A DNA stretch of 64,000 nt, from NCBI GenBank assembly GCA_017619715.1, contig JAFZRS010000002.1, forward strand, positions 1 to 64,000. Reading direction: 5' to 3'. The stretch comes from Oscillospiraceae bacterium (GTDB lineage Bacteria; Bacillota; Clostridia; Oscillospirales; Oscillospiraceae). The notes under the pieces are model-generated. The model did not search any database. It was given only the letters and a program-made list of their open reading frames with translations, and had not been told where the DNA came from. The translations under genes and the position numbers were made by a program. Shown here piece by piece: positions 1-64,000 of the stretch (positions are counted from its first letter, which is position 1; each line of letters opens with the position of its first letter).

Positions 1-1177
1 CTCCATCGGCGTGGTCACCATCAACCTGCCGCGGATCGCGTATCAGGCGGCGGACGAGGCGGATTTCTACAAGCGGCTGGATAACCTGATGGATATTGCC
101 GCGCGGAGCTTGAAAGTAAAGCGCACCGTCATCACCAAGCTGCTGGAGCAGGGTCTGTATCCCTACACCAAGCGGTATCTGGGTTCGTTCAACAACCATT
201 TCTCCACCATCGGCCTGATCGGCATGAACGAGGTGGGTCTCAATGCCAAGTGGCTGCACGCCGACCTCACCGACGAGCGTGTACAGCGCTTTGCCCGGGA
301 CGTACTCAACCACATGCGCGAGCGCCTGTCCGACTATCAGGAGCAGTACGGCGACCTTTATAACCTCGAAGCCACGCCTGCCGAGTCCACCACCTACCGC
401 TTTGCCAAGCACGACAAGGAGGAGTTCCCGGACATCATCACCGCCAATATGAACGGTACGCCCTACTACACCAACTCCTCCCACCTGCCCGTGGGCTACA
501 CGGAGGACGTGTTCTCCGCGCTGGATATTCAGGACGATCTCCAGACCCTCTACACCTCCGTCACCGTGTTCCATGCCTTTTTGGGCGAGAAGCTGCCCGA
601 CTGGAAGGCGGCGGCGAATCTGGTTCGCAAGATCGCCGAGAACTACAAGCTGCCCTACTACACCATGTCCCCCACCTATTCTGTCTGCGCCGACCACGGC
701 TATCTCACAGGCGAGCAGACCGTCTGCCCCATCTGCGGCAAGAAGACTGAGGTGTACAGCCGCATTACCGGCTACTATCGCCCGGTGCAGAACTGGAACG
801 ACGGCAAGGCGCAGGAGTATAAGGACCGCAAGGTATACAACATCGGCAACTCCCGTCTGACCCACACAGGCCCCAATCCCGCGCCCGTGGACGACGCTCC
901 TGCCGCGCAGGTCGCCCCCGTGCAGCCGGCACAGAAACCGGCGGCGGACAGCTCTATTCTCCTCTTTAAGACCCCCACCTGCCCCAACTGCAAGGCAGCC
1001 GGTGCGCTGTTGGATAAAGCAGGCGTCGCCTACACCGCCCTCAATGCCAACGAGGAGCGGGAGCTGGTGGAGAAATACGGAGTCAAACAGGCGCCCACAC
1101 TGGTCTTGATCCACGGCGATACGTTTGAAAAGTACCGCGGGGTGTCCGATATCAAGGGCTGGCTCATGAATCGATAA
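1..1177 (+). CDS. nrdD: Anaerobic ribonucleoside-triphosphate reductase (class III), C-terminal part, with fused thioredoxin-like domain
   Basis: The 3' part of a class III ribonucleotide reductase, which makes dNTPs without oxygen using a glycyl radical. The reading frame is already open at base 2 (SIGVVTINLPRIAY follows), so the 5' end lies outside the window. Near the C-terminus are a cysteine/histidine metal-site pattern (CADHGYL, then CPICGKK at about 725-745) and the glycyl-radical motif RITGYYRPVQNWNDGK, with the radical glycine at 770-772. After a Pro/Ala-rich linker (about 865-945) comes a redoxin domain with a CPNC active site at 980-991 and the cis-proline segment KQAPTLVL. The fused redoxin suggests that reducing equivalents come from a dithiol rather than formate; this is inference. 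trxB follows and could reduce the fused domain. No nrdG activase gene is seen downstream. Confidence 0.93.
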   Translation, partial: SIGVVTINLPRIAYQAADEADFYKRLDNLMDIAARSLKVKRTVITKLLEQGLYPYTKRYLGSFNNHFSTIGLIGMNEVGLNAKWLHADLTDERVQRFARDVLNHMRERLSDYQEQYGDLYNLEATPAESTTYRFAKHDKEEFPDIITANMNGTPYYTNSSHLPVGYTEDVFSALDIQDDLQTLYTSVTVFHAFLGEKLPDWKAAANLVRKIAENYKLPYYTMSPTYSVCADHGYLTGEQTVCPICGKKTEVYSRITGYYRPVQNWNDGKAQEYKDRKVYNIGNSRLTHTGPNPAPVDDAPAAQVAPVQPAQKPAADSSILLFKTPTCPNCKAAGALLDKAGVAYTALNANEERELVEKYGVKQAPTLVLIHGDTFEKYRGVSDIKGWLMNR

Positions 1178-1190
1178 AGGACAAACGGAT

Positions 1191-1226
1191 AAACGGGCGG
1201 GAACGGTACCCTTCCCGCCCGTTTTG
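1191..1226 (+). terminator. Hairpin between nrdD and trxB
   Basis: A perfect 10-bp stem (ACGGGCGGGA at 1193-1202 with TCCCGCCCGT at 1213-1222) is followed by TTTT. Only about 30 bp separate it from trxB and I see no promoter there, so it probably terminates only part of transcription and lowers trxB expression relative to nrdD. Confidence 0.7.
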
Positions 1227-1255
1227 ATCTTTGAGAAAAGAGAGGAAACGAGCAT

Positions 1256-2170
1256 ATGTATGACATCATCGTCGTCGGCGGCGGTCCCGCCGGCATGACA
1301 GCCGCGCTGTATGCTCTGCGCAACGGCAAGAGCGCGCTGGTCATTGAAAAAAACGGCTTCGGCGGTCAGATCACCCATTCGCCCAAAGTGGAGAACTATC
1401 CCGGCACGCTCTCTATGAGCGGCAACGAGTTTGCCGAGCAAACCCTCAACCAGATCCTTGCCCAGGGCACCGACATTGAGATCGAGACGGTGATCTCTGT
1501 CCGCAACGAGGGGGATCATAAGGTGGTCACCACCGAGGAGGGCGGAAGCTACGCCGCCCGCGCCGTGGTACTGGCAACCGGCGTGAAACACCGCATGTTG
1601 GGACTCCCCGGCGAAGACGAGCTGGTGGGCGAGGGCATCTCTTTTTGCGCCGTGTGCGACGGGGATTTCTACTCCGGTAAAACCGTGTGCGTGGCAGGCG
1701 GCGGCAACTCCGCCCTGCAAGAGGCGATTTTGCTCTCGGAGAAATGCCGGGAGATTATTATGCTGCAGGACCTCCCCTATTTTACAGGCGAAAAGAAGCT
1801 GCAGGATATTCTCTTCTCCCGTCCTAATGTGCGCGCGCTCAGCGACGTAAAAATCAACCGCCTGCTGACCGAGGGCGGTGCGCTTCACGGCGTGGAGATC
1901 GAGGGGCGCAGCTCGGGTGAGAAGCAGGAAATTGCCTGCGACGGGCTGTTCGTTGCCATCGGACTGATTCCGGAGAACAAGCCCTTTGCCGATCTGGCGG
2001 CGCTGAATGACTACGGCTATTTTGATTCAGACGAGCAGTGCCTCACCCGTACCGAGGGCATTTACGTGGCGGGCGACTGCCGCAGCAAGCGGATTCGGCA
2101 GTTGACTACCGCCGTTGCCGACGGCGCTACCGCCGCGCTGGCGGCATGCCGGTATATTGACGGAATGTAA
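1256..2170 (+). CDS. trxB: Thioredoxin reductase
   Basis: Flavoprotein of 304 residues that passes electrons from NAD(P)H through FAD and a redox disulfide to thioredoxin-type proteins. Visible features: N-terminal FAD-binding GGGPAG (residues 8-13), the redox-active CAVC at residues 131-134, the second dinucleotide-binding GGGNSA just after it, and a C-terminal GIYVAGDCR motif. Length is normal for the low-molecular-weight type. The start ATG at 1256 has AGAGGAAA upstream. It follows nrdD, whose product carries its own redoxin domain, so the reductase may serve ribonucleotide reduction. Whether it uses NADPH or another donor cannot be told from the sequence. Confidence 0.93.
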   Translation: MYDIIVVGGGPAGMTAALYALRNGKSALVIEKNGFGGQITHSPKVENYPGTLSMSGNEFAEQTLNQILAQGTDIEIETVISVRNEGDHKVVTTEEGGSYAARAVVLATGVKHRMLGLPGEDELVGEGISFCAVCDGDFYSGKTVCVAGGGNSALQEAILLSEKCREIIMLQDLPYFTGEKKLQDILFSRPNVRALSDVKINRLLTEGGALHGVEIEGRSSGEKQEIACDGLFVAIGLIPENKPFADLAALNDYGYFDSDEQCLTRTEGIYVAGDCRSKRIRQLTTAVADGATAALAACRYIDGM

Positions 2171-2258
2171 TCAAAAAAAATGGCTTCACCCCTTTTTTGA
2201 GTGAGCTTACAGCGCCGTGCGCGGCGCGAACTCTGCGAGGCATTAGCACAAAACGAGA

Positions 2259-2286
2259 AAAACCCGGAGCAAGTGCTCCGGGTTTT
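2259..2286. terminator. Bidirectional terminator between trxB and purA
   Basis: A 12-bp perfect stem AAAACCCGGAGC / GCTCCGGGTTTT with loop AAGT, with A and T runs on both flanks. It sits between convergent trxB and purA and can end both transcripts. Confidence 0.85.
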
Positions 2287-2300
2287 ATGATTCTCACAGA

Positions 2301-3578
2301 TCAGAACATGGTGATATAGGCTTCGCGCTCGGCGCCCACCGACACGTACTTAACGGGGCAGCCCACCGCTTTCTCGATATAGCGGATATAATCCAGCGCG
2401 GCGGCAGGCAGATCCTCCACCTTCCGGCAATCGCTGATATCACAGGCAAAGCCGGGCAGATACTCATAGATTGGCTTGGCGGCATTGAGCTCATCGATGC
2501 TGGCGGGGAAATCGTCCACCCGTTTGCCGCCGACCTCATAGGCGACGCAGACGGGGATCTTGTCCATATAGCTCAGTACGTCCAGCTTCGTCAGCGCCAC
2601 GTAGGTACAGCCCTGCATCTTCGCGCCGTAGCGGGACGCCACCACGTCGAAGCCGCCCACCCGGCGGGGACGACCCGTAGCCGCGCCGTACTCGCCGCCG
2701 GCTTTTCGGAGGGCGTCGCCCTCCGCGCCAAACAGCTCGCAGGCGAACGGACCTTCGCCCACGCAACTGGAATATGCCTTCATGATACCGATGCTCTCGT
2801 CCAGCCGGGCAAACGGTACGCCCGCGCCGATGGGCGCATACGCCGCCAACGTCGTGGAGGCGGAGGTGTAGGGATAGATGCCGAAATCAATGTCCCGCAG
2901 CGCACCGAGCTGTGCCTCGAAGATGATGGACTTGCCCTCCTCCATGGCGCGGCTCAAGTACGCGGTTGTATCGGTGATATACGGGATAAACGGCTTACCG
3001 AACCGCTCCAGCCAGTCCATGATATCGTCCAGCAGGATCGGCGCGTGTCCGTAACCCTTTTCCACCACCAGATTCTTCCACTCCAGTAGGTCGGCGAGAC
3101 GGTCGCGCAAACTGTCCCAATGGCACAGATCGCCCAGACGCAGTGCCTTCTTCATATACTTGTCGGAATAGACCGGCGAGATGCCCCGGCGGGTGGAGCC
3201 GAACTTCTTGTCACCCAGCCGATCCTCCTCCAAGCCGTCGAGCAGCTTGTGATAGGGCATGCAGATGGTGGCGCGATCACTGAGGATCAAATGTCCCGGC
3301 TCAATGTCGATACCCGCATTGCGCAGACGCTCCACCTCGGCATAGAGGTGTTCCAGATCGATCACAATGCCCGGACCAAGCACGTTGGCGGTCTCGGGAC
3401 GCAAAATGCCGGAGGGCAGCAGGTTCATGATGAACTTGCCCCGGTCATTGACCACCGTGTGACCGGCGTTGTTGCCGCCCTGATAGCGTACAACCACCTC
3501 GTAATCGGCGCTGAGCAGGTCCACCATGCGTCCCTTGCCCTCGTCGCCCCAGTTTGTTCCTACGATGGAAGTCAACAT
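2301..3578 (-). CDS. purA: Adenylosuccinate synthetase
   Basis: First committed step of AMP synthesis from IMP: joins aspartate to IMP using GTP. 425 residues, the usual bacterial length. The N-terminal GTP-binding loop reads GTNWGDEGKGRMVD, and the family signature around QGGNNAGHTV follows at about residues 34-43. The start ATG is preceded by AAGGAGAG. It lies 19 bp after purB on the same strand, so the two AMP-branch enzymes form a purB-purA operon driven by the promoter at 5057-5085 and ended by the hairpin at 2259-2286. Confidence 0.96.
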   Translation of the reverse strand: MLTSIVGTNWGDEGKGRMVDLLSADYEVVVRYQGGNNAGHTVVNDRGKFIMNLLPSGILRPETANVLGPGIVIDLEHLYAEVERLRNAGIDIEPGHLILSDRATICMPYHKLLDGLEEDRLGDKKFGSTRRGISPVYSDKYMKKALRLGDLCHWDSLRDRLADLLEWKNLVVEKGYGHAPILLDDIMDWLERFGKPFIPYITDTTAYLSRAMEEGKSIIFEAQLGALRDIDFGIYPYTSASTTLAAYAPIGAGVPFARLDESIGIMKAYSSCVGEGPFACELFGAEGDALRKAGGEYGAATGRPRRVGGFDVVASRYGAKMQGCTYVALTKLDVLSYMDKIPVCVAYEVGGKRVDDFPASIDELNAAKPIYEYLPGFACDISDCRKVEDLPAAALDYIRYIEKAVGCPVKYVSVGAEREAYITMF

Positions 3579-3597
3579 CTTTTTAACTCTCCTTTTC

Positions 3598-5031
3598 TCA
3601 CACGCGGATCTCTGCCGCCGCGCCCAGACTGTCCTGATTCTCTTCCAGAAGCGGCTTTACCCGCTCGTCTAAAAAGCGGCGACATTGGCGCGCCGCCATG
3701 CCGGTAAAGCCTGTGGGATCCAGCAGCGACGTCAGCTCCGCCTCCGTCAGATCAAAAATCGGATCGTCCAGAATACGGCGCAGGAGATCATTTTCCCTGC
3801 CGTAATCTTTCACCTGCCGCGCCGCCTCCACCGAATGACGGCGGATATGCTCATGGAGCGTCTGGCGGTCGCCGCCCTTGTGCTTAACGCAGTACATGAG
3901 GATATTCTCCGTCGCCATAAAGGGCAGTTCCTCCTGCAAATGCTTGCGGCACACCGCCTCGTGTACCGTCATGCCCCGCGCCACGTTGATCATGAGATTC
4001 AGCACGGCGTCCACCGCCAAAAACGCCTCGGGAATGGCGATGCGGCGGTTGGCGGAGTCGTCCAGCGTGCGTTCCAGCCATTGAGACGCAGCGGTGATGG
4101 CGGTGTTCTGGAGATCGCACATCACATACCTGCTCAAAGAGGCGATGCGCTCACAGCGCATGGGATTGCGCTTATACGCCATGGCGGAGGATCCAATTTG
4201 TCCGGACTCAAACGGCTCGTCCACCTCCTTGAGATGACACAGCAGCCGCACGTCGCCGGCAAATTTGGACGCGCTCTGGGCAATGCCGCTGAGCACCTGC
4301 AGCACGGCAAAGTCCGCCTTTCGTGTGTACGTCTGACCGCTGACGCTTTGACAGGCGGCAAAATCCAGCTTCCGCGCGATCTTTTCTTCCAACAGCTCCA
4401 CTTTTTTCTCATCGCCCTCAAAGAGCTCCAAGAAACTCGCGCCTGTGCCGGTAGCACCTTTGCACCCCAACAGGCGCAGGTGATCCAGTTGGAAATCCAA
4501 CTGCTCGAGATCAAACAGCAGATCGTTCAGCCACATACACGCCCGTTTGCCCACGGTGGTGGGCTGTGCCGCCTGAAAGTGGGTGTAGGCAAGAGTGGGC
4601 AGCGCCTGATGCGCCGAGGCAAAGGCGCTCAGCGCCTCGATGGCGTTGAGCAGCAGCCGGCGCACCAGCAGCAGCGCATCGCGCATATTCAATATATCTG
4701 TGTTGTCTCCCACGTAGCAGGACGTGGCGCCCAGATGAATGATCGGTCTGGCTGTGGGACAGCAGTCTCCGAAGGTCAGCACGTGTGCCATCACGTCGTG
4801 GCGCACCTGATGCTCGTACCGGGCGGCAACCTCATAGTCGATATCCGTCAGGTGGCGGCGCATCTGCGCCAGTTGCCCGTCCGAGATGTCGATCCCCAAC
4901 TCCTGCTCACTCTCCGCCAGCAGCAGCCACAACTTCCGCCATGTGGAGAACTTCCTGTCGTCGGAAAAGATCCTCTTCATCTCTGCATCGGCATAGCGAC
5001 CGCACAAAGGGCTTTCATAAAACTCCCGCAT
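3598..5031 (-). CDS. purB: Adenylosuccinate lyase
   Basis: Releases fumarate from SAICAR and from adenylosuccinate, acting twice in purine synthesis. 477 residues. The fumarase/aspartase superfamily signature GSSAMAYKRNPMRCE carries the flexible catalytic-loop serines, and the substrate-binding stretches TSCYVGDNTD and AYTHFQAAQPTTVGKR are present. The length and the C-terminal helical domain fit the longer PurB type. The start ATG (5029-5031) has AAAGGAGGAG immediately upstream. First gene of purB-purA. Confidence 0.96.
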   Translation of the reverse strand: MREFYESPLCGRYADAEMKRIFSDDRKFSTWRKLWLLLAESEQELGIDISDGQLAQMRRHLTDIDYEVAARYEHQVRHDVMAHVLTFGDCCPTARPIIHLGATSCYVGDNTDILNMRDALLLVRRLLLNAIEALSAFASAHQALPTLAYTHFQAAQPTTVGKRACMWLNDLLFDLEQLDFQLDHLRLLGCKGATGTGASFLELFEGDEKKVELLEEKIARKLDFAACQSVSGQTYTRKADFAVLQVLSGIAQSASKFAGDVRLLCHLKEVDEPFESGQIGSSAMAYKRNPMRCERIASLSRYVMCDLQNTAITAASQWLERTLDDSANRRIAIPEAFLAVDAVLNLMINVARGMTVHEAVCRKHLQEELPFMATENILMYCVKHKGGDRQTLHEHIRRHSVEAARQVKDYGRENDLLRRILDDPIFDLTEAELTSLLDPTGFTGMAARQCRRFLDERVKPLLEENQDSLGAAAEIRV

Positions 5032-5056
5032 GATGCTCCTCCTTTTCCAACCTCAA

Positions 5057-5085
5057 ATTATAAACAGTTGGAAAAATTTTGTCAA
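5057..5085 (-). promoter_or_regulatory. Promoter of purB-purA
   Basis: On the minus strand: TTGACA (5080-5085), 17-bp spacer, TATAAT (5057-5062), both consensus hexamers. It is back to back with the promoter at 5141-5169. I did not see a recognisable PurR operator or purine riboswitch. Confidence 0.9.
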
Positions 5086-5140
5086 CGAAAGAGGGTGGAT
5101 TATTTCCAAATATCACTCAAAATGCGCCCGAAAAGCATGA

Positions 5141-5169
5141 TTGTATTTTAAGGTGTGCCGTGCTATAAT
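5141..5169 (+). promoter_or_regulatory. Promoter of the HprK-like / PqqD / ABC cassette
   Basis: TTGTAT (5141-5146), 17-bp spacer, TATAAT (5164-5169). Transcription should start near 5176, which fixes the first gene's start at the ATG at 5213 rather than further upstream. Confidence 0.85.
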
Positions 5170-5212
5170 AAAGGACAAGATGTTTTCGTTTGAAACACGG
5201 ATCGAGGTGCGT

Positions 5213-5950
5213 ATGACCACATTTCACATCTCTCTTGCCGGTCGGACGATTGCCGTGCAGGCGCAGTACGATTTTGCCCGGCAGTTTTGCCGGGATTATC
5301 TGACCGGTGACCCCAAAGCCGTTATCGAGGCGTCCGCCTCACCGGAGGATATCCGGCGGGACATGGAGGAAGCCTCTACCGGTTCGCCGGCATATGCGGA
5401 GATTTTGGGCATCTATCGGTCCATTGCCGAACAGCTGCCTCAATTCGACACCTTTTTGGTACACGGCGCCGCCGTCTCCTGCGGTGAGAAAGCGTATCTC
5501 TTTACCGCGCCCAGCGGCACGGGAAAGAGTACGCATATCGGTCTTTGGAAACGCTATCTGGGTGACCGGATCGACATCGTAAACGGCGACAAGCCCCTGC
5601 TGCGCCTGCAGGGGGGGCAGGTGGACGTGTGTTCCACCCCCTGGGCGGGGAAGGAGCGGTGGCAAAAAAACCGTATCGTGCCGCTGGACGGCATCTGCCT
5701 GTTGCACCGGGGGACGGAAAATCGCATTCGTCCCATTGCGCCGGGTAACTATCTGGACGAGCTGATGCATCAGGTCTATCTCCCCACCCGAGCCGAGACT
5801 ATGGTCATCACATTGCATCTTTTAGACGAGGTGCTGCGGCGGACGCCGCTGTACCTGCTGGAGTGTGACATCTCGGAGCAGGCGGTCCGCACCTCCTTTG
5901 AAGCACTGACCGGGCAGCCCTATGCCTGCCCTGCGGAGGACGCTCTATGA
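5213..5950 (+). CDS. HPr kinase-like P-loop protein of a peptide-maturation-type cassette
   Basis: Predicted cytoplasmic P-loop protein of 245 residues. A Walker A motif (APSGTGKST, about residues 99-107) follows a strand reading VHGAAVSCGEKAYLF, the arrangement seen in HPr kinase C-terminal domains, and VNGDKPLL lies about 20 residues further on. Relatives of HPr kinase occur in lasso-peptide and other RiPP clusters, where some phosphorylate the peptide; that role here is inference. It is much shorter than true HPr kinase and lacks the N-terminal half. The ATG at 5213 has GAGGTG upstream; an in-frame ATG at 5180 would lie almost at the transcript start, so I reject it. It overlaps the next gene by 4 bp. 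Confidence 0.75.
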   Translation: MTTFHISLAGRTIAVQAQYDFARQFCRDYLTGDPKAVIEASASPEDIRRDMEEASTGSPAYAEILGIYRSIAEQLPQFDTFLVHGAAVSCGEKAYLFTAPSGTGKSTHIGLWKRYLGDRIDIVNGDKPLLRLQGGQVDVCSTPWAGKERWQKNRIVPLDGICLLHRGTENRIRPIAPGNYLDELMHQVYLPTRAETMVITLHLLDEVLRRTPLYLLECDISEQAVRTSFEALTGQPYACPAEDAL

Positions 5951-6381
5951 ATCATCAGTCTATTGAGGATATCCTCGCTCAAAACGGAATATACGTCAGT
6001 CCCACCGTGGGTGTGAGTATGCGGCCCATGCTGCGTCAGGGCAAAGACCGGGTGATCCTGATGCCGCCGCAGGGGCGGCTGAAAAAATACGACGTGCCGC
6101 TGTACCGCCGGGGAAAAGACTACGTACTGCACCGCATTGTGGCGGTGCGCCCTGATGACTACGTGGTGTTGGGCGACAACTGCATAGCGCGGGAATATGT
6201 ACGGGACGAGCAGATCATCGGCGTGCTGACCGGCTTTTACCGGGGTGAACGGTATGTGAAGCTGACGGATCCCTTTTACCGCGCCTACCGTTTTCTGTGG
6301 CAGGGCACATGGCCGCTGCGGCGTCTTCTCTCCCGGGTGCGGAGTATCGCAGGTCGGGTTGTGCGCCGGATCATACGGTAA
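5947..6381 (+). CDS. S24/S26 family peptidase, signal-peptidase-like (SipW/ER type)
   Basis: 144 residues. Type I signal peptidase motifs are visible: GVSMRPML with the nucleophile serine, then YVLHRIVAV where a His stands where bacterial signal peptidases usually have the catalytic Lys, then VLGDNC. The Ser-His pattern matches the SipW/eukaryotic branch. No N-terminal membrane anchor is evident; the C-terminal end (residues about 115-144) is basic, with a short hydrophobic stretch around YRFLWQGTWPL. Being between an HprK-like and a PqqD-like gene, it probably removes a leader from a small secreted or modified peptide, though no substrate is recognised. The ATGA overlap with the upstream gene indicates translational coupling. 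Confidence 0.8.
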   Translation: MNHQSIEDILAQNGIYVSPTVGVSMRPMLRQGKDRVILMPPQGRLKKYDVPLYRRGKDYVLHRIVAVRPDDYVVLGDNCIAREYVRDEQIIGVLTGFYRGERYVKLTDPFYRAYRFLWQGTWPLRRLLSRVRSIAGRVVRRIIR

Positions 6382-6428
6382 TGGGGATCAATACGCGCGC
6401 CGCGGCGCGACACAGGAGGGTTAAACGA

Positions 6429-6689
6429 ATGAAACTGAAAAAAGGCTTCGTCAGTCAAAAAGTGGCAGGTCGCTGGCTGCTGGTTGCCGTGGGCAACAAC
6501 GATTTCACCGGCTTCATGCACGGGAACGACACCACCGCATTTATTGCCGAGCTCTTGCAAAAAGACACCACCGTGGACGAGATGGTAGACGCCATGTATG
6601 AGCAGTATGACGCGGATAAGGAAACGCTGCGCGCCGATCTGGAACGGGTACTGGACCAGCTCCGGAGCATCGGTGCCATTGAAGAGTAA
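6429..6689 (+). CDS. PqqD-family (RiPP recognition element-like) protein
   Basis: An 86-residue protein with the PqqD shape: an N-terminal beta segment (FVSQKVAGRWLLVAVG), FTGFMHGNDTTAFIAELLQKDTTVDEMVDAMYEQY in the centre (split across two helices), and a C-terminal helix DLERVLDQLRSIGAI. PqqD domains bind leader peptides of ribosomally made, modified peptides and pass them to the enzymes. The start ATG at 6429 has AGGAGGG upstream. It lies between the peptidase and the exporter in one transcript. No radical SAM partner or precursor is recognised nearby, so its peptide is unknown. Confidence 0.85.
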   Translation: MKLKKGFVSQKVAGRWLLVAVGNNDFTGFMHGNDTTAFIAELLQKDTTVDEMVDAMYEQYDADKETLRADLERVLDQLRSIGAIEE

Positions 6690-6709
6690 CGCCGGAGGGA
6701 CCTCCCGCC

Positions 6710-8377
6710 ATGAAAAGCCGTGATACGCTTCGGTGGCTGTGCCGAAGCGTCAAAAAACGAATCGGAGCTCTTATTCTGATGACGCTGTCCAGCGCGGGCG
6801 GCGCCTATTTGAGCGTGCGCTTTGCGCTGGGTACCCGCTCTGTGATCGACAGTGCCGTCAGCGGCGACCGGGACGCCTTTTTCCGCGCTGCGTCGGCGTT
6901 AGCGGCGGTGATTGCCGGAATCATTGTGCTGCGTATGCTCCAGCGTCATCTGCATGACAATACCGAGGCGAAGTTGGATCGGGACTGGAAACGCCGTCTG
7001 CTGCATCTGGTGCTTCACGGCGAGTATCGCGCCGTATCCTCCTATCACAGCGGCGAGCTGATCAACCGGCTCAACAATGACGTACGGATCGTAGATGACG
7101 GGCTTATCTCCGTACTGCCCAATCTGGCGTCCATGGTTACCCGGCTTGCGGCGGCAGTATGGGTTTTGGCGAGCATGGAGCCGCTGTTTACCCTTCTTCT
7201 GGCGGCAGGCGGCGCCGCCGTGGTGCTGATTACGAGTTTACTGCGCCGCCTCATCAAGAGTTTGCATAAGCGTGTGCAGGAGGCGGACGGCAGGCTGTCC
7301 TCCTTCTTGCAGGAGACGATTGAAAAGCTTCTGCTGGTGCAGGCGATGGACGTATCGGAGGAGGCGGAGCGCCGGGCAGACCGGCTGCTGGAGGCGCGCT
7401 TCGCCGTGCAGCGGCGGCGGAAAAACATCGGGTTGGGCGCCAACACCTGCGTCAATATCCTCTGCTTTGCGGCGGAGTTTGCCGCGCTGGTGTGGTGCGC
7501 GTTCCGTCTGCTCCACGGCTCCATCACCTTCGGCACTTTCACCGCCATCGTGCAGTTGGTGGGACAGTTGGAAGGTCCCGTGGTGAATGTCTCGGGCATC
7601 ATTCCCAAGTACATTGCCATGCTGGCAAGCGCCGAACGGCTGATGGAACTGGACGCTTTGTCCCGTCCGGTCGTTCCCTCCGCCGATCCCGCCGCCCTCT
7701 ACGCCGATATGACGGCACTGTGCGCCGAGGATCTCTCCTTTTCCTATGAGGATGAGGAGCTTCTCTCCCACGTGAGCTTCTCCATTCCCAAGGGCAGCTT
7801 TGTGGCGGTAACAGGTCTATCCGGCATCGGGAAAAGCACCCTGCTCAAGCTGATGCTGGGGATCTATGCGCCCACCTCCGGCACGCTCACCGCCGCCGGA
7901 CCGGACGTTCCTCTCGACCGCGCTACCCGGCGTCTTTTTGCCTATGTGCCACAGGGAAATCTCCTGTTCAGCGGTACGCTGCGGGATAACCTGCTGATTA
8001 CCCGCCCCGACGCCACCGAAGACGAGATCGTCCACGCTCTGCATGTCAGCGCTCTGGACGACGTAGTTGCCCAGCTTCCGCAGGGACTGGAAACGGTACT
8101 GGGCGAAAACGCCGCGGGACTGTCCGAAGGTCAGGCACAGCGCTTGAGCATCGCCCGCGCTATTCTCAGCGGCGCGCCTGTTTTGATGCTGGACGAGGTG
8201 ACCTCCGCTCTGGACGCCGCCACCGAGCGCACTGTATTGGAGCGGATTGCCGCGATGCCCGGCTGTACCTGTATCGCTGTCACCCACCGTCCGGCGGCTT
8301 TGGAGATGGCGCACTACAACCTCTGTTTTTCCGATACCGGCATTAACCTGCTGCCCGGACCTGTCGCCCGGGGGTGA
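6710..8377 (+). CDS. ABC transporter, fused membrane and ATPase domains
   Basis: 555-residue half-exporter of the MsbA/peptide-export type. The N-terminal half (about residues 20-300) carries six predicted membrane segments; the C-terminal half is an ATPase with Walker A GLSGIGKST (K at residue 375), signature LSEGQAQRL, Walker B VLMLDEVTSALDA and the switch VTHRP. There is no N-terminal C39 peptidase domain, which fits a separate S26 peptidase being supplied by the operon. GGAGGG precedes the ATG at 6710. Last clear gene of the cassette; the substrate is probably a peptide but this is inference from neighbours. Confidence 0.88.
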   Translation: MKSRDTLRWLCRSVKKRIGALILMTLSSAGGAYLSVRFALGTRSVIDSAVSGDRDAFFRAASALAAVIAGIIVLRMLQRHLHDNTEAKLDRDWKRRLLHLVLHGEYRAVSSYHSGELINRLNNDVRIVDDGLISVLPNLASMVTRLAAAVWVLASMEPLFTLLLAAGGAAVVLITSLLRRLIKSLHKRVQEADGRLSSFLQETIEKLLLVQAMDVSEEAERRADRLLEARFAVQRRRKNIGLGANTCVNILCFAAEFAALVWCAFRLLHGSITFGTFTAIVQLVGQLEGPVVNVSGIIPKYIAMLASAERLMELDALSRPVVPSADPAALYADMTALCAEDLSFSYEDEELLSHVSFSIPKGSFVAVTGLSGIGKSTLLKLMLGIYAPTSGTLTAAGPDVPLDRATRRLFAYVPQGNLLFSGTLRDNLLITRPDATEDEIVHALHVSALDDVVAQLPQGLETVLGENAAGLSEGQAQRLSIARAILSGAPVLMLDEVTSALDAATERTVLERIAAMPGCTCIAVTHRPAALEMAHYNLCFSDTGINLLPGPVARG

Positions 8378-8380
8378 GCC

Positions 8381-8449
8381 ATGCGGCAAACCGCACAGCA
8401 AAGGAATTGCGAGAATCTCTCCGTCAATTCTGTTGAAGATCTGCGATAG
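8381..8449 (+). CDS. Possible 22-codon ORF coupled to the ABC gene
   Basis: ATG at 8381 lies 3 bases after the ABC transporter stop, with GGGGGTGA just upstream, and reads 22 codons to TAG at 8447-8449, shortly before the terminator. The peptide is polar (begins MRQTAQQRNCENLS) with a single Cys. Its position at the end of a maturation/export operon makes it a conceivable precursor or vestige, but it has no leader-core organisation that I can recognise and may simply be 3' UTR. Confidence 0.22.
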   Translation: MRQTAQQRNCENLSVNSVEDLR

Positions 8450-8465
8450 TGACACACCAAAAAAG

Positions 8466-8493
8466 GATCCGTGGCTTCATAAAGCCACGGATC
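8466..8493. terminator. Bidirectional terminator after the ABC cassette
   Basis: A 12-bp stem GATCCGTGGCTT / AAGCCACGGATC with a 4-base loop, flanked by A-rich and T-rich runs, between convergent genes. Confidence 0.85.
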
Positions 8494-8512
8494 TCTTTTG
8501 CGATAAAAACAC

Positions 8513-9289
8513 TCAATGGAGGGTATCGTCCTCAAACCGCTCACAAAACCGCGCGGAAAACGAGGGTTCGATCCCGGCGGCATACAGATGAGAGCAGTCG
8601 CCGAAGCGGGTACAGCGCCACATGGCGATCCCCTTTTCCCGCTCCTCGGTATATAGCTCCGTCACTGACGTTGGGAGAGCGGCAGTCCCGTGCCACAACA
8701 CGAAGGGGGACACACCCCACAGGTGGCTGAGCAACACACCGGTAAGACCGAAGTGGCAAAACAGCGCCAGCGTATCGTCATTGTTTCGCTCCGCGCGGTA
8801 ATGCCCGTCTTGTTGCCGCACGTAGCCGTGGGACGAGAGCAGTTCGTCCAGTCCGCGGCAGACGCGCTCATAGACCGCCTCCATGTCGCTGCAGCGCGCC
8901 ACCTCGCTGCGGCGCCAGCCGTGCTCGGTATGATAGTCGGACGAGGCGTAATAAAATCGCGGCAGCATATCCCAGGCGATGCGATGGCAAAACGTGCCGT
9001 CCGTCAATCGGCGTGTATCAGGAAACGCCTCTTGCAGTACAGGTGAATCGTTCACGTCCACTTTGGCGGGAAACTCTCGCAGCCACTCCAGCGTGACCGC
9101 CGTGCGGCCTGTGGCGCGCAACGTGTAGTCCGCCGTCTCCTGCGCCCGCCCCAGCGGTGAAACGTAGATATAATCGAGCCTCTCGCCGCGCAGATACTCC
9201 GCCAACGCGGCTGCTTCGATCCGCCCCCGCTCCGTCAGGCAGTCATGCTCGTAGTCGGGATCACCGTGCCGAATCAGCAGCAATCGCAT
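8513..9289 (-). CDS. Histidine phosphatase family protein (phosphoglycerate mutase-like)
   Basis: 258 residues. The catalytic RHG motif is at residues 7-9 (MRLLLIRHGDPDYE), followed by LTERGRIEAAALAEYL and the second motif region SPLGRAQETADYT, and CHFGLTGVLLSHL supplies the late catalytic His. This superfamily covers phosphoglycerate mutases and many phosphatases; the substrate cannot be read from the sequence. The pta stop codon is one base upstream of its start ATG, so it is probably translated by coupling with pta. Confidence 0.82.
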   Translation of the reverse strand: MRLLLIRHGDPDYEHDCLTERGRIEAAALAEYLRGERLDYIYVSPLGRAQETADYTLRATGRTAVTLEWLREFPAKVDVNDSPVLQEAFPDTRRLTDGTFCHRIAWDMLPRFYYASSDYHTEHGWRRSEVARCSDMEAVYERVCRGLDELLSSHGYVRQQDGHYRAERNNDDTLALFCHFGLTGVLLSHLWGVSPFVLWHGTAALPTSVTELYTEEREKGIAMWRCTRFGDCSHLYAAGIEPSFSARFCERFEDDTLH

Positions 9290-9290
9290 C

Positions 9291-10271
9291 TCAATCCAGT
9301 CCCAGTGCGGCGGTAATGATTGCCATAGAATAGACCTCCTGGGCGTTGCAGCCGCGGCTGAGGTCGTTGATGGGCGCGTTCAAGCCCTGCAGGATCGGAC
9401 CGTATGCGTCAAATCCGCCCAAACGCTGGGCAATCTTATAGCCAATATTGCCGGCGTTGATATCGGGGAAAATAAAGGTGTTGGCATGACCTGCCACCTT
9501 GGAGTCGGGACACTTGGTCTGCGCCACCCGGGAATCCACCGCCGCGTCAAACTGCAGTTCACCGTCGATCGCCAAATCGGGTGCGGCGGCCTTCGCCTTG
9601 GCACAGGCGTTGCGCACCTTGTCCACGTCCTCGCCGGCGCCGGAACCCAGCGTGGAATAGCTCAAAAACGCCACCTTCGGGTCTACGCCGAAAACTTTGG
9701 CGGTTTTTGCCGTCTCCAGTGCAATGTCTACCAGCTCGTCCTCGTTGGGCTTGATATTGATGGCGCAGTCCGCCATGGCGAGCACTTCCTGCTCACCCGA
9801 AGCGGTGGGACGCACCAGAATGAAGCAGGAGGACACGATCTTACTGCCCGGCTTGGTTTTGATGATCTGCAGCGCGGGGCGCACGGTATCCGCCGTGGAA
9901 TAGGTCGCGCCGCCGAGCAGCGCGTCGGCATAGCCCATCTTCACCAGCATCGTGCCGAAATAATTGCCCTTTTTGAGCGCGGCACGGCACTGCTCCTCTG
10001 TCATCTTGCCCTTACGCAGAGCCACCATGGACTCGACCATCTCGTTCATCTTATCAAAGTCAGCAGGATCCATGATATCCGCGCCCTCAATGTTGAAGCC
10101 GCCCTTTGCCGCCGCCGCGCGCACCTCATCGGGATTGCCCACCAGTACGGGGGTCAAAAAATTGTCAGCAAGCAAACGGGCGGACGCTTCCAGAATGCGC
10201 TGATCCGTACCCTCGGTGAACACGATCCGCTGAGGACGTTCTTTCAATTTCTCAATCATAGACTGAAACAT
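9291..10271 (-). CDS. pta: Phosphate acetyltransferase
   Basis: Interconverts acetyl-CoA and acetyl phosphate in the acetate-forming, ATP-yielding branch downstream of pyruvate:ferredoxin oxidoreductase. 326 residues, the short Pta form without the N-terminal DRTGG/P-loop regions. Recognisable stretches are RIVFTEGTDQRILEA at the N-terminus, GGATYSTADTVRPALQIIKTKPG and FPDINAGNIGYKIAQRLGG. AAGGAGG precedes the ATG. The usual ackA partner is not adjacent; a histidine phosphatase is instead. Confidence 0.94.
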   Translation of the reverse strand: MFQSMIEKLKERPQRIVFTEGTDQRILEASARLLADNFLTPVLVGNPDEVRAAAAKGGFNIEGADIMDPADFDKMNEMVESMVALRKGKMTEEQCRAALKKGNYFGTMLVKMGYADALLGGATYSTADTVRPALQIIKTKPGSKIVSSCFILVRPTASGEQEVLAMADCAINIKPNEDELVDIALETAKTAKVFGVDPKVAFLSYSTLGSGAGEDVDKVRNACAKAKAAAPDLAIDGELQFDAAVDSRVAQTKCPDSKVAGHANTFIFPDINAGNIGYKIAQRLGGFDAYGPILQGLNAPINDLSRGCNAQEVYSMAIITAALGLD

Positions 10272-10323
10272 GTTTCTTCCTCCTTATTCCCGGCCGGGCT
10301 TTTTCCGCCCGACTACGGTTGTC

Positions 10324-10352
10324 ATTCTATCATTCCCGGCGGAAAATGTCAA
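10324..10352 (-). promoter_or_regulatory. Promoter of pta
   Basis: TTGACA (10347-10352), 17-bp spacer, TAGAAT (10324-10329) on the minus strand. Confidence 0.85.
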
Positions 10353-10412
10353 TTTCCCCAGGAGGGATTTGTCGCGCTTTCTTCCCCGCCGCCGCAATGC
10401 GGTTCACACAGC

Positions 10413-10445
10413 AAAACTCCCGAAGCGTACCGCTCCGGGAGTTTT
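10413..10445 (-). terminator. Terminator of nhaC
   Basis: A 15-bp stem with one mismatch (AAAACTCCCG... pairing with ...CGGGAGTTTT), placed just after the nhaC stop on the minus strand. Confidence 0.8.
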
Positions 10446-10460
10446 GTATCTGCGGAATAA

Positions 10461-12050
10461 TTACGTGTTCGCTTTCTTCTTGGAAGAAACGGCCTTGACG
10501 ATCACCAGAAGTGCGATCGTGAGGACTGCTCCCACAGCCAGGCAAATGATCCAGTTCTGGATAAAGCCTGCCAGCACGTAGCAGACAAAGCTGATGCCCG
10601 CCACAGACAGCGCGTAGGGCAACTGTGTGGACACGTGCTGAATGTGGTCGCAGTTGGCGCCGGCGGAGGCCATGATGGTGGTATCGGAGATGGGGGAGCA
10701 GTGGTCGCCGCACACAGCGCCGGCGAGGCAGGCGGAGATGCCGATCATCAGCAGCTCCGGTGCGTTGGCAAATACCGGCAGCACAATGGGGATCAGGATA
10801 CCGAAGGTGCCCCAGGATGTACCGGAGGCAAACGCCAGACCCAGCGCCACCAGGAAGATGACCGCCGGCAGCATGGCGAACAATTCGCTTGCCGCGCCCT
10901 CAATCAAACCCGCCACATAATCGGCGGCGCCCAGCAGACCCGTCATATTCTTCAGCGTCAGCGCAAAGGTGAGGATCAGCATGGAGGGCACCATGGCGAT
11001 AAAGCCCTTGGTGATGCAGGCAGACGCCTCTTTGAATGTGATCACCCGACGGCAAAGCAGATAGATGTAGGTAATCAGCACCGCCACGATACAGCCCCAG
11101 GGCAGACCCACGGAGGCGTCCGTATCGGCAAAGGAGTCGATAAAGCTGGCTCCGCTCCAGAAGCCGCCCACATACATCATACCGATGACGCAGAAAACGA
11201 CCAGCGTGATAACCGGGAAGAGCATATCCCAGACAGAGGCGCGGGGTTTTTGCTCCTCGTTCTCCTCGCTCAGCGCGCCTAACTCACCTTGAAGAGCCTT
11301 CATCTCGGCGGCCGCCATGGGACCGTAATCCACGCCCAGAATAGCAAGGGTGATGACAAAGACGATGGTCAGCAGTGAGTAGAAATTATAAGGAATCGCC
11401 TGGATAAACAGCTGAATGCCGTTGACGCCCAGATCCTGCGCGGTAGCAGAGACGGCTGCCGCCCAGGAGGATACCGGCGCGATCATGCAGACGGGAGCGG
11501 CCGTGGCGTCGATAATAAAAGCCAACTTTGCCCGGGAGATCTTCTGCCTGTCGGTAACGGGGCGCATAACGGAGCCCACGGTGAGACAGTTAAAATAGTC
11601 GTCAATGAAAATCAGCACGCCCAGCAAAAACGTAAAAAGCAGTGCGCTGACCCGGCCGCGGACATGCTTGACCGCCCAGCGTCCGAACGCGGCGGAACCG
11701 CCGGCGGTGTTGATGAGCGCCACCATGATGCCCAGCAATACCAGGAACATGAAGATACCGGCGTTCCAACCGTCGGCAATCGCGCCGAGAAAACCGTCGT
11801 TGAGCATGGTGTCCAGCGACGCCACCGGAGCGTAATTGCCCACGAACAGCGCGCCTGCCAGAATGCCTACAAAGAGGGAAATATAGGTCTCCTTGGTGAC
11901 CAGCGCCAAAATAATGGCAACCACCGGCGGAAACAGCGACCAGATCGTGCCGGCAAACTCGCCGCCGACTGTCAGCTTGGCGACCGCCATCAAAATAACG
12001 ATGACTGCAATCGCGGCAGTGTAGCCGATCCAAGTTCCTTTCCTATTCAT
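10461..12050 (-). CDS. NhaC-family Na+/H+ antiporter
   Basis: Integral membrane protein of 529 residues with about 12 hydrophobic segments. NhaC-family stretches are visible: FIDDYFNCLTVGSVMRPVTDR, with the conserved acidic residues in the membrane, and GTSWGTFGILIPIVLPV near the C-terminus, plus CGDHCSPISDTTIMAS. It would exchange Na+ for H+ to control pH and sodium gradient; the next gene on the same strand is a Na+-coupled transporter. Some relatives exchange substrates such as malate/lactate, which cannot be excluded. It has its own promoter. Confidence 0.87.
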   Translation of the reverse strand: MNRKGTWIGYTAAIAVIVILMAVAKLTVGGEFAGTIWSLFPPVVAIILALVTKETYISLFVGILAGALFVGNYAPVASLDTMLNDGFLGAIADGWNAGIFMFLVLLGIMVALINTAGGSAAFGRWAVKHVRGRVSALLFTFLLGVLIFIDDYFNCLTVGSVMRPVTDRQKISRAKLAFIIDATAAPVCMIAPVSSWAAAVSATAQDLGVNGIQLFIQAIPYNFYSLLTIVFVITLAILGVDYGPMAAAEMKALQGELGALSEENEEQKPRASVWDMLFPVITLVVFCVIGMMYVGGFWSGASFIDSFADTDASVGLPWGCIVAVLITYIYLLCRRVITFKEASACITKGFIAMVPSMLILTFALTLKNMTGLLGAADYVAGLIEGAASELFAMLPAVIFLVALGLAFASGTSWGTFGILIPIVLPVFANAPELLMIGISACLAGAVCGDHCSPISDTTIMASAGANCDHIQHVSTQLPYALSVAGISFVCYVLAGFIQNWIICLAVGAVLTIALLVIVKAVSSKKKANT

Positions 12051-12108
12051 TGTGTATCTACCTCCTATGGTGCTAAATTGTATATTTATTCATTTATGAG
12101 TTTTCTGC

Positions 12109-12137
12109 ATTTTACAGATATTTCCCGATTTTGTCAA
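12109..12137 (-). promoter_or_regulatory. Promoter of nhaC
   Basis: TTGACA (12132-12137), 17-bp spacer, TAAAAT (12109-12114). The 5' UTR has AGGAGG before the ATG. The 217-bp gap up to the NSS gene holds no clear terminator. Confidence 0.85.
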
Positions 12138-12267
12138 GGCATTGCGCGCTTTTTCCCTAAATCACACAAGGATTTGCCAAAACAGTTTTGAATATTTGTC
12201 AATATCTTCCTGCATTTCTCGTGTATAGGGGGCGCCGGCCGGTGCTTTGCGCCGTATGCGCATCTCA

Positions 12268-13695
12268 TCAGCCGAAGAACGCACGGATCTGGCCCCACAG
12301 GATCAGGGCGATCACAGCCGGGGCAATGTATCGCACACAGATGCGATAAAACCGGTATGTCTTGAACCGATTGTCTTCTTGCTCCACCTCCGCACGGATC
12401 GTTTCCGGCTTTATCACCCAGCCGATCATCACGCAGGTGAGCAGGGCGCCCAGCGGCATCAGCAGACCCTCGGACAGCATATCCAAAAAATCCAGCCAGC
12501 AGTCGCAAAAGGCGGGAATCTTCTCCGCTCCGGCGAAGAAACGTTGAAAAGGCACCCACACGCCGTTGCCTCCCAGTCCGTCGGCACAAGTGATGGCGCA
12601 CAGTGCCCCGGACAGGACTGTCAGGCACAGCACGGCAGGCCAGCGGCGGCGCTTTTTGTCGCCCTTTTGCCGCTGCCGATCCGTCCAATACGCCACAGGG
12701 ACTTCCAGCATGGACACCGACGATGCCAGCGCCGCCAAAATCACCAGCCCGTAGAAAATGATCCCGAACACGAAGCCCATCTGTCCCATACCGCTGAACA
12801 CGTCCTGCAAGGTGATGAACAGCAGCGCCGGTCCCTGCATGGCGCTCTCCGGCGCGCCCAGTGCAAATGCCGCCGGCAGTACCGCCATGCCCGCCAGCAG
12901 CCCCACCGCCGTATCGCACAGCACGATGGTCACCGCGCTGCGCGCCAAATGCTGCTTTTTCTCGGTATAAGAGCCGTAGGTAATCATCACGCCTGCCGCG
13001 AGGGACAGTGAGAAAAACATCTGCCCGCCGGCGGTACGCAGCACACCCATAAAATCCTCACGCAAGGGAGTAAAGTCCGGCACGAACATGAACCGCAGTC
13101 CCGCCGCCGCGCCGGGCAGTGTGCAGGCACGCAGGATAATCACCGCCAGCATAGCCATCAGCAGCGGCATTCCCACGGAGCAAAACCGCTCGATGCCGCC
13201 CCGTACACCCAGCGCCACAATCACTGCCGTCAGCGCCATGAATATCATACCGTACACAACCGCCATGCCGCCGTCTGCCGTCGCCTCGGCAAACACCGTA
13301 GCGCCGCTTAGTCCGTTGGCGCCCCATTCCGTGCCGAATAAACACCCCACGTTCAGCACCAGATAGCGAATGCAGTAGCCGCCCAGTGCAGAGTAAAACG
13401 ACAGGATCAGCATGGCGGTCACAGGCGCCAGCGCCCCCACCCAGCCAAACCGACTGGATACCGCCCGGTAGGCAGTCACCGCATTTTGCCCCGTTTTGCG
13501 TCCCAGCGCCAGCTCACCCAACATCACCACCGCGCCGCAGACCGCCGCCAATACCAGATAGATCAGCAAAAACGCAAAGCCGCCGCCCTTGCCCATCTTA
13601 AACGGGAAGCCCCAGATATTGCCCAGACCCACCGCCGAGCCCACGGCTGCCATCAGGAAACCGAAATAGGAGCGAAATCCTTTTCTCTCTTCCAC
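12268..13695 (-). CDS. Neurotransmitter:sodium symporter (NSS/SNF) family transporter
   Basis: 475-residue Na+-dependent transporter, probably for amino acids, with the LeuT fold. The TM1 signature FLMAAVGSAVGLGNIWGFPFK contains the unwound Na+/substrate segment, TM2 continues GGGFAFLLIY and TM6 region reads FFSLSLAAGVMITYGSY. About 12 membrane segments. The start is GTG at 13693-13695 with GGAGGG 9-10 bases upstream. Substrate cannot be assigned. It lies upstream of nhaC, with a separate promoter for each. Confidence 0.9.
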   Translation of the reverse strand: MEERKGFRSYFGFLMAAVGSAVGLGNIWGFPFKMGKGGGFAFLLIYLVLAAVCGAVVMLGELALGRKTGQNAVTAYRAVSSRFGWVGALAPVTAMLILSFYSALGGYCIRYLVLNVGCLFGTEWGANGLSGATVFAEATADGGMAVVYGMIFMALTAVIVALGVRGGIERFCSVGMPLLMAMLAVIILRACTLPGAAAGLRFMFVPDFTPLREDFMGVLRTAGGQMFFSLSLAAGVMITYGSYTEKKQHLARSAVTIVLCDTAVGLLAGMAVLPAAFALGAPESAMQGPALLFITLQDVFSGMGQMGFVFGIIFYGLVILAALASSVSMLEVPVAYWTDRQRQKGDKKRRRWPAVLCLTVLSGALCAITCADGLGGNGVWVPFQRFFAGAEKIPAFCDCWLDFLDMLSEGLLMPLGALLTCVMIGWVIKPETIRAEVEQEDNRFKTYRFYRICVRYIAPAVIALILWGQIRAFFG

Positions 13696-13730
13696 CGTGC
13701 GTCGCCCTCCGTTATCCGTAAATTGAGGTC

Positions 13731-13759
13731 ATTATACACCATCGCTTACCTCCCTACAA
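13731..13759 (-). promoter_or_regulatory. Promoter of the NSS transporter
   Basis: TTGTAG (13754-13759), 17-bp spacer, TATAAT (13731-13736) on the minus strand. Confidence 0.75.
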
Positions 13760-13829
13760 GGTAAAAAACCTTTCCTCGCCGAACATCGCCTCTTTTTCGA
13801 CAGAATTTTGCATCTTTGCCCATGTTTGC

Positions 13830-13858
13830 TTGACAATTCTTTTCTTCTGTGCTATAAG
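13830..13858 (+). promoter_or_regulatory. Promoter of the malate operon
   Basis: TTGACA (13830-13835), 17-bp spacer, TATAAG (13853-13858). Transcription should begin near 13865, giving a leader of about 100 bases before the first gene. Confidence 0.85.
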
Positions 13859-13871
13859 TATAGTTGAGATT

Positions 13872-13910
13872 AGAGTAGAACAGCATGGGGGCTTGTTCTG
13901 CTCTTTTTTT
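13872..13910 (+). terminator. Terminator-like hairpin in the malate operon leader (possible attenuator)
   Basis: An 11-bp stem with one G-U pair (AGAGTAGAACA at 13872-13882 with TGTTCTGCTCT at 13894-13904), 11-base loop, then a run of T to 13910. It lies between the promoter and the first gene, so it would terminate most transcripts unless relieved. I see no leader peptide and no obvious antiterminator partner. Confidence 0.6.
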
Positions 13911-13962
13911 GCATACTTCCCCACAAGACACCAATAAATATTATATAAGAGGAGGAACACCC

Positions 13963-15072
13963 ATGGAAACCAGACCCTATGTATCCTGGGAGCTGATGAA
14001 CGCGTTTATGATCGACGTGTTCAAGGCCTACGGCGTGCCGGAGGAGGACGCCAAAATCTGCGCCGATGTACTGCTGGAGTCGGATCGCCGCGGTATCGAG
14101 AGCCACGGCTGCAACCGCTTTAAGCCCATCTACCTCGACCGCATCCAGAACGGGACGCTGCTGCCGGTCACCAAGATCGACATCGTAAAGGATACCCCCA
14201 CCACCGTGGTGATGGACGCCAACAACGGCATGGGCATGGTCGCCAGCCACAAGATGATGGAGATGCTGATTGAGAAGGCGTCCAAGTACGGCATGGAAGG
14301 CGGCGCGATCTACAACTCCACCCACTACGGCATCGCCGGCTACTGGACCACTATGGCGGAGAAGGCAGGCATGATCGGTATTACCGGTACCAACGCCCGT
14401 CCCTCCGTGGCACCCACCTGGGGCGTAGAGCCCATGATGGGCACCAACCCCCTCACCTTTACCATGCCTACGGACGAGCCGTTCCCCTTCAATTTTGACT
14501 GCGCCACCTCTATCGTGCAAAACGGCAAGATTGAGTACTATGAGCGCAGCGGCAAACCCACACCCGCCGGTCTCGTGGTTACCAAGGACGGCGGCACCAT
14601 GACCGATTCCGGTCAGATCCTCAAGGATATGCGCGCGGGCAAGTGCGCCCTTTTGTCCATCGGCGGCATCGGCGAGGAGACCGGCGGTTACAAGGGCTAC
14701 GGCTTTACCACTATCGTGGAAATCCTCTCCGCGGCACTGGCAGGCGGTCCGTTCATGAAGGCGCTCAGCGGCAAGGATGCCGAGGGCAACAATCAGTTCT
14801 ACCGTCTGGGCCATTTCTTCTTCGTCATCAACCCCGCCTTCTTCATGGGACTGGACACCTTCAAGAAAACCGCCGGCGATATCTGCCGCGATCTGCGCAA
14901 TTCCGAGAAGGCGCCCGGCGCGGAGCGGATCTACACCGCCGGCGAGAAGGAATGGGACGCCTGGCAGGATCGCAAGGATAAGGGTGTGCCCGTGGGCGAG
15001 TCCATTCAAAAAGAGCTGATCGAGCTGCGCGACCGTTTCGGTCTGGATTATCACTTCCCCTTTGAGAAGTAA
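13963..15072 (+). CDS. Malate/L-lactate dehydrogenase family oxidoreductase (Ldh_2 type), likely malate dehydrogenase
   Basis: 369-residue NAD(P)-dependent 2-hydroxyacid dehydrogenase of the family unrelated to classical Mdh (relatives: YlbC, ComC, AllD). Family signatures: ADVLLESDRRGIESHGCNRF with the catalytic His in the N-terminal region, the pocket around NSTHYGIAGYW, and PMMGTNPLTFTMPT and GYKGYGFTTIVEIL further on. The ATG at 13963 has AGAGGAGGA upstream. It is 18 bp from a malic enzyme, which favours malate as substrate; lactate or another hydroxyacid remains possible. Cytoplasmic. Confidence 0.82.
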   Translation: METRPYVSWELMNAFMIDVFKAYGVPEEDAKICADVLLESDRRGIESHGCNRFKPIYLDRIQNGTLLPVTKIDIVKDTPTTVVMDANNGMGMVASHKMMEMLIEKASKYGMEGGAIYNSTHYGIAGYWTTMAEKAGMIGITGTNARPSVAPTWGVEPMMGTNPLTFTMPTDEPFPFNFDCATSIVQNGKIEYYERSGKPTPAGLVVTKDGGTMTDSGQILKDMRAGKCALLSIGGIGEETGGYKGYGFTTIVEILSAALAGGPFMKALSGKDAEGNNQFYRLGHFFFVINPAFFMGLDTFKKTAGDICRDLRNSEKAPGAERIYTAGEKEWDAWQDRKDKGVPVGESIQKELIELRDRFGLDYHFPFEK

Positions 15073-15090
15073 GAAAGGAAGGTATACACC

Positions 15091-16263
15091 ATGGATTACG
15101 CAAAGGAATCCCTGCGCCTCCACGGCGAATGGAAAGGCAAGATTGAGGTAGTCGCCACCGTACCCACCGCCACCAAGGAGGATCTTTCCCTTGCCTACAC
15201 CCCCGGCGTGGCACAGCCCTGTCTGGAGATCCAGAAGGACATCGACAAAAGCTATGAGCTGACCCGCCGCCACAATCTCTGCGCCGTCATTACCGACGGC
15301 ACCGCCGTGCTGGGTCTGGGCGATATCGGCCCCGAGGCGGGTATGCCCGTGATGGAAGGCAAGTGCGTTCTCTTTAAGAACTTCGGCGGCGTAGACGCCT
15401 TCCCCCTGTGCGTCAAAACCAAGGACGTGGACGAGTTTGTGGAGACGGTCTACAACATTTCCGGCAGCTTCGGCGGCATCAATCTGGAGGATATCTCCGC
15501 TCCCCGGTGCTTTGAGATTGAGCGCAAGCTGAAGGAAAAGTGCGACATTCCCATCTTCCACGACGATCAGCACGGCACTGCCATCATCACGCTGGCGGGT
15601 CTGACCAACGCGCTGAAGGTGGTGGGCAAGAAGAAAGAGGACGTGAAAGTCGTCACTTCCGGCGCCGGCGCCGCCGCCATTTCCATTGTGAAGCTGCTGC
15701 TCTCCGCCGGGTTCACCGACATCGTGATGACCGACCGTCAGGGCGCTATTTACGAGGGTCGCGAGGGTCTTAACTGGATCAAGGAGGAGATGGCGACCGT
15801 CACCAACCGTCGGCAGGAGAAGGGCAAGCTGGCGGACGTAATACGCGGCGCGGACGTGTTCATCGGCGTATCCGCCCCCGGCACACTGACCACCGAGATG
15901 GTCAAGACCATGAACCGCGACGCCATCGTGTTCGCCTGCGCCAACCCCACGCCGGAGATTTTTCCGGACGACGCCAAGGCAGGCGGCGCGCGGGTGGTAT
16001 CCACCGGGCGCAGCGACTATCCCAACCAGATCAATAACGTTCTGGCGTTCCCGGGTGTATTTCGCGGCACCTTTGACGTGCGCGCCAGCGACATCAATGA
16101 GGAGATGAAGATGGCTGCCGCCCAGGCGCTGGCAGGTCTCATTTCCGATGAGGAACTCAACGAGGAATACATCATTCCCAAGGCGTTCGATCCACGTGTG
16201 GGCGCCGCCGTCGCCAAGGCGGTGGCGGACGCCGCCCGCCGCTCCGGTGTGGCACGGCTGTAA
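15091..16263 (+). CDS. Malic enzyme (malate dehydrogenase, decarboxylating)
   Basis: 390 residues, the short bacterial malic enzyme without a C-terminal Pta domain. Converts malate to pyruvate and CO2 with NAD(P)+. Visible: N-terminal YTPGVAQPC, the metal/substrate signature with [13 protein letters not shown] and [15 protein letters not shown], and the nucleotide-binding [15 protein letters not shown]. Coupled to the malate dehydrogenase gene upstream; together they can interconvert oxaloacetate, malate and pyruvate. Cofactor preference cannot be settled. AAGGAAGG precedes the ATG. Confidence 0.92.
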
Positions 16264-16276
16264 AAATGCACGCGAG

Positions 16277-16314
16277 AAGGCAGGTCTGCCAAATTGGCAG
16301 ACCTGCCTTTTTCT
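16277..16314 (+). terminator. Terminator of the malate operon
   Basis: A perfect 14-bp stem (AAGGCAGGTCTGCC / GGCAGACCTGCCTT), loop AAATT, then a T-run. Confidence 0.92.
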
Positions 16315-16383
16315 GCTTTTTAAGACAGTTTTCCTCCGGCGCGTCCCTTTCGTAAAAAGGCGACAGCGTTTTTCTCCAAAATA

Positions 16384-16413
16384 TTGAAAAGAATCCGCTG
16401 TTTGTGGTATGAT
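16384..16413 (+). promoter_or_regulatory. Promoter of glpP-mnmG-murT operon
   Basis: TTGAAA (16384-16389), 18-bp spacer, TATGAT (16408-16413). It places the transcript start near 16420 and supports the ATG at 16448 as the glpP start. Confidence 0.7.
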
Positions 16414-16447
16414 AATAAGAACCTATTTTAAGAGAGGACGTACCGCT

Positions 16448-17005
16448 ATGCGCCATCCGCTGTTACCTTTGCTGGAACGCGATCCCGTGATCCCCGCCAT
16501 AAAAGATGAGCGCCAGATCCCTGTCCACGCTCCGGCGGACGCGGTCTTTCTCCTGTGCGGAGATATCTGCTGCATCGACCGGCTGATCGCCCGTATCCAC
16601 GAGAGCGGCAAAAAGGTGGCGGTACACGCCGATCTGGTAAACGGACTGGCGCCCAAGGAGATTGCCGCCGATTTCCTGCTCCGGTGCGGCGCGGACGGCT
16701 TGATCTCCACACGCCCGGCGCTGATTCGCCGCGGGCGTGAGCTGGGTATGCTGACGGTGATGCGCGCCTTCGCCATCGACTCTAAGGCGGTGCGCTCTCT
16801 GGCGCGGGAATCCGCGCCGGTATCGCCGGATCTCATAGAGATTCTGCCGGGTACAATCCCCCGTGTGATCGAGGCGCTTCGCAGCGAACTGTCAGTGCCG
16901 CTGATTGCTGGCGGTCTGATACGCGATAAATCCGATATCACGGCGGCGCTGAGTGCCGGCGCGCTGTGCGTATCCACCAGTGATGAGAGTCTTTGGTCGC
17001 TCTGA
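16448..17005 (+). CDS. glpP: Glycerol-3-phosphate-responsive antiterminator
   Basis: 185 residues with the GlpP pattern: an N-terminal PVIPAIKD, VAVHADLVNGL (the conserved His-Asp-leu segment), DGLISTRPALIRRGRELGMLTVMRAFAIDSKA, EILPGTIPRVIE and a C-terminal LIAGGLIRDKSDI. In Bacillus GlpP binds glycerol 3-phosphate and prevents termination in glp leaders. AGAGAGG lies upstream of the chosen ATG; the longer reading (from 16409) overlaps the promoter. It leads an operon of mnmG, murT and a GatD-like gene, not glp genes; glpK is about 43 kb away. Confidence 0.85.
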   Translation: MRHPLLPLLERDPVIPAIKDERQIPVHAPADAVFLLCGDICCIDRLIARIHESGKKVAVHADLVNGLAPKEIAADFLLRCGADGLISTRPALIRRGRELGMLTVMRAFAIDSKAVRSLARESAPVSPDLIEILPGTIPRVIEALRSELSVPLIAGGLIRDKSDITAALSAGALCVSTSDESLWSL

Positions 17006-17041
17006 TACTTTTCTATCCCCACAAATACGAGGGTCGTTTCT

Positions 17042-18913
17042 ATGTGCGAGTTTGCAGCCGGACAATTTGATATAGCCGTGATCGGCGCAGGACACGCCGG
17101 GATCGAAGCGGCGCTGGCGGCGGCGCGGCTGGGCATGAGGACCGTATGCTTCACCCTGCATCTGGACGCCGTGGGCAATATGCCCTGCAATCCCGCCATC
17201 GGCGGCACCGGTAAAGGGCATCTGGTGCGAGAGTTGGATGCGCTGGGCGGCGAGATGGCGCGTGCCGCCGACCGCGCTTGTATTCAGTACCGCATGCTCA
17301 ACCGGGGCAAGGGTCCCGCCGTTCACTCTCTGCGGGCGCAGGCGGATCGCCGGGAATACCAGAAGATCATGAAGCACACACTGGAGCAGCAGGAGAATCT
17401 CACGCTGCGCCAGGGTGAGGTAGTGGATATCCGCGTATCGGACGGACGTGTGTGCGCCGTGGTGCTGCGCACCGGGGCGGTGTTCTCCGTGCGCGCCGCC
17501 GTGATTGCCAGCGGCACATATCTGCGGGGACGCACCATTGTGGGCGATTGCATAGAGGATAGCGGACCGGACGGTCTGCACGGCGCGGCACAGTTAAGTG
17601 TGCGCCTTGCGGCGCTGGGACTGCCCCTGCGCCGGTTTAAGACCGGCACGCCGCCGCGGATCAATGCCCGCACCGTGGATTTCTCCCGCATGGAGATCCA
17701 GACCGGGGATCCCGACGCGCTCCCCTTCAGCTTTACCACCGATCAGCCGCCGGAAAACCGCGCGGTATGCTATCTTACCTATACCAACGCCGAGACACAC
17801 CGGATCATTCGGGAGAACCTCGATCGCAGTCCCATCTACTCCGGCGTGATCGAGGGCGTGGGACCGCGCTACTGTCCCTCCATTGAGACGAAGGTGGTAC
17901 GTTTTGCGGACAAGCCCCGCCACCAGCTTTTTATCGAACCCATGGGACTGGACACCGAAGAGCTGTACGTACAGGGTTTCTCCTCCTCCATGCCGGAGGA
18001 GGTGCAGGTGCAGATGCTCCATACCGTGCCGGGTCTGGAGCACGCGCAGATCATGCGTCCCGCCTACGCCATCGAATACGACTGCATCGACCCGCTGGCA
18101 CTGCGCCCCACACTGGAAACGAAAGCTGTCCTCGGCTTATACGGCGCGGGACAGTTCAACGGCTCGTCCGGCTACGAAGAGGCGGCGGTACAGGGCTTCG
18201 TGGCAGGCGTGAACGCGGCGCTGTCGCTCAAGGGCGAACCGCCGCTGATCCTGCGGCGCAGCGAGAGCTACATCGGCACGCTCATTGACGATCTGGTCAC
18301 CAAGGGTACGGAGGAGCCGTACCGCATGATGACCAGCCGCTCGGAATACCGTCTCCTCCTGCGGCAGGACAACGCCGATAGACGGCTCACTCCCATCGGA
18401 CGGCGCATCGGACTTATCAGCGCCGAACGCGCTGCCTCCGTGGAGGCAAAATACGCTGCCGTGGAGCGGGAAATAGAGCGGCTTGCCCACACCGGCGTGG
18501 CGGGCAGCGACGCATTGAACACCTTTCTCACCGCCGCCGGCACCGCGCCTGTCACTGACGGCTGTCTTTTAATCGACCTCCTGCGCCGTCCCCGGATCAC
18601 CTATGCCGCACTTGCGCCCTTCGATCCGGCACGCCCGGCGCTGGACAGTGCCGTGGCGGAGCAGGTGGAGATCTCGGTCAAATATGAGGGCTATATCCGC
18701 CGCCAACTGCGGGAGGTCGCGGAGTTTGAAAAACTGGAACAGCGGCTTTTGCCCGTTGATATTGACTATGAGAGCATACAAGGTCTGCGTCTGGAGGCGC
18801 GGGAAAAGCTCCACGCCGTCCGTCCCGTCGATTTAGGACAGGCAGGACGCATCTCCGGCGTATCGCCGGCGGACGTCGCCGCGCTGATGATATATTTAGA
18901 AAAAAGAGATTGA
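17042..18913 (+). CDS. mnmG: tRNA uridine-5-carboxymethylaminomethyl modification enzyme
   Basis: 623-residue FAD protein that, with MnmE, installs the cmnm5 group at U34 of certain tRNAs. The FAD-binding [17 protein letters not shown] is at the N-terminus, followed by the signature [18 protein letters not shown] and the [12 protein letters not shown] stretch; the C-terminal helical tRNA-binding domain is complete. mnmE is not adjacent, unlike in many Firmicutes. GAGGG lies before the ATG at 17042, and murT follows after 10 bp. Confidence 0.96.
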
Positions 18914-18923
18914 AGGGATCACT

Positions 18924-20318
18924 ATGGGCAAACTGCGATTCTTACTGGCGCTTTGGGCTGCTAAACTGTCTATCCCCGCGCTGAAGCTCACCCGCCATAA
19001 CGGCACCGATTTTCCCGGGCATCTGGCGGTCAGGCTGTGTCCGGATTTCCTGCGCTACGCGGGAAAGCCGCCCCTTATCATCGCCGTGACCGGCACCAAC
19101 GGCAAGACCACTGTCAGCAATATGCTCTCGGACGCATTGGAAACCATGGGGCGGCGCGTGATGACCAACCGGGCAGGCAGCAACATCATCTCCGGCATTT
19201 CCACCGCTTTTATTCGCAACAGCAATCTATTGGGGCGGGTCAAGCGCTGTGATATTGCCGTGCTGGAGGTGGACGAGCGATCCTCCCCCCGTATCTATCC
19301 ACACGTGAAGCCGGACTTCGTGCTGCTGACCAATCTGTTCCGGGATTCCATCATGCGAAATGCCCACCCCTACTATATTGCGGATATTCTCACGAAGTAT
19401 ATCCCCGCCTCGTCCCGCATGATCCTCAACGCCGACGACCTGATTTCCTGCTCCGTCGCGCCTGATAACGAGCGCGTCTACTTCGGCATCGACCGCATGG
19501 ACAGCGACGTGACCGAGTGCATCAACCTCATCGACGACGTGCGCATCTGCCCCCGCTGCGGCGGTAAGCTCACCTATCTTTACCGCCGCTACCATCACAT
19601 CGGCAAGGCGGAGTGTCTGGACTGCGGCTTTGCCTCCCCGGAGAGCGACTATTTTGCCCGGCGCGTGGATCCGGCGTTGCTGACGATGACCGTTCGGGAG
19701 GACGGCGCGTACTACCCCTATTCGCTCCATACCGACAGTGTGTTTGACGCGTACAATACCGTGTCCGTGGTCGCCGCGCTGCGGCAGTTGGGCTATACTC
19801 ACCGGGAGATTGGCTCCGTCTTGCGGCAGATTACCGTGTCCTCCAGCCGTCACAGTGAGGAGCAGGTGGGGAAGGTGCGTCTGGTGCGCCAAATGTCCAA
19901 GGAGAAAAACGCGCTGGCTGGCTCTCGCGCCTTCGACTATATTGCCGGGCGCAAGGGTCGCAAGGAGCTTCTTTTGATGATGAACTGCTTGGGCGACACG
20001 CGCCACTGGTCGGAGAACACCTGCTGGATCTATGACGCGGACTTCGAGTTTTTGCGCAACGACAGCATCGTGCAGATTGTATGCGCCGGTGCCCGGTGCC
20101 TTGATTATAAGCTGCGGCTTTTGATGGCAGGCGTGCCGGAGGATCGGATCGTCTGCGAGGACGACGAGTTCCGCGCCGCCGAGCTGCTGGGATATACACC
20201 CGGGGACGACGTGTATATCCTCTACGGCACTGACTCGCTGGAGCGAGCCTACCGGGTATACGACCACATGAAGGAACTGGCGCGCCGGAGCGCCGGAGCG
20301 GAGGAGGCGGAAGCATGA
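18924..20318 (+). CDS. murT: MurT-type Mur ligase (lipid II isoglutaminyl synthase, ligase subunit)
   Basis: 464 residues. Mur ligase ATP loop TGTNGKTTV (about residues 56-64), the central DERSSPRIYPHVKPDFVLLTNLFRDS, and a four-cysteine zinc ribbon typical of MurT (CPRC at residues 209-212, CLDC at 231-234), plus the C-terminal DUF1727 domain. In Gram-positives MurT activates the D-Glu of lipid II with ATP and GatD supplies ammonia to give D-isoglutamine. The 4-bp overlap with the next gene matches a MurT-GatD pair, but that partner looks catalytically altered. Confidence 0.9.
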   Translation: MGKLRFLLALWAAKLSIPALKLTRHNGTDFPGHLAVRLCPDFLRYAGKPPLIIAVTGTNGKTTVSNMLSDALETMGRRVMTNRAGSNIISGISTAFIRNSNLLGRVKRCDIAVLEVDERSSPRIYPHVKPDFVLLTNLFRDSIMRNAHPYYIADILTKYIPASSRMILNADDLISCSVAPDNERVYFGIDRMDSDVTECINLIDDVRICPRCGGKLTYLYRRYHHIGKAECLDCGFASPESDYFARRVDPALLTMTVREDGAYYPYSLHTDSVFDAYNTVSVVAALRQLGYTHREIGSVLRQITVSSSRHSEEQVGKVRLVRQMSKEKNALAGSRAFDYIAGRKGRKELLLMMNCLGDTRHWSENTCWIYDADFEFLRNDSIVQIVCAGARCLDYKLRLLMAGVPEDRIVCEDDEFRAAELLGYTPGDDVYILYGTDSLERAYRVYDHMKELARRSAGAEEAEA

Positions 20319-21037
20319 GGGTAGAATATCTTTTTCCCGAGGTCTGTCACCTCTGCGGTGACGGCATGAATATCCGCTACCTGCGCCAATGCTGTCCGGA
20401 ACTGGAGGTGGTGGAGACCTCCCTGAAAGATCGTCCCGCCTTTTTGGATAGCACCGTGGATCTGGTGTATTTGGGCTCTGCCACGGAGCAGGGTCTGCAC
20501 CGGATTGTGGCGGCGCTTCTTCCATACAAAGAGGAACTGATCCGGCGGATCAACGAGGGACAGCGCATGCTGTTCACCGGCAACGCGCTGGACGTACTGG
20601 GTGAGTATATCGACTGCGACGACGGCTGGCGTCTGGACTGTCTGGGACTGTTTCCCACCCACGCCGAATACCGCATGATGCGGCGGCACAACAGCTTTTT
20701 CCTCGGTTCATTCACCGATGGCGATTTTCACACGGACGTGGTGGGCTTTAAGAGCCTGTTCGGACACACCTACGGCGCGGGGCTTGATGAGCCGCTGCTG
20801 ACGGTGGAGCGCGGCGTGGGTCGGCAGATCGGCGCGGCGGTGGAGGGCTTCCGCCGGAAGAATCTGCTGGCGACGTATCTGACCGGTCCGCTGCTGGTGC
20901 TTAACCCTCCCTTTACCAAATGGCTGCTGCGGCAGATGGGTGCCGACGATCGCCTTGCCTTTGAAGAAGCCGCCATGGATAACTACCGCCGGCGATTGGA
21001 GGAGTTCCGCGACCCTCACCGCGATCCCATGTATTGA
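20315..21037 (+). CDS. GatD-like / CobQ-type glutamine amidotransferase, catalytic residues apparently missing
   Basis: 240-residue class I amidotransferase-like partner of MurT, beginning MRVEYLFPEVCHLCGDGMNI as GatD/CobQ relatives do. At the nucleophile elbow, where the family has C-G-G-x-Q, the sequence is LFTGNALDVLG with Gly89 at the Cys position and Asp93 at the Gln position. Where the family has GFENHxGRT it reads GFKSLFGHT (residues 144-152), so the catalytic His is also missing. This alignment is from memory of the motifs. I infer a non-glutaminase subunit; it may use free ammonia or act structurally. It overlaps murT by ATGA. Confidence 0.75.
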   Translation: MRVEYLFPEVCHLCGDGMNIRYLRQCCPELEVVETSLKDRPAFLDSTVDLVYLGSATEQGLHRIVAALLPYKEELIRRINEGQRMLFTGNALDVLGEYIDCDDGWRLDCLGLFPTHAEYRMMRRHNSFFLGSFTDGDFHTDVVGFKSLFGHTYGAGLDEPLLTVERGVGRQIGAAVEGFRRKNLLATYLTGPLLVLNPPFTKWLLRQMGADDRLAFEEAAMDNYRRRLEEFRDPHRDPMY

Positions 21038-21043
21038 TGCGCG

Positions 21044-21072
21044 TTGCAATCCCCTCCGCGCTGTGCTATAAT
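21044..21072 (+). promoter_or_regulatory. Promoter of alr
   Basis: TTGCAA (21044-21049), 17-bp spacer, TATAAT (21067-21072). Confidence 0.85.
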
Positions 21073-21107
21073 CCGTCCATACCATTGCAAGATACAGGAG
21101 GTTTTCC

Positions 21108-22229
21108 ATGGAGTTACACCAGCGGACAGCCGCTATTATCCATCTGGACAGGCTTGCCGCCAACATTGAAAATATCCGCCGCCGGCTCAAGCCCGGCGTA
21201 GAGCTGATGGCGGTGGTCAAGGGCGACGGCTACGGTCACGGCATTCCGGGCATACTTCCCACGCTGCAACGCTGCGGCGTGAAGCGTTTTGCCGCCGCCA
21301 TCTGGGAGGAAGGCGTGTCCCTTCGCCAGAGCGGCGCGGAAACGGAGCCGATCCTCATTTTGGGCGATACCCGAGAGGAGCAATACCCCGAGCTGATCCG
21401 CTACCGCCTGACCCCCACGATTTTTTCCCTTGCCGCCGCAGAAAAGCTCAACGAGCTGGCGCGTGAGGCAAATGTTGTTCAACCTGTTCACATCAAGCTG
21501 GATACCGGCATGCGCCGCATCGGATTTGTCCCGTCTGCCGAAGCAATAGAGGATATCTGCGCCATTGCGGCGTTGCCGAATGTGGAAATAACCGGCATGT
21601 TTACCCACTTTGCCCGGGCGGACGAGCTGGATCGCCCGGAGACGGAGCGTCAGTTCGATCTCTTCTGCCGGACGGTAGAAGCCTTGAAGACGCGCGGCGT
21701 GTCGATCCCCTTTATCCACACCGCCAACAGTCCCTCCATTCTCCTGCGCCCCGACGTACAGCTTAACGCCGTCCGCGCGGGCGACGTGCTGTACGGTCTT
21801 TGCCCGGTGGACGAGGACATCTGGCCGGAGCAGGGCTTGCAGGAGGTGCTGACGTGGGAGACGTACGTGGTGCTTGTGAAGGAAGTGCCCGCGGGCGCCC
21901 AGATCGGCTACGGCGGCACCTGCGTCACCCGCCGTCCCACCACGGTGGCGACGATCCCCATCGGCTTTGCCGACGGATATGACCGCCATCTGAGCAACCG
22001 CGGCGCGGTGGTGATCCGAGGTAAGGAAGCACCGATCCTCGGGCGCGTGTGTATGGATCAGTTCATGGTGGACGTGACCGATATCCCCGGCGTAACCAGG
22101 GGCGACACGGTAACACTGCTGGGCGAGGGTATGAGCATTTTGCGCATGGCAAATCTGCTGGATCAGAACGTAGACGAGGTCGTCTGTCACATTTCCAAGC
22201 GCGTACCCCGCATCTATGTGGAACAATAA
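21108..22229 (+). CDS. alr: Alanine racemase
   Basis: PLP enzyme of 373 residues that makes D-alanine for peptidoglycan. The PLP lysine sits in AVVKGDGYGHG (K38; the usual consensus is AVVKANAYGHG), the catalytic Tyr is in GYGGT (Y268), and GRVCMDQFMVDVTDIPG is the C-terminal signature. AGGAGG precedes the ATG. It has its own promoter, downstream of the murT pair, and is followed by an ATP-grasp gene in the same transcript. Cytoplasmic, probably a homodimer as in the family. Confidence 0.94.
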   Translation: MELHQRTAAIIHLDRLAANIENIRRRLKPGVELMAVVKGDGYGHGIPGILPTLQRCGVKRFAAAIWEEGVSLRQSGAETEPILILGDTREEQYPELIRYRLTPTIFSLAAAEKLNELAREANVVQPVHIKLDTGMRRIGFVPSAEAIEDICAIAALPNVEITGMFTHFARADELDRPETERQFDLFCRTVEALKTRGVSIPFIHTANSPSILLRPDVQLNAVRAGDVLYGLCPVDEDIWPEQGLQEVLTWETYVVLVKEVPAGAQIGYGGTCVTRRPTTVATIPIGFADGYDRHLSNRGAVVIRGKEAPILGRVCMDQFMVDVTDIPGVTRGDTVTLLGEGMSILRMANLLDQNVDEVVCHISKRVPRIYVEQ

Positions 22230-22262
22230 GCCCACGCTTTTATACAATGAGGAGGAAATAAC

Positions 22263-23279
22263 ATGGAATTATCTTATCTGGGTCGGGTACTCAAAGGCGT
22301 CAGCTTTGAAAAATTGAACAGCGTAATCGATAAGGTGCACGAGATCACCGGCAAATCCAAAATGTCCATTTTCTTTGACATTCTGCACTGTACGCGCAAA
22401 TACGGCGCCGGATACTTCGATTATCAGATCTTCGCTTTCTACAAGCTCTCCGAGGAGCAGCGCGCCACTTTTGTGACACGCACCGTCAGCCGCAAGATGA
22501 ATCAGTTTTTCAACGACCCCAACTATACCCACCTCTTTGACAACAAGGACGAGTTCAATAAGACCTTTGCCAAGTTTATCCGCCGCCGCTGGCTGGTGAT
22601 CCCCGAGTCCTCCAGAGAGGAGATCGAGCAGTTCGTGCAGGGCAAGGCGGAGGTGTTCGTCAAGATCCGCGACGGTGAATGCAGTCACGGCGTGGAGCGG
22701 ATCAAAATGACGGATTACCCCAACTTCGATGCCTTCTACCAGCATCTGCTCTCCGGTGGCTTCTGCCTGCTGGAGGACGTGGTGGATCAGCACGAGGAAC
22801 TGGAGCGACTGCACCCCGGCTCGGTGAACTGCATGCGTATCATTACCCTCTTGGACGACGACGGCGTGCCCCACTGCCTCTACGCCGTGCAGAAGATGGG
22901 CATCGGCGATACGTACGTGGACTGCAACTGCATGTTCGCGCCGGTGGATTTTGAAACCGGTCTCATTCGCTATCCCGCCCACGCCGGCAATACGCCGCTG
23001 GGTATCGTCTACGATGAGCAGCCCGACACCCACATTAAGCTGGTAGGCTATCATATTCCCTTTGCGCCGGAGGCGATTGCCATGTGTCTGGAGGCAGCCA
23101 AGGTGATCCCGCAGGTTCGCTATGTGGGCTGGGACGTGGCGATCAGCAAGGACGGTCCGGAGTTTATCGAGGGCAATATGTACTGCGCCCACGATTTCTG
23201 GCAGCTTCCGCCCCACACGCCGGACGGCATCGGTATGCTGCCCACCATTATGAAATACGCCAAGACCTTCCGTCGCTGA
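22263..23279 (+). CDS. ATP-grasp protein of the sugar-transfer-associated type
   Basis: 338 residues. I recognise the ATP-grasp arrangement of the family often found with polysaccharide genes: VFVKIRDGECSHGVERIK (ATP-binding Lys), LLEDVVDQHEEL (adenine-binding Glu), GSVNCMRIITLLD and the metal-binding PEFIEGNMYCAHDF near the C-terminus. ATP-grasp enzymes join a carboxylate to an amine or thiol through an acyl phosphate. It follows alr by 33 bp with GAGGAGGAA before the ATG, so it may act on D-alanine or on a cell-wall polymer; the substrate is inference. Confidence 0.78.
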   Translation: MELSYLGRVLKGVSFEKLNSVIDKVHEITGKSKMSIFFDILHCTRKYGAGYFDYQIFAFYKLSEEQRATFVTRTVSRKMNQFFNDPNYTHLFDNKDEFNKTFAKFIRRRWLVIPESSREEIEQFVQGKAEVFVKIRDGECSHGVERIKMTDYPNFDAFYQHLLSGGFCLLEDVVDQHEELERLHPGSVNCMRIITLLDDDGVPHCLYAVQKMGIGDTYVDCNCMFAPVDFETGLIRYPAHAGNTPLGIVYDEQPDTHIKLVGYHIPFAPEAIAMCLEAAKVIPQVRYVGWDVAISKDGPEFIEGNMYCAHDFWQLPPHTPDGIGMLPTIMKYAKTFRR

Positions 23280-23284
23280 CTTCC

Positions 23285-23313
23285 CCGCCGCCCGGTATCG
23301 GGCGGCGGTTTTT
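23285..23313 (+). terminator. Terminator of alr-ATP-grasp operon
   Basis: A perfect 10-bp stem CCGCCGCCCG / CGGGCGGCGG, loop GTAT, followed by TTTTT. Confidence 0.9.
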
Positions 23314-23343
23314 ACGTGATGCTTTTTGTATCCGTATTTTAAC

Positions 23344-23372
23344 TTGTCAAATTCTTCCTGCTATGGTATACT
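23344..23372 (+). promoter_or_regulatory. Promoter of the AGCS symporter
   Basis: TTGTCA (23344-23349), 17-bp spacer, TATACT (23367-23372). Confidence 0.8.
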
Positions 23373-23438
23373 CCAATTCAATAGCCGTCGTTACATGCGG
23401 TACAATTTTTACTATGAATGATGGAGGTTTTGCTTATT

Positions 23439-24806
23439 ATGGACACGATCGTACAGGTCAACGACTTTGTCAATGGGATTGTGTGGGGCGTGCCCCTGCT
23501 GATCCTGATCTTCGCAACGGGGCTGTATTTTACCATTCGACTGGGCTTTTTCCAGTTCCGGCATTTCGGTTTCCTCTTTAAGGACACCATTACCAAGGCG
23601 TTTAAAAAGAAAGATACAAAAAAGCCTGCGCCCGGTGAGATGACGTCCTTCCAGGCGGCGATGACTTCCGTTGCCGCTATCGTGGGTTCGGGCAATATCG
23701 CCGGCGTTGCCACCGCCATCGTTCTGGGCGGACCCGGCGCCCTGTTCTGGATGATCATTGCCGCGCTGGTGGGCATGGCGAGTAAGTTTGCCGAGATTAC
23801 TCTGGGCATCAAGTACCGTGAGCTGAATCAGGACGGCACCGTCAGCGGCGGCGCCATGTACTATCTGAGCAAGGGTCTTCACTCCCGGTGGCTGGGTGTT
23901 CTTTTCTCCGTTCTGGTCATTCCCTTTGCCTTCGTGATCTCCGGCATCGTGGATACCAACACCATTGCCGTCACGCTGAATGACCGCTTCCAGATCCCCA
24001 CGCTGGCAACGGGCATTGTGCTGGCAGTGCTGACTGCCATTATTGTCTTCGGCGGTCTTAAGCGCATCGGCTACGTCTGCTCGCTGATCGCTCCCTTCAT
24101 GGGCGGCGCGTACATTTTGGCGGGTCTTGCCATTATTTTCCTCAATCTGCCTCTGCTGCCTGACGCGGTGGTGAGCATCGTGAAGTACGCCTTTACGCCT
24201 GCCTCTCTTGCCGGCGGCGCTGTCGGTTCGGTACTGTTGTGCATGAAGAGCGGCGTGGCGCGCGGCATGTACTCCAACGAAGCCGGTCTTGGTACCGCCG
24301 CCATGATCCACTGCGGCGCGCAGGTGGATGAACCTGTGGAGCAGGGCGTGTGGGGTCCCATTGAGGTGTTCCTGGACACCATCGTGGTGTGCACCATCTC
24401 CGGTCTCGCTATTGTGATGTCCGGTCTGTGGCAGGGCGGTCTGGACGGTGCGTCCCTGACCGTCGCCGCCTTTGAGCAGCTCCTCCCCGGCAGCATCGGC
24501 GCTTATATCTGCCTGGGCAGTGTGGTGCTGTTCGGTTTCTCCTGCCTCATCAGCTACTACACCTACGCCGAGCGCGCTGTGTCCTTCATTTTCGGCCACA
24601 GCAAGGCGGGTAACCTGATCGTCCGTTTCTTCTGGATTGCCGCCATCGTGGTTGGCTCTCAGACGACGCTGGGCTTCGTGTGGGATTTGGCAGACACCTG
24701 CAACGGTCTGATGATTATCCCCAACTTGATCGGTATCCTCCTGCTGAGCAACGAGGTCGTCAAGCTGAAGAAAGACTACTTCCGCTCCGTAGGCGTTGAC
24801 AAGTAA
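23439..24806 (+). CDS. AGCS family alanine/glycine:cation symporter
   Basis: 455-residue Na+- or H+-coupled alanine/glycine importer with about 11 membrane segments. Family signatures: SFQAAMTSVAAIVGSGNIAGVATAI with GGPGALFWMIIAALVGMASKF, and GVARGMYSNEAGLGTAAMIH. The start at 23439 is chosen because GGAGG lies 11 bases upstream; an in-frame ATG at 23418 would overlap that ribosome site. It follows alr and an ATP-grasp gene but has its own promoter and terminator; a link to D-alanine supply is plausible. Confidence 0.92.
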   Translation: MDTIVQVNDFVNGIVWGVPLLILIFATGLYFTIRLGFFQFRHFGFLFKDTITKAFKKKDTKKPAPGEMTSFQAAMTSVAAIVGSGNIAGVATAIVLGGPGALFWMIIAALVGMASKFAEITLGIKYRELNQDGTVSGGAMYYLSKGLHSRWLGVLFSVLVIPFAFVISGIVDTNTIAVTLNDRFQIPTLATGIVLAVLTAIIVFGGLKRIGYVCSLIAPFMGGAYILAGLAIIFLNLPLLPDAVVSIVKYAFTPASLAGGAVGSVLLCMKSGVARGMYSNEAGLGTAAMIHCGAQVDEPVEQGVWGPIEVFLDTIVVCTISGLAIVMSGLWQGGLDGASLTVAAFEQLLPGSIGAYICLGSVVLFGFSCLISYYTYAERAVSFIFGHSKAGNLIVRFFWIAAIVVGSQTTLGFVWDLADTCNGLMIIPNLIGILLLSNEVVKLKKDYFRSVGVDK

Positions 24807-24820
24807 ATTATTACACATCA

Positions 24821-24857
24821 AAAGAGGGACGGTTCTGTGAACCGTCCCTCTTTTATA
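24821..24857 (+). terminator. Terminator of the AGCS gene
   Basis: A perfect 14-bp stem AAAGAGGGACGGTT / AACCGTCCCTCTTT with loop CTGTG, then T-rich. Confidence 0.92.
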
Positions 24858-24875
24858 TCATCTGCTTCCATCTAC

Positions 24876-24916
24876 AAAAATACCGGGGCGGCTCGATGAG
24901 CCGCCCCGGTATTTTT
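24876..24916 (-). terminator. Terminator of nifJ
   Basis: A perfect 19-bp stem (24876-24894 with 24898-24916) with loop GAT; its A/T ends make it usable in both directions, and it lies just after the nifJ stop. Confidence 0.9.
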
Positions 24917-24926
24917 GTTGTGCCGA

Positions 24927-27900
24927 TCAGTCGTTATACATGTCCACCAGCTTGAGCAGGTGATCGTAGCGTGCTTTCGCCTCCGCCTCGTTGCGCTCGA
25001 ACAGTTCACCGGCGCGATCCGGGAACTCGCGGGTCAGACGGGAGTAGCGCGCCTCGTTCATCAAAAACTCCTGATAACCGCCGGCAGGCGCCTTGGAATC
25101 CAGCGTAAACTTCTTCTCCGCGGCGGGATTGTACCGGAACAGGTTCCAGTAGCCGCAGTCCACAGCCTTCTTCATTTCCTTCTGGCAGTTGACCATGCCG
25201 CCCTTGATGGAGTGCATCTCACAGGGGGAATAGCCGATAATCAGGGACGGACCGGGATACGCCTCCGCCTCGGTGATCGCCTTGATGGTCTGGGCGGGAT
25301 TGGCGCCCATCGCCACTTGCGCTACATACACGTAACCGTACTGCATAGCGATCTCCGCCAGGCTCTTTTTCTTGACCTCCTTGCCGGCGGCGGCGAACTG
25401 TGCCACCTGACCGATGTTGGAAGCCTTGGAAGCCTGGCCGCCGGTGTTGGAATATACCTCCGTATCGAACACGAAGATATTGACGTCCTTCTTGGAGGCG
25501 ATGACGTGGTCCAATCCGCCGTAGCCGATATCGTACGCCCAGCCGTCGCCGCCGAAGATCCACACGCTCTTCTTGCCCAGGTATTCCTTCTTGTCCAGGA
25601 TCTCCGCCGCCAGCTTGCAGGCGCTGCAACCGCAGAACTTCTCTCCGGCGGCTTTTCTTGCCTTGTCAGCTGCCAGCAGCTCAGCCTGCTTGTCGCCGAA
25701 CATCTCCTTTGCCTTGTCGCTCTCCATGAACGCAATGGACTCGTCGATCGTGGAAATGTTCTCCATCAACGCTTTGACATAGGCGTCCGTCGCCTCGCCG
25801 TTGGCAGCGCCGTCGTACATGGTATCCAACCATTTCTGGGCGGCTTCCTTCAGTGCGGGACGGGTCTGGGGCTGTGCAATCAGCTCCGCCGTCTTGGCGG
25901 CGAGATCCTCGCGGATCTTCTCCTGACCGACCTGCAGACCCAAGCCGTGCTCGGCGTTGTCCTCAAAGAGGGAATTGACCCATGCCGGACCCTTTCCCTC
26001 GGCTGTGGTGGTGTAGGGAGAGGTAGCCGCAGGACCGCCCCAGATGGAGGAGCAGCCGGTGGCGTTGGACACGTACATCCGCTCACCGAAGAGCTGGCTC
26101 ACCAGACGAGCATAGCTGGTCTCGGCGCAGCCGGCGCAGGAGCCGGAGAACTCCAGGAGCGGCTTACGGAACTGGCTGCCCTTGACCGTGTTGTCCTGCA
26201 TATCCTTCTTCTCGGAAACCTTATCGACGCAGTACTGGAACACTTCCTGCTGCTTGCGCTCGCCCTCCTGGGCGACCATCGCCAGCGCGTTGGTGGGGCA
26301 GACGCCTACGCACACGCCGCAGCCCATGCAGTCCAGCGGGCTGACAGCCATGGTGAACTTGTAAACACCCTTGCCCTTGCCTGCCTTCACGTCCACGAGC
26401 TTGGCGCCCTCCGGCGCGGCGGCGGCTTCCGCCTCCGTCAGCGCGTAGGGACGGATCGTAGCGTGGGGGCAGACGTAAGCGCACTGGTTGCACTGAATAC
26501 ACTTTTGAGGATCCCAAGTGGGAACGGACACGGCGACGCCGCGCTTTTCATAGGCGGAAGCGCCCAGCTCGAACTGACCGTCCACGTGATCGACGAAGGC
26601 GGAGACGGGCAGGCTGTCGCCGTCCATCTTGCCCACAGGCATCAGGATATCCTGCACCATCTTCACCAGCGCGGACTTGCCCTCCAGCGTGACGGACGTG
26701 CTTTCGTCAACAGCGTCCGCCCAGTCGGCAGGTACGTCGATCTTCCGGAAAGCGGTAGCGCCCAAATCGATCGCCTTGTAGTTCATATCCACCACGTCCT
26801 GGCCCTTCTTCAGGTAGGACTTCTTGGCGGCTTCCTTCATGTAGTTGATGGCTTCCTCCTGGGGCATGACCTTCGCCAGCGTGAAGAACGCGGACTGGAG
26901 GATCGTGTTGTTGCGCTTGCCCATACCGATCTCGATCGCCAGATCAATGGCGTTGATGGTATAGAGCTGAATATTGTTGCGGGCGATATACCGCTTGGAG
27001 GCGGCGTCCATGTGGTGGTTCAACTCATCGAAATCCCACTGGCAGTTGATCATGTACACGCCGCCTGGCTTCACGTCCTGCACCATCTTGAAGCCCTTGG
27101 TCACGTAGCTGGGATTGTGGCACGCCACAAAGTCCGCCTTATTGATGTAATACGGGCTGCGGATAGGCTTGTCGCCGAAACGCAGATGGCTGATGGTGAC
27201 GCCGCCGGTCTTCTTGGAGTCGTACTGGAAGTACGCCTGTACGTATTTATCGGTATGGTCGCCGATGATCTTGATGGAGTTCTTGTTGGCGCCCACGGTA
27301 CCGTCGCCGCCCAGACCCCAGAACTTGCACTCGATGGTGCCTTCCGCCGCGGTGTTGGGGCAGTTCTTGTCCTCCGGCAGGCTCAGATGGGTCACGTCGT
27401 CCACGATGCCGATGGTGAACTGGCGCTTCATGTTGTCGCGCTTGAGTTCCTCATACACGGCAAACACGGAGGCAGGCGGCGTATCCTTGCTGCCCAGACC
27501 GTACCGGCCGCCGATCACTGCCACGTCGTTCTTGCCGGCGTTGGCAAGGGCGGTGACCACGTCCTGATACAGCGGCTCGCCCATGGCGCCGGGCTCCTTG
27601 GTGCGGTCGAGCACCGCGATGCGCTTGGCGGTGGCGGGGATTGCCTCGATCAGCTTGTCGGCGCGGAAGGGACGGTACAGACGCACCTTCACCAGACCCA
27701 CCTTCTCGCCGTGGGCGTTAAGATAGTCGATGACCTCCTCCGCCACGTCGCAGATGGAACCCATGGTGACGATGACGCGATCCGCGTCCGCCGCGCCGTA
27801 GTAGTTGAACAGCTTATAGTCCGTACCCAGCTTGGCGTTGATCTTGTCCATGTACTGCTCCACCACGGCGGGGAGAGCCTCATAGTACTTGTTGCAAGCC

Positions 27901-28589
27901 TCCCGGTGCTGGAAGAAGATGTCGCCGTTTTCGTGGCTGCCGCGCATATGGGGATGCTCGGGATTGAGCGCGTGGGCACGGAACGCCGCCACGGCGTCCA
28001 TATCGCACATATCCTTGAGATCCTCGTAATCCCATACGGCGATCTTCTGGATCTCATGGCTGGTACGGAAGCCGTCGAAGAAGTTGATGAACGGCACCTT
28101 GCCCGTCAGAGCCGCCAGATGCGCCACGGGACTCAGGTCCATGACCTCCTGCACGTTGCCCTCGCACAGCATGGCAAAGCCGGTCTGCCGGCACGCCATT
28201 ACGTCGGAATGGTCGCCAAAGATATTCAGCGCGTGGGTAGATACCGTACGGGCGCTGACGTGGAACACGCACGGGAGCTGCTCGGCGGCGATCTTATACA
28301 TATTGGGGATCATCAACAGCAGACCCTGTGAAGCGGTATACGTGGTGGTCAGCGCGCCTGCGCCCAGAGAGCCGTGCACCGCGCCGGCGGCGCCGGCTTC
28401 GGACTGCATCTCCACCACCTTTACCTTTGTGCCAAAGATGTTCTTCAGTCCGTTGGCGCTCCACTGATCCACAAAGTCCGCCATGGGGCTCGACGGCGTG
28501 ATCGGGTAGATGGCAGCTACTTCGGAAAACGCATAGCTGACATGCGCCGCTGCGTTGTTACCATCCATGGACTTCATTTTTCTTGCCAT
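24927..28589 (-). CDS. nifJ: Pyruvate:ferredoxin (flavodoxin) oxidoreductase, single chain
   Basis: 1220 residues; converts pyruvate and CoA to acetyl-CoA, CO2 and reduced ferredoxin in anaerobes. Domains in order: N-terminal pyruvate-binding (YPITPSSPMADFVDQW), transketolase-like domain II, a 2[4Fe-4S] ferredoxin insert (CIQCNQCAYVCPHA and CMGCGVCVGVCPTN, about residues 680-760) and a C-terminal TPP domain (GDGWAYDIGYGGLDHV). The start is the ATG at 28587-28589, with AAGGAGGAAA eight bases before it; an upstream ATG (28625) has no such site. Acetyl-CoA would feed pta in the same window. Confidence 0.96.
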   Translation of the reverse strand: MARKMKSMDGNNAAAHVSYAFSEVAAIYPITPSSPMADFVDQWSANGLKNIFGTKVKVVEMQSEAGAAGAVHGSLGAGALTTTYTASQGLLLMIPNMYKIAAEQLPCVFHVSARTVSTHALNIFGDHSDVMACRQTGFAMLCEGNVQEVMDLSPVAHLAALTGKVPFINFFDGFRTSHEIQKIAVWDYEDLKDMCDMDAVAAFRAHALNPEHPHMRGSHENGDIFFQHREACNKYYEALPAVVEQYMDKINAKLGTDYKLFNYYGAADADRVIVTMGSICDVAEEVIDYLNAHGEKVGLVKVRLYRPFRADKLIEAIPATAKRIAVLDRTKEPGAMGEPLYQDVVTALANAGKNDVAVIGGRYGLGSKDTPPASVFAVYEELKRDNMKRQFTIGIVDDVTHLSLPEDKNCPNTAAEGTIECKFWGLGGDGTVGANKNSIKIIGDHTDKYVQAYFQYDSKKTGGVTISHLRFGDKPIRSPYYINKADFVACHNPSYVTKGFKMVQDVKPGGVYMINCQWDFDELNHHMDAASKRYIARNNIQLYTINAIDLAIEIGMGKRNNTILQSAFFTLAKVMPQEEAINYMKEAAKKSYLKKGQDVVDMNYKAIDLGATAFRKIDVPADWADAVDESTSVTLEGKSALVKMVQDILMPVGKMDGDSLPVSAFVDHVDGQFELGASAYEKRGVAVSVPTWDPQKCIQCNQCAYVCPHATIRPYALTEAEAAAAPEGAKLVDVKAGKGKGVYKFTMAVSPLDCMGCGVCVGVCPTNALAMVAQEGERKQQEVFQYCVDKVSEKKDMQDNTVKGSQFRKPLLEFSGSCAGCAETSYARLVSQLFGERMYVSNATGCSSIWGGPAATSPYTTTAEGKGPAWVNSLFEDNAEHGLGLQVGQEKIREDLAAKTAELIAQPQTRPALKEAAQKWLDTMYDGAANGEATDAYVKALMENISTIDESIAFMESDKAKEMFGDKQAELLAADKARKAAGEKFCGCSACKLAAEILDKKEYLGKKSVWIFGGDGWAYDIGYGGLDHVIASKKDVNIFVFDTEVYSNTGGQASKASNIGQVAQFAAAGKEVKKKSLAEIAMQYGYVYVAQVAMGANPAQTIKAITEAEAYPGPSLIIGYSPCEMHSIKGGMVNCQKEMKKAVDCGYWNLFRYNPAAEKKFTLDSKAPAGGYQEFLMNEARYSRLTREFPDRAGELFERNEAEAKARYDHLLKLVDMYND

Positions 28590-28659
28590 GAACTTTTCCT
28601 CCTTACCTTTTCCTTTCAATATCATCGCTCCGCACAGTGCGGGGCATTTTGCATTGTTT

Positions 28660-28688
28660 ATTCTATCACAAACTTTTCTTTGTGTAAA
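28660..28688 (-). promoter_or_regulatory. Promoter of nifJ
   Basis: TTTACA (28683-28688), 17-bp spacer, TAGAAT (28660-28665) on the minus strand. Confidence 0.82.
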
Positions 28689-28838
28689 TGGAGATTTTTA
28701 CGTTTTGGCGTGCGCGGCGCAAATTTTCTCGTACCCTGTCGCCAGCCGTATCCTCTGATTTTTCATAAAAGCATTTCCCCGCAGTGGATTTTGTGGTATT
28801 ATAACGACAAGTAGTTAAAAAGAAAGGAAAAAACGGAC

Positions 28839-30353
28839 ATGGCGGTAACGGTGCGTTCTCTGGGACTTAACGGCATCAGCGGTTACGGCGTGAGCGTGGA
28901 GTGTTTTCTCTCCGGCGGTCTGCCGGCTTTTGAGGTAGTGGGGCTGCCGGACGCCGCCGTGCGGGAGTCCCGGGAACGGGTGCGCGCCGCTATCAAAAAC
29001 TGCGGCGCCAAGTTTCCCGTCAGCCGGATCACGGTGAATCTGGCGCCGGCACGGGTTCGCAAAGAGGGCACGCTGTACGATCTGCCCATTTTGTTGGGAC
29101 TGCTGACCGCCTCGGAGGATCTTCGACATTTGCCTGAGCGCGCCGCCTTTTTGGGCGAATTGAGCCTGACCGGCGCGCTGCGTCCGGTGACAGGCGTGCT
29201 GCCCATGGCGCTGTACGCCGCCCGGAGTGGTGTGGAGGAGCTGTACGTTCCGGCGGAAAACGCCGCCGAGGCAACACTCGCCGACGGATTGACCGTTTAC
29301 GGCGTACATGACGTGGGAGAGCTTGTGCGCCATCTGCGCGGCGAAGCGCCCCTGACCCCCGCGCCCAAATGGGAGCCGTCGCCTCAGGAGCAGACCCTCC
29401 CGGATTTTGCCGATGTGATGGGGCAGGAAAATGTGAAGCGTGCCCTGGAGGTGGCGGCGGCCGGCGGACACAATGTGCTGCTGATCGGTTCACCCGGCGC
29501 AGGCAAATCCATGCTGGCGCGGCGGTTGCCCTCCATTCTTCCGGATATGACCCGCGCCGAATCCATGCAGACCACGGAAATTTTCTCCGTGGCGGGGCTG
29601 ACCGATCCGTCCTCCCCGCTCATCACGCACCACCCCTTCCGTTCGCCTCATCACACCGCCTCGCCGGTGTCGCTGTCCGGCGGCGGCACCATTCCCCGTC
29701 CCGGCGAGATCTCGCTGGCGCACAACGGAATCTTATTTCTTGATGAGCTGCCGGAGTTTGAGAAGTCCGCGCTGGAAACGCTGCGTCAGCCGTTGGAAGA
29801 CGGCGTGGTCACCATCACTCGCGCCGCCGGCTCTCTGACGCTCCCCAGCCGCTTTATGCTGGTGTGCGCCATGAATCCCTGCCGCTGCGGCTGGTACGGA
29901 CACCCCTCCGGCAGGTGTACCTGCACCGAACAGCAGGTGGACAGCTATTTGCGCCGCATCTCCGGTCCGCTGCTCGATCGCATCGACATGCATGTGGAAG
30001 TACCCAGCGTGGAGTACGAGGCGATGCGCCGCCGCACTACGCCGGAACCGTCCGCCGCCGTGCGAAAGCGTGTCAACGATGCCCGCGCCATCCAGCGCCG
30101 GCGCTTTGACGGCACGGATATCACCTGCAACGCCTATATGACCGCCCCCATGATCGGCGAGTTTTGCCGTCTGGACGAGGCGGGTGAGCGTTTGATGCGA
30201 AGCGCCTTTGATCAACTGGGACTGACCGCCCGCAGCCATGACCGCATTTTGCGTATGGCGCGCACCATTGCCGATCTGGACGGCAGCGGAGATATTCGGG
30301 CGCATCATCTGGCGGAGGCAATTCAGTATCGCAGCAACAGCATTTTGAAGTGA
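28839..30353 (+). CDS. comM: YifB/ComM-family Mg chelatase-like AAA ATPase
   Basis: 504 residues. N-terminal ChlI-like domain (VVGLPDAAVRESRERVRAAI, then ITVNLAPARVRKEG), AAA+ core with Walker A GSPGAGKSMLARRLP and sensor region around HHTASPVSLSGGG, and a C-terminal domain with SYLRRISGPLLDRIDMHVEV. ComM is a helicase that promotes branch migration during natural transformation in Gram-negatives; in Clostridia the role is less clear. AAAGGAAA lies before the ATG. I see a TATTAT at 28797 but no convincing -35, so the promoter is uncertain. thiI follows. Confidence 0.9.
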   Translation: MAVTVRSLGLNGISGYGVSVECFLSGGLPAFEVVGLPDAAVRESRERVRAAIKNCGAKFPVSRITVNLAPARVRKEGTLYDLPILLGLLTASEDLRHLPERAAFLGELSLTGALRPVTGVLPMALYAARSGVEELYVPAENAAEATLADGLTVYGVHDVGELVRHLRGEAPLTPAPKWEPSPQEQTLPDFADVMGQENVKRALEVAAAGGHNVLLIGSPGAGKSMLARRLPSILPDMTRAESMQTTEIFSVAGLTDPSSPLITHHPFRSPHHTASPVSLSGGGTIPRPGEISLAHNGILFLDELPEFEKSALETLRQPLEDGVVTITRAAGSLTLPSRFMLVCAMNPCRCGWYGHPSGRCTCTEQQVDSYLRRISGPLLDRIDMHVEVPSVEYEAMRRRTTPEPSAAVRKRVNDARAIQRRRFDGTDITCNAYMTAPMIGEFCRLDEAGERLMRSAFDQLGLTARSHDRILRMARTIADLDGSGDIRAHHLAEAIQYRSNSILK

Positions 30354-30399
30354 TTGCCGCCGTGCCGGTAACCGTACACATTATAGTAAGGAGAGAAGC

Positions 30400-31569
30400 A
30401 TGCACGAAATCATACTCTGCAAGCTGGGCGAGGTCGTTTTGAAAGGTTTGAACCGCCACAGCTTTGAATCCAAGCTCATGAGCAATATCCGTCGCCGCAC
30501 TGCCCGGTATGGACGGTTTCTCATTTACTCCCGCCAGAGCACCGTCTACGTAGAGCCGCGAGACGAAAACTGTGACCTTGCCGGCGCGTACGGCGTATGC
30601 CGTCAGGTGTTTGGCGTGATTGCCGTTGCCCGCGCCATGCCCTGCGAAAAAACGCCGGAGGCGATTTTTGATAATGCCCGCACCTATCTGGGCGAAGCGC
30701 TGTCCGGGGCAAAGTCTTTCAAGGTGGAGACACGCCGGGCGGACAAGACCTTTCCCATGGGTTCTATTCAGTTGAGCCAGTGGGTGGGAGGCGCGCTTCA
30801 CGACGCATTCCCCCATCTGGCGGTGGACGTCCACCACCCGGAGCTGACCGTACACATTGAGGTGCGGGAGGACGCCGCCTACGTCCACGCCCCCTCCGAG
30901 CCGGCGGCAGGCGGACTGCCTGTGGGCATGGGCGGACGCGCCGTAAGCCTGCTCTCCGGCGGTATTGACTCGCCGGTGGCATCGTGGATGATTGCCAAGC
31001 GCGGCGTACAGCTGGAAATGATCCACTTTGCCTCGCCGCCCTATACCTCTCAACCGGCGCGGGAGAAGGTGATTGAGCTTGCCCGGGAGCTGGTTCCGTG
31101 GACAGGACGGCTGAACGTGCATATCATTCCCTTCACCGAGATACAAGAGGAGATCCGCCGCGCTTGTCCGGAGGATCACTTTACGCTGATCATGCGCCGG
31201 TTTATGATGCGCCTTGCCGACCGCCTGGCGCAGGAACTGCACTGTCGGGCGCTTGTCACCGGAGAGTGTCTGGGGCAGGTGGCAAGCCAGACCATGGACG
31301 CCCTGCGTGTCACCGGCGACGTGACCGAACTGCCGGTTTTGCGTCCGCTGATCGGCACGGACAAGGAGGAGATCGTCCGCCTTGCCCGTCATATCGGCAC
31401 GTTTGAGACGTCGATTCTTCCCTATGAGGACTGCTGTACCGTGTTTACGCCCCGCCACCCTCAAACGCACCCCCGTGTGGAGGAGGTGCGGGAGATGGAG
31501 CAGACGCTGGACGTGGAGGGTCTTTGCCAACGCGCCATGGACGGACGCGAAAGCATTTTACTGAAATAA
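30400..31569 (+). CDS. thiI: tRNA 4-thiouridine sulfurtransferase
   Basis: 389-residue ThiI, which adenylates U8 of tRNA for thiolation (and in some bacteria supplies sulfur for thiamine). N-terminal ferredoxin-like and THUMP domains (about residues 1-165), then a PP-loop SLLSGGIDSPVASWM and the TGECLGQVASQT stretch. There is no C-terminal rhodanese domain, as usual in Gram-positives, so a separate cysteine desulfurase must deliver sulfur. AAGGAGAG precedes the ATG. Confidence 0.94.
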   Translation: MHEIILCKLGEVVLKGLNRHSFESKLMSNIRRRTARYGRFLIYSRQSTVYVEPRDENCDLAGAYGVCRQVFGVIAVARAMPCEKTPEAIFDNARTYLGEALSGAKSFKVETRRADKTFPMGSIQLSQWVGGALHDAFPHLAVDVHHPELTVHIEVREDAAYVHAPSEPAAGGLPVGMGGRAVSLLSGGIDSPVASWMIAKRGVQLEMIHFASPPYTSQPAREKVIELARELVPWTGRLNVHIIPFTEIQEEIRRACPEDHFTLIMRRFMMRLADRLAQELHCRALVTGECLGQVASQTMDALRVTGDVTELPVLRPLIGTDKEEIVRLARHIGTFETSILPYEDCCTVFTPRHPQTHPRVEEVREMEQTLDVEGLCQRAMDGRESILLK

Positions 31570-31587
31570 CCGCCGGAGGTGTCTTAC

Positions 31588-32064
31588 ATGATAGAGTCCG
31601 ACGTACTGGCGCTATTGAAATCACGTCGCCTGACCCTGTCCGCCGCCGAGAGCTGTACCGGCGGCTTGATCGCCAAACGTATCACCGATCTGCCCGGCGC
31701 GTCCGCCGTGTTCCCCGGCAGCGTGGTGTCCTACTGCGATGCGGTAAAGTCCGCGGCACTGGGCGTGCCGGAGGATCTTTTGACCCGGTACGGCGCGGTA
31801 TCCGAGCCGGTAGCGCGGGCAATGGCGGAGGGTGTGCGGCGTTTCGCCCACAGTGACCTGGCGCTTTCCGTTACGGGTGTGGCAGGGCCGGATCGGGACG
31901 AACGAGACAATCCGGTGGGATTGGTCTATATCGGTTTGGCAACGCCAAACGGGACACGCGTGGAAACGTACCGCTTCTCCGGCGACCGCCGCGCTATCCG
32001 CACCGCCGCCGCCGACGGCGCCTTTACCCTGCTGCGGCAGTATCTTACCGAGGAGGACGTTTGA
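31588..32064 (+). CDS. pncC: Nicotinamide-nucleotide amidase (CinA C-terminal domain protein)
   Basis: 158 residues, the stand-alone CinA C-terminal domain. Signature AAESCTGGLIAKRITDLPGAS holds the catalytic Ser, followed by VVSYCDAVK and LSVTGVAGPDRDERDNPVGLVYI. It hydrolyses NMN to nicotinate mononucleotide in pyridine nucleotide salvage. The ATG at 31588 has GGAGG 8 bases upstream; a GTG at 31579 would overlap that site. It lies between thiI and a membrane protein in one transcript. Confidence 0.9.
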   Translation: MIESDVLALLKSRRLTLSAAESCTGGLIAKRITDLPGASAVFPGSVVSYCDAVKSAALGVPEDLLTRYGAVSEPVARAMAEGVRRFAHSDLALSVTGVAGPDRDERDNPVGLVYIGLATPNGTRVETYRFSGDRRAIRTAAADGAFTLLRQYLTEEDV

Positions 32065-32065
32065 A

Positions 32066-32521
32066 ATGGCAAAAAAAGTTTATGACCCCAACGATTACGC
32101 CGCGCGGCAGGCGGCTATCCGGAAGGCACGGGGCAATCCCAATAAGAACGTACACCGCAAGAAAAACGGTTCCAACTACGGCGGCGTGAATGCCGTCAAA
32201 CGCGACGCGGCGCGCCAGCAGGAGACCAAACAGCCGCCGATGCCCCGCGGCGTGCGGATTGCCCAGTGGGTGCTGATCGGAGTGTTGGCAGTGCTCATGA
32301 TCCTCTACTACGCCGTGTTCCCGGGCAATCTTACCTTCTCCTATGTCTGCGCGCTGCTGCTGGGCGGTACCTGCTGCTTCCTCGCCTATGTAAACCGCAC
32401 CTACCGCAAGCGTGAGGGTGCATTTTTTAAGATCTTAACCGTGGTGCTGGCGTTCTTGGGCATCGTTTACGCCATTATCGGGCTTCTGGGGCTCGTTGCC
32501 CTGCTGCGCGGACAAGGCTGA
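32066..32521 (+). CDS. Small membrane protein of unknown function
   Basis: 151 residues; not a family I recognise. A basic, Asn/Lys-rich hydrophilic N-terminus (about residues 1-60) precedes three hydrophobic segments (about 64-86, 88-109, 122-147), so the N-terminus probably lies in the cytoplasm. Start ATG at 32066 follows the pncC stop by one base, with GAGGAGGA upstream within pncC, so translation is coupled. Possibly a helper of the preceding genes; no function can be assigned. Confidence 0.75.
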   Translation: MAKKVYDPNDYAARQAAIRKARGNPNKNVHRKKNGSNYGGVNAVKRDAARQQETKQPPMPRGVRIAQWVLIGVLAVLMILYYAVFPGNLTFSYVCALLLGGTCCFLAYVNRTYRKREGAFFKILTVVLAFLGIVYAIIGLLGLVALLRGQG

Positions 32522-32638
32522 CCGCTCTCCGAGGCTTTTGCTGTCTAATTCAACTTTGTTTCTAAAACATAATTGTGTCTTGAGGACACCTCCTGATGAA
32601 GGTGCCGAAGTACACAAAATACGCACTCTATCGGAAAG

Positions 32639-32672
32639 AAAACCCGTCTGTTCAACAGAACAGACGGGTTTT
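32639..32672. terminator. Bidirectional terminator between the comM operon and tRNA-Ala
   Basis: A perfect 15-bp stem AAAACCCGTCTGTTC / GAACAGACGGGTTTT with loop AACA, flanked by short A and T runs. Confidence 0.82.
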
Positions 32673-32688
32673 CTCTGCCCCACGGCAG

Positions 32689-32764
32689 TGGTGGACCCAA
32701 AGGGATTCGAACCCTCGACCTCTCGGATGCGAACCGAACGCTCTCCCAGCTGAGCTATGGGCCC
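32689..32764 (-). tRNA. tRNA-Ala (anticodon CGC)
   Basis: A 76-base minus-strand cloverleaf: acceptor GGGCCCA pairs with TGGGTCC, D-arm GCTCAGCTGGGAGAGC, anticodon loop TTCGCAT giving CGC (reads GCG), T-arm GGTTCGAATCC, discriminator A and encoded CCA. The G3-U70 wobble pair, the alanine identity element, is present. It lies 67 bp downstream of ileS with its own promoter. Confidence 0.95.
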
Positions 32765-32798
32765 ATGTATGAGCGGACTTTTGCAAGCCCACTCGTAC

Positions 32799-32826
32799 AT
32801 TATACCTGCTTTTTCTGAAATTGCAA
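32799..32826 (-). promoter_or_regulatory. Promoter of tRNA-Ala
   Basis: TTGCAA (32821-32826), 16-bp spacer, TATAAT (32799-32804) on the minus strand. Confidence 0.75.
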
Positions 32827-32831
32827 GCGTT

Positions 32832-35639
32832 TTATTCCACGATCGGCAATTTTGCCACCACAGCGGCACAGCGCGGGCAAAGATCGGGGTGTGCCGGGTC
32901 AGCGCCCACCAGCGGGTGATACTTCCAGCAGCGCTCGCACTTTTTGCCCCGCGCGGCGCTGACCGCCACGCGCACGCCCTCGAGAGGCGTGGGAGCCGCC
33001 TGTTCGTAGAGCAGCGGGTCGTTGCTTATGTCCACGTCGGACACGATCAGCAAATCTGCCCAGTCATCGGCAGCTTGCGTGCAGATCTCATCCGGCGCGC
33101 CGGCGGCGGTCACCACTGTCACATGGGCTTCCAGCGATTTACCGATCTTCTTGTCGGCGCGGGACTGCTCCAGCGCGGCGTTTACGCCGTCCCGAAGCTG
33201 GCGGAGCGTCTCCCAGCGGCGCATGGTTTCCTCGCTCAATCCGTAGGCGGTATAGGGCGGCACCATGTCGTTGAACAGCACGTTGCGTCCGTCGTCCCCT
33301 GCGCGGTGGGGCATGGCGAGCCAGATCTCGTCACAGGTGAACGCCAAAATGGGGGCAAAGAGGCGCGTCAAGGCGTCCAGAATCAGGAACAGCGCGGTCT
33401 GGGCGCTGCGGCGGCTGATGCCGTCCGCCTCCTCGCAATAGAGCCGATCCTTGATGATGTCAAAATAAAACGAGCTCAGATCAATGACGCAAAAATCATT
33501 GACCGCGTGGGTGATGGCGTGGAACTCATACGCGTCGTAGGCGGCAAACACCTTCTCGATCAGCCCGTTGAGCCGGGTGATCGCCCAGCGATCCAGCTCC
33601 GGCAACTCTTCCGGCGCCACGAGCTGATCCGGATCAAAGCCCGCCAGATTGTCCAGACAGAATTTGGCGGTGTTGCGGAACTTCAGATAATTCTGCCCCA
33701 GCTGCTTGAAGATCGCCTCGGAACAGCGCACGTCGGCATGATAGTCGGCAGACGCCGCCCACAGACGGATCATGTCGGCGCCGTAGCGTTGGAAAATCTC
33801 ATTGGGATCCACACCGTTTCCGGCAGACTTGTGCATGGCTTTGCCCTCGCCGTCCACCGTCCAGCCGTGGGTGAGACACTGGCGGAAGGGAGCGCCCTTG
33901 CCCAGCGCGCCCACAGCGGTCAGGAGGCTCGACTGGAACCAGCCGCGGTACTGATCCAGCCCCTCCAGATACATATCGGCGGGCCAGAACTGCTGATCGC
34001 GCTGCATGGAGGCAAAGTGGGACGAGCCGGAGTCGAACCAGCCGTCCAGCGTATCCTCCTCCTTGGTAAAGGTCGTGCCGCCGCAGAAAGGACAAGCAAA
34101 GCCTTCAGGCAGGATCTGCGCTGCGTCTTTTTCAAACCACGCGTTGGAGCCCTCGGCGGCAAAGAGATCTGAGATGGCGGCAATCGTCTCATCGGTGCAG
34201 ACGGGCTTGCCGCAATCTTCACAGTAGAACACGGGGATGGGCAATCCCCACCGGCGCTGACGGGAAATGCACCAGTCGCTCCGCTCGCGCACCATGCTTT
34301 TGATGCGGTCAATGCCCCATTCGGGTACCCAGCGCACGTCGTCGCAGGCGGCGCAGGCGTCGTCCTTGAACGCATCTACGGAGCAGAACCACTGGGGTGT
34401 GGCGCGGAATATGATAGGGCCTTTACAGCGCCAGCAGTGGGGATAGCTGTGCACGATCTCCTCACTGGCAAACAGCGCGCCGCTCTCCTTCATGTCCGCC
34501 AGAATCACGGGGTTGGATTCCTCGGTGCGAAGTCCGGTGTATTTACCGGCGTAATCGGTATGGCGACCCCGATCGTCCACCGGCACCACCATCTCCACCT
34601 TGTAGCGTTTGCAGGTCTGGTAGTCGTCGGCGCCGAAACCGGGCGCGGTATGGACGCAGCCGGTGCCGGAATCCATGGTCACGTACTCCGCCAGCATGAG
34701 AAGAGACGTCTTGGGCAGGAAGGGGTGATGTGCCAGCATGTATTCAAAGAAGCTGCCCGGGTGGGTCTCCACGATCTCCCAATCGGCGACACCGCCCACG
34801 GTCATGACCCGCTGTGCCAGCGCCTCCGCCACCACGTACATTTCGCCGCTTGCCTTGTCTCGCACGATAGCGTAGCTCTCCCGGGGGTGGACGGCAATGC
34901 CGAGATTGCCCGGCAGCGTCCAGATGGTGGTGGTCCAGATCAGGAAAAAGAGCTTGCTGCGATCCAGATGCGCCAGCTTGCCCTGATCGTCTTGCAGGGG
35001 AAACTTAACGTACACGGTGGTGCAGGGGTCGTCCTGATACTCGATCTCCGCCTCCGCCAGCGCCGTCTCGTCCTTGGGACACCAGTACACGGGCTTGAGA
35101 CCCTTGTAGATATAACCCTTTTTATACATGGCGCCGAACACCTTGACCTCCTCCGCCTCAAAGGAGGGGGACATGGTCTTGTAAGGGTGCTCCCAGTCGC
35201 CGATCACACCCAGACGCTTGAAGCCCTTGCGCTGCACGTCGATATAGTGGTCGGCAAAATCCCGGCAGGCGGTGCGAAACTCCGGCACGCTCATCGCCTT
35301 GCGGTTGAGCTTGTTTTTCTTGATGATGGCGCTTTCAATGGGCATGCCGTGGTTGTCCCAGCCGGGGATATAGGGGGTGTAACGCCCGCGCATGGCGTAG
35401 GAGCGCACAATAAAATCCTTCAGGGACTTGTTCAGCGCGTGTCCCATGTGCAGATCGCCGTTGGAGAAGGGAGGACCGTCGTGAAGCGCAAAGCGCGGCT
35501 TGCCCTCATTCTTCTTCAATAGCTCCCGGTAGACGTCCAGCTCCTCCCAACGCGCGAGCATCTCCGGCTCCCGCTGGGGCAGTCCCGCCCGCATGGGGAA
35601 GCCGCTCTTGGGCATGTTCAGGGTGTTTTTGTAGTCCAT
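32832..35639 (-). CDS. ileS: Isoleucyl-tRNA synthetase
   Basis: 935-residue class I synthetase. HIGH motif in GPPFSNGDLHMGHALN (HMGH at residues 64-67), an editing domain, the KMSKS-equivalent AMHKSAGN near residue 600, and a C-terminal zinc ribbon (CERCW ... CPRC) as in bacterial IleS1. The start is the ATG at 35637-35639 with GGAGGG upstream; the longer reading runs into the T-box leader. The T-box leader indicates regulation by uncharged tRNA-Ile. Confidence 0.97.
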   Translation of the reverse strand: MDYKNTLNMPKSGFPMRAGLPQREPEMLARWEELDVYRELLKKNEGKPRFALHDGPPFSNGDLHMGHALNKSLKDFIVRSYAMRGRYTPYIPGWDNHGMPIESAIIKKNKLNRKAMSVPEFRTACRDFADHYIDVQRKGFKRLGVIGDWEHPYKTMSPSFEAEEVKVFGAMYKKGYIYKGLKPVYWCPKDETALAEAEIEYQDDPCTTVYVKFPLQDDQGKLAHLDRSKLFFLIWTTTIWTLPGNLGIAVHPRESYAIVRDKASGEMYVVAEALAQRVMTVGGVADWEIVETHPGSFFEYMLAHHPFLPKTSLLMLAEYVTMDSGTGCVHTAPGFGADDYQTCKRYKVEMVVPVDDRGRHTDYAGKYTGLRTEESNPVILADMKESGALFASEEIVHSYPHCWRCKGPIIFRATPQWFCSVDAFKDDACAACDDVRWVPEWGIDRIKSMVRERSDWCISRQRRWGLPIPVFYCEDCGKPVCTDETIAAISDLFAAEGSNAWFEKDAAQILPEGFACPFCGGTTFTKEEDTLDGWFDSGSSHFASMQRDQQFWPADMYLEGLDQYRGWFQSSLLTAVGALGKGAPFRQCLTHGWTVDGEGKAMHKSAGNGVDPNEIFQRYGADMIRLWAASADYHADVRCSEAIFKQLGQNYLKFRNTAKFCLDNLAGFDPDQLVAPEELPELDRWAITRLNGLIEKVFAAYDAYEFHAITHAVNDFCVIDLSSFYFDIIKDRLYCEEADGISRRSAQTALFLILDALTRLFAPILAFTCDEIWLAMPHRAGDDGRNVLFNDMVPPYTAYGLSEETMRRWETLRQLRDGVNAALEQSRADKKIGKSLEAHVTVVTAAGAPDEICTQAADDWADLLIVSDVDISNDPLLYEQAAPTPLEGVRVAVSAARGKKCERCWKYHPLVGADPAHPDLCPRCAAVVAKLPIVE

Positions 35640-35675
35640 ATCGTCCCTCCGTATGTGATATAGGGTAAGTTTTCC

Positions 35676-35937
35676 ATAAAAAACGCCTTTGCCTCTCCGT
35701 TTGAGAGACAAAGGCGTGACCTCTGCGGTACCACTCTCGTTGCCGCCCTCGCGGGCAGCCGCTCGTGTGAGGGGATAACGGTCCTCGTCCGTCCGTGCTT
35801 ACTGCAATTTCAGCCGGCTGCTCCGGGGTGATCCTCACGCCCTTTCCGCGTCCGCCTTGCACCAAAACGGCGGCTCTCTGTGCGCCGGAAAAAACGTTAC
35901 CCGTCCCCATCTTCGCGCTCTTCCATGATAAGCAAGA
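35676..35937 (-). promoter_or_regulatory. T-box leader of ileS
   Basis: Reading on the minus strand from the promoter, an approximately 250-base leader ends in the T-box sequence AGAGTGGTACCGC (35725-35737), which forms the antiterminator, then a terminator hairpin ACGCCTTTGTCTCTC ... AGAGGCAAAGGCGT (35683-35717) and TTTTTT. Binding of uncharged tRNA would free ileS transcription. An ATC within GGATCACC (about 35828-35835) is a candidate Ile specifier codon, but I did not fold Stem I to confirm it. Confidence 0.88.
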
Positions 35938-35940
35938 GGT

Positions 35941-35969
35941 ATTATATACCCCGTGAAGCGAAATGTCAA
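35941..35969 (-). promoter_or_regulatory. Promoter of ileS
   Basis: TTGACA (35964-35969), 17-bp spacer, TATAAT (35941-35946). Confidence 0.9.
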
Positions 35970-36018
35970 TTTCCGGGCGGAAAATCTTTGTTGCACACGG
36001 GGATTTTCATGCGTCAGC

Positions 36019-36106
36019 GCATCAATCACTGTCCGGCTTCAGCACCGCCATGAATGCCTCGGTGGGTAATTGCACCGTGCCGAGGTTTCGCATCTTCTTC
36101 TTGCCC
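36019..36106 (-). pseudogene. Duplicated 3' end of lepA
   Basis: An 88-bp segment, 182 bp downstream of the true lepA end, differs from it at 3 of 88 positions and in frame encodes the last residues of LepA ([16 protein letters not shown]... ending DSD and a stop), with Pro for Leu at one site. It has no start or ribosome site of its own and is a tail fragment, not a gene. It forms a direct repeat with 36201-36288. Confidence 0.85.
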
Positions 36107-36200
36107 ATGCAAAAAGCTGCGCTTTTGCATGGAGCGTTGCCCTCAGATTCTATACACGCCGCACAGCGGCGGCTCGCTTTCGCTCGCAAGAGGGCAAGAA
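36107..36200. repeat. Spacer with hairpins between the lepA tail copies
   Basis: A 94-bp stretch with two inverted repeats: CATGCAAAA at 36106-36114 pairs with TTTTGCATG at 36123-36131, and TTGCCCTC at 36137-36144 pairs with GAGGGCAA at 36190-36197, enclosing a GC-rich hairpin. GAGGGCAAGAAG at 36190-36201 is also the reverse complement of CTTCTTGCCCTC in lepA (36279-36290). No protein is recognised. Confidence 0.6.
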
Positions 36201-36203
36201 GCA

Positions 36204-38012
36204 TCAATCACTGTCCAGCTTTAGCACCGCCATGAACGCCTCGGTGGGTAATTGCACCGTGCCGAGGTTTCGCATCTTCTTCTTGCCCTCTTTCTGCTTT
36301 TCCAGCAGCTTTTTCTTTCGGGTAATGTCGCCGCCGTAGCACTTGGTAAGCACGTCCTTGCGCATGGCCTTTACCGTCTCCCGGGCGATGATCCGTCCGC
36401 CGATGGCGGCTTGTATGGGCACTTCAAAAAGCTGGCGGGGAATGTTCTCCTTCAGCTTTTCACACAGCCGGCGGGCGCGGGGATACGCCTTATCCTTGTG
36501 GGCGATAAAGCTCAATGCGTCCACTCCGTCGCCGTTCAAAAGAAGATCCACCTTCACCAGTTCGCTGCCGCGATAGCCGGAGAGCTCATAGTCCAGCGAA
36601 GCGTAGCCTTTGGTATTGGCTTTGAGCGTATCAAAGAAATCGTAGATGATCTCATTGAGGGGCATCTGATAGTGCAGCTCCACCAACCGCGTATCCAGAT
36701 ACTGCATGTCCTTAAACTCGCCGCGGCGATCCTGGCACATGGGCATGATGTTGCCCACGTAGTCCTGCGGTGTAATAATGGAAACCTTTACGTACGGCTC
36801 CTCCGCGTGTTCGATGGTGCCGGGATCGGGATAGTTGTGGGGATTGTCCACCCGCACCACGGTGCCGTCCGTCTTGTAAACATGGTAAATTACGCTGGGC
36901 AGCGTGGTGACAAGATCCAGATTAAACTCCCGTTCCAGCCGCTCCTGTATGATTTCCATGTGAAGCATGCCCAAAAAGCCGCAACGAAAGCCGAACCCCA
37001 ACGCCACAGAGGATTCCGGCTCAAAGGTCAGTGAGGCATCGTTGAGCTGGAGCTTTTCCAGCGCGTCGCGCAGGTCGGGGTATTTGCTGCCGTCCTCGGT
37101 ATAGATGCCGCAATAGACCATGGACTGGGCGCCGCGGTAGCCGGGCAGCGGCTCGGCGGCGGATTCCTCGGCGCCGGTAATGGTGTCGCCCACCTGTGTA
37201 TCCTTTACATTCTTGATGCTGGCGGTGAAGTATCCCACCTCGCCGGCTTGCAGAGCGTCAGTCGGCTCGTTGCCCAACGGCTTGAGATAGCCGCACTCCA
37301 AAACGGTATATTCCGCACCGCTTGCCATTAAGCGCACCGTCATGCCCCGGCGGAGCGTTCCCTCCATGATGCGGAAATACACCACCACGCCTACATAGGG
37401 GTCATACTGACTGTCAAACACCAGCGCCCGGAGCGGCGCCGCAGGATCGCCGCTGGGGGCGGGAACGTTCTGCACAATATCCTCCAGCACCGCGTCAATA
37501 TTTACGCCCAGTTTGGCGGAGATCTCCGGCGCGTCCAGTGCGGGCAGACCGATGATATCCTCCACCTCCTGCTTGGCGCGCAGCGGATCGGCGGCGGGCA
37601 GGTCGATCTTATTGAAAACCGGCAAGATCTCCAAATCGTGTTCCATGGCAAGGTACGTGTTGGCAAGTGTCTGCGCCTCCACACCCTGCGTGGCGTCCAC
37701 CACCAGCACCGCGCCTTCACACGCCGCCAGTGAGCGGCTGACCTCATAGTTAAAGTCCACGTGACCGGGGGTGTCAATCAGGTTCAGCGCGTACGTCTCG
37801 CCGTCTTGCGCCGTGTAGAAGAGATGGACGGCGCGGGATTTAATGGTGATCCCCCGCTCCCGTTCCAGTTCCATATTATCCAGAAGCTGATTTTCCATGT
37901 CCCGCTCCGCCACAGCGTTGCACTTTTCCAGCAACCGATCCGCCAGTGTGGATTTGCCGTGGTCGATATGGGCAATGATGGAAAAATTGCGGATCTTGGA
38001 TTGGTCAAACAT
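36204..38012 (-). CDS. lepA: Elongation factor 4 (LepA)
   Basis: 602-residue ribosome-bound GTPase that back-translocates or remodels stalled ribosomes. GTP-binding motifs [13 protein letters not shown], the GITIKS switch, DTPGHVDF and [10 protein letters not shown], and the LepA-specific C-terminal domain ([28 protein letters not shown] type) are complete. It follows an XRE regulator in an apparent operon. The last 25 codons are repeated downstream at 36019-36106. Confidence 0.95.
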
Positions 38013-38044
38013 AGTCTGTTACCTCAAAACCAGTTTTTCGGGTA

Positions 38045-38719
38045 TCACAGCGCCTCCAGATGACGCCGCGCGCGCTCGTCCGTGTTGTGGAACACCTGCG
38101 CCGCGCTCTGCCCTACGCCGGGATAGTCGGCTGTCAGTGTTTCGCCGGAAAGTGCCGGAAACTCCTCCGGCGCACACTCATCCAGCGCCCGGAGATACCG
38201 TACCCGGCTGATAGACTGCTCCGCCTCCGCCAGTCCTGCGTCAAAAGCGGCGCTGTCCATGGCGAAGAACTCTTCGTTGCCGCCGGCGCGGCGGTAGAAG
38301 TGGCGCAGCAGTTGATATAGACCCGCGCTCATATAATCGCCCGCGGCAGTAATCGCCTCCCGCGAACCCAGCTTGCCTAACAGGTCAAAAAGCACATTGG
38401 AGGTGTTGACTACCAGTTTTTTTTGCAGCGTCGCCATAATGCTCCCTTTCAACGTGCCCTTTTCGGCGGTGGAGTCGTACACATCCTCCGCCCCGATGAT
38501 CGCACCGTCGCGGCTGAGCGTGCGCCCCAGCAGATAATCCGCCGAGACGTGATAATAGTCGCACGCCTTTACCACAAAGTGCAGGCCCGGCTCACGCACG
38601 CCGTTTTCATAGTGGCTCAAGAGCGCTTGACTGATACCCAACGCCGCCGCCGTTTTTCTCTGGGAAAGTCCCTTCTCCTGCCGCAGCAGGCTCAACGTGC
38701 GGGAAAAATCAGTTGCCAT
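38045..38719 (-). CDS. XRE-family transcriptional regulator
   Basis: 224 residues. N-terminal helix-turn-helix of the XRE type (SLLRQEKGLSQRKTAAALG, then SQALLSHYENG), residues about 5-60, followed by a region of about 150 residues that I do not recognise. It lies 32 bp upstream of lepA on the same strand and probably heads its operon, so it may regulate lepA or itself. The start ATG at 38717-38719 has a GGGGCGAG-type ribosome site; the upstream in-frame start is less likely. Confidence 0.82.
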   Translation of the reverse strand: MATDFSRTLSLLRQEKGLSQRKTAAALGISQALLSHYENGVREPGLHFVVKACDYYHVSADYLLGRTLSRDGAIIGAEDVYDSTAEKGTLKGSIMATLQKKLVVNTSNVLFDLLGKLGSREAITAAGDYMSAGLYQLLRHFYRRAGGNEEFFAMDSAAFDAGLAEAEQSISRVRYLRALDECAPEEFPALSGETLTADYPGVGQSAAQVFHNTDERARRHLEAL

Positions 38720-38772
38720 ATCTCGCCCCTTCTCTCTTTGCAAAACAAAAAAGCGCATTATACAGGAAGTAA

Positions 38773-38801
38773 ATTATAACCCGATTTATACGGCTTGTAA
38801 A
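38773..38801 (-). promoter_or_regulatory. Promoter of the XRE-lepA operon
   Basis: TTTACA (38796-38801), 17-bp spacer, TATAAT (38773-38778) on the minus strand. Confidence 0.82.
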
Positions 38802-38938
38802 GAACATTGTGCGAAAGCGGCGGAGAAAGCGGCGGACAAACAAGCGGCAAGCCGCACCGCAATAAGGAAAAATCGGCTGTAAAACACCGCAAATTGCCGC
38901 TAAACGTGTCGAATGGCGGGCAAATTGTAAAAATATAC

Positions 38939-38967
38939 TTGACGAATGAAAAGAAACAGGGTATGAT
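38939..38967 (+). promoter_or_regulatory. Promoter of the M23 peptidase gene
   Basis: TTGACG (38939-38944), 17-bp spacer, TATGAT (38962-38967). The 150 bp between it and the divergent XRE promoter hold nothing I recognise. Confidence 0.8.
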
Positions 38968-39007
38968 ACTTTTTGTAACAATTTTGTAACCTTTGGAAGG
39001 TCTTTAC

Positions 39008-40663
39008 ATGAACGAGGAAATCAGATTGCCGCAGCGCAGGCAGATCCGGCAGCGGCGGCAAAAAGAATTCATACGGTTTTGCCGGCGAAGCCGGAGGCGC
39101 ATCACCGCGCTGTTAGCGAAGCTGCGGCAATTGCGGGAAAAATGGCGTGAACCGGCGCAGGCGCGGCGCGGCCGCTGTTTTCCCGAGTCAGAGCACGTTG
39201 CGGTGCAGTGGGTGCTGTTTTTTCGGGGCAGCTTGCCTCAGATCAGCGCGCGGCTGCGGGAATGGATTATGTTTCGGCGCAAGCGGCGGGGTCATATTTT
39301 CGGTCGTCTGCGCGGACGGCTGGACGCACTGCGGCTGCACCCGGCGGTGTTTTTGGGCAGCGCCATGGTGATAGCGGCGACGGCGGCGGCGCTGTCGTTT
39401 TACACCATCGGGACTGCGGTGACCTACGCCGGTGCGGACATGGGCGCGGTATCCAGCGAAAAGATCGCCGGCGCGGCGGTGAGCGGCGTGGAGGAGGCTA
39501 CCAGCCGGGCGCTTGGCAGCCGCTACGTCATAGATCCTGATCTCATCACCAGCCGCAAGGCGCTGGTGGCGCGCCGGGACGTGGAGAGCCAGGAAGATCT
39601 GGAGGCGCGTCTGGCGGAGGAGGCGGGACTGATCGACTACGGCTACGTGCTGTATGTGGACGGCGCGCCGGTGGCGGCAACGCCTTTCCCCGGTGCGTTG
39701 GAAGAGCTGTTGGAGCAGATGAAAATCGGCTACGTCACACCTAATACGGTGGAATGCCGCTTTGTGGAGAAGGTGGAGATCCGGCAGGAATACGTCGCCC
39801 GGGAGTATATGATGAATCTGGGCTATATTGCCGAGCTTATTAACGATACCAAAAGCGGAGAGGTTACCTATACCGTGGTGGCGGGCGACACATATTACGG
39901 TGTTGCCGGCAAATATGATCTGACGCTTTCGGAGCTGATGGATATGAATCCCGGCTACGACGTGAATCTCCTCCACGTGGGCGACGTGCTGACCGTATCA
40001 AAAGCCGTGCCGTATCTGACGGTAGTAGACGTGGAGCGGCAGAGCTATATGCAGGATATACCCTATGACGTCACCTATCAGGATGATGACACTATGTATA
40101 AGGGTGAATACCGCGTTCTCTCCCCGGGCGTATACGGCAAGGCGGACGTGACTGCCTATGTCACCTACGTCAACGGCACGGAGACCGGGCGGCAGGTGGT
40201 GTCCAGCACAACGCTGTCCGAACCGGTGACGGAGCTGCAGGCGCGTGGCACGAAAGAGCGCCCCTCGTGGCTGCCCACCGGTGTGTTCCGCTGGCCGTGC
40301 CGGGGTGTAATCACCTCCTATTTTGGCTATCGCAACACCGGCATACCCGGTGCGTCCACCTACCACAGAGGCTTGGACATTGCCAACGGATACGGCACGA
40401 CCATCTACGCCTCCGACGGCGGCACTGTGTCCCATTCCGGCTGGATGGGCGGATACGGATATCTGGTGATCATTGACCACGGCAACGGCTACCAGACCTA
40501 TTACGGACACAACAGCTCTCTGCTGGTAAGCGTAGGACAGCACGTATATCAGGGACAGGCTATCGCCCGTCTGGGCTCCACCGGCGTTTCCAACGGCAAT
40601 CACTGTCACTTTGGTATTATGTACAGCGGCACGTTTGTCAATCCGCTGAATTATCTGCACTGA
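39008..40663 (+). CDS. Membrane-anchored M23 peptidase with LysM and G5 domains
   Basis: 551 residues. Residues 1-110 are very Arg-rich and cytoplasmic; a membrane segment at about 111-136 anchors the protein; then a LysM domain (VTYTVVAGDTYYGVAGKYDL, about 286-331), a G5 domain (about 334-420) and an M23 LytM metallopeptidase (about 430-551). The zinc residues are visible: H453 and D457 in HRGLD, and H532/H534 in HCHFG. It would bind and cleave peptidoglycan cross-bridges outside the cell. Start ATG at 39008 has GGAAGG. Unlinked promoter; no division gene adjoins it. Confidence 0.9.
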   Translation: MNEEIRLPQRRQIRQRRQKEFIRFCRRSRRRITALLAKLRQLREKWREPAQARRGRCFPESEHVAVQWVLFFRGSLPQISARLREWIMFRRKRRGHIFGRLRGRLDALRLHPAVFLGSAMVIAATAAALSFYTIGTAVTYAGADMGAVSSEKIAGAAVSGVEEATSRALGSRYVIDPDLITSRKALVARRDVESQEDLEARLAEEAGLIDYGYVLYVDGAPVAATPFPGALEELLEQMKIGYVTPNTVECRFVEKVEIRQEYVAREYMMNLGYIAELINDTKSGEVTYTVVAGDTYYGVAGKYDLTLSELMDMNPGYDVNLLHVGDVLTVSKAVPYLTVVDVERQSYMQDIPYDVTYQDDDTMYKGEYRVLSPGVYGKADVTAYVTYVNGTETGRQVVSSTTLSEPVTELQARGTKERPSWLPTGVFRWPCRGVITSYFGYRNTGIPGASTYHRGLDIANGYGTTIYASDGGTVSHSGWMGGYGYLVIIDHGNGYQTYYGHNSSLLVSVGQHVYQGQAIARLGSTGVSNGNHCHFGIMYSGTFVNPLNYLH

Positions 40664-40675
40664 AAAAAACATGAG

Positions 40676-40710
40676 AAAGATCCGCCCGCTGAAAACGCGG
40701 GCGGATCTTT
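40676..40710. terminator. Bidirectional terminator between M23 and HAD genes
   Basis: A 14-bp stem AAAGATCCGCCCGC / GCGGGCGGATCTTT with loop TGAAAAC. Confidence 0.85.
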
Positions 40711-40722
40711 GTTCTGTCCGGT

Positions 40723-41598
40723 TCAGTCGAACAAGCTCTCCTGATCGGGTACTTCGCCTGTGCCGATCCGGTAAAACTGCCGTTCGTGTTCGGCGGTAAG
40801 GCGGTCGGCTACCGCCATGTGGCGGATCATATTTTTCACCGTTTCGTCCAGCGCCGTATTCTCCCGGTAGTCGGCGGGGAAAATGAAATTGACCCGGTTG
40901 CGCAAAAACAGCTCCTCCACGGCTTGTCGGTTGGCGTTTTGGTACACGGCGATCGCCTGTCCGCCGTAGGAGCGCATCATCTTCATGCACGGCACGTCGC
41001 TCAAGCCGTCGCCCACGTAGATCATGTTGGTAAAGGGAATCCGTTTGCTGTTATCGGGCATGGAGCTGTTGAGGGTACGGTCGTCGCTCACGTCCAGCAC
41101 GCCCTTGTTGATGCGGTAGATGAACTGAGTCTTGTTGGTAAAATTGACGTCTAATTTTGGCCAGGACGCCTCGCCGTTTTCATCGTAAAAGAACTCACAG
41201 GCGTACACCTTTTTGAACGCACCGTAAATGCCCGTTCCCTCAATAATCTCTTTGAGGCCGGAGGAAAGGACGTAATGTTCCACCTCCACCCCCTGCTCCG
41301 CGCCAAAGGCGCCGATACGGGAAAACCAGTCCGTCACGCCGGGGAACAGCTCTACCGCCCTGCCGCAGCGCACCAGATAGTCCCTGTCCAGACGAATTCC
41401 CCGGGCGCGGCACTCCTGGATCATGGTATACATATACGCCAGAAGGCTGTCCATATGGTTTTCCTGACCGAACTTGTTGGCAATACGCCAGAAATCGTCC
41501 GGCGTCATGCCCAGGGAGGGAATAAAGGAATAATCCTCCATATCGGTGGTACAAAGCGTCTTGTCAAAGTCATACAGCAGCGCGACAATGGGTTTCAT
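40723..41598 (-). CDS. HAD superfamily hydrolase
   Basis: 291 residues. The catalytic motif DFDKT (D10 and D12) at the N-terminus, SSGLKEII as motif II and YVGDGLSDVPCMK as motif IV (Asp pair) are visible, with a large cap insertion (about residues 20-120). Haloacid dehalogenase-type phosphatase; the substrate is unknown. It has no operon partner: hairpins lie on both sides (40676-40710 and 41634-41662). Confidence 0.85.
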   Translation of the reverse strand: MKPIVALLYDFDKTLCTTDMEDYSFIPSLGMTPDDFWRIANKFGQENHMDSLLAYMYTMIQECRARGIRLDRDYLVRCGRAVELFPGVTDWFSRIGAFGAEQGVEVEHYVLSSGLKEIIEGTGIYGAFKKVYACEFFYDENGEASWPKLDVNFTNKTQFIYRINKGVLDVSDDRTLNSSMPDNSKRIPFTNMIYVGDGLSDVPCMKMMRSYGGQAIAVYQNANRQAVEELFLRNRVNFIFPADYRENTALDETVKNMIRHMAVADRLTAEHERQFYRIGTGEVPDQESLFD

Positions 41599-41633
41599 GG
41601 CAAACTCCTTCGGGACAGGCTCTTTCGGGAAAG

Positions 41634-41662
41634 AGGAAGCGGCTCAAAAAGAGCCGCTTCCT
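41634..41662 (-). terminator. Terminator of the division operon
   Basis: A 12-bp stem AGGAAGCGGCTC / GAGCCGCTTCCT with a five-base loop just after divIVA; the T-run on the minus strand is short. Confidence 0.7.
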
Positions 41663-41670
41663 GATAAAAA

Positions 41671-42348
41671 TTACGCCTTACCGTCGTAATTGCGACCAAA
41701 CTGCAGTTGATCCAGACTCATCTTAAAGTCGCTGGGAAACACGGCGGTGTCACCGGTGGGAACGTCCTGCTCGCCATCATCGTCCTGCTCGGGCTCCTCT
41801 TCGGCGCTCTGGACGGGGACGGTCTCTTCCGGCGGCGCAATCTCCTGTTCCGTGACCGGCTCTTCCACGGCGGCCGGCTCTTCCGCCGCCAGCGGCAGAT
41901 CCGGCAGGGAGTCCAAAAACGCCGCCTGTCGGGCGCACATTTCCCGGCTGTCGGCAATAAACTCTGCCACTTTCTGCTGTGCCAGCGTCAGGCGCTGCTG
42001 CGCCTGCAAAACCTGATTGTCCAGCTCTTTGATCTGGGCATCTGCATCGGCGCGCGCCTTGGCAAGGATCTGATCCTTTTCCGTCTGCGCCTCCTGCACC
42101 AAATTCGCCGCCATTTTCTGGGCGGTGAGCAACGCAGAACGCATCGCGTCCTCCGTCGCCCGATACTCTTCAATCTTCTCCGCCAGCACCTTCAGTTTGG
42201 CTTTGAGTGTGGCGTTTTCCTTGTATAAGCCGGCGTAGTCCTCCGTCAGCGTATCAAGAAACTCGTCCACTGCCGCCATATTATAGCCGCTGCTGCCAAA
42301 AGAGGATTTGGGAAATGCCTTGTCGGAAACTTCCTGCGGTGTCAACAT
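41671..42348 (-). CDS. divIVA: DivIVA-family cell division / septum placement protein
   Basis: 225 residues. The N-terminal membrane-binding motif is recognisable (LTPQEVSDKAFPKSSFGSSGYNMAAVDEFLD), followed by a long coiled coil (about residues 30-150) and an acidic, low-complexity C-terminal tail. Binds curved membrane at septa and poles. Last gene of the run starting at miaB, next to sepF. Confidence 0.9.
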   Translation of the reverse strand: MLTPQEVSDKAFPKSSFGSSGYNMAAVDEFLDTLTEDYAGLYKENATLKAKLKVLAEKIEEYRATEDAMRSALLTAQKMAANLVQEAQTEKDQILAKARADADAQIKELDNQVLQAQQRLTLAQQKVAEFIADSREMCARQAAFLDSLPDLPLAAEEPAAVEEPVTEQEIAPPEETVPVQSAEEEPEQDDDGEQDVPTGDTAVFPSDFKMSLDQLQFGRNYDGKA

Positions 42349-42379
42349 AATGATCCCTCCCGAAAGATTACTGTTCTAT

Positions 42380-42835
42380 TTACAGGTACAGACCGTTGTT
42401 TTCCAGTTCGTCAATGAGATCCCCCATGATATCGACGGAATAGGGGGTGATGATATAGGTATTGGCGGCAACTTTCTTGATCTTGCCGTCGCCGGCGTAT
42501 GCCACACCGGAGAGAAAATCCACCAGGCGGCGCGCCACGTCTTTGTTGGTGGATTCCAGATTCAAAACGACCGTGCGCTTTTCCCGCAGATGATCGGCGA
42601 TCTCGGAGGCGTTTTCAAACCGCTCCGGCTTCACCAGAACCACTTTGAGTTGGGCGGTAGCGTGGATATTCACCACCTTGTTGCGGCGATCCTCCGTCTT
42701 GCGCTCCCGATCCTCCCGGCGGTCTTCAAATGCAGCCCGGCTCTCCTCCCGGGGGCGTTCAAACGTACCCTCGTCAAAATCATCCTCATCGTCGTAGGGG
42801 TGGATGATTTTTTTCAACTCGTCCTTGATGTTCAT
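42380..42835 (-). CDS. sepF: Cell division protein SepF
   Basis: 151 residues. A short N-terminal amphipathic segment (MNIKDELKKIIHP), an acidic linker, then the SepF core (VVLVKPERFENASEIADHL ... VDFLSGVAYAGDGKIKKV). SepF anchors and bundles FtsZ. Between yggS and divIVA, the usual order in Firmicutes division clusters. Confidence 0.93.
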   Translation of the reverse strand: MNIKDELKKIIHPYDDEDDFDEGTFERPREESRAAFEDRREDRERKTEDRRNKVVNIHATAQLKVVLVKPERFENASEIADHLREKRTVVLNLESTNKDVARRLVDFLSGVAYAGDGKIKKVAANTYIITPYSVDIMGDLIDELENNGLYL

Positions 42836-42854
42836 GACAGAAGCCTCCTATCAA

Positions 42855-43559
42855 TTATTTCATATAATTCCTTTTGCCGAACACAGCGGTGCCGATGCGA
42901 ACCATGTTGCTGCCGCAGGCGATAGCGTCTGCAAAATCGTCGCTCATGCCCATGGAGATATATTCCCACTTATTATCATATATTTTTTTGTTTATGTCAA
43001 CAAAAAGGGAATAAACTTTCTCAAAATACGGACGGTTTTGGTGCTGTCGCCGTGCCGGAGGCGGTACGCTCATCAATCCGAGGCAGCGGACGTGTTGCAG
43101 CGACGCTGTCAGCTCCGCCGCACCGTACAGCTCCGACGGAGAAAAACCGCTTTTGGATACCTCGCCGCCTACGTTCACTTCCAGTAAAACGTCCTGCCGT
43201 ATGCCCCGCAGGGCTGCCAGCCGCTCGATCTCCAACAGCAGCGGAGTGCTGTCCACCGAATGAATCAACGATACGGTACCCACCACTTGCCGCGCCTTGT
43301 TGCGCTGAAGGTGACCGATAAAGTGGAGCGGCGCGCCCGCATAGGCATTTTGCGCCAGTTTGGCGGTCATTTCCTGTACACGGTTTTCGCCCAGCGCGTC
43401 GATCCCGGCGGCGATAGCCGCCTGACAGGCTGCCGCGTCGTTCATCTTACTGGCGCCCACCAGCAGAATATCCCATCCGCCGCGTCCGCTCTCGCGGGCG
43501 GCATCGTCGATCTCACGGCGCAGCCGCTGTATGTTTTCTGCAATAGACGTAAACACCAC
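42855..43559 (-). CDS. YggS-family PLP homeostasis protein
   Basis: 234 residues. PLP-binding Lys38 in LLVGASKMN (consensus VSKT in many members), IGHLQRNKARQVV, and the C-terminal SMGMSDDFADAIACGSNMVRIGTAVFG phosphate-binding segment. Manages pyridoxal phosphate; in Firmicutes it commonly lies beside sepF. GTG start at 43557-43559 with AGGAAAGG upstream. Confidence 0.93.
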   Translation of the reverse strand: MVFTSIAENIQRLRREIDDAARESGRGGWDILLVGASKMNDAAACQAAIAAGIDALGENRVQEMTAKLAQNAYAGAPLHFIGHLQRNKARQVVGTVSLIHSVDSTPLLLEIERLAALRGIRQDVLLEVNVGGEVSKSGFSPSELYGAAELTASLQHVRCLGLMSVPPPARRQHQNRPYFEKVYSLFVDINKKIYDNKWEYISMGMSDDFADAIACGSNMVRIGTAVFGKRNYMK

Positions 43560-43576
43560 CGCCTTTCCTGCCGCCG

Positions 43577-44785
43577 TTACCGGACCACCAGTCCGTCTTC
43601 CAGGCGGCTGGCGGTGATGATGATCTCATCGCCCCGGCGAAGAACAGCGGAACCGGTGGCTTCGGACTGCGGCGCGACCAGCGTGTAGCCGCTGCCCTGA
43701 TACACCACGTCCACGGGCTTAAACCGGGCGGTGATACCCGTCACGCAGTATACACCCAGTTGGCCGTCTGTATCCTGCCGCAACGCGGTAGAGGGGATTC
43801 GCAGTCCCTCATACGAGCGCAGAACCAGCGCTGCAGACTGATGGCGCAGCGAGGTGGTCAGCGGAAGATACTTGTCGCAGGCAAGGACGATTGCCGCGCG
43901 GCCGTCCTCCTCGCCGCTGATGGATCGCACGGTAACGGAAATATCCCGTTCCAATCCCTTGGTAAGGCGCAGCGTGACCATCTGCCCCGCTTTGAGCTCC
44001 TGTGCCCGTCCGGCATCAATCACGGCGGCATAATACCAAGTGTCGCCGTAAATCAGCTTGCCCACGTTGCCGCGGTTCTCCGCGGGAGCCACACCGTTCA
44101 GGGCAGAGGGTGTGACAGTACGCAGGAAATCCGGCGTCAACACGCCCTCATAGCCATCGCACAAAGCGGAATAAAGTCCGGCGCGGGGCGCGGCAACGTA
44201 TTGCGCGTCAGAGAGCGATGCGCGCAGCGTGCGAATCTGTTCCTGCACGGCGGCAATTTCCGACTGCACCTCCTCAATGGAGGAATAGGCGTGCGTGCGC
44301 TTGAGTACGGCGGTTTTCAACACGGCGGTATCGCCCGAAACAGACGTATAGTCGCCGCCGGAAAGACGCTGGCGCAGTGAGAGGATATTGCCGGTGATGG
44401 AACTGTCCAGTTTCAAGGCGGCATCGGCGTCAAGATAGGAGTTGCGGGCAAATTCCAACTGTTCCAGCTGGAGTGTCAGCGTTTCGATCCGGGAAACGGT
44501 CTCCAGCGACCGGGCGCTTTGATACGCCACGGCGATGGTTTGACCGTATCCGGCCTTCTCCCCCTCGCCCAACGGGTGGGTGACCGTTGCCGCATCGGCA
44601 TGGAACACTTCTTCCTGCCGCACGATCCAGCCCGACAACGGAATACTGTCCTCCGCGGCGGCATCGTAGGTTAGGGTGGTGGAAAAAGGGTTGGAAAAAT
44701 ACCGGTAAATCTCCACACCGAAATACAGCACGATGGCAAGCAGCAGCACGGCGGACAATATCTTGGCGATGGGGGACAGTTTCAT
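43577..44785 (-). CDS. HlyD-like membrane protein in the division cluster
   Basis: 402 residues. One N-terminal membrane segment (about residues 9-28), then an extracytoplasmic part with a biotinyl-lipoyl-like start, a coiled region (about 95-200) and beta-rich segments, a layout shared with HlyD/membrane fusion adaptors. No outer membrane partner is expected in a monoderm, so its role is unclear; I did not recognise a named family. It lies between hfq and yggS with short gaps (34 and 17 bp). Confidence 0.7.
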   Translation of the reverse strand: MKLSPIAKILSAVLLLAIVLYFGVEIYRYFSNPFSTTLTYDAAAEDSIPLSGWIVRQEEVFHADAATVTHPLGEGEKAGYGQTIAVAYQSARSLETVSRIETLTLQLEQLEFARNSYLDADAALKLDSSITGNILSLRQRLSGGDYTSVSGDTAVLKTAVLKRTHAYSSIEEVQSEIAAVQEQIRTLRASLSDAQYVAAPRAGLYSALCDGYEGVLTPDFLRTVTPSALNGVAPAENRGNVGKLIYGDTWYYAAVIDAGRAQELKAGQMVTLRLTKGLERDISVTVRSISGEEDGRAAIVLACDKYLPLTTSLRHQSAALVLRSYEGLRIPSTALRQDTDGQLGVYCVTGITARFKPVDVVYQGSGYTLVAPQSEATGSAVLRRGDEIIITASRLEDGLVVR

Positions 44786-44819
44786 AAGTACACCTCTTTT
44801 TTTAAGGGCATGTCCGCCG

Positions 44820-45053
44820 TCAAGCGCCGGTGTCCTCCGTCAAAAGCACGGATCGCAGAGGCGTGATGGTGGATATGGCGTGTTTGTAGATCACCTGCTG
44901 TTTTCCGTCGCTGTCAAGCACTACGACGAAGCAGTCAAAGCCCGTCACCGTCCCTCGAAGCTGAAAGCCGTTTACCAAAAACATGGTAACGGGAATGTTC
45001 TGCTTGCGCAGTTGGGTGAGGAGAATCTCTTGCAGGTTGTTTGTCTTTTGCAT
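44820..45053 (-). CDS. hfq: RNA chaperone Hfq
   Basis: 77 residues with both Sm motifs ([19 protein letters not shown] and VIYKHAIST). Promotes sRNA-mRNA pairing. The ATG at 45051-45053 has AAAGGAG upstream; a longer reading to 45185 would add 44 residues unlike Hfq. It follows miaA, as often seen in Firmicutes and Proteobacteria. Confidence 0.95.
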
Positions 45054-45109
45054 ATCGTCTGCTCCTTTTCTCTTTGTGCAGGCGATATGCTCCTCTCGCC
45101 TGCCGCCTC

Positions 45110-46051
45110 TTACGATATACCGGCGGCGGTGAGAATTTCTGTCGCTTTTTGTATCCCGGCGGGGAAATTCGGCTCGTCTTCCCATTCAATCCAATGGATC
45201 AGGGAATTGCGCCGCAGCCACGTGAGCTGACGTTTGGCATATTGCCGGGAACGGAGCTTGACCTCCGCCACCGCATCTTCCACGGTGCGTTCCCCGCGCT
45301 CCACCGAAAGAAACTGCTTGTAGCCGATGGCCTGCAGCGCGGTGGCGTCCGGCGGCAGGTCGGATCGCAGCAGGGCTTGTACCTCCTGCAAAAGTCCCCG
45401 CGTCACCATCTCGTCCACACGCCGGTCGATCCGCCGGTAGAGGGCGGCGCGGTTGGCAAAGGTTAATCCGATATAGACCGCTTCATAACGGGGCGGTACG
45501 GTTTGGGTGCGGCGATCGTGGGCGGCAATCGTCTCGCCGGTCTCCTGCCAGATCTCCAACGCCCGCAAAATCCGCTTTTCATCGTGGGGGTGGAGCCGCG
45601 CGGCGGTCTCCGGATCGATCCGGCGCAGCTCCTCCAGCAACGCCGCGGCGCCCTCCGCCTTCAAACGGCGGTACAGTGCTTCCCGTATCTCCCCGCCGCT
45701 GCTGCCGGCGGCAAAATCCGTGCCGCGCAGCAGTGCGTCCAGATAAAGTCCCGTGCCGCCTACCAGAACGGGACGGCGTCCCCGACGGAGGATATCCTGC
45801 ACGCAGTGATCCGCCTCGGCGGTATAGCGCGCCACAGACCAGTTCTCCCGCGGGTCGGCAACGGCGATCATATGGTGGGGAATCCCCTCCATCTCCTCCA
45901 TCGTAGGCGCGGCGGTACCGATCGCCATGCCGCGATAGAGCTGCATGGAGTCCACCGACACCACCTCGCCGTCAAAGCGCTTGGCAAGCGCCGTACCCAT
46001 TTTCGTTTTTCCGGTAGCTGTAGGTCCTACCACGCAGATCACGTCGGGCAT
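45110..46051 (-). CDS. miaA: tRNA dimethylallyltransferase
   Basis: 313 residues. P-loop [18 protein letters not shown], then [18 protein letters not shown], and the conserved [14 protein letters not shown] near the C-terminus. Adds dimethylallyl to A37; MiaB, encoded upstream, completes the hypermodification to ms2i6A. Gap to mutL is 13 bp. Confidence 0.96.
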
Positions 46052-46064
46052 CGTTTCCCTCTTT

Positions 46065-47936
46065 TCAGGCGCGTTTGAACATCTTTTCCAGCTCGTATTT
46101 GCTCAAGCGGTATTTCACGGGTCTTCCGTGGGGACAGTACGCCACCGCGCCGGTGCGTACCTGCTCCACCAGCGCGGCAAGCTCCGCCTCGCTGGTATCC
46201 ATGCCGGCTTTGATGGCGCTCTTACACGCCACGGTGTGTAAAATTTCGTCCCGGGCGGCGGCGGGATCGGCACGGTGGAGCGTCAGCTTGCGCGAGAGCT
46301 CCTCCAACGTGGCGGCGGCGTCCTCCGGACGGATATCCGCCGGAATCTCACGCACCAATACCGTGCCGTCTCCGAAATCCTCACAGGCAAAGGCAAAGCT
46401 TTGCAGCAGTTCGGGGTTTTCCAGCACGGCGGCGTAGCCGTCGCCGTCCAGCGTGACCGTCAGCGGCGTCAGAAGCATCTGCGCCATCAGCGGCTCGGTG
46501 CGCTCCTTCAGCCGGTCGAACCGGATGCGCTCGTGGGCGGCGTGCTTGTCAATGAGCCACACCGCGTCGTTATTATCCTCGCAGATAATGTAGGTCTTCA
46601 ACACCTCGCCCACGATGCGCCACGGCTCGTCCTCCGTTGGGAGCATGGTTTGCTGCTGTATCTCCGTCTTCGGCGTATCGTACCGTGTCGATACGGGCGG
46701 CTCAATTTGATAGGTGGTCGTCTGCCCATCGCGGCGCACGGTGGCCGCGTGAAACGGCTGGCGGGGCTGTTCCGTCACATCGCGCAGCGACATGACCGGG
46801 GCTTTCGGCGCCGTATCGGGTCGCCGGGTAAAAGAACCCACGGGCTGTGAAGACTTCTCCGTCGCGGCGGGCGCGGTTTTCTGCGCCTTATATTCTTGGG
46901 CGTTCATGTGGAGATAGAAGGGTTTGGATTCGGGCTGTGCCGGCTTGTCGTCATCGTTGAGCGTATCCAGCGCGGTATAATACACCGCGTCGAAAATCGG
47001 CTTGTCCGCGGTGAATTTCACCACTGTTTTGGCGGGGTGTACGTTTACGTCCACCTGCTCCGGCGGCACGGTAAGGTGCAGTACACAGCCGGGGAACTTC
47101 CCCTTCATGATCCGGTTGCGGTACGCTTCCTCCAGCGCGGCGGCAAGAAGCTGGGACTTCACAAGCCGCCCGTTGATAAAAAACACCTGCCGACCCCGCG
47201 TACCGTGTCCGTGGAGGGGCTCGGTGACAAAGCCCTCCACCGTCACAGCGCCGCTGCCGCCCTTGATGGGCAGCAGATGCAACGCAAAATCCCGACCCAT
47301 GGCGGCGTAAATAGCGCTTTGCAGCTTGCCGTCGCCGGGGGTGTGGAGGATCTCAGCGCCGTCGCGCAGCAGCTTGAAGGATACGTTGGGGTGGCTGAGT
47401 GCCAGGTGGGTCACCACACCGCTGACGGCGGCGCCCTCGGCGCTGTCCTTTTTCATAAATTTCATACGCGCAGGCGTGTTATAAAAGAGATCGCGCACCA
47501 CTATGGTCGTACCCTCCGGACAGCCGGTGGGACGCACCTTGCCGGGTTCGCCGCCTTCCAAGCGGAGCATGGCGCCGCTCTCCGCACCCGGGGTGCGGGA
47601 GAATATCTCCACCCGGCTGACAGCGCTGATCGCCGCCAACGCCTCACCGCGAAAGCCCAGCGTGCCGATTGCCGATAAATCCTCGGCGGTACGCAGTTTG
47701 CTGGTGGCGTGGCGCAAGAAGGCGGTGGGAAGGTCCTCCGGGGCGATACCGCAACCGTTGTCGGTGATGCGCAAAAACGTCAGTCCGCCGCCCTCGATCT
47801 CCACCACCACAGCGGTGGCGCCGGCATCAATGGCGTTTTCCAGCAGCTCCTTTGCCACGCTGGCGGGTCGTTCCACCACCTCGCCGGCGGCGATCAGATC
47901 CGCCACGTGGGAGGGCAGTTGTTTGATAACGGACAT
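46065..47936 (-). CDS. mutL: DNA mismatch repair protein MutL
   Basis: 623 residues. N-terminal GHKL ATPase (LIAAGEVVERPASVAKELLENAIDAG; DNGCGI; GTLGFRGEAL), a Pro/Gln-rich linker (about residues 330-430), and a C-terminal dimerisation/endonuclease domain: the motif near DKHAAHERIRFDRL is visible, with ACKSAIKAG and CPHGRP, so this is the nicking type without MutH. Follows mutS by 40 bp. Confidence 0.96.
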   Translation of the reverse strand: MSVIKQLPSHVADLIAAGEVVERPASVAKELLENAIDAGATAVVVEIEGGGLTFLRITDNGCGIAPEDLPTAFLRHATSKLRTAEDLSAIGTLGFRGEALAAISAVSRVEIFSRTPGAESGAMLRLEGGEPGKVRPTGCPEGTTIVVRDLFYNTPARMKFMKKDSAEGAAVSGVVTHLALSHPNVSFKLLRDGAEILHTPGDGKLQSAIYAAMGRDFALHLLPIKGGSGAVTVEGFVTEPLHGHGTRGRQVFFINGRLVKSQLLAAALEEAYRNRIMKGKFPGCVLHLTVPPEQVDVNVHPAKTVVKFTADKPIFDAVYYTALDTLNDDDKPAQPESKPFYLHMNAQEYKAQKTAPAATEKSSQPVGSFTRRPDTAPKAPVMSLRDVTEQPRQPFHAATVRRDGQTTTYQIEPPVSTRYDTPKTEIQQQTMLPTEDEPWRIVGEVLKTYIICEDNNDAVWLIDKHAAHERIRFDRLKERTEPLMAQMLLTPLTVTLDGDGYAAVLENPELLQSFAFACEDFGDGTVLVREIPADIRPEDAAATLEELSRKLTLHRADPAAARDEILHTVACKSAIKAGMDTSEAELAALVEQVRTGAVAYCPHGRPVKYRLSKYELEKMFKRA

Positions 47937-47976
47937 GGGGAGTCCCTCCTTTCGGGATCAATGCAATAATCGGAAC

Positions 47977-50577
47977 TTACAGTTTTTGTTTTAATTCGTA
48001 CAGGGTATTGAGCGCCTCGATGGGGCTGAGCGTGTCCACCTGACAGCGACGCAGCAATTCAATGACCTCCTGTTCCGCCACGGAGGAAAAAGAGACCTGG
48101 TCGTCCGGCTGCGCCTGCGCCGGGACGGGACGACCCGCGTCCTCCTCCAACCGGCGCAGAATTATCCGGGCGCGCTCCACCACCTGACGGGGCAGTCCCG
48201 CCAACTGCGCCACCTCGATGCCGTAGCTGCGATCCGCGCCGCCGGGAATGATCTTGCGTAAAAAGATGATCTCCTCACCCCGGGTGCGAACGGCAATGTT
48301 GAAATTCTTTACGCCGGGCAGCGTATCCTCCAGTTCCGTCAGCTCATGGTAGTGGGTGGCAAAGAGCGTCTTGGCGCCTAATTTTCCGGCGTCAGCGCAG
48401 TATTCCAGCACCGATCGGGCGATGGACATGCCGTCAAAGGTAGAAGTGCCGCGCCCGATCTCATCGAGAATGAGCAGGCTGTTTTTTGTGGCGCTGTGAA
48501 GAATGTTGCTCACCTCGGTCATCTCCACCATGAAGGTGGACTGCCCGGCGGACAGATCGTCGCTGGCGCCGATGCGGGTGAAAATGCGATCTACCACGCC
48601 TACATGCGCGGCGCGGGCAGGCACGAAAGAGCCGATCTGCGCCATGAGGGAGATCAGCGCTACCTGCCGCATATACGTGGATTTGCCCGCCATATTGGGT
48701 CCGGTGATGATCGCCACACGGTCTTCTTTAGCGCCCATAAGGGTGTCGTTGGGAACAAACAGCGCATCCGAGCGCATTCGCTCTACTACCGGGTGTCGTC
48801 CGTCATGGATCTCGATGACGCCGGACTCGTCCACCGCGGGACAACAATAATTGTTCTTCACCGCCACGCTCGCCAGAGAACAAAGCGCGTCCAGCTCCGC
48901 CACGGCGGCGGCGGACTGCTGAATACGGCTCACCTGCGATGCCACATTCAAACGAAGCCGCGTGAAAATCTCATATTCCAACGCGGATACCCGGTCGTTG
49001 GCAGAGAGGATATCACTCTCCAGATTTTTCAGCTCCCGGGTAATATACCGCTCGCCGTTTACCAGCGTCTGCTTGCGGATATAGGTGTCCGGCACCTGGT
49101 CGCGGAAAGAATTGGAGACTTCAATATAGTAGCCGAACACCTTGTTGTAGCCTATTTTCAGTGTGCGGATTCCGGTGCGTTCCTTCTCCGCCGCCTCCAT
49201 CTGCGCGATGATGTCCTTGCCGCCGTGGAGAATCCCGCGCAGGCGATCCACCTCCGGATCGAAGCCGTCGCGGATCAACTCACCCTCCCGCACGGAAAAG
49301 GGCGGCTCGTCCTTCAGTGTTCTGCCGATCTCCTCGGCGAGGTCGCCCAGATCGTCCAGCGATGCGTCCAGTTCCCGAAGCCGACCCTTGGAAAATGGCG
49401 CTATCTGCACTTTCACCGCAGGCAAATGCTCCATCGCGCCTCGCAGCGCCGCCAGTTCCCGTCCGCCGGCGGTGCCGTAGACGATCCGACCGATAAGACG
49501 CTCCATATCGGCGATGCCGGTAAGTGCGAGGATCAACTCCTCCCGCGCCATGGTGGCGTTCACCAGCGCCGATACCGCGTCCAGCCGCCGGTTGATGGCG
49601 GTAACGCTCAAGAGAGGACGCTCCAGCCAACTGCGCAGCAGACGGCCGCCCATGGCGGTTTTCGTCTTGTCCAGCACCCACAAAAGGCTGCCCTTCTTCT
49701 CCTTGGAGCGCAGTGTCTCCGTCAGCTCTAAATTGCGCCGGGTCGCCAGATCCAGTTCCATGAAACGACCCTGCTCGTAGTAATCCAGTCGGTCGATGTG
49801 GCGCAGGTCGGTCTTCTGCGTCTCATGTATGTAATCCAGCAGCGCGCCCAGCGCCAGCACCGCGGCAGGATTGTTGCGCGGAAGCCGCTCGGCGGCGTCC
49901 TCGCCAAACTGATCGCGCACGGTCTTTTCTGCCCGTTCGGCACGAAAGCTCCCGCCGGGCAGTTTTTCCACATGGCAGCGGAACTTGTTTTCCAGTGCGC
50001 TGTGCAACGTCTCATCGAAGAAGGCTGTTTCGTTGACCACCGCCTCGGCGGGGGAAAACCGACCCAGCTCATTGAGAAGATGGGTCAAACGCTTCGCGCC
50101 GGAAAAGGCGGTTGCATGGGTCATGCCGGTGGATATATCACAAACCGCCAGCGCCGCGTTGTCCTCGTCCAAATAGATCCCGGCGCAGAAATTGGAACGG
50201 TTCTCGTCCAGACACGCCGAATCGATCACCGTGCCCGGCGTCACCACGCGGATAATGTCCCTCTTGACAAGACCCTTGGCGGCGGCGGGATCCTCCGTTT
50301 GCTCGCAGATGGCGACCTTGTAGCCCTTGGCGATCAGCCGGGCAATATAGGCGTCCGAAGCGTGATAGGGGATACCGCACATGGGAACTTTCTCATCGAA
50401 GGACTTGTTCTTATCTTTGTCCCGGGTAGTCAGCGCCAGATCCAGCTCCCGGGAGGCGGTGCGGGCGTCCGCGCCGAACATCTCGTAGAAGTCTCCCAGG
50501 CGGAAAAAGAGTATGGAGTCGGGGTTTTGATCCTTGATCTCCATATATTGCCGCATCATGGGCGTCATTTCAGCCAT
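47977..50577 (-). CDS. mutS: DNA mismatch repair protein MutS
   Basis: 866 residues. N-terminal mismatch-recognition domain with the phenylalanine motif FFRLGDFYEMFG, connector, clamp, and the ATPase domain with Walker A TGPNMAGKSTYMRQ, the SAGQSTFMVEM and LLILDEIGRGTSTFDG motifs and THYHEL. Operon with mutL downstream and miaB upstream. Confidence 0.97.
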   Translation of the reverse strand: MAEMTPMMRQYMEIKDQNPDSILFFRLGDFYEMFGADARTASRELDLALTTRDKDKNKSFDEKVPMCGIPYHASDAYIARLIAKGYKVAICEQTEDPAAAKGLVKRDIIRVVTPGTVIDSACLDENRSNFCAGIYLDEDNAALAVCDISTGMTHATAFSGAKRLTHLLNELGRFSPAEAVVNETAFFDETLHSALENKFRCHVEKLPGGSFRAERAEKTVRDQFGEDAAERLPRNNPAAVLALGALLDYIHETQKTDLRHIDRLDYYEQGRFMELDLATRRNLELTETLRSKEKKGSLLWVLDKTKTAMGGRLLRSWLERPLLSVTAINRRLDAVSALVNATMAREELILALTGIADMERLIGRIVYGTAGGRELAALRGAMEHLPAVKVQIAPFSKGRLRELDASLDDLGDLAEEIGRTLKDEPPFSVREGELIRDGFDPEVDRLRGILHGGKDIIAQMEAAEKERTGIRTLKIGYNKVFGYYIEVSNSFRDQVPDTYIRKQTLVNGERYITRELKNLESDILSANDRVSALEYEIFTRLRLNVASQVSRIQQSAAAVAELDALCSLASVAVKNNYCCPAVDESGVIEIHDGRHPVVERMRSDALFVPNDTLMGAKEDRVAIITGPNMAGKSTYMRQVALISLMAQIGSFVPARAAHVGVVDRIFTRIGASDDLSAGQSTFMVEMTEVSNILHSATKNSLLILDEIGRGTSTFDGMSIARSVLEYCADAGKLGAKTLFATHYHELTELEDTLPGVKNFNIAVRTRGEEIIFLRKIIPGGADRSYGIEVAQLAGLPRQVVERARIILRRLEEDAGRPVPAQAQPDDQVSFSSVAEQEVIELLRRCQVDTLSPIEALNTLYELKQKL

Positions 50578-50617
50578 GGCGAATCTCCTCTCGTTTCAGT
50601 TTCACGGCGCGCCGCCG

Positions 50618-52030
50618 TCATACGATCTCACCGAACAGCGCCCACGTGTTGCTGTCGGTGATCTTGACATTTTGATACGTACCTACGGCGGACGGATCGC
50701 CTGTCAGGTGTACCAGCCTTCCGCCTGCCGTGCGGCCCTCCAACGGCCACCGCAGATCGCCGCTCTCGCCGTCCGCCAGTATACGGACGGTGCTGCCCAC
50801 GTAGCCGGCGTGGATCTGCGCGGAGATGGCGTTTTGCGCCGCGCACAGCCGGTCGAACCACATCTGCTTTTCACTGCGCGGCACCGGGTCGTCCATTTTG
50901 GCGGCAGGGGTGCCGGGTCGGGGGGAGAAGATGAACGTAAAGAGCGCGTCAAAACGCACCTTTTCCACCAGCGCCACCGTTTCCATCGCCTCCGCCTCCG
51001 TTTCGCCGGGGAAGCCGATGATCACGTCGCTGGTCAGCACCAGATCGGGCATCACCTTGCGGGCATAGGTAATAAGATCGAGATACCGCGCCGTGTCGTA
51101 AGGGCGGTTCATGGCGCGCAGTACCCGGTCCGAGCCGGACTGCACCGGCAGATGGAGCTGGTGTGCCACGTGGCGGCTTTGCGCCATGGTGTCAAACAGC
51201 TTATAGCTGGCGTCCTTGGGCTGGGAGGACATAAAACGAATGAGATAGTCGCCGGGAATCTCGTCCGCGGCGGCGAGAAGATCGGCAAAATCCCAGCCTA
51301 TACCCAGATCCTTGCCGTAGGAGTTCACGTTCTGACCCAGCAGGGTGATTTCTTTGTAGCCCGCCTCTGCCAGTTCCCTTATTTCGGATAAAATCTGTTC
51401 CGGGCGGCGGCTGCGCTCCCGACCCCTCACGTAGGGGACGATACAGTAGGAGCAGAAGTTGTTGCAGCCGTACATGATGGATACCCAGGCACGGAGCTTA
51501 TCCTGCCGCACCACGGGAATTCCCTCGGCGATCTGACCCGGCTCGTCCGCCACGCTGAATACCCGGCGGCGGGACGTATAAACCCGGCACAAAAGCTCCG
51601 GGAAACGCCACAGCGCTTGCGGACCGAACACCAGATCCACATGTCGGTAAGACGTGCGTATTTTCTCCGCCACTTCCGGACGCTGCGCCATACAGCCGCA
51701 AAGGCAGATCACCTGTTCGGGGTTTGCTTTCTTCGTATGGGTCAGCGCGCCGAGGTTCCCGTAGACCCGCTGTTCGGCGTGCTCGCGAATGGCACAGGTG
51801 TTCAGCACCACCACGTCCGCCTCTTCCGCGCGGTCGGCAAACGCAAAACCCATCTCCGAGAGCATGCCGCGCAGCAGTTCGCTGTCCGCCTCGTTTTGCT
51901 GACAGCCGAAGGTGTCCACCAGCGCCCGGGGCGCCGTGTTTCGCCCGGCAAATATATTTTGCACCTGCTGCGTATATTGACGCTGCCGGGCAAGTTGATC
52001 GTCCGGCACGAAGATTTGCTTTTCCTTCAA
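50618..52030 (-). CDS. miaB: tRNA-2-methylthio-N6-dimethylallyladenosine synthase
   Basis: 470-residue radical SAM methylthiotransferase. N-terminal domain with TFGCQQNEADSE and the Cys residues of the auxiliary cluster (NTCAIREHA, LCGCMAQR), the radical SAM CNNFCSYC motif, and a C-terminal TRAM domain. The start is TTG at 52028-52030, with GGGAGG about 6 bases upstream; no ATG is nearer. First gene of the long minus-strand operon. Confidence 0.95.
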   Translation of the reverse strand: MKEKQIFVPDDQLARQRQYTQQVQNIFAGRNTAPRALVDTFGCQQNEADSELLRGMLSEMGFAFADRAEEADVVVLNTCAIREHAEQRVYGNLGALTHTKKANPEQVICLCGCMAQRPEVAEKIRTSYRHVDLVFGPQALWRFPELLCRVYTSRRRVFSVADEPGQIAEGIPVVRQDKLRAWVSIMYGCNNFCSYCIVPYVRGRERSRRPEQILSEIRELAEAGYKEITLLGQNVNSYGKDLGIGWDFADLLAAADEIPGDYLIRFMSSQPKDASYKLFDTMAQSRHVAHQLHLPVQSGSDRVLRAMNRPYDTARYLDLITYARKVMPDLVLTSDVIIGFPGETEAEAMETVALVEKVRFDALFTFIFSPRPGTPAAKMDDPVPRSEKQMWFDRLCAAQNAISAQIHAGYVGSTVRILADGESGDLRWPLEGRTAGGRLVHLTGDPSAVGTYQNVKITDSNTWALFGEIV

Positions 52031-52091
52031 AATAGACCTCCCGGCGCCGCCCCGTCAACTCATGGCAATACGCCTCCAACATGAATGAGTT

Positions 52092-52120
52092 ATTATAGCA
52101 TATTTTCTGTGCGGTGACAA
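52092..52120 (-). promoter_or_regulatory. Promoter of the miaB-divIVA operon
   Basis: TTGTCA (52115-52120), 17-bp spacer, TATAAT (52092-52097) on the minus strand. It is the only clear promoter for the following nine genes that I noticed. Confidence 0.88.
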
Positions 52121-52140
52121 GAAACGACGTGAAAGAATCC

Positions 52141-52186
52141 CACAAAAAAGCGGTGCGATCCCAAAAGGATCGCACCGCTTTTTGTG
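52141..52186 (-). terminator. Terminator of htrA
   Basis: A long stem (AAAAAGCGGTGCGATCC with GGATCGCACCGCTTTTT) with a five-base loop, just after the htrA stop on the minus strand. Confidence 0.88.
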
Positions 52187-52195
52187 CGCCGCTGT

Positions 52196-53530
52196 TTACC
52201 AGCCGCGGTTTCCGAAAAAGTAGTTGTAGAAATCCTCCCACGTATCGGGAACCTGGCTGTTGCCGCCTCGTTGATCGGGGGTCTGCTCGCCGGGGGCATT
52301 TCCCTCGTTCTCCGTGCCGGTCACCTGGGGCTGAGCATCGAAGGTAATGTCCAGCGTCAGGTATTCGCCGTCGCGCAGCACCGTCAGTTTGGCGGTATCA
52401 CCCGCCTTGAAGCCCTTTTTCGCCATGCTCAGATCCTCCATGGATTTGATCTCCGTGTCGTTGAGCTTGGTGATCACGTCGCCCAGGCGCAACCCGGCCT
52501 TTTCGCCTGCGCCGCCCTTGACGGTGGAGTACACAAACACACCCTCGGTCACGTCGATCTGATACTGCGCCGCCATGGACTCGGTCATGGTGCCGGCGTT
52601 GATGGCAAGATACGCCTTGTCGGATACTTGTCCGTTCTCCATGATGTCGGTGATGACCGTCTGCACGTCGTCCATGGGAATGGCAAAGCCCAGACCCTCC
52701 ACCGTGGTGGAGGAATAGGAGGAGTACTTGGCGGATACAATGCCCACCACCTCACCGTACAGATTCATCAGCGGACCGCCGGAGTTACCGGGGTTGACGG
52801 AGCAATCCACCTGGATCATATTAAACGGCGTGCCGTCCACATTGATGGCGCGATCCATGCAGGAAACGATGCCCTGGCTCATAGAGAAGGTCAACTCGCC
52901 CAGCGGATTGCCAATGGCGAGAATCGGATCGCCCACGTTCAGATCGGCGCTGCTGCCCAGTGTGACAGCCTGCAGTCCCGCGGCATCGATCTTCAGCACG
53001 GCGGTATCGTAGTCGCTGTCGCCGCCCACCAGCGTGGCGGTATACGTCTCGCCGTTGTAGAGCGTGACCGAGATGGACGCGGCACCGGAAATCACGTGGT
53101 AGTTGGTAACGATATAGCCGTCGGCGGTGATAATAAATCCGCTGCCGGAGGAGGCGCTTTCCACCCGCTGACCAAATACGTTCGTGGTGGTGGACGAGCA
53201 GTTAATGCTTACCACGGAGTTGACCGTGGCGGCATAGACCTCCGCCGGAGACATCAGCGTCTGGCCGTCCACGCGATTGACGCTTACCTGTACCGCCGGG
53301 CGGTCGCTTTGCTGTACGCTTGTCTTGCCTGCGCCGCGCCCGATGCCGTAGAGCGCCGCGCCGCTGTAGCCGCACGCCATGGCGAGCAGCGCCACCGCCA
53401 GAACCAGCGTTACGATAAGCCACGGAAACTTTTTCCTGGGCGCCGGTGTGCTGACACTGCCCTCACCGCCCTGCGGAACAAAGTGATACAATCCGTCCTG
53501 CCGATCTAAATTGTTATATTCGTTCGTCAT
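52196..53530 (-). CDS. HtrA/DegP-like trypsin-type serine protease with PDZ domain
   Basis: 444 residues. A cytoplasmic N-terminus (1-32), membrane anchor (about 33-62), then a trypsin-fold protease domain with catalytic triad H145 (YHVI), D175 (DYDTA) and S250 (PGNSGGP), and a C-terminal PDZ domain (about 325-410, GLRLGDVITKLNDTEI). Surface quality control protease. Complete catalytic residues. AGGAGGA precedes the ATG. No strong promoter was found upstream. Confidence 0.93.
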   Translation of the reverse strand: MTNEYNNLDRQDGLYHFVPQGGEGSVSTPAPRKKFPWLIVTLVLAVALLAMACGYSGAALYGIGRGAGKTSVQQSDRPAVQVSVNRVDGQTLMSPAEVYAATVNSVVSINCSSTTTNVFGQRVESASSGSGFIITADGYIVTNYHVISGAASISVTLYNGETYTATLVGGDSDYDTAVLKIDAAGLQAVTLGSSADLNVGDPILAIGNPLGELTFSMSQGIVSCMDRAINVDGTPFNMIQVDCSVNPGNSGGPLMNLYGEVVGIVSAKYSSYSSTTVEGLGFAIPMDDVQTVITDIMENGQVSDKAYLAINAGTMTESMAAQYQIDVTEGVFVYSTVKGGAGEKAGLRLGDVITKLNDTEIKSMEDLSMAKKGFKAGDTAKLTVLRDGEYLTLDITFDAQPQVTGTENEGNAPGEQTPDQRGGNSQVPDTWEDFYNYFFGNRGW

Positions 53531-53714
53531 GGGAATGTCCTCCTCGCTCAGCGCGTGGTTTTGCTTGTGGTGCGCCGCGCCGTATGGTATTATGACTGTA
53601 CGGATAGCGTTTGCGCCGTCCTCACAATCTCTATGATGTATATGATAAACAGAAATCTTAAATGTAACTTTAAAAATGAACGGTAATTTTTAACTTTTTT
53701 AACGAGGTGCCTTT

Positions 53715-55310
53715 ATGCTGCGTTTGGATCAGCTCCGGCTGTGTCCCGGTGAAAGTGAAGAGTTGCTTCGAAGCAAAGCGGCGCGGCTGCTGCGGATTGA
53801 TCCGGCGGAGATCTTGACGCTCACCGTGCTGCGCCGCGCCGTGGACGCCAGAGAGCAGGTGCGGCTGGTCTATACGGTGGCGGTAACACTGCGCGACGAG
53901 TGCAGCGCAACGCACCGCTTCCCGGACAGGCGCGTAAGTGTATATGATCCCGAGCGATACGTGCTGCCTGTCGCTGTGGAACCGCCGTCCATACGCCCCG
54001 TGGTGGTGGGTGCAGGCCCGGCGGGACTGTTTGCCGCGCTGGTGCTGGCGCGCTGCGGCGCACGTCCCATTGTATTGGAGCGCGGACGGAGCGTGGAAAA
54101 CCGCATACGGGACGTAAACGATTTTTGGAGCGGCGGCGCGCTGAACGAGGAATCCAACGTGCAATTCGGCGAGGGCGGCGCAGGCGCTTTTTCCGACGGG
54201 AAACTCAATACCGGCACGCGCAGCGTGCATCACCGCTGGATTCTGGAGGAACTGGTATCGTGCGGCGCGCCGGAGAGTATCCTCACGGACGCGAGGCCCC
54301 ACGTGGGAACGGATCGACTCCACGTGGTACTGCAAAACCTGCGAGCGCGGCTGCGCGCCGCGGGAGGGGAGATTCGCTTTTCCCACCGTCTGACGGGTTT
54401 GGAGACACAAAACGGCGCGGTGACTGCTTTGCAGGTGGCGTCGCCCGAGGGGAGCTATTCCCTGCCTGTCCGGCAGATGATACTGGCGCCGGGACACAGC
54501 GCCCGGGACACGTTTGAAATGCTGTACCGTGCAGGCGTACCCATAGTGCCGAAGCCTTTTGCCGTGGGTGTGCGGATTGAGCACCGGCAAGCGGATATGG
54601 ACGCGGCGCTCTACAAGACTTTTGCCGGACACCCGGGACTGGGCGCGGCAAGCTATAAGCTGTCCTGTCATTTAGACGACGGGCGCAGCGCGTTTTCCTT
54701 CTGCGTCTGTCCCGGTGGACAGGTGGTGGCGGCAGCCTCCGAGCGCGGCGGCGTGGTTACCAATGGTATGAGCGAATACGCCCGGGACGGAGCGCAGATC
54801 AACGGCGCGCTGCTGGTCAACGTGACGCCGGAGGATTTCGCAAGCGCGCACCCTCTGGCAGGCGTGGCTTTTCAGCGCCGGTGGGAGCAAGCGACGTTTG
54901 CGCTGGGCGGCGGTGATTATCGCGCCCCTTGCCAACGGGTAGAGGATTTTTTGGCAGGGCGTCCCAGTACCGGTCCCGGCGCGGTGCTTCCCAGCTACCG
55001 ACCCGGTGTGGTGTATACCGATTTGCACCAATGTCTGCCACCCTTCGTGGCGCGAACCATCGCCCGGGCGCTGCCGCTGCTGGATCGGAAGCTGCCCGGC
55101 TATGCACAACCGGACGCGCTTTTAACGGCGATAGAAAGCCGCTCGTCCTCCCCGGTGCGAATCCTTCGGGACGCAGAGGGACAGAGCGGCTTGAAGGGTC
55201 TGTGGCCGTGCGGCGAGGGTGCCGGTTATGCCGGGGGAATTCTCTCCGCCGCCTCAGACGGCATGCTTGCCGCAGAGCAGATTTTGCGGCGGTTGCGCCG
55301 CGAGGGATAG
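53715..55310 (+). CDS. FAD-dependent oxidoreductase of the COG2509 type
   Basis: 531 residues. A small N-terminal domain (about residues 1-90), then FAD-binding VVVGAGPAGLFAALVLARCG and VLERGRSVENR, with the family-typical VQFGEGGAGAFSDGKLNTG after it, and LWPCGEGAGYAGGILSAASDG at the C-terminus. Widespread in Firmicutes; the substrate is unknown. The ATG at 53715 has a GAGGTG site. A weak promoter-like TTGTGG-17-TATTAT lies at 53565-53593. Confidence 0.85.
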   Translation: MLRLDQLRLCPGESEELLRSKAARLLRIDPAEILTLTVLRRAVDAREQVRLVYTVAVTLRDECSATHRFPDRRVSVYDPERYVLPVAVEPPSIRPVVVGAGPAGLFAALVLARCGARPIVLERGRSVENRIRDVNDFWSGGALNEESNVQFGEGGAGAFSDGKLNTGTRSVHHRWILEELVSCGAPESILTDARPHVGTDRLHVVLQNLRARLRAAGGEIRFSHRLTGLETQNGAVTALQVASPEGSYSLPVRQMILAPGHSARDTFEMLYRAGVPIVPKPFAVGVRIEHRQADMDAALYKTFAGHPGLGAASYKLSCHLDDGRSAFSFCVCPGGQVVAAASERGGVVTNGMSEYARDGAQINGALLVNVTPEDFASAHPLAGVAFQRRWEQATFALGGGDYRAPCQRVEDFLAGRPSTGPGAVLPSYRPGVVYTDLHQCLPPFVARTIARALPLLDRKLPGYAQPDALLTAIESRSSSPVRILRDAEGQSGLKGLWPCGEGAGYAGGILSAASDGMLAAEQILRRLRREG

Positions 55311-55325
55311 GGCGGATTTTTTGAC

Positions 55326-55354
55326 TTGTTATTCGGCGCAAAACGGTGTATAAT
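55326..55354 (+). promoter_or_regulatory. Promoter of asp23-fakA
   Basis: TTGTTA (55326-55331), 17-bp spacer, TATAAT (55349-55354). Confidence 0.8.
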
Positions 55355-55400
55355 AAATTGATTTTTCGCAATATATATCCTTGGGAAAGGAAGGATCGCT

Positions 55401-55760
55401 ATGATAAAGGTTCAAACCGGACGGGGCGAGATCACCATCAGCAACGCCGTTTTTACCACCATTACCGGCGCTGCCGCCACCAACTGCTTCGGCGTTAAGG
55501 GTATGGCATATCGCAGCATGAAGGACGGTTTGGTTCACCTGCTGCGCCCGGAGGCGATGAGCAAGGGCGTTAAGGTCACCTATAACGACGAGGGGACGGT
55601 CTCCATCGAACTGCACATCATTGTGGAGAACGGTGTGAATATTGCCACCGTTTGCCGTTCCATTATGTCCGAGGTTCAATATGTAGTCAGAAAGAATACG
55701 GGCGTGGAGGTGCGCGACGTGAACGTGTGCGTGGATTCCATCACCGTTGCGCAGGCATAA
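55401..55760 (+). CDS. Asp23/Gls24 family (YloU-like) protein
   Basis: 119 residues covering one Asp23 domain: GEITISNAVFTTITGAAA at the N-terminus and VSIELHIIVENGVNIATVC... VQYVVRKNTGVEVRDVNVCVDSI at the end. In B. subtilis the homologue yloU lies directly before yloV/fakA, exactly as here. Membrane-associated envelope or stress protein in related species; the role here is not established. The next gene follows after 21 bp. Confidence 0.92.
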   Translation: MIKVQTGRGEITISNAVFTTITGAAATNCFGVKGMAYRSMKDGLVHLLRPEAMSKGVKVTYNDEGTVSIELHIIVENGVNIATVCRSIMSEVQYVVRKNTGVEVRDVNVCVDSITVAQA

Positions 55761-55781
55761 GCCGCCGGAGGAGATAAGACA

Positions 55782-57455
55782 ATGACAGAAAGAATCAGCG
55801 GCGGCGCGTTTAAGCAGATGGTTCTGTTCGGCGCCGCCTGTATCACCCAGCAAAAGCAGGCCATCAACGACCTCAATGTATTTCCCGTGCCGGACGGCGA
55901 TACCGGCACCAATATGAGTCTGACAATCCAGACCGCTGCCACAGAGCTGCGGCGAACAGAACCGTCCACGCTGGAGCAGGCGGCTAAGACCGCCGCTTCG
56001 GCGCTGCTGCGCGGCGCCCGGGGTAACTCCGGTGTGATTTTGTCTCTTCTGTTCCGTGGCATGAGCAAAGCGTTCAAGGGTCTTGTCGAGGCGGACGGCG
56101 CGGCACTCGCCGCCGCCATGAGCGAAGGCGTCAGCACCGCCTACGGCGCGGTGATGAAACCTGCCGAAGGCACCGTGCTCACAGTGTCCCGTCTTACCGC
56201 CAAGCGCGCGGTGGAGGCGGCGCAGGAGAACAGCGACGCGGAATACGTCCTCTCCGAGGCGATTCGGGTCGGTTATGCCACCCTCGCCGAGACCACCGAT
56301 ATGAACCCGGTGCTGAAAAAAGCCGGCGTGGTAGACGCCGGCGGCAAGGGGTATCTCATTATTCTCGATGGCATGCTGCGCGCTCTGCGCGGAGAGGAAC
56401 TGCCCGATGTGGGCGCGGAGGACACCCGGGAGAAGGCTGATTTTGCCGCTATCGGCGATGAGGATATCACCTTCGCTTTTGACACTGTGTTTATTGTACG
56501 CAAGACGGTGGAAAAATCGCTGGAGCCGCTGCGGGTCTATCTCAGCAGCATCGGCGACTCGCTGGTGATCGGCGAGGACGACGAGGCGTTTAAGGTGCAC
56601 GTACATACCGACATTCCCGGCGCGGCGCTTAACGAGGCGCAGAAATACGGAACGCTGGAGGTTGCCAAGATCGAGAACATGCGTATTCAGGCGGAGGACG
56701 TTGCCGCCGGGCGCAAGGCAATCAGCGCCGATGATCTGGACGACGGGAACGAGGAGAGCCGTTGTGAAAGCGCAGCTGCCGTTGCCGCGCCGGAGAAACG
56801 GTACGGCTTTTTGGCGGTCTGTGCCGGAGACGGTCTGGCGGAGGCGTTCCGGGATCTGGGGGTGGATCGCATCGTATCCGGCGGGCAGACCATGAACCCC
56901 TCCACGGAGTCCATTCTCCGCGAGGTGGAGCAGACGCCCAGTGAGGTTGTGTTTATCCTGCCCAACAACAAGAACATCATTATGGCGGCTCAGCAGTGCG
57001 TAGGGCTGACGGACAAGGAAATCATCGTGATCCCCACCGCCACCGTACCCCAGGGAATCACCGCCATGATGAGCGTTAACCCGGACGAGGAAGACCCTAA
57101 AGTCATCGCCGCCGCCATGACGGACGCCGCCGCCGCCGTGACCACGGCGCAGATTACGTATGCCGCCCGCAACTCCGACTTTGACGGCTTTACCATCAAC
57201 GAAGGCGACTATCTGGCACTGGTGGACGGCAAGCTGTTGGGTACGGATCGGGATTTGAATGCCCTGCTCCGGCAGCTGGCGGAACTGGCGGCGGAAAAGA
57301 ATGCCGAGTTTATCACCGTGTTCTACGGTGAAGGCGTCAGCACCGAGGATGCCGAGGCGGCGGAGCGCTGTTTCCGTACCGCGTGTCCCGACTGCGAGCT
57401 GTCCTTGCTCCCGGGCGGACAGCCGGTTTACTACTACATCATCTCCATGGAATAA
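55782..57455 (+). CDS. fakA: Fatty acid kinase subunit A (DAK2/YloV)
   Basis: 557 residues. N-terminal DAK2 ATP-binding domain (NVFPVPDGDTGTNMSLT, GARGNSGVILS), the linker and C-terminal DegV-like half (LPNNKNIIMAA, VYYYIIS type). FakA phosphorylates fatty acids delivered by a FakB protein for phospholipid synthesis; no fakB is in the window. Co-transcribed with the Asp23-type gene. Confidence 0.9.
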   Translation: MTERISGGAFKQMVLFGAACITQQKQAINDLNVFPVPDGDTGTNMSLTIQTAATELRRTEPSTLEQAAKTAASALLRGARGNSGVILSLLFRGMSKAFKGLVEADGAALAAAMSEGVSTAYGAVMKPAEGTVLTVSRLTAKRAVEAAQENSDAEYVLSEAIRVGYATLAETTDMNPVLKKAGVVDAGGKGYLIILDGMLRALRGEELPDVGAEDTREKADFAAIGDEDITFAFDTVFIVRKTVEKSLEPLRVYLSSIGDSLVIGEDDEAFKVHVHTDIPGAALNEAQKYGTLEVAKIENMRIQAEDVAAGRKAISADDLDDGNEESRCESAAAVAAPEKRYGFLAVCAGDGLAEAFRDLGVDRIVSGGQTMNPSTESILREVEQTPSEVVFILPNNKNIIMAAQQCVGLTDKEIIVIPTATVPQGITAMMSVNPDEEDPKVIAAAMTDAAAAVTTAQITYAARNSDFDGFTINEGDYLALVDGKLLGTDRDLNALLRQLAELAAEKNAEFITVFYGEGVSTEDAEAAERCFRTACPDCELSLLPGGQPVYYYIISME

Positions 57456-57475
57456 CTTTTCTTGCATACAACAGC

Positions 57476-57511
57476 AAAACCTTCGCCTTTTTGGGAGCGG
57501 AGGTTTTGTTT
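57476..57511 (+). terminator. Terminator of asp23-fakA
   Basis: An 11-bp stem with one G-T pair (AAAACCTTCGC / GCGGAGGTTTT) followed by a T-rich tail. Confidence 0.65.
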
Positions 57512-57514
57512 TTG

Positions 57515-57543
57515 TTGACAAAAGCGGGGAAATCCGCTACGAT
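57515..57543 (+). promoter_or_regulatory. Promoter of the XRE-cupin regulator
   Basis: TTGACA (57515-57520), 17-bp spacer, TACGAT (57538-57543), just after the fakA terminator. It fixes the GTG at 57580 as the likely start. Confidence 0.75.
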
Positions 57544-57579
57544 GCTGTTAAAAAGAAGCAGGATAGTGAGGAAAAAACC

Positions 57580-58134
57580 GTGGAACTTGTTCATGCCGTG
57601 GCGGAAAATATCCGGCGCGTTCGCAAAAGGCAAAAATTGAGCATTGACCGCACGGCGGAACTGACCGGCGTATCCAAGAGCATGCTGGGGCAGATTGAGC
57701 GCGAACTGGTGAATCCCACCGTGGCGGTATTGGAAAAAATCGCCCGGGGACTGCACGTGTCTGTGGCAGAGCTGGTGGAATTTCGCGGTGAGGAGGAAAA
57801 CACGCTGTATCGGGCGGTGGACGTAACGGCACAGCGGCTGCAGGGCGGCAAAGTGATTGTGCACCCGCTGTTTCCCTTTGACGCGGACAGCCGCTGTGAA
57901 AGCTGTGAAATGAACCTTTTTATTACCGGCGAATACGCCTCACCCGACCAGATCCCGGGCAGCCGCGTATATGTGACGGTGCTCTCCGGCGTGTTGGACG
58001 TGATTACGCCGGACGGGACGTGGCATCTGGAGAGCCGGGACAGCCTCGTTTTCTCCGGAGCGCGTCCGTACCGCCTGGTCAATCAGGGAAACACCACCGT
58101 CCATTTGGTTCGGCGGATTCATTATGCAAAATAA
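57580..58134 (+). CDS. XRE-family regulator with cupin domain
   Basis: 184 residues, GTG start with AGTGAGGAA upstream. N-terminal helix-turn-helix (NIRRVRKRQKLSIDRTAELTG, SKSMLGQIERELVNPTVAVLEKIARGL), then a cupin ligand-binding fold at about residues 105-180 (VYVTVLSGVLDVITPDGTWHLESRDSLVFSG). Such regulators control amino acid or sugar metabolism; the target is unknown. Its stop codon (58132-58134) lies in the terminator stem. Confidence 0.85.
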   Translation: MELVHAVAENIRRVRKRQKLSIDRTAELTGVSKSMLGQIERELVNPTVAVLEKIARGLHVSVAELVEFRGEEENTLYRAVDVTAQRLQGGKVIVHPLFPFDADSRCESCEMNLFITGEYASPDQIPGSRVYVTVLSGVLDVITPDGTWHLESRDSLVFSGARPYRLVNQGNTTVHLVRRIHYAK

Positions 58135-58169
58135 AAGAAGTCTGTGGAGAGACTCCACAGACTTCTTTT
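58133..58169. terminator. Bidirectional terminator between the XRE-cupin and UDG genes
   Basis: A perfect 17-bp stem (AAAAGAAGTCTGTGGAG / CTCCACAGACTTCTTTT) with loop AGA. Both flanking stop codons overlap it. Confidence 0.9.
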
Positions 58170-58746
58170 ATTCATATTCGATCAGCGTGTGGTCACAGAT
58201 CTCCCGGATCTTCGATTGGAGTTTTTTTAGATCCTCAAAGGTTTCCGGTTTCTTATGCGGGTCACGCAGCAGCGCCGCCGGGTGATAGAGCGCCATCATC
58301 TGTATGCCGCCGCGCTCAAAAAACTGCCCGTGCTCTTTCGTAATCTTGAAGTCCTCTTTGATGATCTCCGCCGCGCTGATACGGCCCAGACACACGATGA
58401 TCTTGGGGTGCATCAGCTCTACTTGCCGCCGCAGATAGCCGCGGCAGGCGTCCTTTTCCGTGTTCAGCGGATCGCGGTTTTGAGGCGGACGACACTTGAC
58501 GGAATTGGTAATATAGATCTTCTGTCGCGTCAAACCGATCATCGCCAGCATGTCGTCGAGCAGCTTGCCGGCGCGACCTACGAACGGCTCACCCTGTTCG
58601 TCCTCATTGGCGCCGGGCGCTTCGCCGATCAGCAGTACCTCCGCGTCCGGCGCGCCTACGCCGAACACCACGTTGGTGCGCGTTTCACACAAACCGCAGC
58701 TTCGGCATGCAAGGCATTGTTTTTTCAGTTCCTCCCACTCGCGCAT
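58168..58746 (-). CDS. Uracil-DNA glycosylase, family 4
   Basis: 192 residues. The motif [17 protein letters not shown] with HPAALLRDP at the C-terminal end matches family 4 UDG, and the cysteine set (C14, C17 and later cysteines around KCRPPQN and DACRGY) would hold the [4Fe-4S] cluster. Removes uracil from DNA. The next gene on the strand is a hydrolase 15 bp upstream, so they form one transcript. Confidence 0.9.
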
Positions 58747-58761
58747 AGTCCGTCTCCTCCG

Positions 58762-59694
58762 TCAGCAGTATTTTTCCAGCCAGTGCCAGATATCCCCGTA
58801 TACCGTCTGCTGCTGCGCCGCCTCATTGAGGATCTCGTGGCGCAGTCCGGGATAGGACTTGAGCGTAACGTCCTTCACACCTGCGTTTCGGAACGCCGCG
58901 CAGGTGCGCTCCACACCCTTCATCATGTCGCCTACCGGATCCATCTCGCCGGAAATGAACAGCACCGGCATTTCCCGGTCCATTTTGGAGAGATTCTCCT
59001 CCTTCTGATTAAACCGAATCCCCCGCAGCATCTCGCGGAACAAGCCTACCGTGGCGTCCTGCCCGCACAGGGGATCGGCAATATAGCGATCCACGTTGTC
59101 CGTATCGGCGCTGAGCCAGTCTACGGGCGTGCGGTTGGGAGCAAACGCTTTGTTATAAGCACCGAAAGCCAGTTTGGTCACCAGATCGCTGGTGGCGTCG
59201 GCGCCACGGCGGCGGGCAACCAACCCGGCGATGGTCAATCCGCCGGTGAGCATCAGCTCCGGCTGCCAACCCGTGCCCATGAGTATGGCGGCGCGGACGG
59301 TGCCGGGATAGCGGATCAGGTAGCTGCGCGCCACAAAAGAACCCATGGAGTGTCCCATTAAAAACAACGGTGTATCCGTAAACTCTCCTTTGATACGCAG
59401 ATGCAGGGCATACACGTCGTCTACCACGCTCGTCCAGGTGTTGCCGTCACCGAAATAGACAGGCGTTCCATTGGCGGTGACGGACTTTCCGTGACCCGGG
59501 TGGTCGTGTCCCACCACCGCCACGCCGCGGTCATTGAGAAATCGGGCAAAGCCATCGTACCGCGCAATATGCTCCGCTACGCCGTGGGCAATTTGCAAAA
59601 CGGCGCGGGGCTTGCCCTCCGGCAGCCATTCCATGGCGTGTAAATTTGTCTTACCGTCCGAGGAGAGAAAGGTAAACTCTTGGATTTTTGTCAT
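58762..59694 (-). CDS. Alpha/beta hydrolase (monoacylglycerol lipase-like)
   Basis: 311 residues. The nucleophile elbow GHSMGS (S116), [18 protein letters not shown] at the oxyanion region, [11 protein letters not shown] and the catalytic His in LRHEIL near the C-terminus fit the lysophospholipase/monoglyceride lipase group. Start at 59692-59694 with GGGAGGG upstream. It lies divergent to glpK; a glycerol-releasing lipase would make sense beside glycerol kinase, but this is inference. Confidence 0.85.
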
Positions 59695-59751
59695 GGAAAA
59701 CCCTCCCGTCATGTGATATGATACAGATAGCAGGCGCTTTTGTTCGTATTG

Positions 59752-59780
59752 ATTATATCATAGTTTTTTCCGCGTGAAAA
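59752..59780 (-). promoter_or_regulatory. Promoter of the alpha/beta hydrolase gene
   Basis: TTTTCA (59775-59780), 17-bp spacer, TATAAT (59752-59757) on the minus strand, in the gap divergent to glpK. Confidence 0.65.
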
Positions 59781-59792
59781 GGGGAGGACCGC

Positions 59793-61286
59793 ATGGGCAA
59801 TTACATTTTGGCATTGGATCAGGGAACCACCAGCTCCCGCGCCATCGTCTTTGACCGGCAGGGACAGATCGCCGCGAAGGCACAGCACCCGTTCCGCCAG
59901 ATCTACCCCCAGGCAGGCTGGGTGGAGCACGATCCGATGAACATCTGGCACAGCGAGCGTCTGGCGGCGTCCGAGGCAATTTCGGATTTTGCCCCCGGCG
60001 ATATCGCGGGCATCGGCGTGACCAATCAGCGGGAGACAACGATTCTCTGGGACAAAAATACCGGTGAGCCGGTCTACAACGCCATCGTCTGGCAGTGCCG
60101 CCGCACGGCGGAGCTGTGTGAACAGCTCAAACGCGACGGTTTGACCGAGCGGGTGGAGAACGCCACCGGTTTACTGATCGACGCCTATTTTTCCGGCACA
60201 AAGATCCGCTGGATACTGGACAACGTACCCGGCGCGCGGGAACGGGCGGAGCGCGGCGAGCTGCTGTTCGGCACGGTGGAGACGTGGCTCATTTGGCAGC
60301 TCACCGGCTCCCACGTGACGGACTACTCCAACGCCTGCCGCACCATGCTCTTTGATATCCGCCGGCTTTGCTGGGACGAGGAGCTGTGCGCCATACTGGA
60401 TATTCCCATGAGCGTACTGCCGCGCCCGGTGGGCAACAGCGAGGTATACGGCTATGTGCGTGCCGACATTCCGGGACTGGAAAAGCTTGCCGGCGTGCCG
60501 GTTTGCGGCGCGGCGGGTGATCAGCAGTCGGCGCTCTTCGGGCAGGCGTGTTTCGCCGAAGGAGATGCCAAAAACACCTATGGCACAGGCTGTTTTACGC
60601 TGATGAACGTAGGCGCGCAGCCGGTACGCAGTCGGGCGGGACTGGTCAGTTCCGTAGGCTGGCACGTAAACGGACAAACCACCTACGTGCTGGAGGGCAG
60701 CGTCTTCAACGGCGGCAGTACGATCCAATGGGTGCGTGACGAGCTGCAGCTAATTCAGTCCGCGCCGGAGATCAACACGCTGGCGGCGGAGGTGCCGAAC
60801 AGCGGCGGCGTGGTGCTGGTGCCTGCCTTTACGGGACTGGGCGCTCCCTACTGGGATATGTACGCCCGCGGCGCGCTGCTGGGCATTACACGCGGCACCA
60901 ACCGCGCCCACATTGCACGGGCGGTGCTGGAGTGTATCGCCTATCAGGTCACCGATCTGATGATGGCGATGCGCCAGGACGCGGGCTGTGACATTACCCG
61001 TCTGCGTGTGGACGGCGGTGCCAGCGTGTCGGATATTCTGCTGCAGATGCAGGCGGATCTGCTGCGCATTGAGGTGGATCGCCCCACCATGGTGGAGACC
61101 ACCGCCTTCGGCGCGGCGGCGCTGGCGGGATTGAGCTGCGGTGTATGGCGCGATCTAAATGAGCTGTCCGGTCTGCGGCACAGCCAGCGTGTGTTCCGCC
61201 CGGAACGGACGCAGTCGGAATGCGATCAGGAATACCGGCTCTGGAAACGCGCCGTAGGGCGTGCCGCCGACTGGATTGAACATTGA
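59793..61286 (+). CDS. glpK: Glycerol kinase
   Basis: 497 residues. FGGY-family signature: ALDQGTTSSRAIVFD at the N-terminus, GVTNQRETTILWD, YGTGCFTLMN, and the C-terminal RVDGGASVSDILLQMQADLL. Makes glycerol 3-phosphate with ATP. GGGGAGGAC precedes the ATG. No clear promoter was seen in the 98 bp gap, and no terminator-like GlpP target was noted there. Confidence 0.97.
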   Translation: MGNYILALDQGTTSSRAIVFDRQGQIAAKAQHPFRQIYPQAGWVEHDPMNIWHSERLAASEAISDFAPGDIAGIGVTNQRETTILWDKNTGEPVYNAIVWQCRRTAELCEQLKRDGLTERVENATGLLIDAYFSGTKIRWILDNVPGARERAERGELLFGTVETWLIWQLTGSHVTDYSNACRTMLFDIRRLCWDEELCAILDIPMSVLPRPVGNSEVYGYVRADIPGLEKLAGVPVCGAAGDQQSALFGQACFAEGDAKNTYGTGCFTLMNVGAQPVRSRAGLVSSVGWHVNGQTTYVLEGSVFNGGSTIQWVRDELQLIQSAPEINTLAAEVPNSGGVVLVPAFTGLGAPYWDMYARGALLGITRGTNRAHIARAVLECIAYQVTDLMMAMRQDAGCDITRLRVDGGASVSDILLQMQADLLRIEVDRPTMVETTAFGAAALAGLSCGVWRDLNELSGLRHSQRVFRPERTQSECDQEYRLWKRAVGRAADWIEH

Positions 61287-61323
61287 AAAATCTGGAAAAC
61301 CAGCGCATACGGGCATGATGCCC

Positions 61324-61352
61324 TTGCAGATACAATAAAAATGAAGTATAAT
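61324..61352 (+). promoter_or_regulatory. Promoter of the zinc-ribbon protein gene
   Basis: TTGCAG (61324-61329), 17-bp spacer, TATAAT (61347-61352). Confidence 0.8.
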
Positions 61353-61392
61353 TTGTTTGTATCCATTTCATATGGGAAAGGAGATTTTAATT

Positions 61393-61827
61393 ATGCCGAA
61401 TTTTGAGGAATTGACAGGGAAGGCCCAGGAGTATGCCGGGGTCGCCATTGATAAGGTGAAGGATCTTGCCGCCGTTGCCGCGGAAAAGGCGCGTGCCGCC
61501 TCCGAAGCCGCCAAGCTGCATATGGCGATCGTTGTGGAGAGGCGGGAGCGCGACAAGAATTACAGAGCCATCGGCGAGTGGTTTGTCTCCGAGTTTGACG
61601 GGGAAATTCCCGGCGCCGTGCAGGACGTGGTTGCCGCTGTGAACGCGTCTAACGCCCGGATTGCCGAGCTGGAGGCAAGCTGCGCCAAAAAAGAGGCGGA
61701 GGCGGAAGATCCGGCGGCGCCGGAGCTGAAGGTTTGCCCCGCCTGCGGCGCTGCCTCCAACAGCAATTTCTGCCCCGATTGCGGCGCACCGCTGAACGCG
61801 GAAGAGCCCGTTGCGGCGGAGGAGTAA
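61393..61827 (+). CDS. Small helical protein with C-terminal zinc ribbon
   Basis: 144 residues; not a named family that I recognise. The N-terminal part is Ala/Glu/Lys-rich and helical (about residues 1-55), the middle contains FDGEIPGAVQDVVAAVN, and the C-terminus carries a CPACG ... CPDCG zinc ribbon (about residues 114-131). The acidic and alanine-rich end resembles many clostridial zinc-ribbon proteins. The ATG has AAAGGAG upstream. Single-gene transcript. Confidence 0.75.
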   Translation: MPNFEELTGKAQEYAGVAIDKVKDLAAVAAEKARAASEAAKLHMAIVVERRERDKNYRAIGEWFVSEFDGEIPGAVQDVVAAVNASNARIAELEASCAKKEAEAEDPAAPELKVCPACGAASNSNFCPDCGAPLNAEEPVAAEE

Positions 61828-61864
61828 TCGCGGGGCATAAAAGAGTTTTGTTTTTGCACACGGG

Positions 61865-61897
61865 AAAACCCACCTCATTTACGTGAGGTGGGTTTTT
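61865..61897. terminator. Bidirectional terminator after the zinc-ribbon gene
   Basis: A 13-bp stem AAAACCCACCTCA / TGAGGTGGGTTTT with a T tail; the end of the minus-strand gene 61875-62486 lies within it. Confidence 0.85.
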
Positions 61898-62486
61898 CAT
61901 ATCGGTTCACAGCTTTGCGGTCTTGCCAAAGGATGAAGTCAATCTTTTTCATATCAGATATTCCGCAATTGGGATATTGGTTATCAAAAATATCAACTAA
62001 AGTGCGACCCTCGCCTGAGTTTATGTAGTGCGTAAACGCTTCCGTATAATCAGCATAGCGCGAAACACACCTTTCAATAGGGTTTTTGCAGTATGAATAG
62101 GGGCGCTTAAACCCAAAATGCTCCGTGGCGACAACGCTGTCCCAAATCGGTTGACAATCGTCAAAGGTATGTAACATTTTACTGCAAAAAGAGATCTCCA
62201 TTGATGAATTAAGCTGATACACTTTTTCAAACAGCACCGCAAAAGAAGTGATTTCCCGCCGCTTTTCTTGCTCCATACATTCAAAAAAACGGCGCAAAAA
62301 ATCACGAGAACGAAAACGTTTCATTCTATAAAATGTGGAAAACATATCTTGAAAGGCTTCATCCTTGGAAATATCCACCGCATACCGCCGCGCCATAAGA
62401 TACTTATAGGATTGGATTCCTTCCTTCACTTGCGGGCGCTTTACGATTTCTTGTGCAACGTGCAGATCAATCAAATGCTTTTCCAT
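61875..62486 (-). CDS. Hypothetical protein, A+T-richer than its neighbours
   Basis: 203 residues; family not recognised. No membrane segment or signal is visible. Residues about 90-130 read SFCSKMLHTF then CQPIWDSVVATEHFGF, and the C-terminal region has KKIDFILWQDR; these look like conserved motif-like blocks. One line of the gene (61981-62040) counts 24 G/C in 60, clearly lower than the surrounding G+C-rich genes, which may indicate horizontal transfer. It could be transcribed with the DUF2089 gene and the 23-codon peptide upstream. The ribosome site before the ATG is weak. Confidence 0.65.
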   Translation of the reverse strand: MEKHLIDLHVAQEIVKRPQVKEGIQSYKYLMARRYAVDISKDEAFQDMFSTFYRMKRFRSRDFLRRFFECMEQEKRREITSFAVLFEKVYQLNSSMEISFCSKMLHTFDDCQPIWDSVVATEHFGFKRPYSYCKNPIERCVSRYADYTEAFTHYINSGEGRTLVDIFDNQYPNCGISDMKKIDFILWQDRKAVNRYEKPTSRK

Positions 62487-62534
62487 GTTTCCATTATCTT
62501 TCTACTTGTTCTTCTCCAAAGAAAAAATAATGTC

Positions 62535-62606
62535 TCAATAGTGATTGTCTTTCCACAGGAGGTGATAGAGGAACGACGCTATGATCAAAAGGATCATGCT
62601 TATCAT
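62535..62606 (-). CDS. 23-residue hydrophobic peptide coupled to the DUF2089 gene
   Basis: ATG at 62604-62606 lies one base after the DUF2089 stop codon (62608-62610), and the AGGAGG before that stop (62614-62619) sits 7 bases from the ATG. The peptide starts MISMILLIIASF, forms one membrane-spanning length, and ends KDNHY; TGA at 62535-62537. SD and start lie in a large imperfect hairpin (62557-62619), so translation probably depends on ribosomes arriving from DUF2089. Function unknown. Confidence 0.5.
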   Translation of the reverse strand: MISMILLIIASFLYHLLWKDNHY

Positions 62607-62619
62607 ATCACAGCCTCCT
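62557..62619 (-). other. Imperfect palindrome masking the peptide's ribosome site
   Basis: On the minus-strand RNA, AGGAGG plus TGATA (62606-62619) can pair with TATCA plus CCTCCT (62557-62567), enclosing a smaller stem ATGATC (62592-62597 region) with GATCAT (62581-62586 region). The SD of the 23-residue peptide is in the outer stem. Confidence 0.55.
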
Positions 62620-63348
62620 CAAATAGTCGGCGGTCAGCGACAGATACCCGCGCTCGTTGTGGGCGATCCCCGCCCACTCCAGAACGGCGGCAAGGATAAA
62701 AACCGGATCCAACCCGGATTCTCCCGGCTTTTTTCCCAAAAACAGAAGAACGGCACCGGCAACGGTATTTTCCTCGCAGCCCGGCTCGCCCAGCCTGGCA
62801 TTGCGCGCGTTTCCCTTCTTGGCTCGATAGCCGGGACTGGAAAGCAGCAACGCTACGATTGCATCAAATATCTCGAAAGAATAGGGAAGCAACTGCGGAC
62901 AGAGAAACCCCTCTCCGCTTTGTGTAACGGAAATCTCGCGCAGCAAGCCGTCATACGTGCGCACGTTCACCCGCCCGCCGGCCTCTTTCAGCTTTGTTTT
63001 TACAATTTCCGACGCCAATGTGCTTTTCGCGTTTGTCACCCAGTTTTTCATGTCGATTTCTCCCATTTCTCCGTCTTGTTTTTCTTCGCCTCCAAGTCCC
63101 AACGCCGCCAAAAGAGAGGACAGTCTCTTTTTTGCCGCCGGATAGGACAGCCGCATTTCGTCCTGCACCAAACTCAAATTGCCGCGACAACGCAGAAAGC
63201 ACGTCAAAAACGCCGTTTGCTCCGCGTCCAACCTGTCAAACGCGCTCGTCTCAAACTCGTTGCGCAGCTCCAAGCCGCAACCGCAGCATTGCAGCGAACG
63301 GATCGTCAACGCGCCGCCGCAGGCAGGACAGCTTTTTAAAATTTTCAT
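62608..63348 (-). CDS. DUF2089-family protein
   Basis: 246 residues. N-terminal zinc-ribbon CPACGG ... CCGCGLEL, then a helix-turn-helix-like stretch (FLTCFLRCRGNLSLVQDEMRLSYPAAKKRL), the recognisable DUF2089 core, and a long unrecognised C-terminal part of about 150 residues. Probable DNA-binding regulator of a small membrane system. The ATG at 63346-63348 has GGAGGTGATCC upstream and lies only about 15 bases from the predicted transcript start. Confidence 0.82.
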   Translation of the reverse strand: MKILKSCPACGGALTIRSLQCCGCGLELRNEFETSAFDRLDAEQTAFLTCFLRCRGNLSLVQDEMRLSYPAAKKRLSSLLAALGLGGEEKQDGEMGEIDMKNWVTNAKSTLASEIVKTKLKEAGGRVNVRTYDGLLREISVTQSGEGFLCPQLLPYSFEIFDAIVALLLSSPGYRAKKGNARNARLGEPGCEENTVAGAVLLFLGKKPGESGLDPVFILAAVLEWAGIAHNERGYLSLTADYLRRL

Positions 63349-63369
63349 ATTAGGATCACCTCCATCTGC

Positions 63370-63398
63370 AAGATAACACATATTTTTCCTCTTGTCAA
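63370..63398 (-). promoter_or_regulatory. Promoter of the DUF2089 operon
   Basis: TTGACA (63393-63398), 17-bp spacer, TATCTT (63370-63375) on the minus strand. The leader before the ATG is very short. Confidence 0.8.
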
Positions 63399-63493
63399 TA
63401 CTAGAATTAAAATTGTTTATACTAATTTTTTATAGTCCGTCATTTTTTGTTTATCGTTCGACGGGAAAAACGGCTTCTGTCCCCGACGCCGAA

Positions 63494-63547
63494 AAAATAC
63501 CGCCGTCAGAGAAAGGGGCGCTTCCCTTTTCCTGACGGCGGTATTTT
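63494..63547 (-). terminator. Terminator of the suf gene
   Basis: A 15-bp outer stem AAAATACCGCCGTCA / TGACGGCGGTATTTT enclosing a second hairpin, after the sufB/D-type stop on the minus strand. The gap to the DUF2089 promoter holds nothing else I recognise. Confidence 0.85.
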
Positions 63548-63571
63548 AGTAAATTATGCGCTATGCGTTTC

Positions 63572-64000
63572 TCACGCCAGAAAGCCCTTCAAAATCGTCT
63601 CCTCCGCCTCCTCCGGCGTAAGACCCAGCGTTTCCAGCTTCAGTAGCTGGTCGCCGGCGATCTTGCCGATGGCGGCCTCGTGAACCAGTTGAGCGTCCGT
63701 GCAGTTGGCGGAGATGGCGGGAATGGACTGCACCTTTGCCTCGCCCATGATGATGGAGTCGCACTGGACGTGTCCGAAGCAGGCGGCGTTGCCCACCATT
63801 TTCGGGTAGAACACCTGCCGGGACTGATCCTGCGCCACAGACCGGGAGATCACGCGGCCCTTTGCGTCCGCACCGTTCAGCTCGATCTCCATTTCGCTCT
63901 CGGCGCTCTGGCTGCCGTGGGTCAGCAGACGCTCGGTAACCACCACCTCGCTGCCCTCTTCGCAGACAAATTTCGTATAGCGCCGGGTGGAGTCGATGCC
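63572..64000 (-). CDS. SufB/SufD-family Fe-S assembly scaffold, C-terminal part
   Basis: 143 codons are visible, and the frame is open at base 64000, so the 5' part lies outside. The C-terminal SufB/D motifs are clear: GADAKGRVISRSVAQDQSRQVFY, VGNAACFGHVQCDSIIMGEA, ANCTDAQLVHEAAIGKIAGDQL and a final LTPEEAEETILKGFL. Part of the beta-helix scaffold that builds iron-sulfur clusters; whether it is SufB or SufD cannot be told from this piece. It ends with its own terminator, so it is last in its operon. Confidence 0.88.
   Translation of the reverse strand, partial: GIDSTRRYTKFVCEEGSEVVVTERLLTHGSQSAESEMEIELNGADAKGRVISRSVAQDQSRQVFYPKMVGNAACFGHVQCDSIIMGEAKVQSIPAISANCTDAQLVHEAAIGKIAGDQLLKLETLGLTPEEAEETILKGFLA

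Follow-up and report, generated by a model that had tools for sequence, protein, structure and literature searches.

The window analysed here, the whole 64,000-nt stretch of DNA, contains four tightly spaced genes on the same strand that encode a kinase (K), a peptidase (S), a PqqD-type protein (B) and an exporter (D) (Table 1). The start of S overlaps the end of K by 4 bp (ATGA). The initial annotation had described a four-gene cassette at 5213-8449; the genes are real and placed as it stated, but the end at 8449 overshoots the stop of the exporter gene (8377). The promoter proposed there is present in the sequence, although its -35 box scores below the threshold of the scan. The proposed terminator was recovered as a hairpin.

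Table 1. Genes and regulatory signals of the cassette in the window.
Feature	Position	Strand	Basis
K: HprK/PEPCK-fold P-loop kinase, LppK-like, 245 aa	5213..5950	+	model, fold search, alignment, tree
S: signal-peptidase-I-like (archaeal/SipW type) serine peptidase, LppS-like	5947..6381	+	profile, fold, alignment
B: PqqD-type RiPP recognition element, LppB/lasso B1-like, 86 aa	6429..6689	+	Pfam/profile
D: MsbA-like ABC exporter, 555 aa	6710..8377	+	Pfam/NCBIfam
Probable promoter, extended -10: TTGTAT - 17 bp - TGcTATAAT	5141..5169	+	read from sequence
12-bp hairpin with T tail; terminator common to the cassette and the convergent gene	8466..8493	.	hairpin scan

The functional classes assigned earlier from the sequence agree with the family and fold assignments. 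K has no Pfam family match, and its AlphaFold model (pLDDT 92.5) is closest among solved folds to HPr kinase and PEP carboxykinase (1kkl, E=2e-6; against PEPCK, Z 12.5 and rmsd 3.9 over 220 residues), as expected of the HPr-kinase-like P-loop protein first proposed. The invariant positions in the alignment of homologues are H84, the P-loop (Walker A GTGK105) and Asp126 in GD126KP. Among NCBIfam families, K weakly matches ScmC of the SynChlorMet system (E=0.009). S, read earlier as a leader-type peptidase, matches the archaeal-type signal peptidase I family (NCBIfam TIGR02228) with E=2e-5, under the family cut-off, and its predicted fold is nearest to signal peptidase I and LexA, with matches to SpsB, SipA and LexA. 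The catalytic residues Ser24 and His62 are invariant in ten homologues; Asp87, at the position expected of the third catalytic residue, is Asp or Glu in most of them. S has no N-terminal transmembrane segment, and therefore its active site is probably cytoplasmic.

The leader-binding domain is B, which matches Pfam PqqD (PF05402) with 53 bits against a cut-off of 23.4. The B-family profile also matches the lasso B1 protein TbiB1 (2e-8) and PDB 9x8z (2e-5), which is LppB. D is an exporter of the MsbA/CydC type with fused membrane and ATPase domains (MsbA_rel, 221 bits); no C39 peptidase domain was found in it by Pfam and NCBIfam searches, so the description of an exporter lacking a built-in peptidase holds.

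The kinase-PqqD-peptidase module is present in roughly one third of the genomes of the order. The S profile search detected an S-family peptidase in 91 of 297 genomes. Among 95 S genes examined, 69 have a PqqD gene on the same strand within 300 bp and 59 have a kinase within 1.5 kb, and the module thus recurs across genomes, a check that the initial annotation had itself suggested together with a search for a conserved short peptide gene. The kinase is fused to PqqD at locus L011, and the peptidase to a nucleotidyltransferase (PF14907) at L135; these fusions support a joint function. Recurrent neighbours of the module include an ABC exporter (38 loci) and a PF14907 nucleotidyltransferase (18 loci). 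In many genomes the trio is isolated among housekeeping genes, like the window cassette, and certain modules adjoin Wzz, CpsB-like and sugar-transferase genes. Bifidobacterium simiarum (L013), a cultured relative, also has kinase, PqqD and peptidase genes and a candidate for the precursor.

The precursor profile gave no match in the window, and comparison of the cassette with its closest relative, L004, revealed no independent conserved small ORF inside it. Precursor-like short genes were found elsewhere in the order; they follow the consensus MKKxYxxPxxEIxxFxxxDVIxTSG, which is succeeded by a variable core. The profile matches 78 of the 297 genomes, 71 of which are S-positive (Fisher p=2e-41), so a short peptide gene recurs with the module as had been suggested. 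When the genomes used to train the profile are excluded, 54 of 61 are S-positive (p=5e-33). The Ser after the D-V-I motif is kept in 57 of 61 distinct precursors. Genes for large secreted proteins (400 aa or more) are found within 400 bp of satellite precursors more often than of background genes (23/32 vs 34/135, p=1.6e-6).

The genome studied has three precursors, all outside the window and each adjoining a large secreted protein. The precursor on contig C8 (MKKKFFEPEANIVILSENDVIVTSGCPVIPGQTAPDEF, 38 aa, C8:15564-15680) has a strong Shine-Dalgarno sequence and lies between a giant gene and a radical SAM gene. Contigs C20 and C23 encode an identical 39-aa peptide, MKRRYQYPELEIEMLETNIIRTSTLTYEEEDPGADGGEL, whose C20 copy matched the profile with only E=0.04 before it was included. 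The C20 precursor is flanked by two secreted-protein genes, and the C23 precursor is followed by a gene closely related to the downstream member of that pair. With no precursor in cis, it is co-occurrence that would link these trans precursors to the window cassette. The assembly is a MAG with 98% completeness and 0.7% contamination, and the composition of the three contigs differs somewhat from that of the window (GC 0.52-0.56 vs 0.59; tetranucleotide r of 0.91, 0.78 and 0.81 for C8, C20 and C23, respectively); this difference and the MAG status both count against the contigs and the window sharing one genome.

The C8 cassette comprises a 2017-aa secreted protein, the precursor, a radical SAM/SPASM maturase, a second PqqD and a mucin-like lipoprotein, the genes of the last two overlapping by 4 bp. 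In NCBIfam the radical SAM enzyme scores above the cut-off of no named family; it is nearest to the TIGR04463, Clo7bot and PapB maturases (best TIGR04463, 114 bits vs a cut-off of 525). Enzymes of this type occur in six of the 297 genomes, all S-positive (p=0.0024 for the other five). Of 25 genomes of the genus, five have a close K, and it is precisely these five that carry the enzyme (p=2e-5; p=9e-5 without the genome studied). A short ORF of the C8 kind directly adjoins the radical SAM gene at L113, L157, L158, L217, L218 and L219. A Cys is present in 9 of 10 precursors from radical SAM loci and in 12 of 51 others (p=1.3e-4), and few of those 12 carry it after the TS motif. Because the C8 peptide has a Cys, a Cys-linked crosslink (thioether or similar) is a reasonable guess for it.

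Giant proteins at radical SAM loci have a common C-terminal domain of about 260 aa, for which the Pfam search with the C8 protein gave no match; of the 21 genomes with this domain, 18 are S-positive (p=9e-8).

The "orphan" label and the absence of a modifying enzyme hold within the window, but elsewhere the genome encodes precursors, another kinase (on contig C27) and a radical SAM/SPASM maturase accompanied by a PqqD of its own. The initial annotation recognised no radical SAM enzyme in the window; one radical-SAM-motif ORF is present there (50618-52030), which by context is a MiaB-like housekeeping gene.

The closest described counterpart of the cassette is the gene set for linear polyphosphorylated peptides (LPPs; Popov et al., Nat Commun 2026, PMC13381572). 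This set includes the precursor LppA, the HprK-like kinase LppK, the PqqD-type LppB, the signal-peptidase-like LppS with catalytic Ser, His and Asp, the MsbA-like LppD and the NTP transferase LppN; the cluster of Paenibacillus alginolyticus is lppAKBSDN. LppK puts several phosphates on one core Ser, and LppB presents the precursor to LppS, which takes the leader off. Gene deletions in Bacillus demonstrated that the set makes polyphosphorylated, leader-cleaved peptides, and capsule loci also house LPP clusters (PMC13381572). All four gene types of the window match lppK-S-B-D: an HprK-like kinase, a signal-peptidase-like peptidase, a discrete PqqD-type element and an MsbA-like exporter. A [Y]xxP leader followed by a nearby Ser, capsule genes often in the vicinity and the lack of a cyclase are further common features. 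In contrast to LPP, the precursors here are encoded in trans beside giant surface proteins and not in the cluster, DVIxTS replaces FETxxS at the end of the leader motif, a radical SAM/SPASM branch exists as an accessory, and the hosts are Oscillospiraceae-like Clostridia and not Bacilli. The exact LPP leader motif (YxxPxVLxHQxIxFETxxS, Px9Fx[T/A]) does not match the precursors and a genome search found no LppN (PF14907) homologue, so the system was not filed as a strict LPP member. We class it instead as a divergent relative of LPP whose precursors are dispersed and which has an accessory radical SAM branch; by analogy, its chemistry would be that of LPP.

We consider it likely that the lppK-S-B-D genes of the window form the shared core of a RiPP pathway that is a divergent form of LPP and has its precursors encoded in trans. 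This fits the earlier RiPP reading with its lasso-like toolkit, and also the earlier proposal of either a precursor encoded elsewhere or a modification consisting wholly of phosphorylation and cleavage. In such a pathway, B would bind a precursor of 38-39 aa by its [Y/F]xxP-type leader and K would (poly)phosphorylate the conserved Ser right after the D-V-I-x-T motif. S, with the substrate presented by B, would then cut the leader off in the cytoplasm, and D would export the linear phosphopeptide. The predicted substrates are the C20/C23 peptide, in two copies, and the C8 peptide; the radical SAM/SPASM maturase and second PqqD encoded beside the latter may be dedicated to it, and the C27 kinase probably acts on it as well. 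The genes, their families, their recurrence and co-occurrence, and the motif and location of the precursors are observed, whereas the chemistry, the order of its steps and the pairing of kinases and PqqD proteins with peptides are inferred.

A possible but less probable reading divides the genes into two independent systems, with the window cassette acting on the C20/C23 peptides only and the C8 cassette and C27 kinase needing nothing from the window. The genome does have two PqqD and two kinase paralogues, and in the order-wide tree the C27 kinase and those of other radical SAM genomes group together in a supported clade that does not include K of the window; the C8 radical SAM branch could thus be a separate pathway. 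Against this, the genome search found only one peptidase of the S family, and genome G017 has a window-type cassette and a radical SAM locus with a single kinase of the family, though it is only 73% complete. Moreover, loci L113 (genome G063) and L125 (G262) each have a single cluster that unites the radical SAM and PqqD genes with those for the kinase and the peptidase, and for this reason the two halves look split between C8 and C34 in the genome studied.

The substrates might also be small secreted low-complexity proteins with a short conserved C-terminal tail (e.g. ...FELPPDYLN) and not short peptides, which we regard as improbable. Twelve of the 18 such proteins in the loci are encoded within 600 bp of the module (p=3e-6), and the overlap of the C8 PqqD and lipoprotein genes points the same way. 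Most loci lack them, however; they have Sec signals or anchors and no leader motif, and short precursors with the leader motif are far more widespread. The tail pattern is nearly unique within each genome, which was counted in favour of these proteins and also when tail lipoproteins were rejected as the main substrate, short precursors explaining more. The tails resemble precursor cores at L099, L125 and L219 (p=1e-4 and 7e-4 for the discovery loci, p=0.057 for independent satellites), a likeness that is only suggestive of core/tail mimicry.

Lasso peptide systems of the paeninodin/pseudomycoidin type have the same kinase and nucleotidyltransferase types as LPP (PMC9266682), and paeninodin-type clusters typically include a kinase, a PqqD, a nucleotidyltransferase and an exporter (PMC7533575, PMC9266682). 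The genes described here share with them an HprK-like kinase whose target is, or here would be, a precursor Ser, a PqqD-type B1, an ABC exporter and, in relatives, the PF14907 nucleotidyltransferase. That the cassette is a remnant of such a cluster, having lost the cyclase and the B2 peptidase, is nevertheless very unlikely: a serine peptidase stands in for the transglutaminase-like B2, and in dozens of lineages an S-like enzyme with intact catalytic residues accompanies the kinase and PqqD. Neither B2 nor the Asn-synthetase-like macrolactam cyclase (C) was recognised by eye near the cassette, a cyclase was not seen among the recurrent neighbours of the module, and the gene set is that of LPP. 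Least probable of all is a non-RiPP role in which kinase and protease act as a pair, with PqqD as their adaptor, to regulate the synthesis of the capsule or cell envelope; the Wzz, CpsB-like and sugar-transferase genes beside some modules would fit it, but LPP clusters likewise occur in capsule loci (PMC13381572) and the co-occurrence of precursor and peptidase (p=2e-41) argues against it.

Two other known groups share some features with the system. The ranthipeptide and Cys-rich peptide maturases (TIGR04463, TIGR04334, PapB) are nearest to the C8 enzyme, and C8-type precursors usually have Cys; however, the scores are far under the family cut-offs, one of ten precursors lacks Cys, and the C8-type enzyme is paired with a kinase and signal-peptidase-like module. 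In L149, a radical SAM gene resembling ScmE of SynChlorMet (NCBIfam TIGR04249-04251) adjoins the kinase, PqqD and peptidase genes; the ScmC and ScmE-like matches are far below cut-offs.

Within the LPP-type pathway proposed above, we speculate that the system is dispersed: several satellite precursors, each with its own giant surface protein encoded next to it, would all depend on one core for phosphorylation, cleavage and export. The modified peptide might bind, anchor or regulate that protein, helped by lipoproteins with a core-mimicking tail, and a radical SAM crosslink in a subset would yield a phosphorylated, crosslinked hybrid RiPP. We hold this extended scheme as tentative, and any role of the neighbouring giant surface proteins in it is conjectural.

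On the preferred LPP-type reading, LPP-like RiPPs, first described in 2026, would extend from Bacilli to a large group of Clostridia, with a precursor family present in about one in four of the genomes sampled from the order. Precursor genes can be distant from their enzymes, beside giant surface proteins, and dispersed systems of this kind escape cluster-based mining. The recurring neighbours, large secreted proteins and at some loci capsule genes, may offer a clue to the function of LPP phosphopeptides. Searches of plasmid and phage collections gave weak matches only, and the named relatives of the hosts of the system are mostly MAGs from animal gut.

The giant secreted proteins of L003 (the locus stretch on contig C8 of the window's own genome), L113, L157, L158, L217 and L219 have in common a C-terminal domain of ~260 aa, reaching a maximum of eight copies per genome (G295). 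The C8 copy has no Pfam match. On C8, the set of maturase, PqqD and lipoprotein genes sits downstream of a 2017-aa secreted protein, and the mucin-like lipoprotein ends in FELPPDYLN. Another giant protein with the ~260-aa domain was observed on contig C57 of genome G287 (L221 4771–9624), together with a tailed lipoprotein ending in IDLPFIP; the peptidase was not found in this genome.

At four loci (L099, L125, L219 and L288), the C-terminus of the precursor core recurs as the C-terminus of the adjoining secreted protein; in L099, both end regions contain EGDNGTGWG. Precursor-like genes are scattered in genome G261, with 13 matches spread across many of its contigs (for example, L288, L294 and L295). 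The precursor-like pair of L291 adjoins a 1544-aa secreted protein, and enzyme genes are absent near it.

The L149 and L016 clusters group the peptidase, an ABC exporter, a divergent kinase, ScmE-like radical SAM enzymes and PqqD, and also hold precursor-like ORFs containing cysteine. In the window, the divergent gene behind the minus-strand promoter appears, by eye, to be adenylosuccinate-lyase-like.

Coordinates of features in the window and in the locus stretches
Location	Positions	Strand	Feature
L135	8860–10374		Peptidase ORF, ~500 aa; signal-peptidase-like domain fused to PF14907 nucleotidyltransferase
L144	5689–7179		Peptidase-containing ORF, ~500 aa; similar in length to L135 ORF
L011	8001–9008		HprK-like kinase and PqqD-like domain in one fused gene
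Window	5085–5057	-	Perfect TTGACA-17-TATAAT promoter of divergent gene
L003 (G000:C8)	7626–9083		Radical SAM/SPASM maturase with own PqqD, and mucin-like lipoprotein
L003	6700–7494		~260-aa C-terminal domain, C8 copy
L149	7105–11971		Joint cluster with ScmE-like radical SAM enzymes
L016	990–11953		Joint cluster with ScmE-like radical SAM enzymes
L291 (G003:C12)	6814–7737		Two precursor-like ORFs flanking small secreted protein
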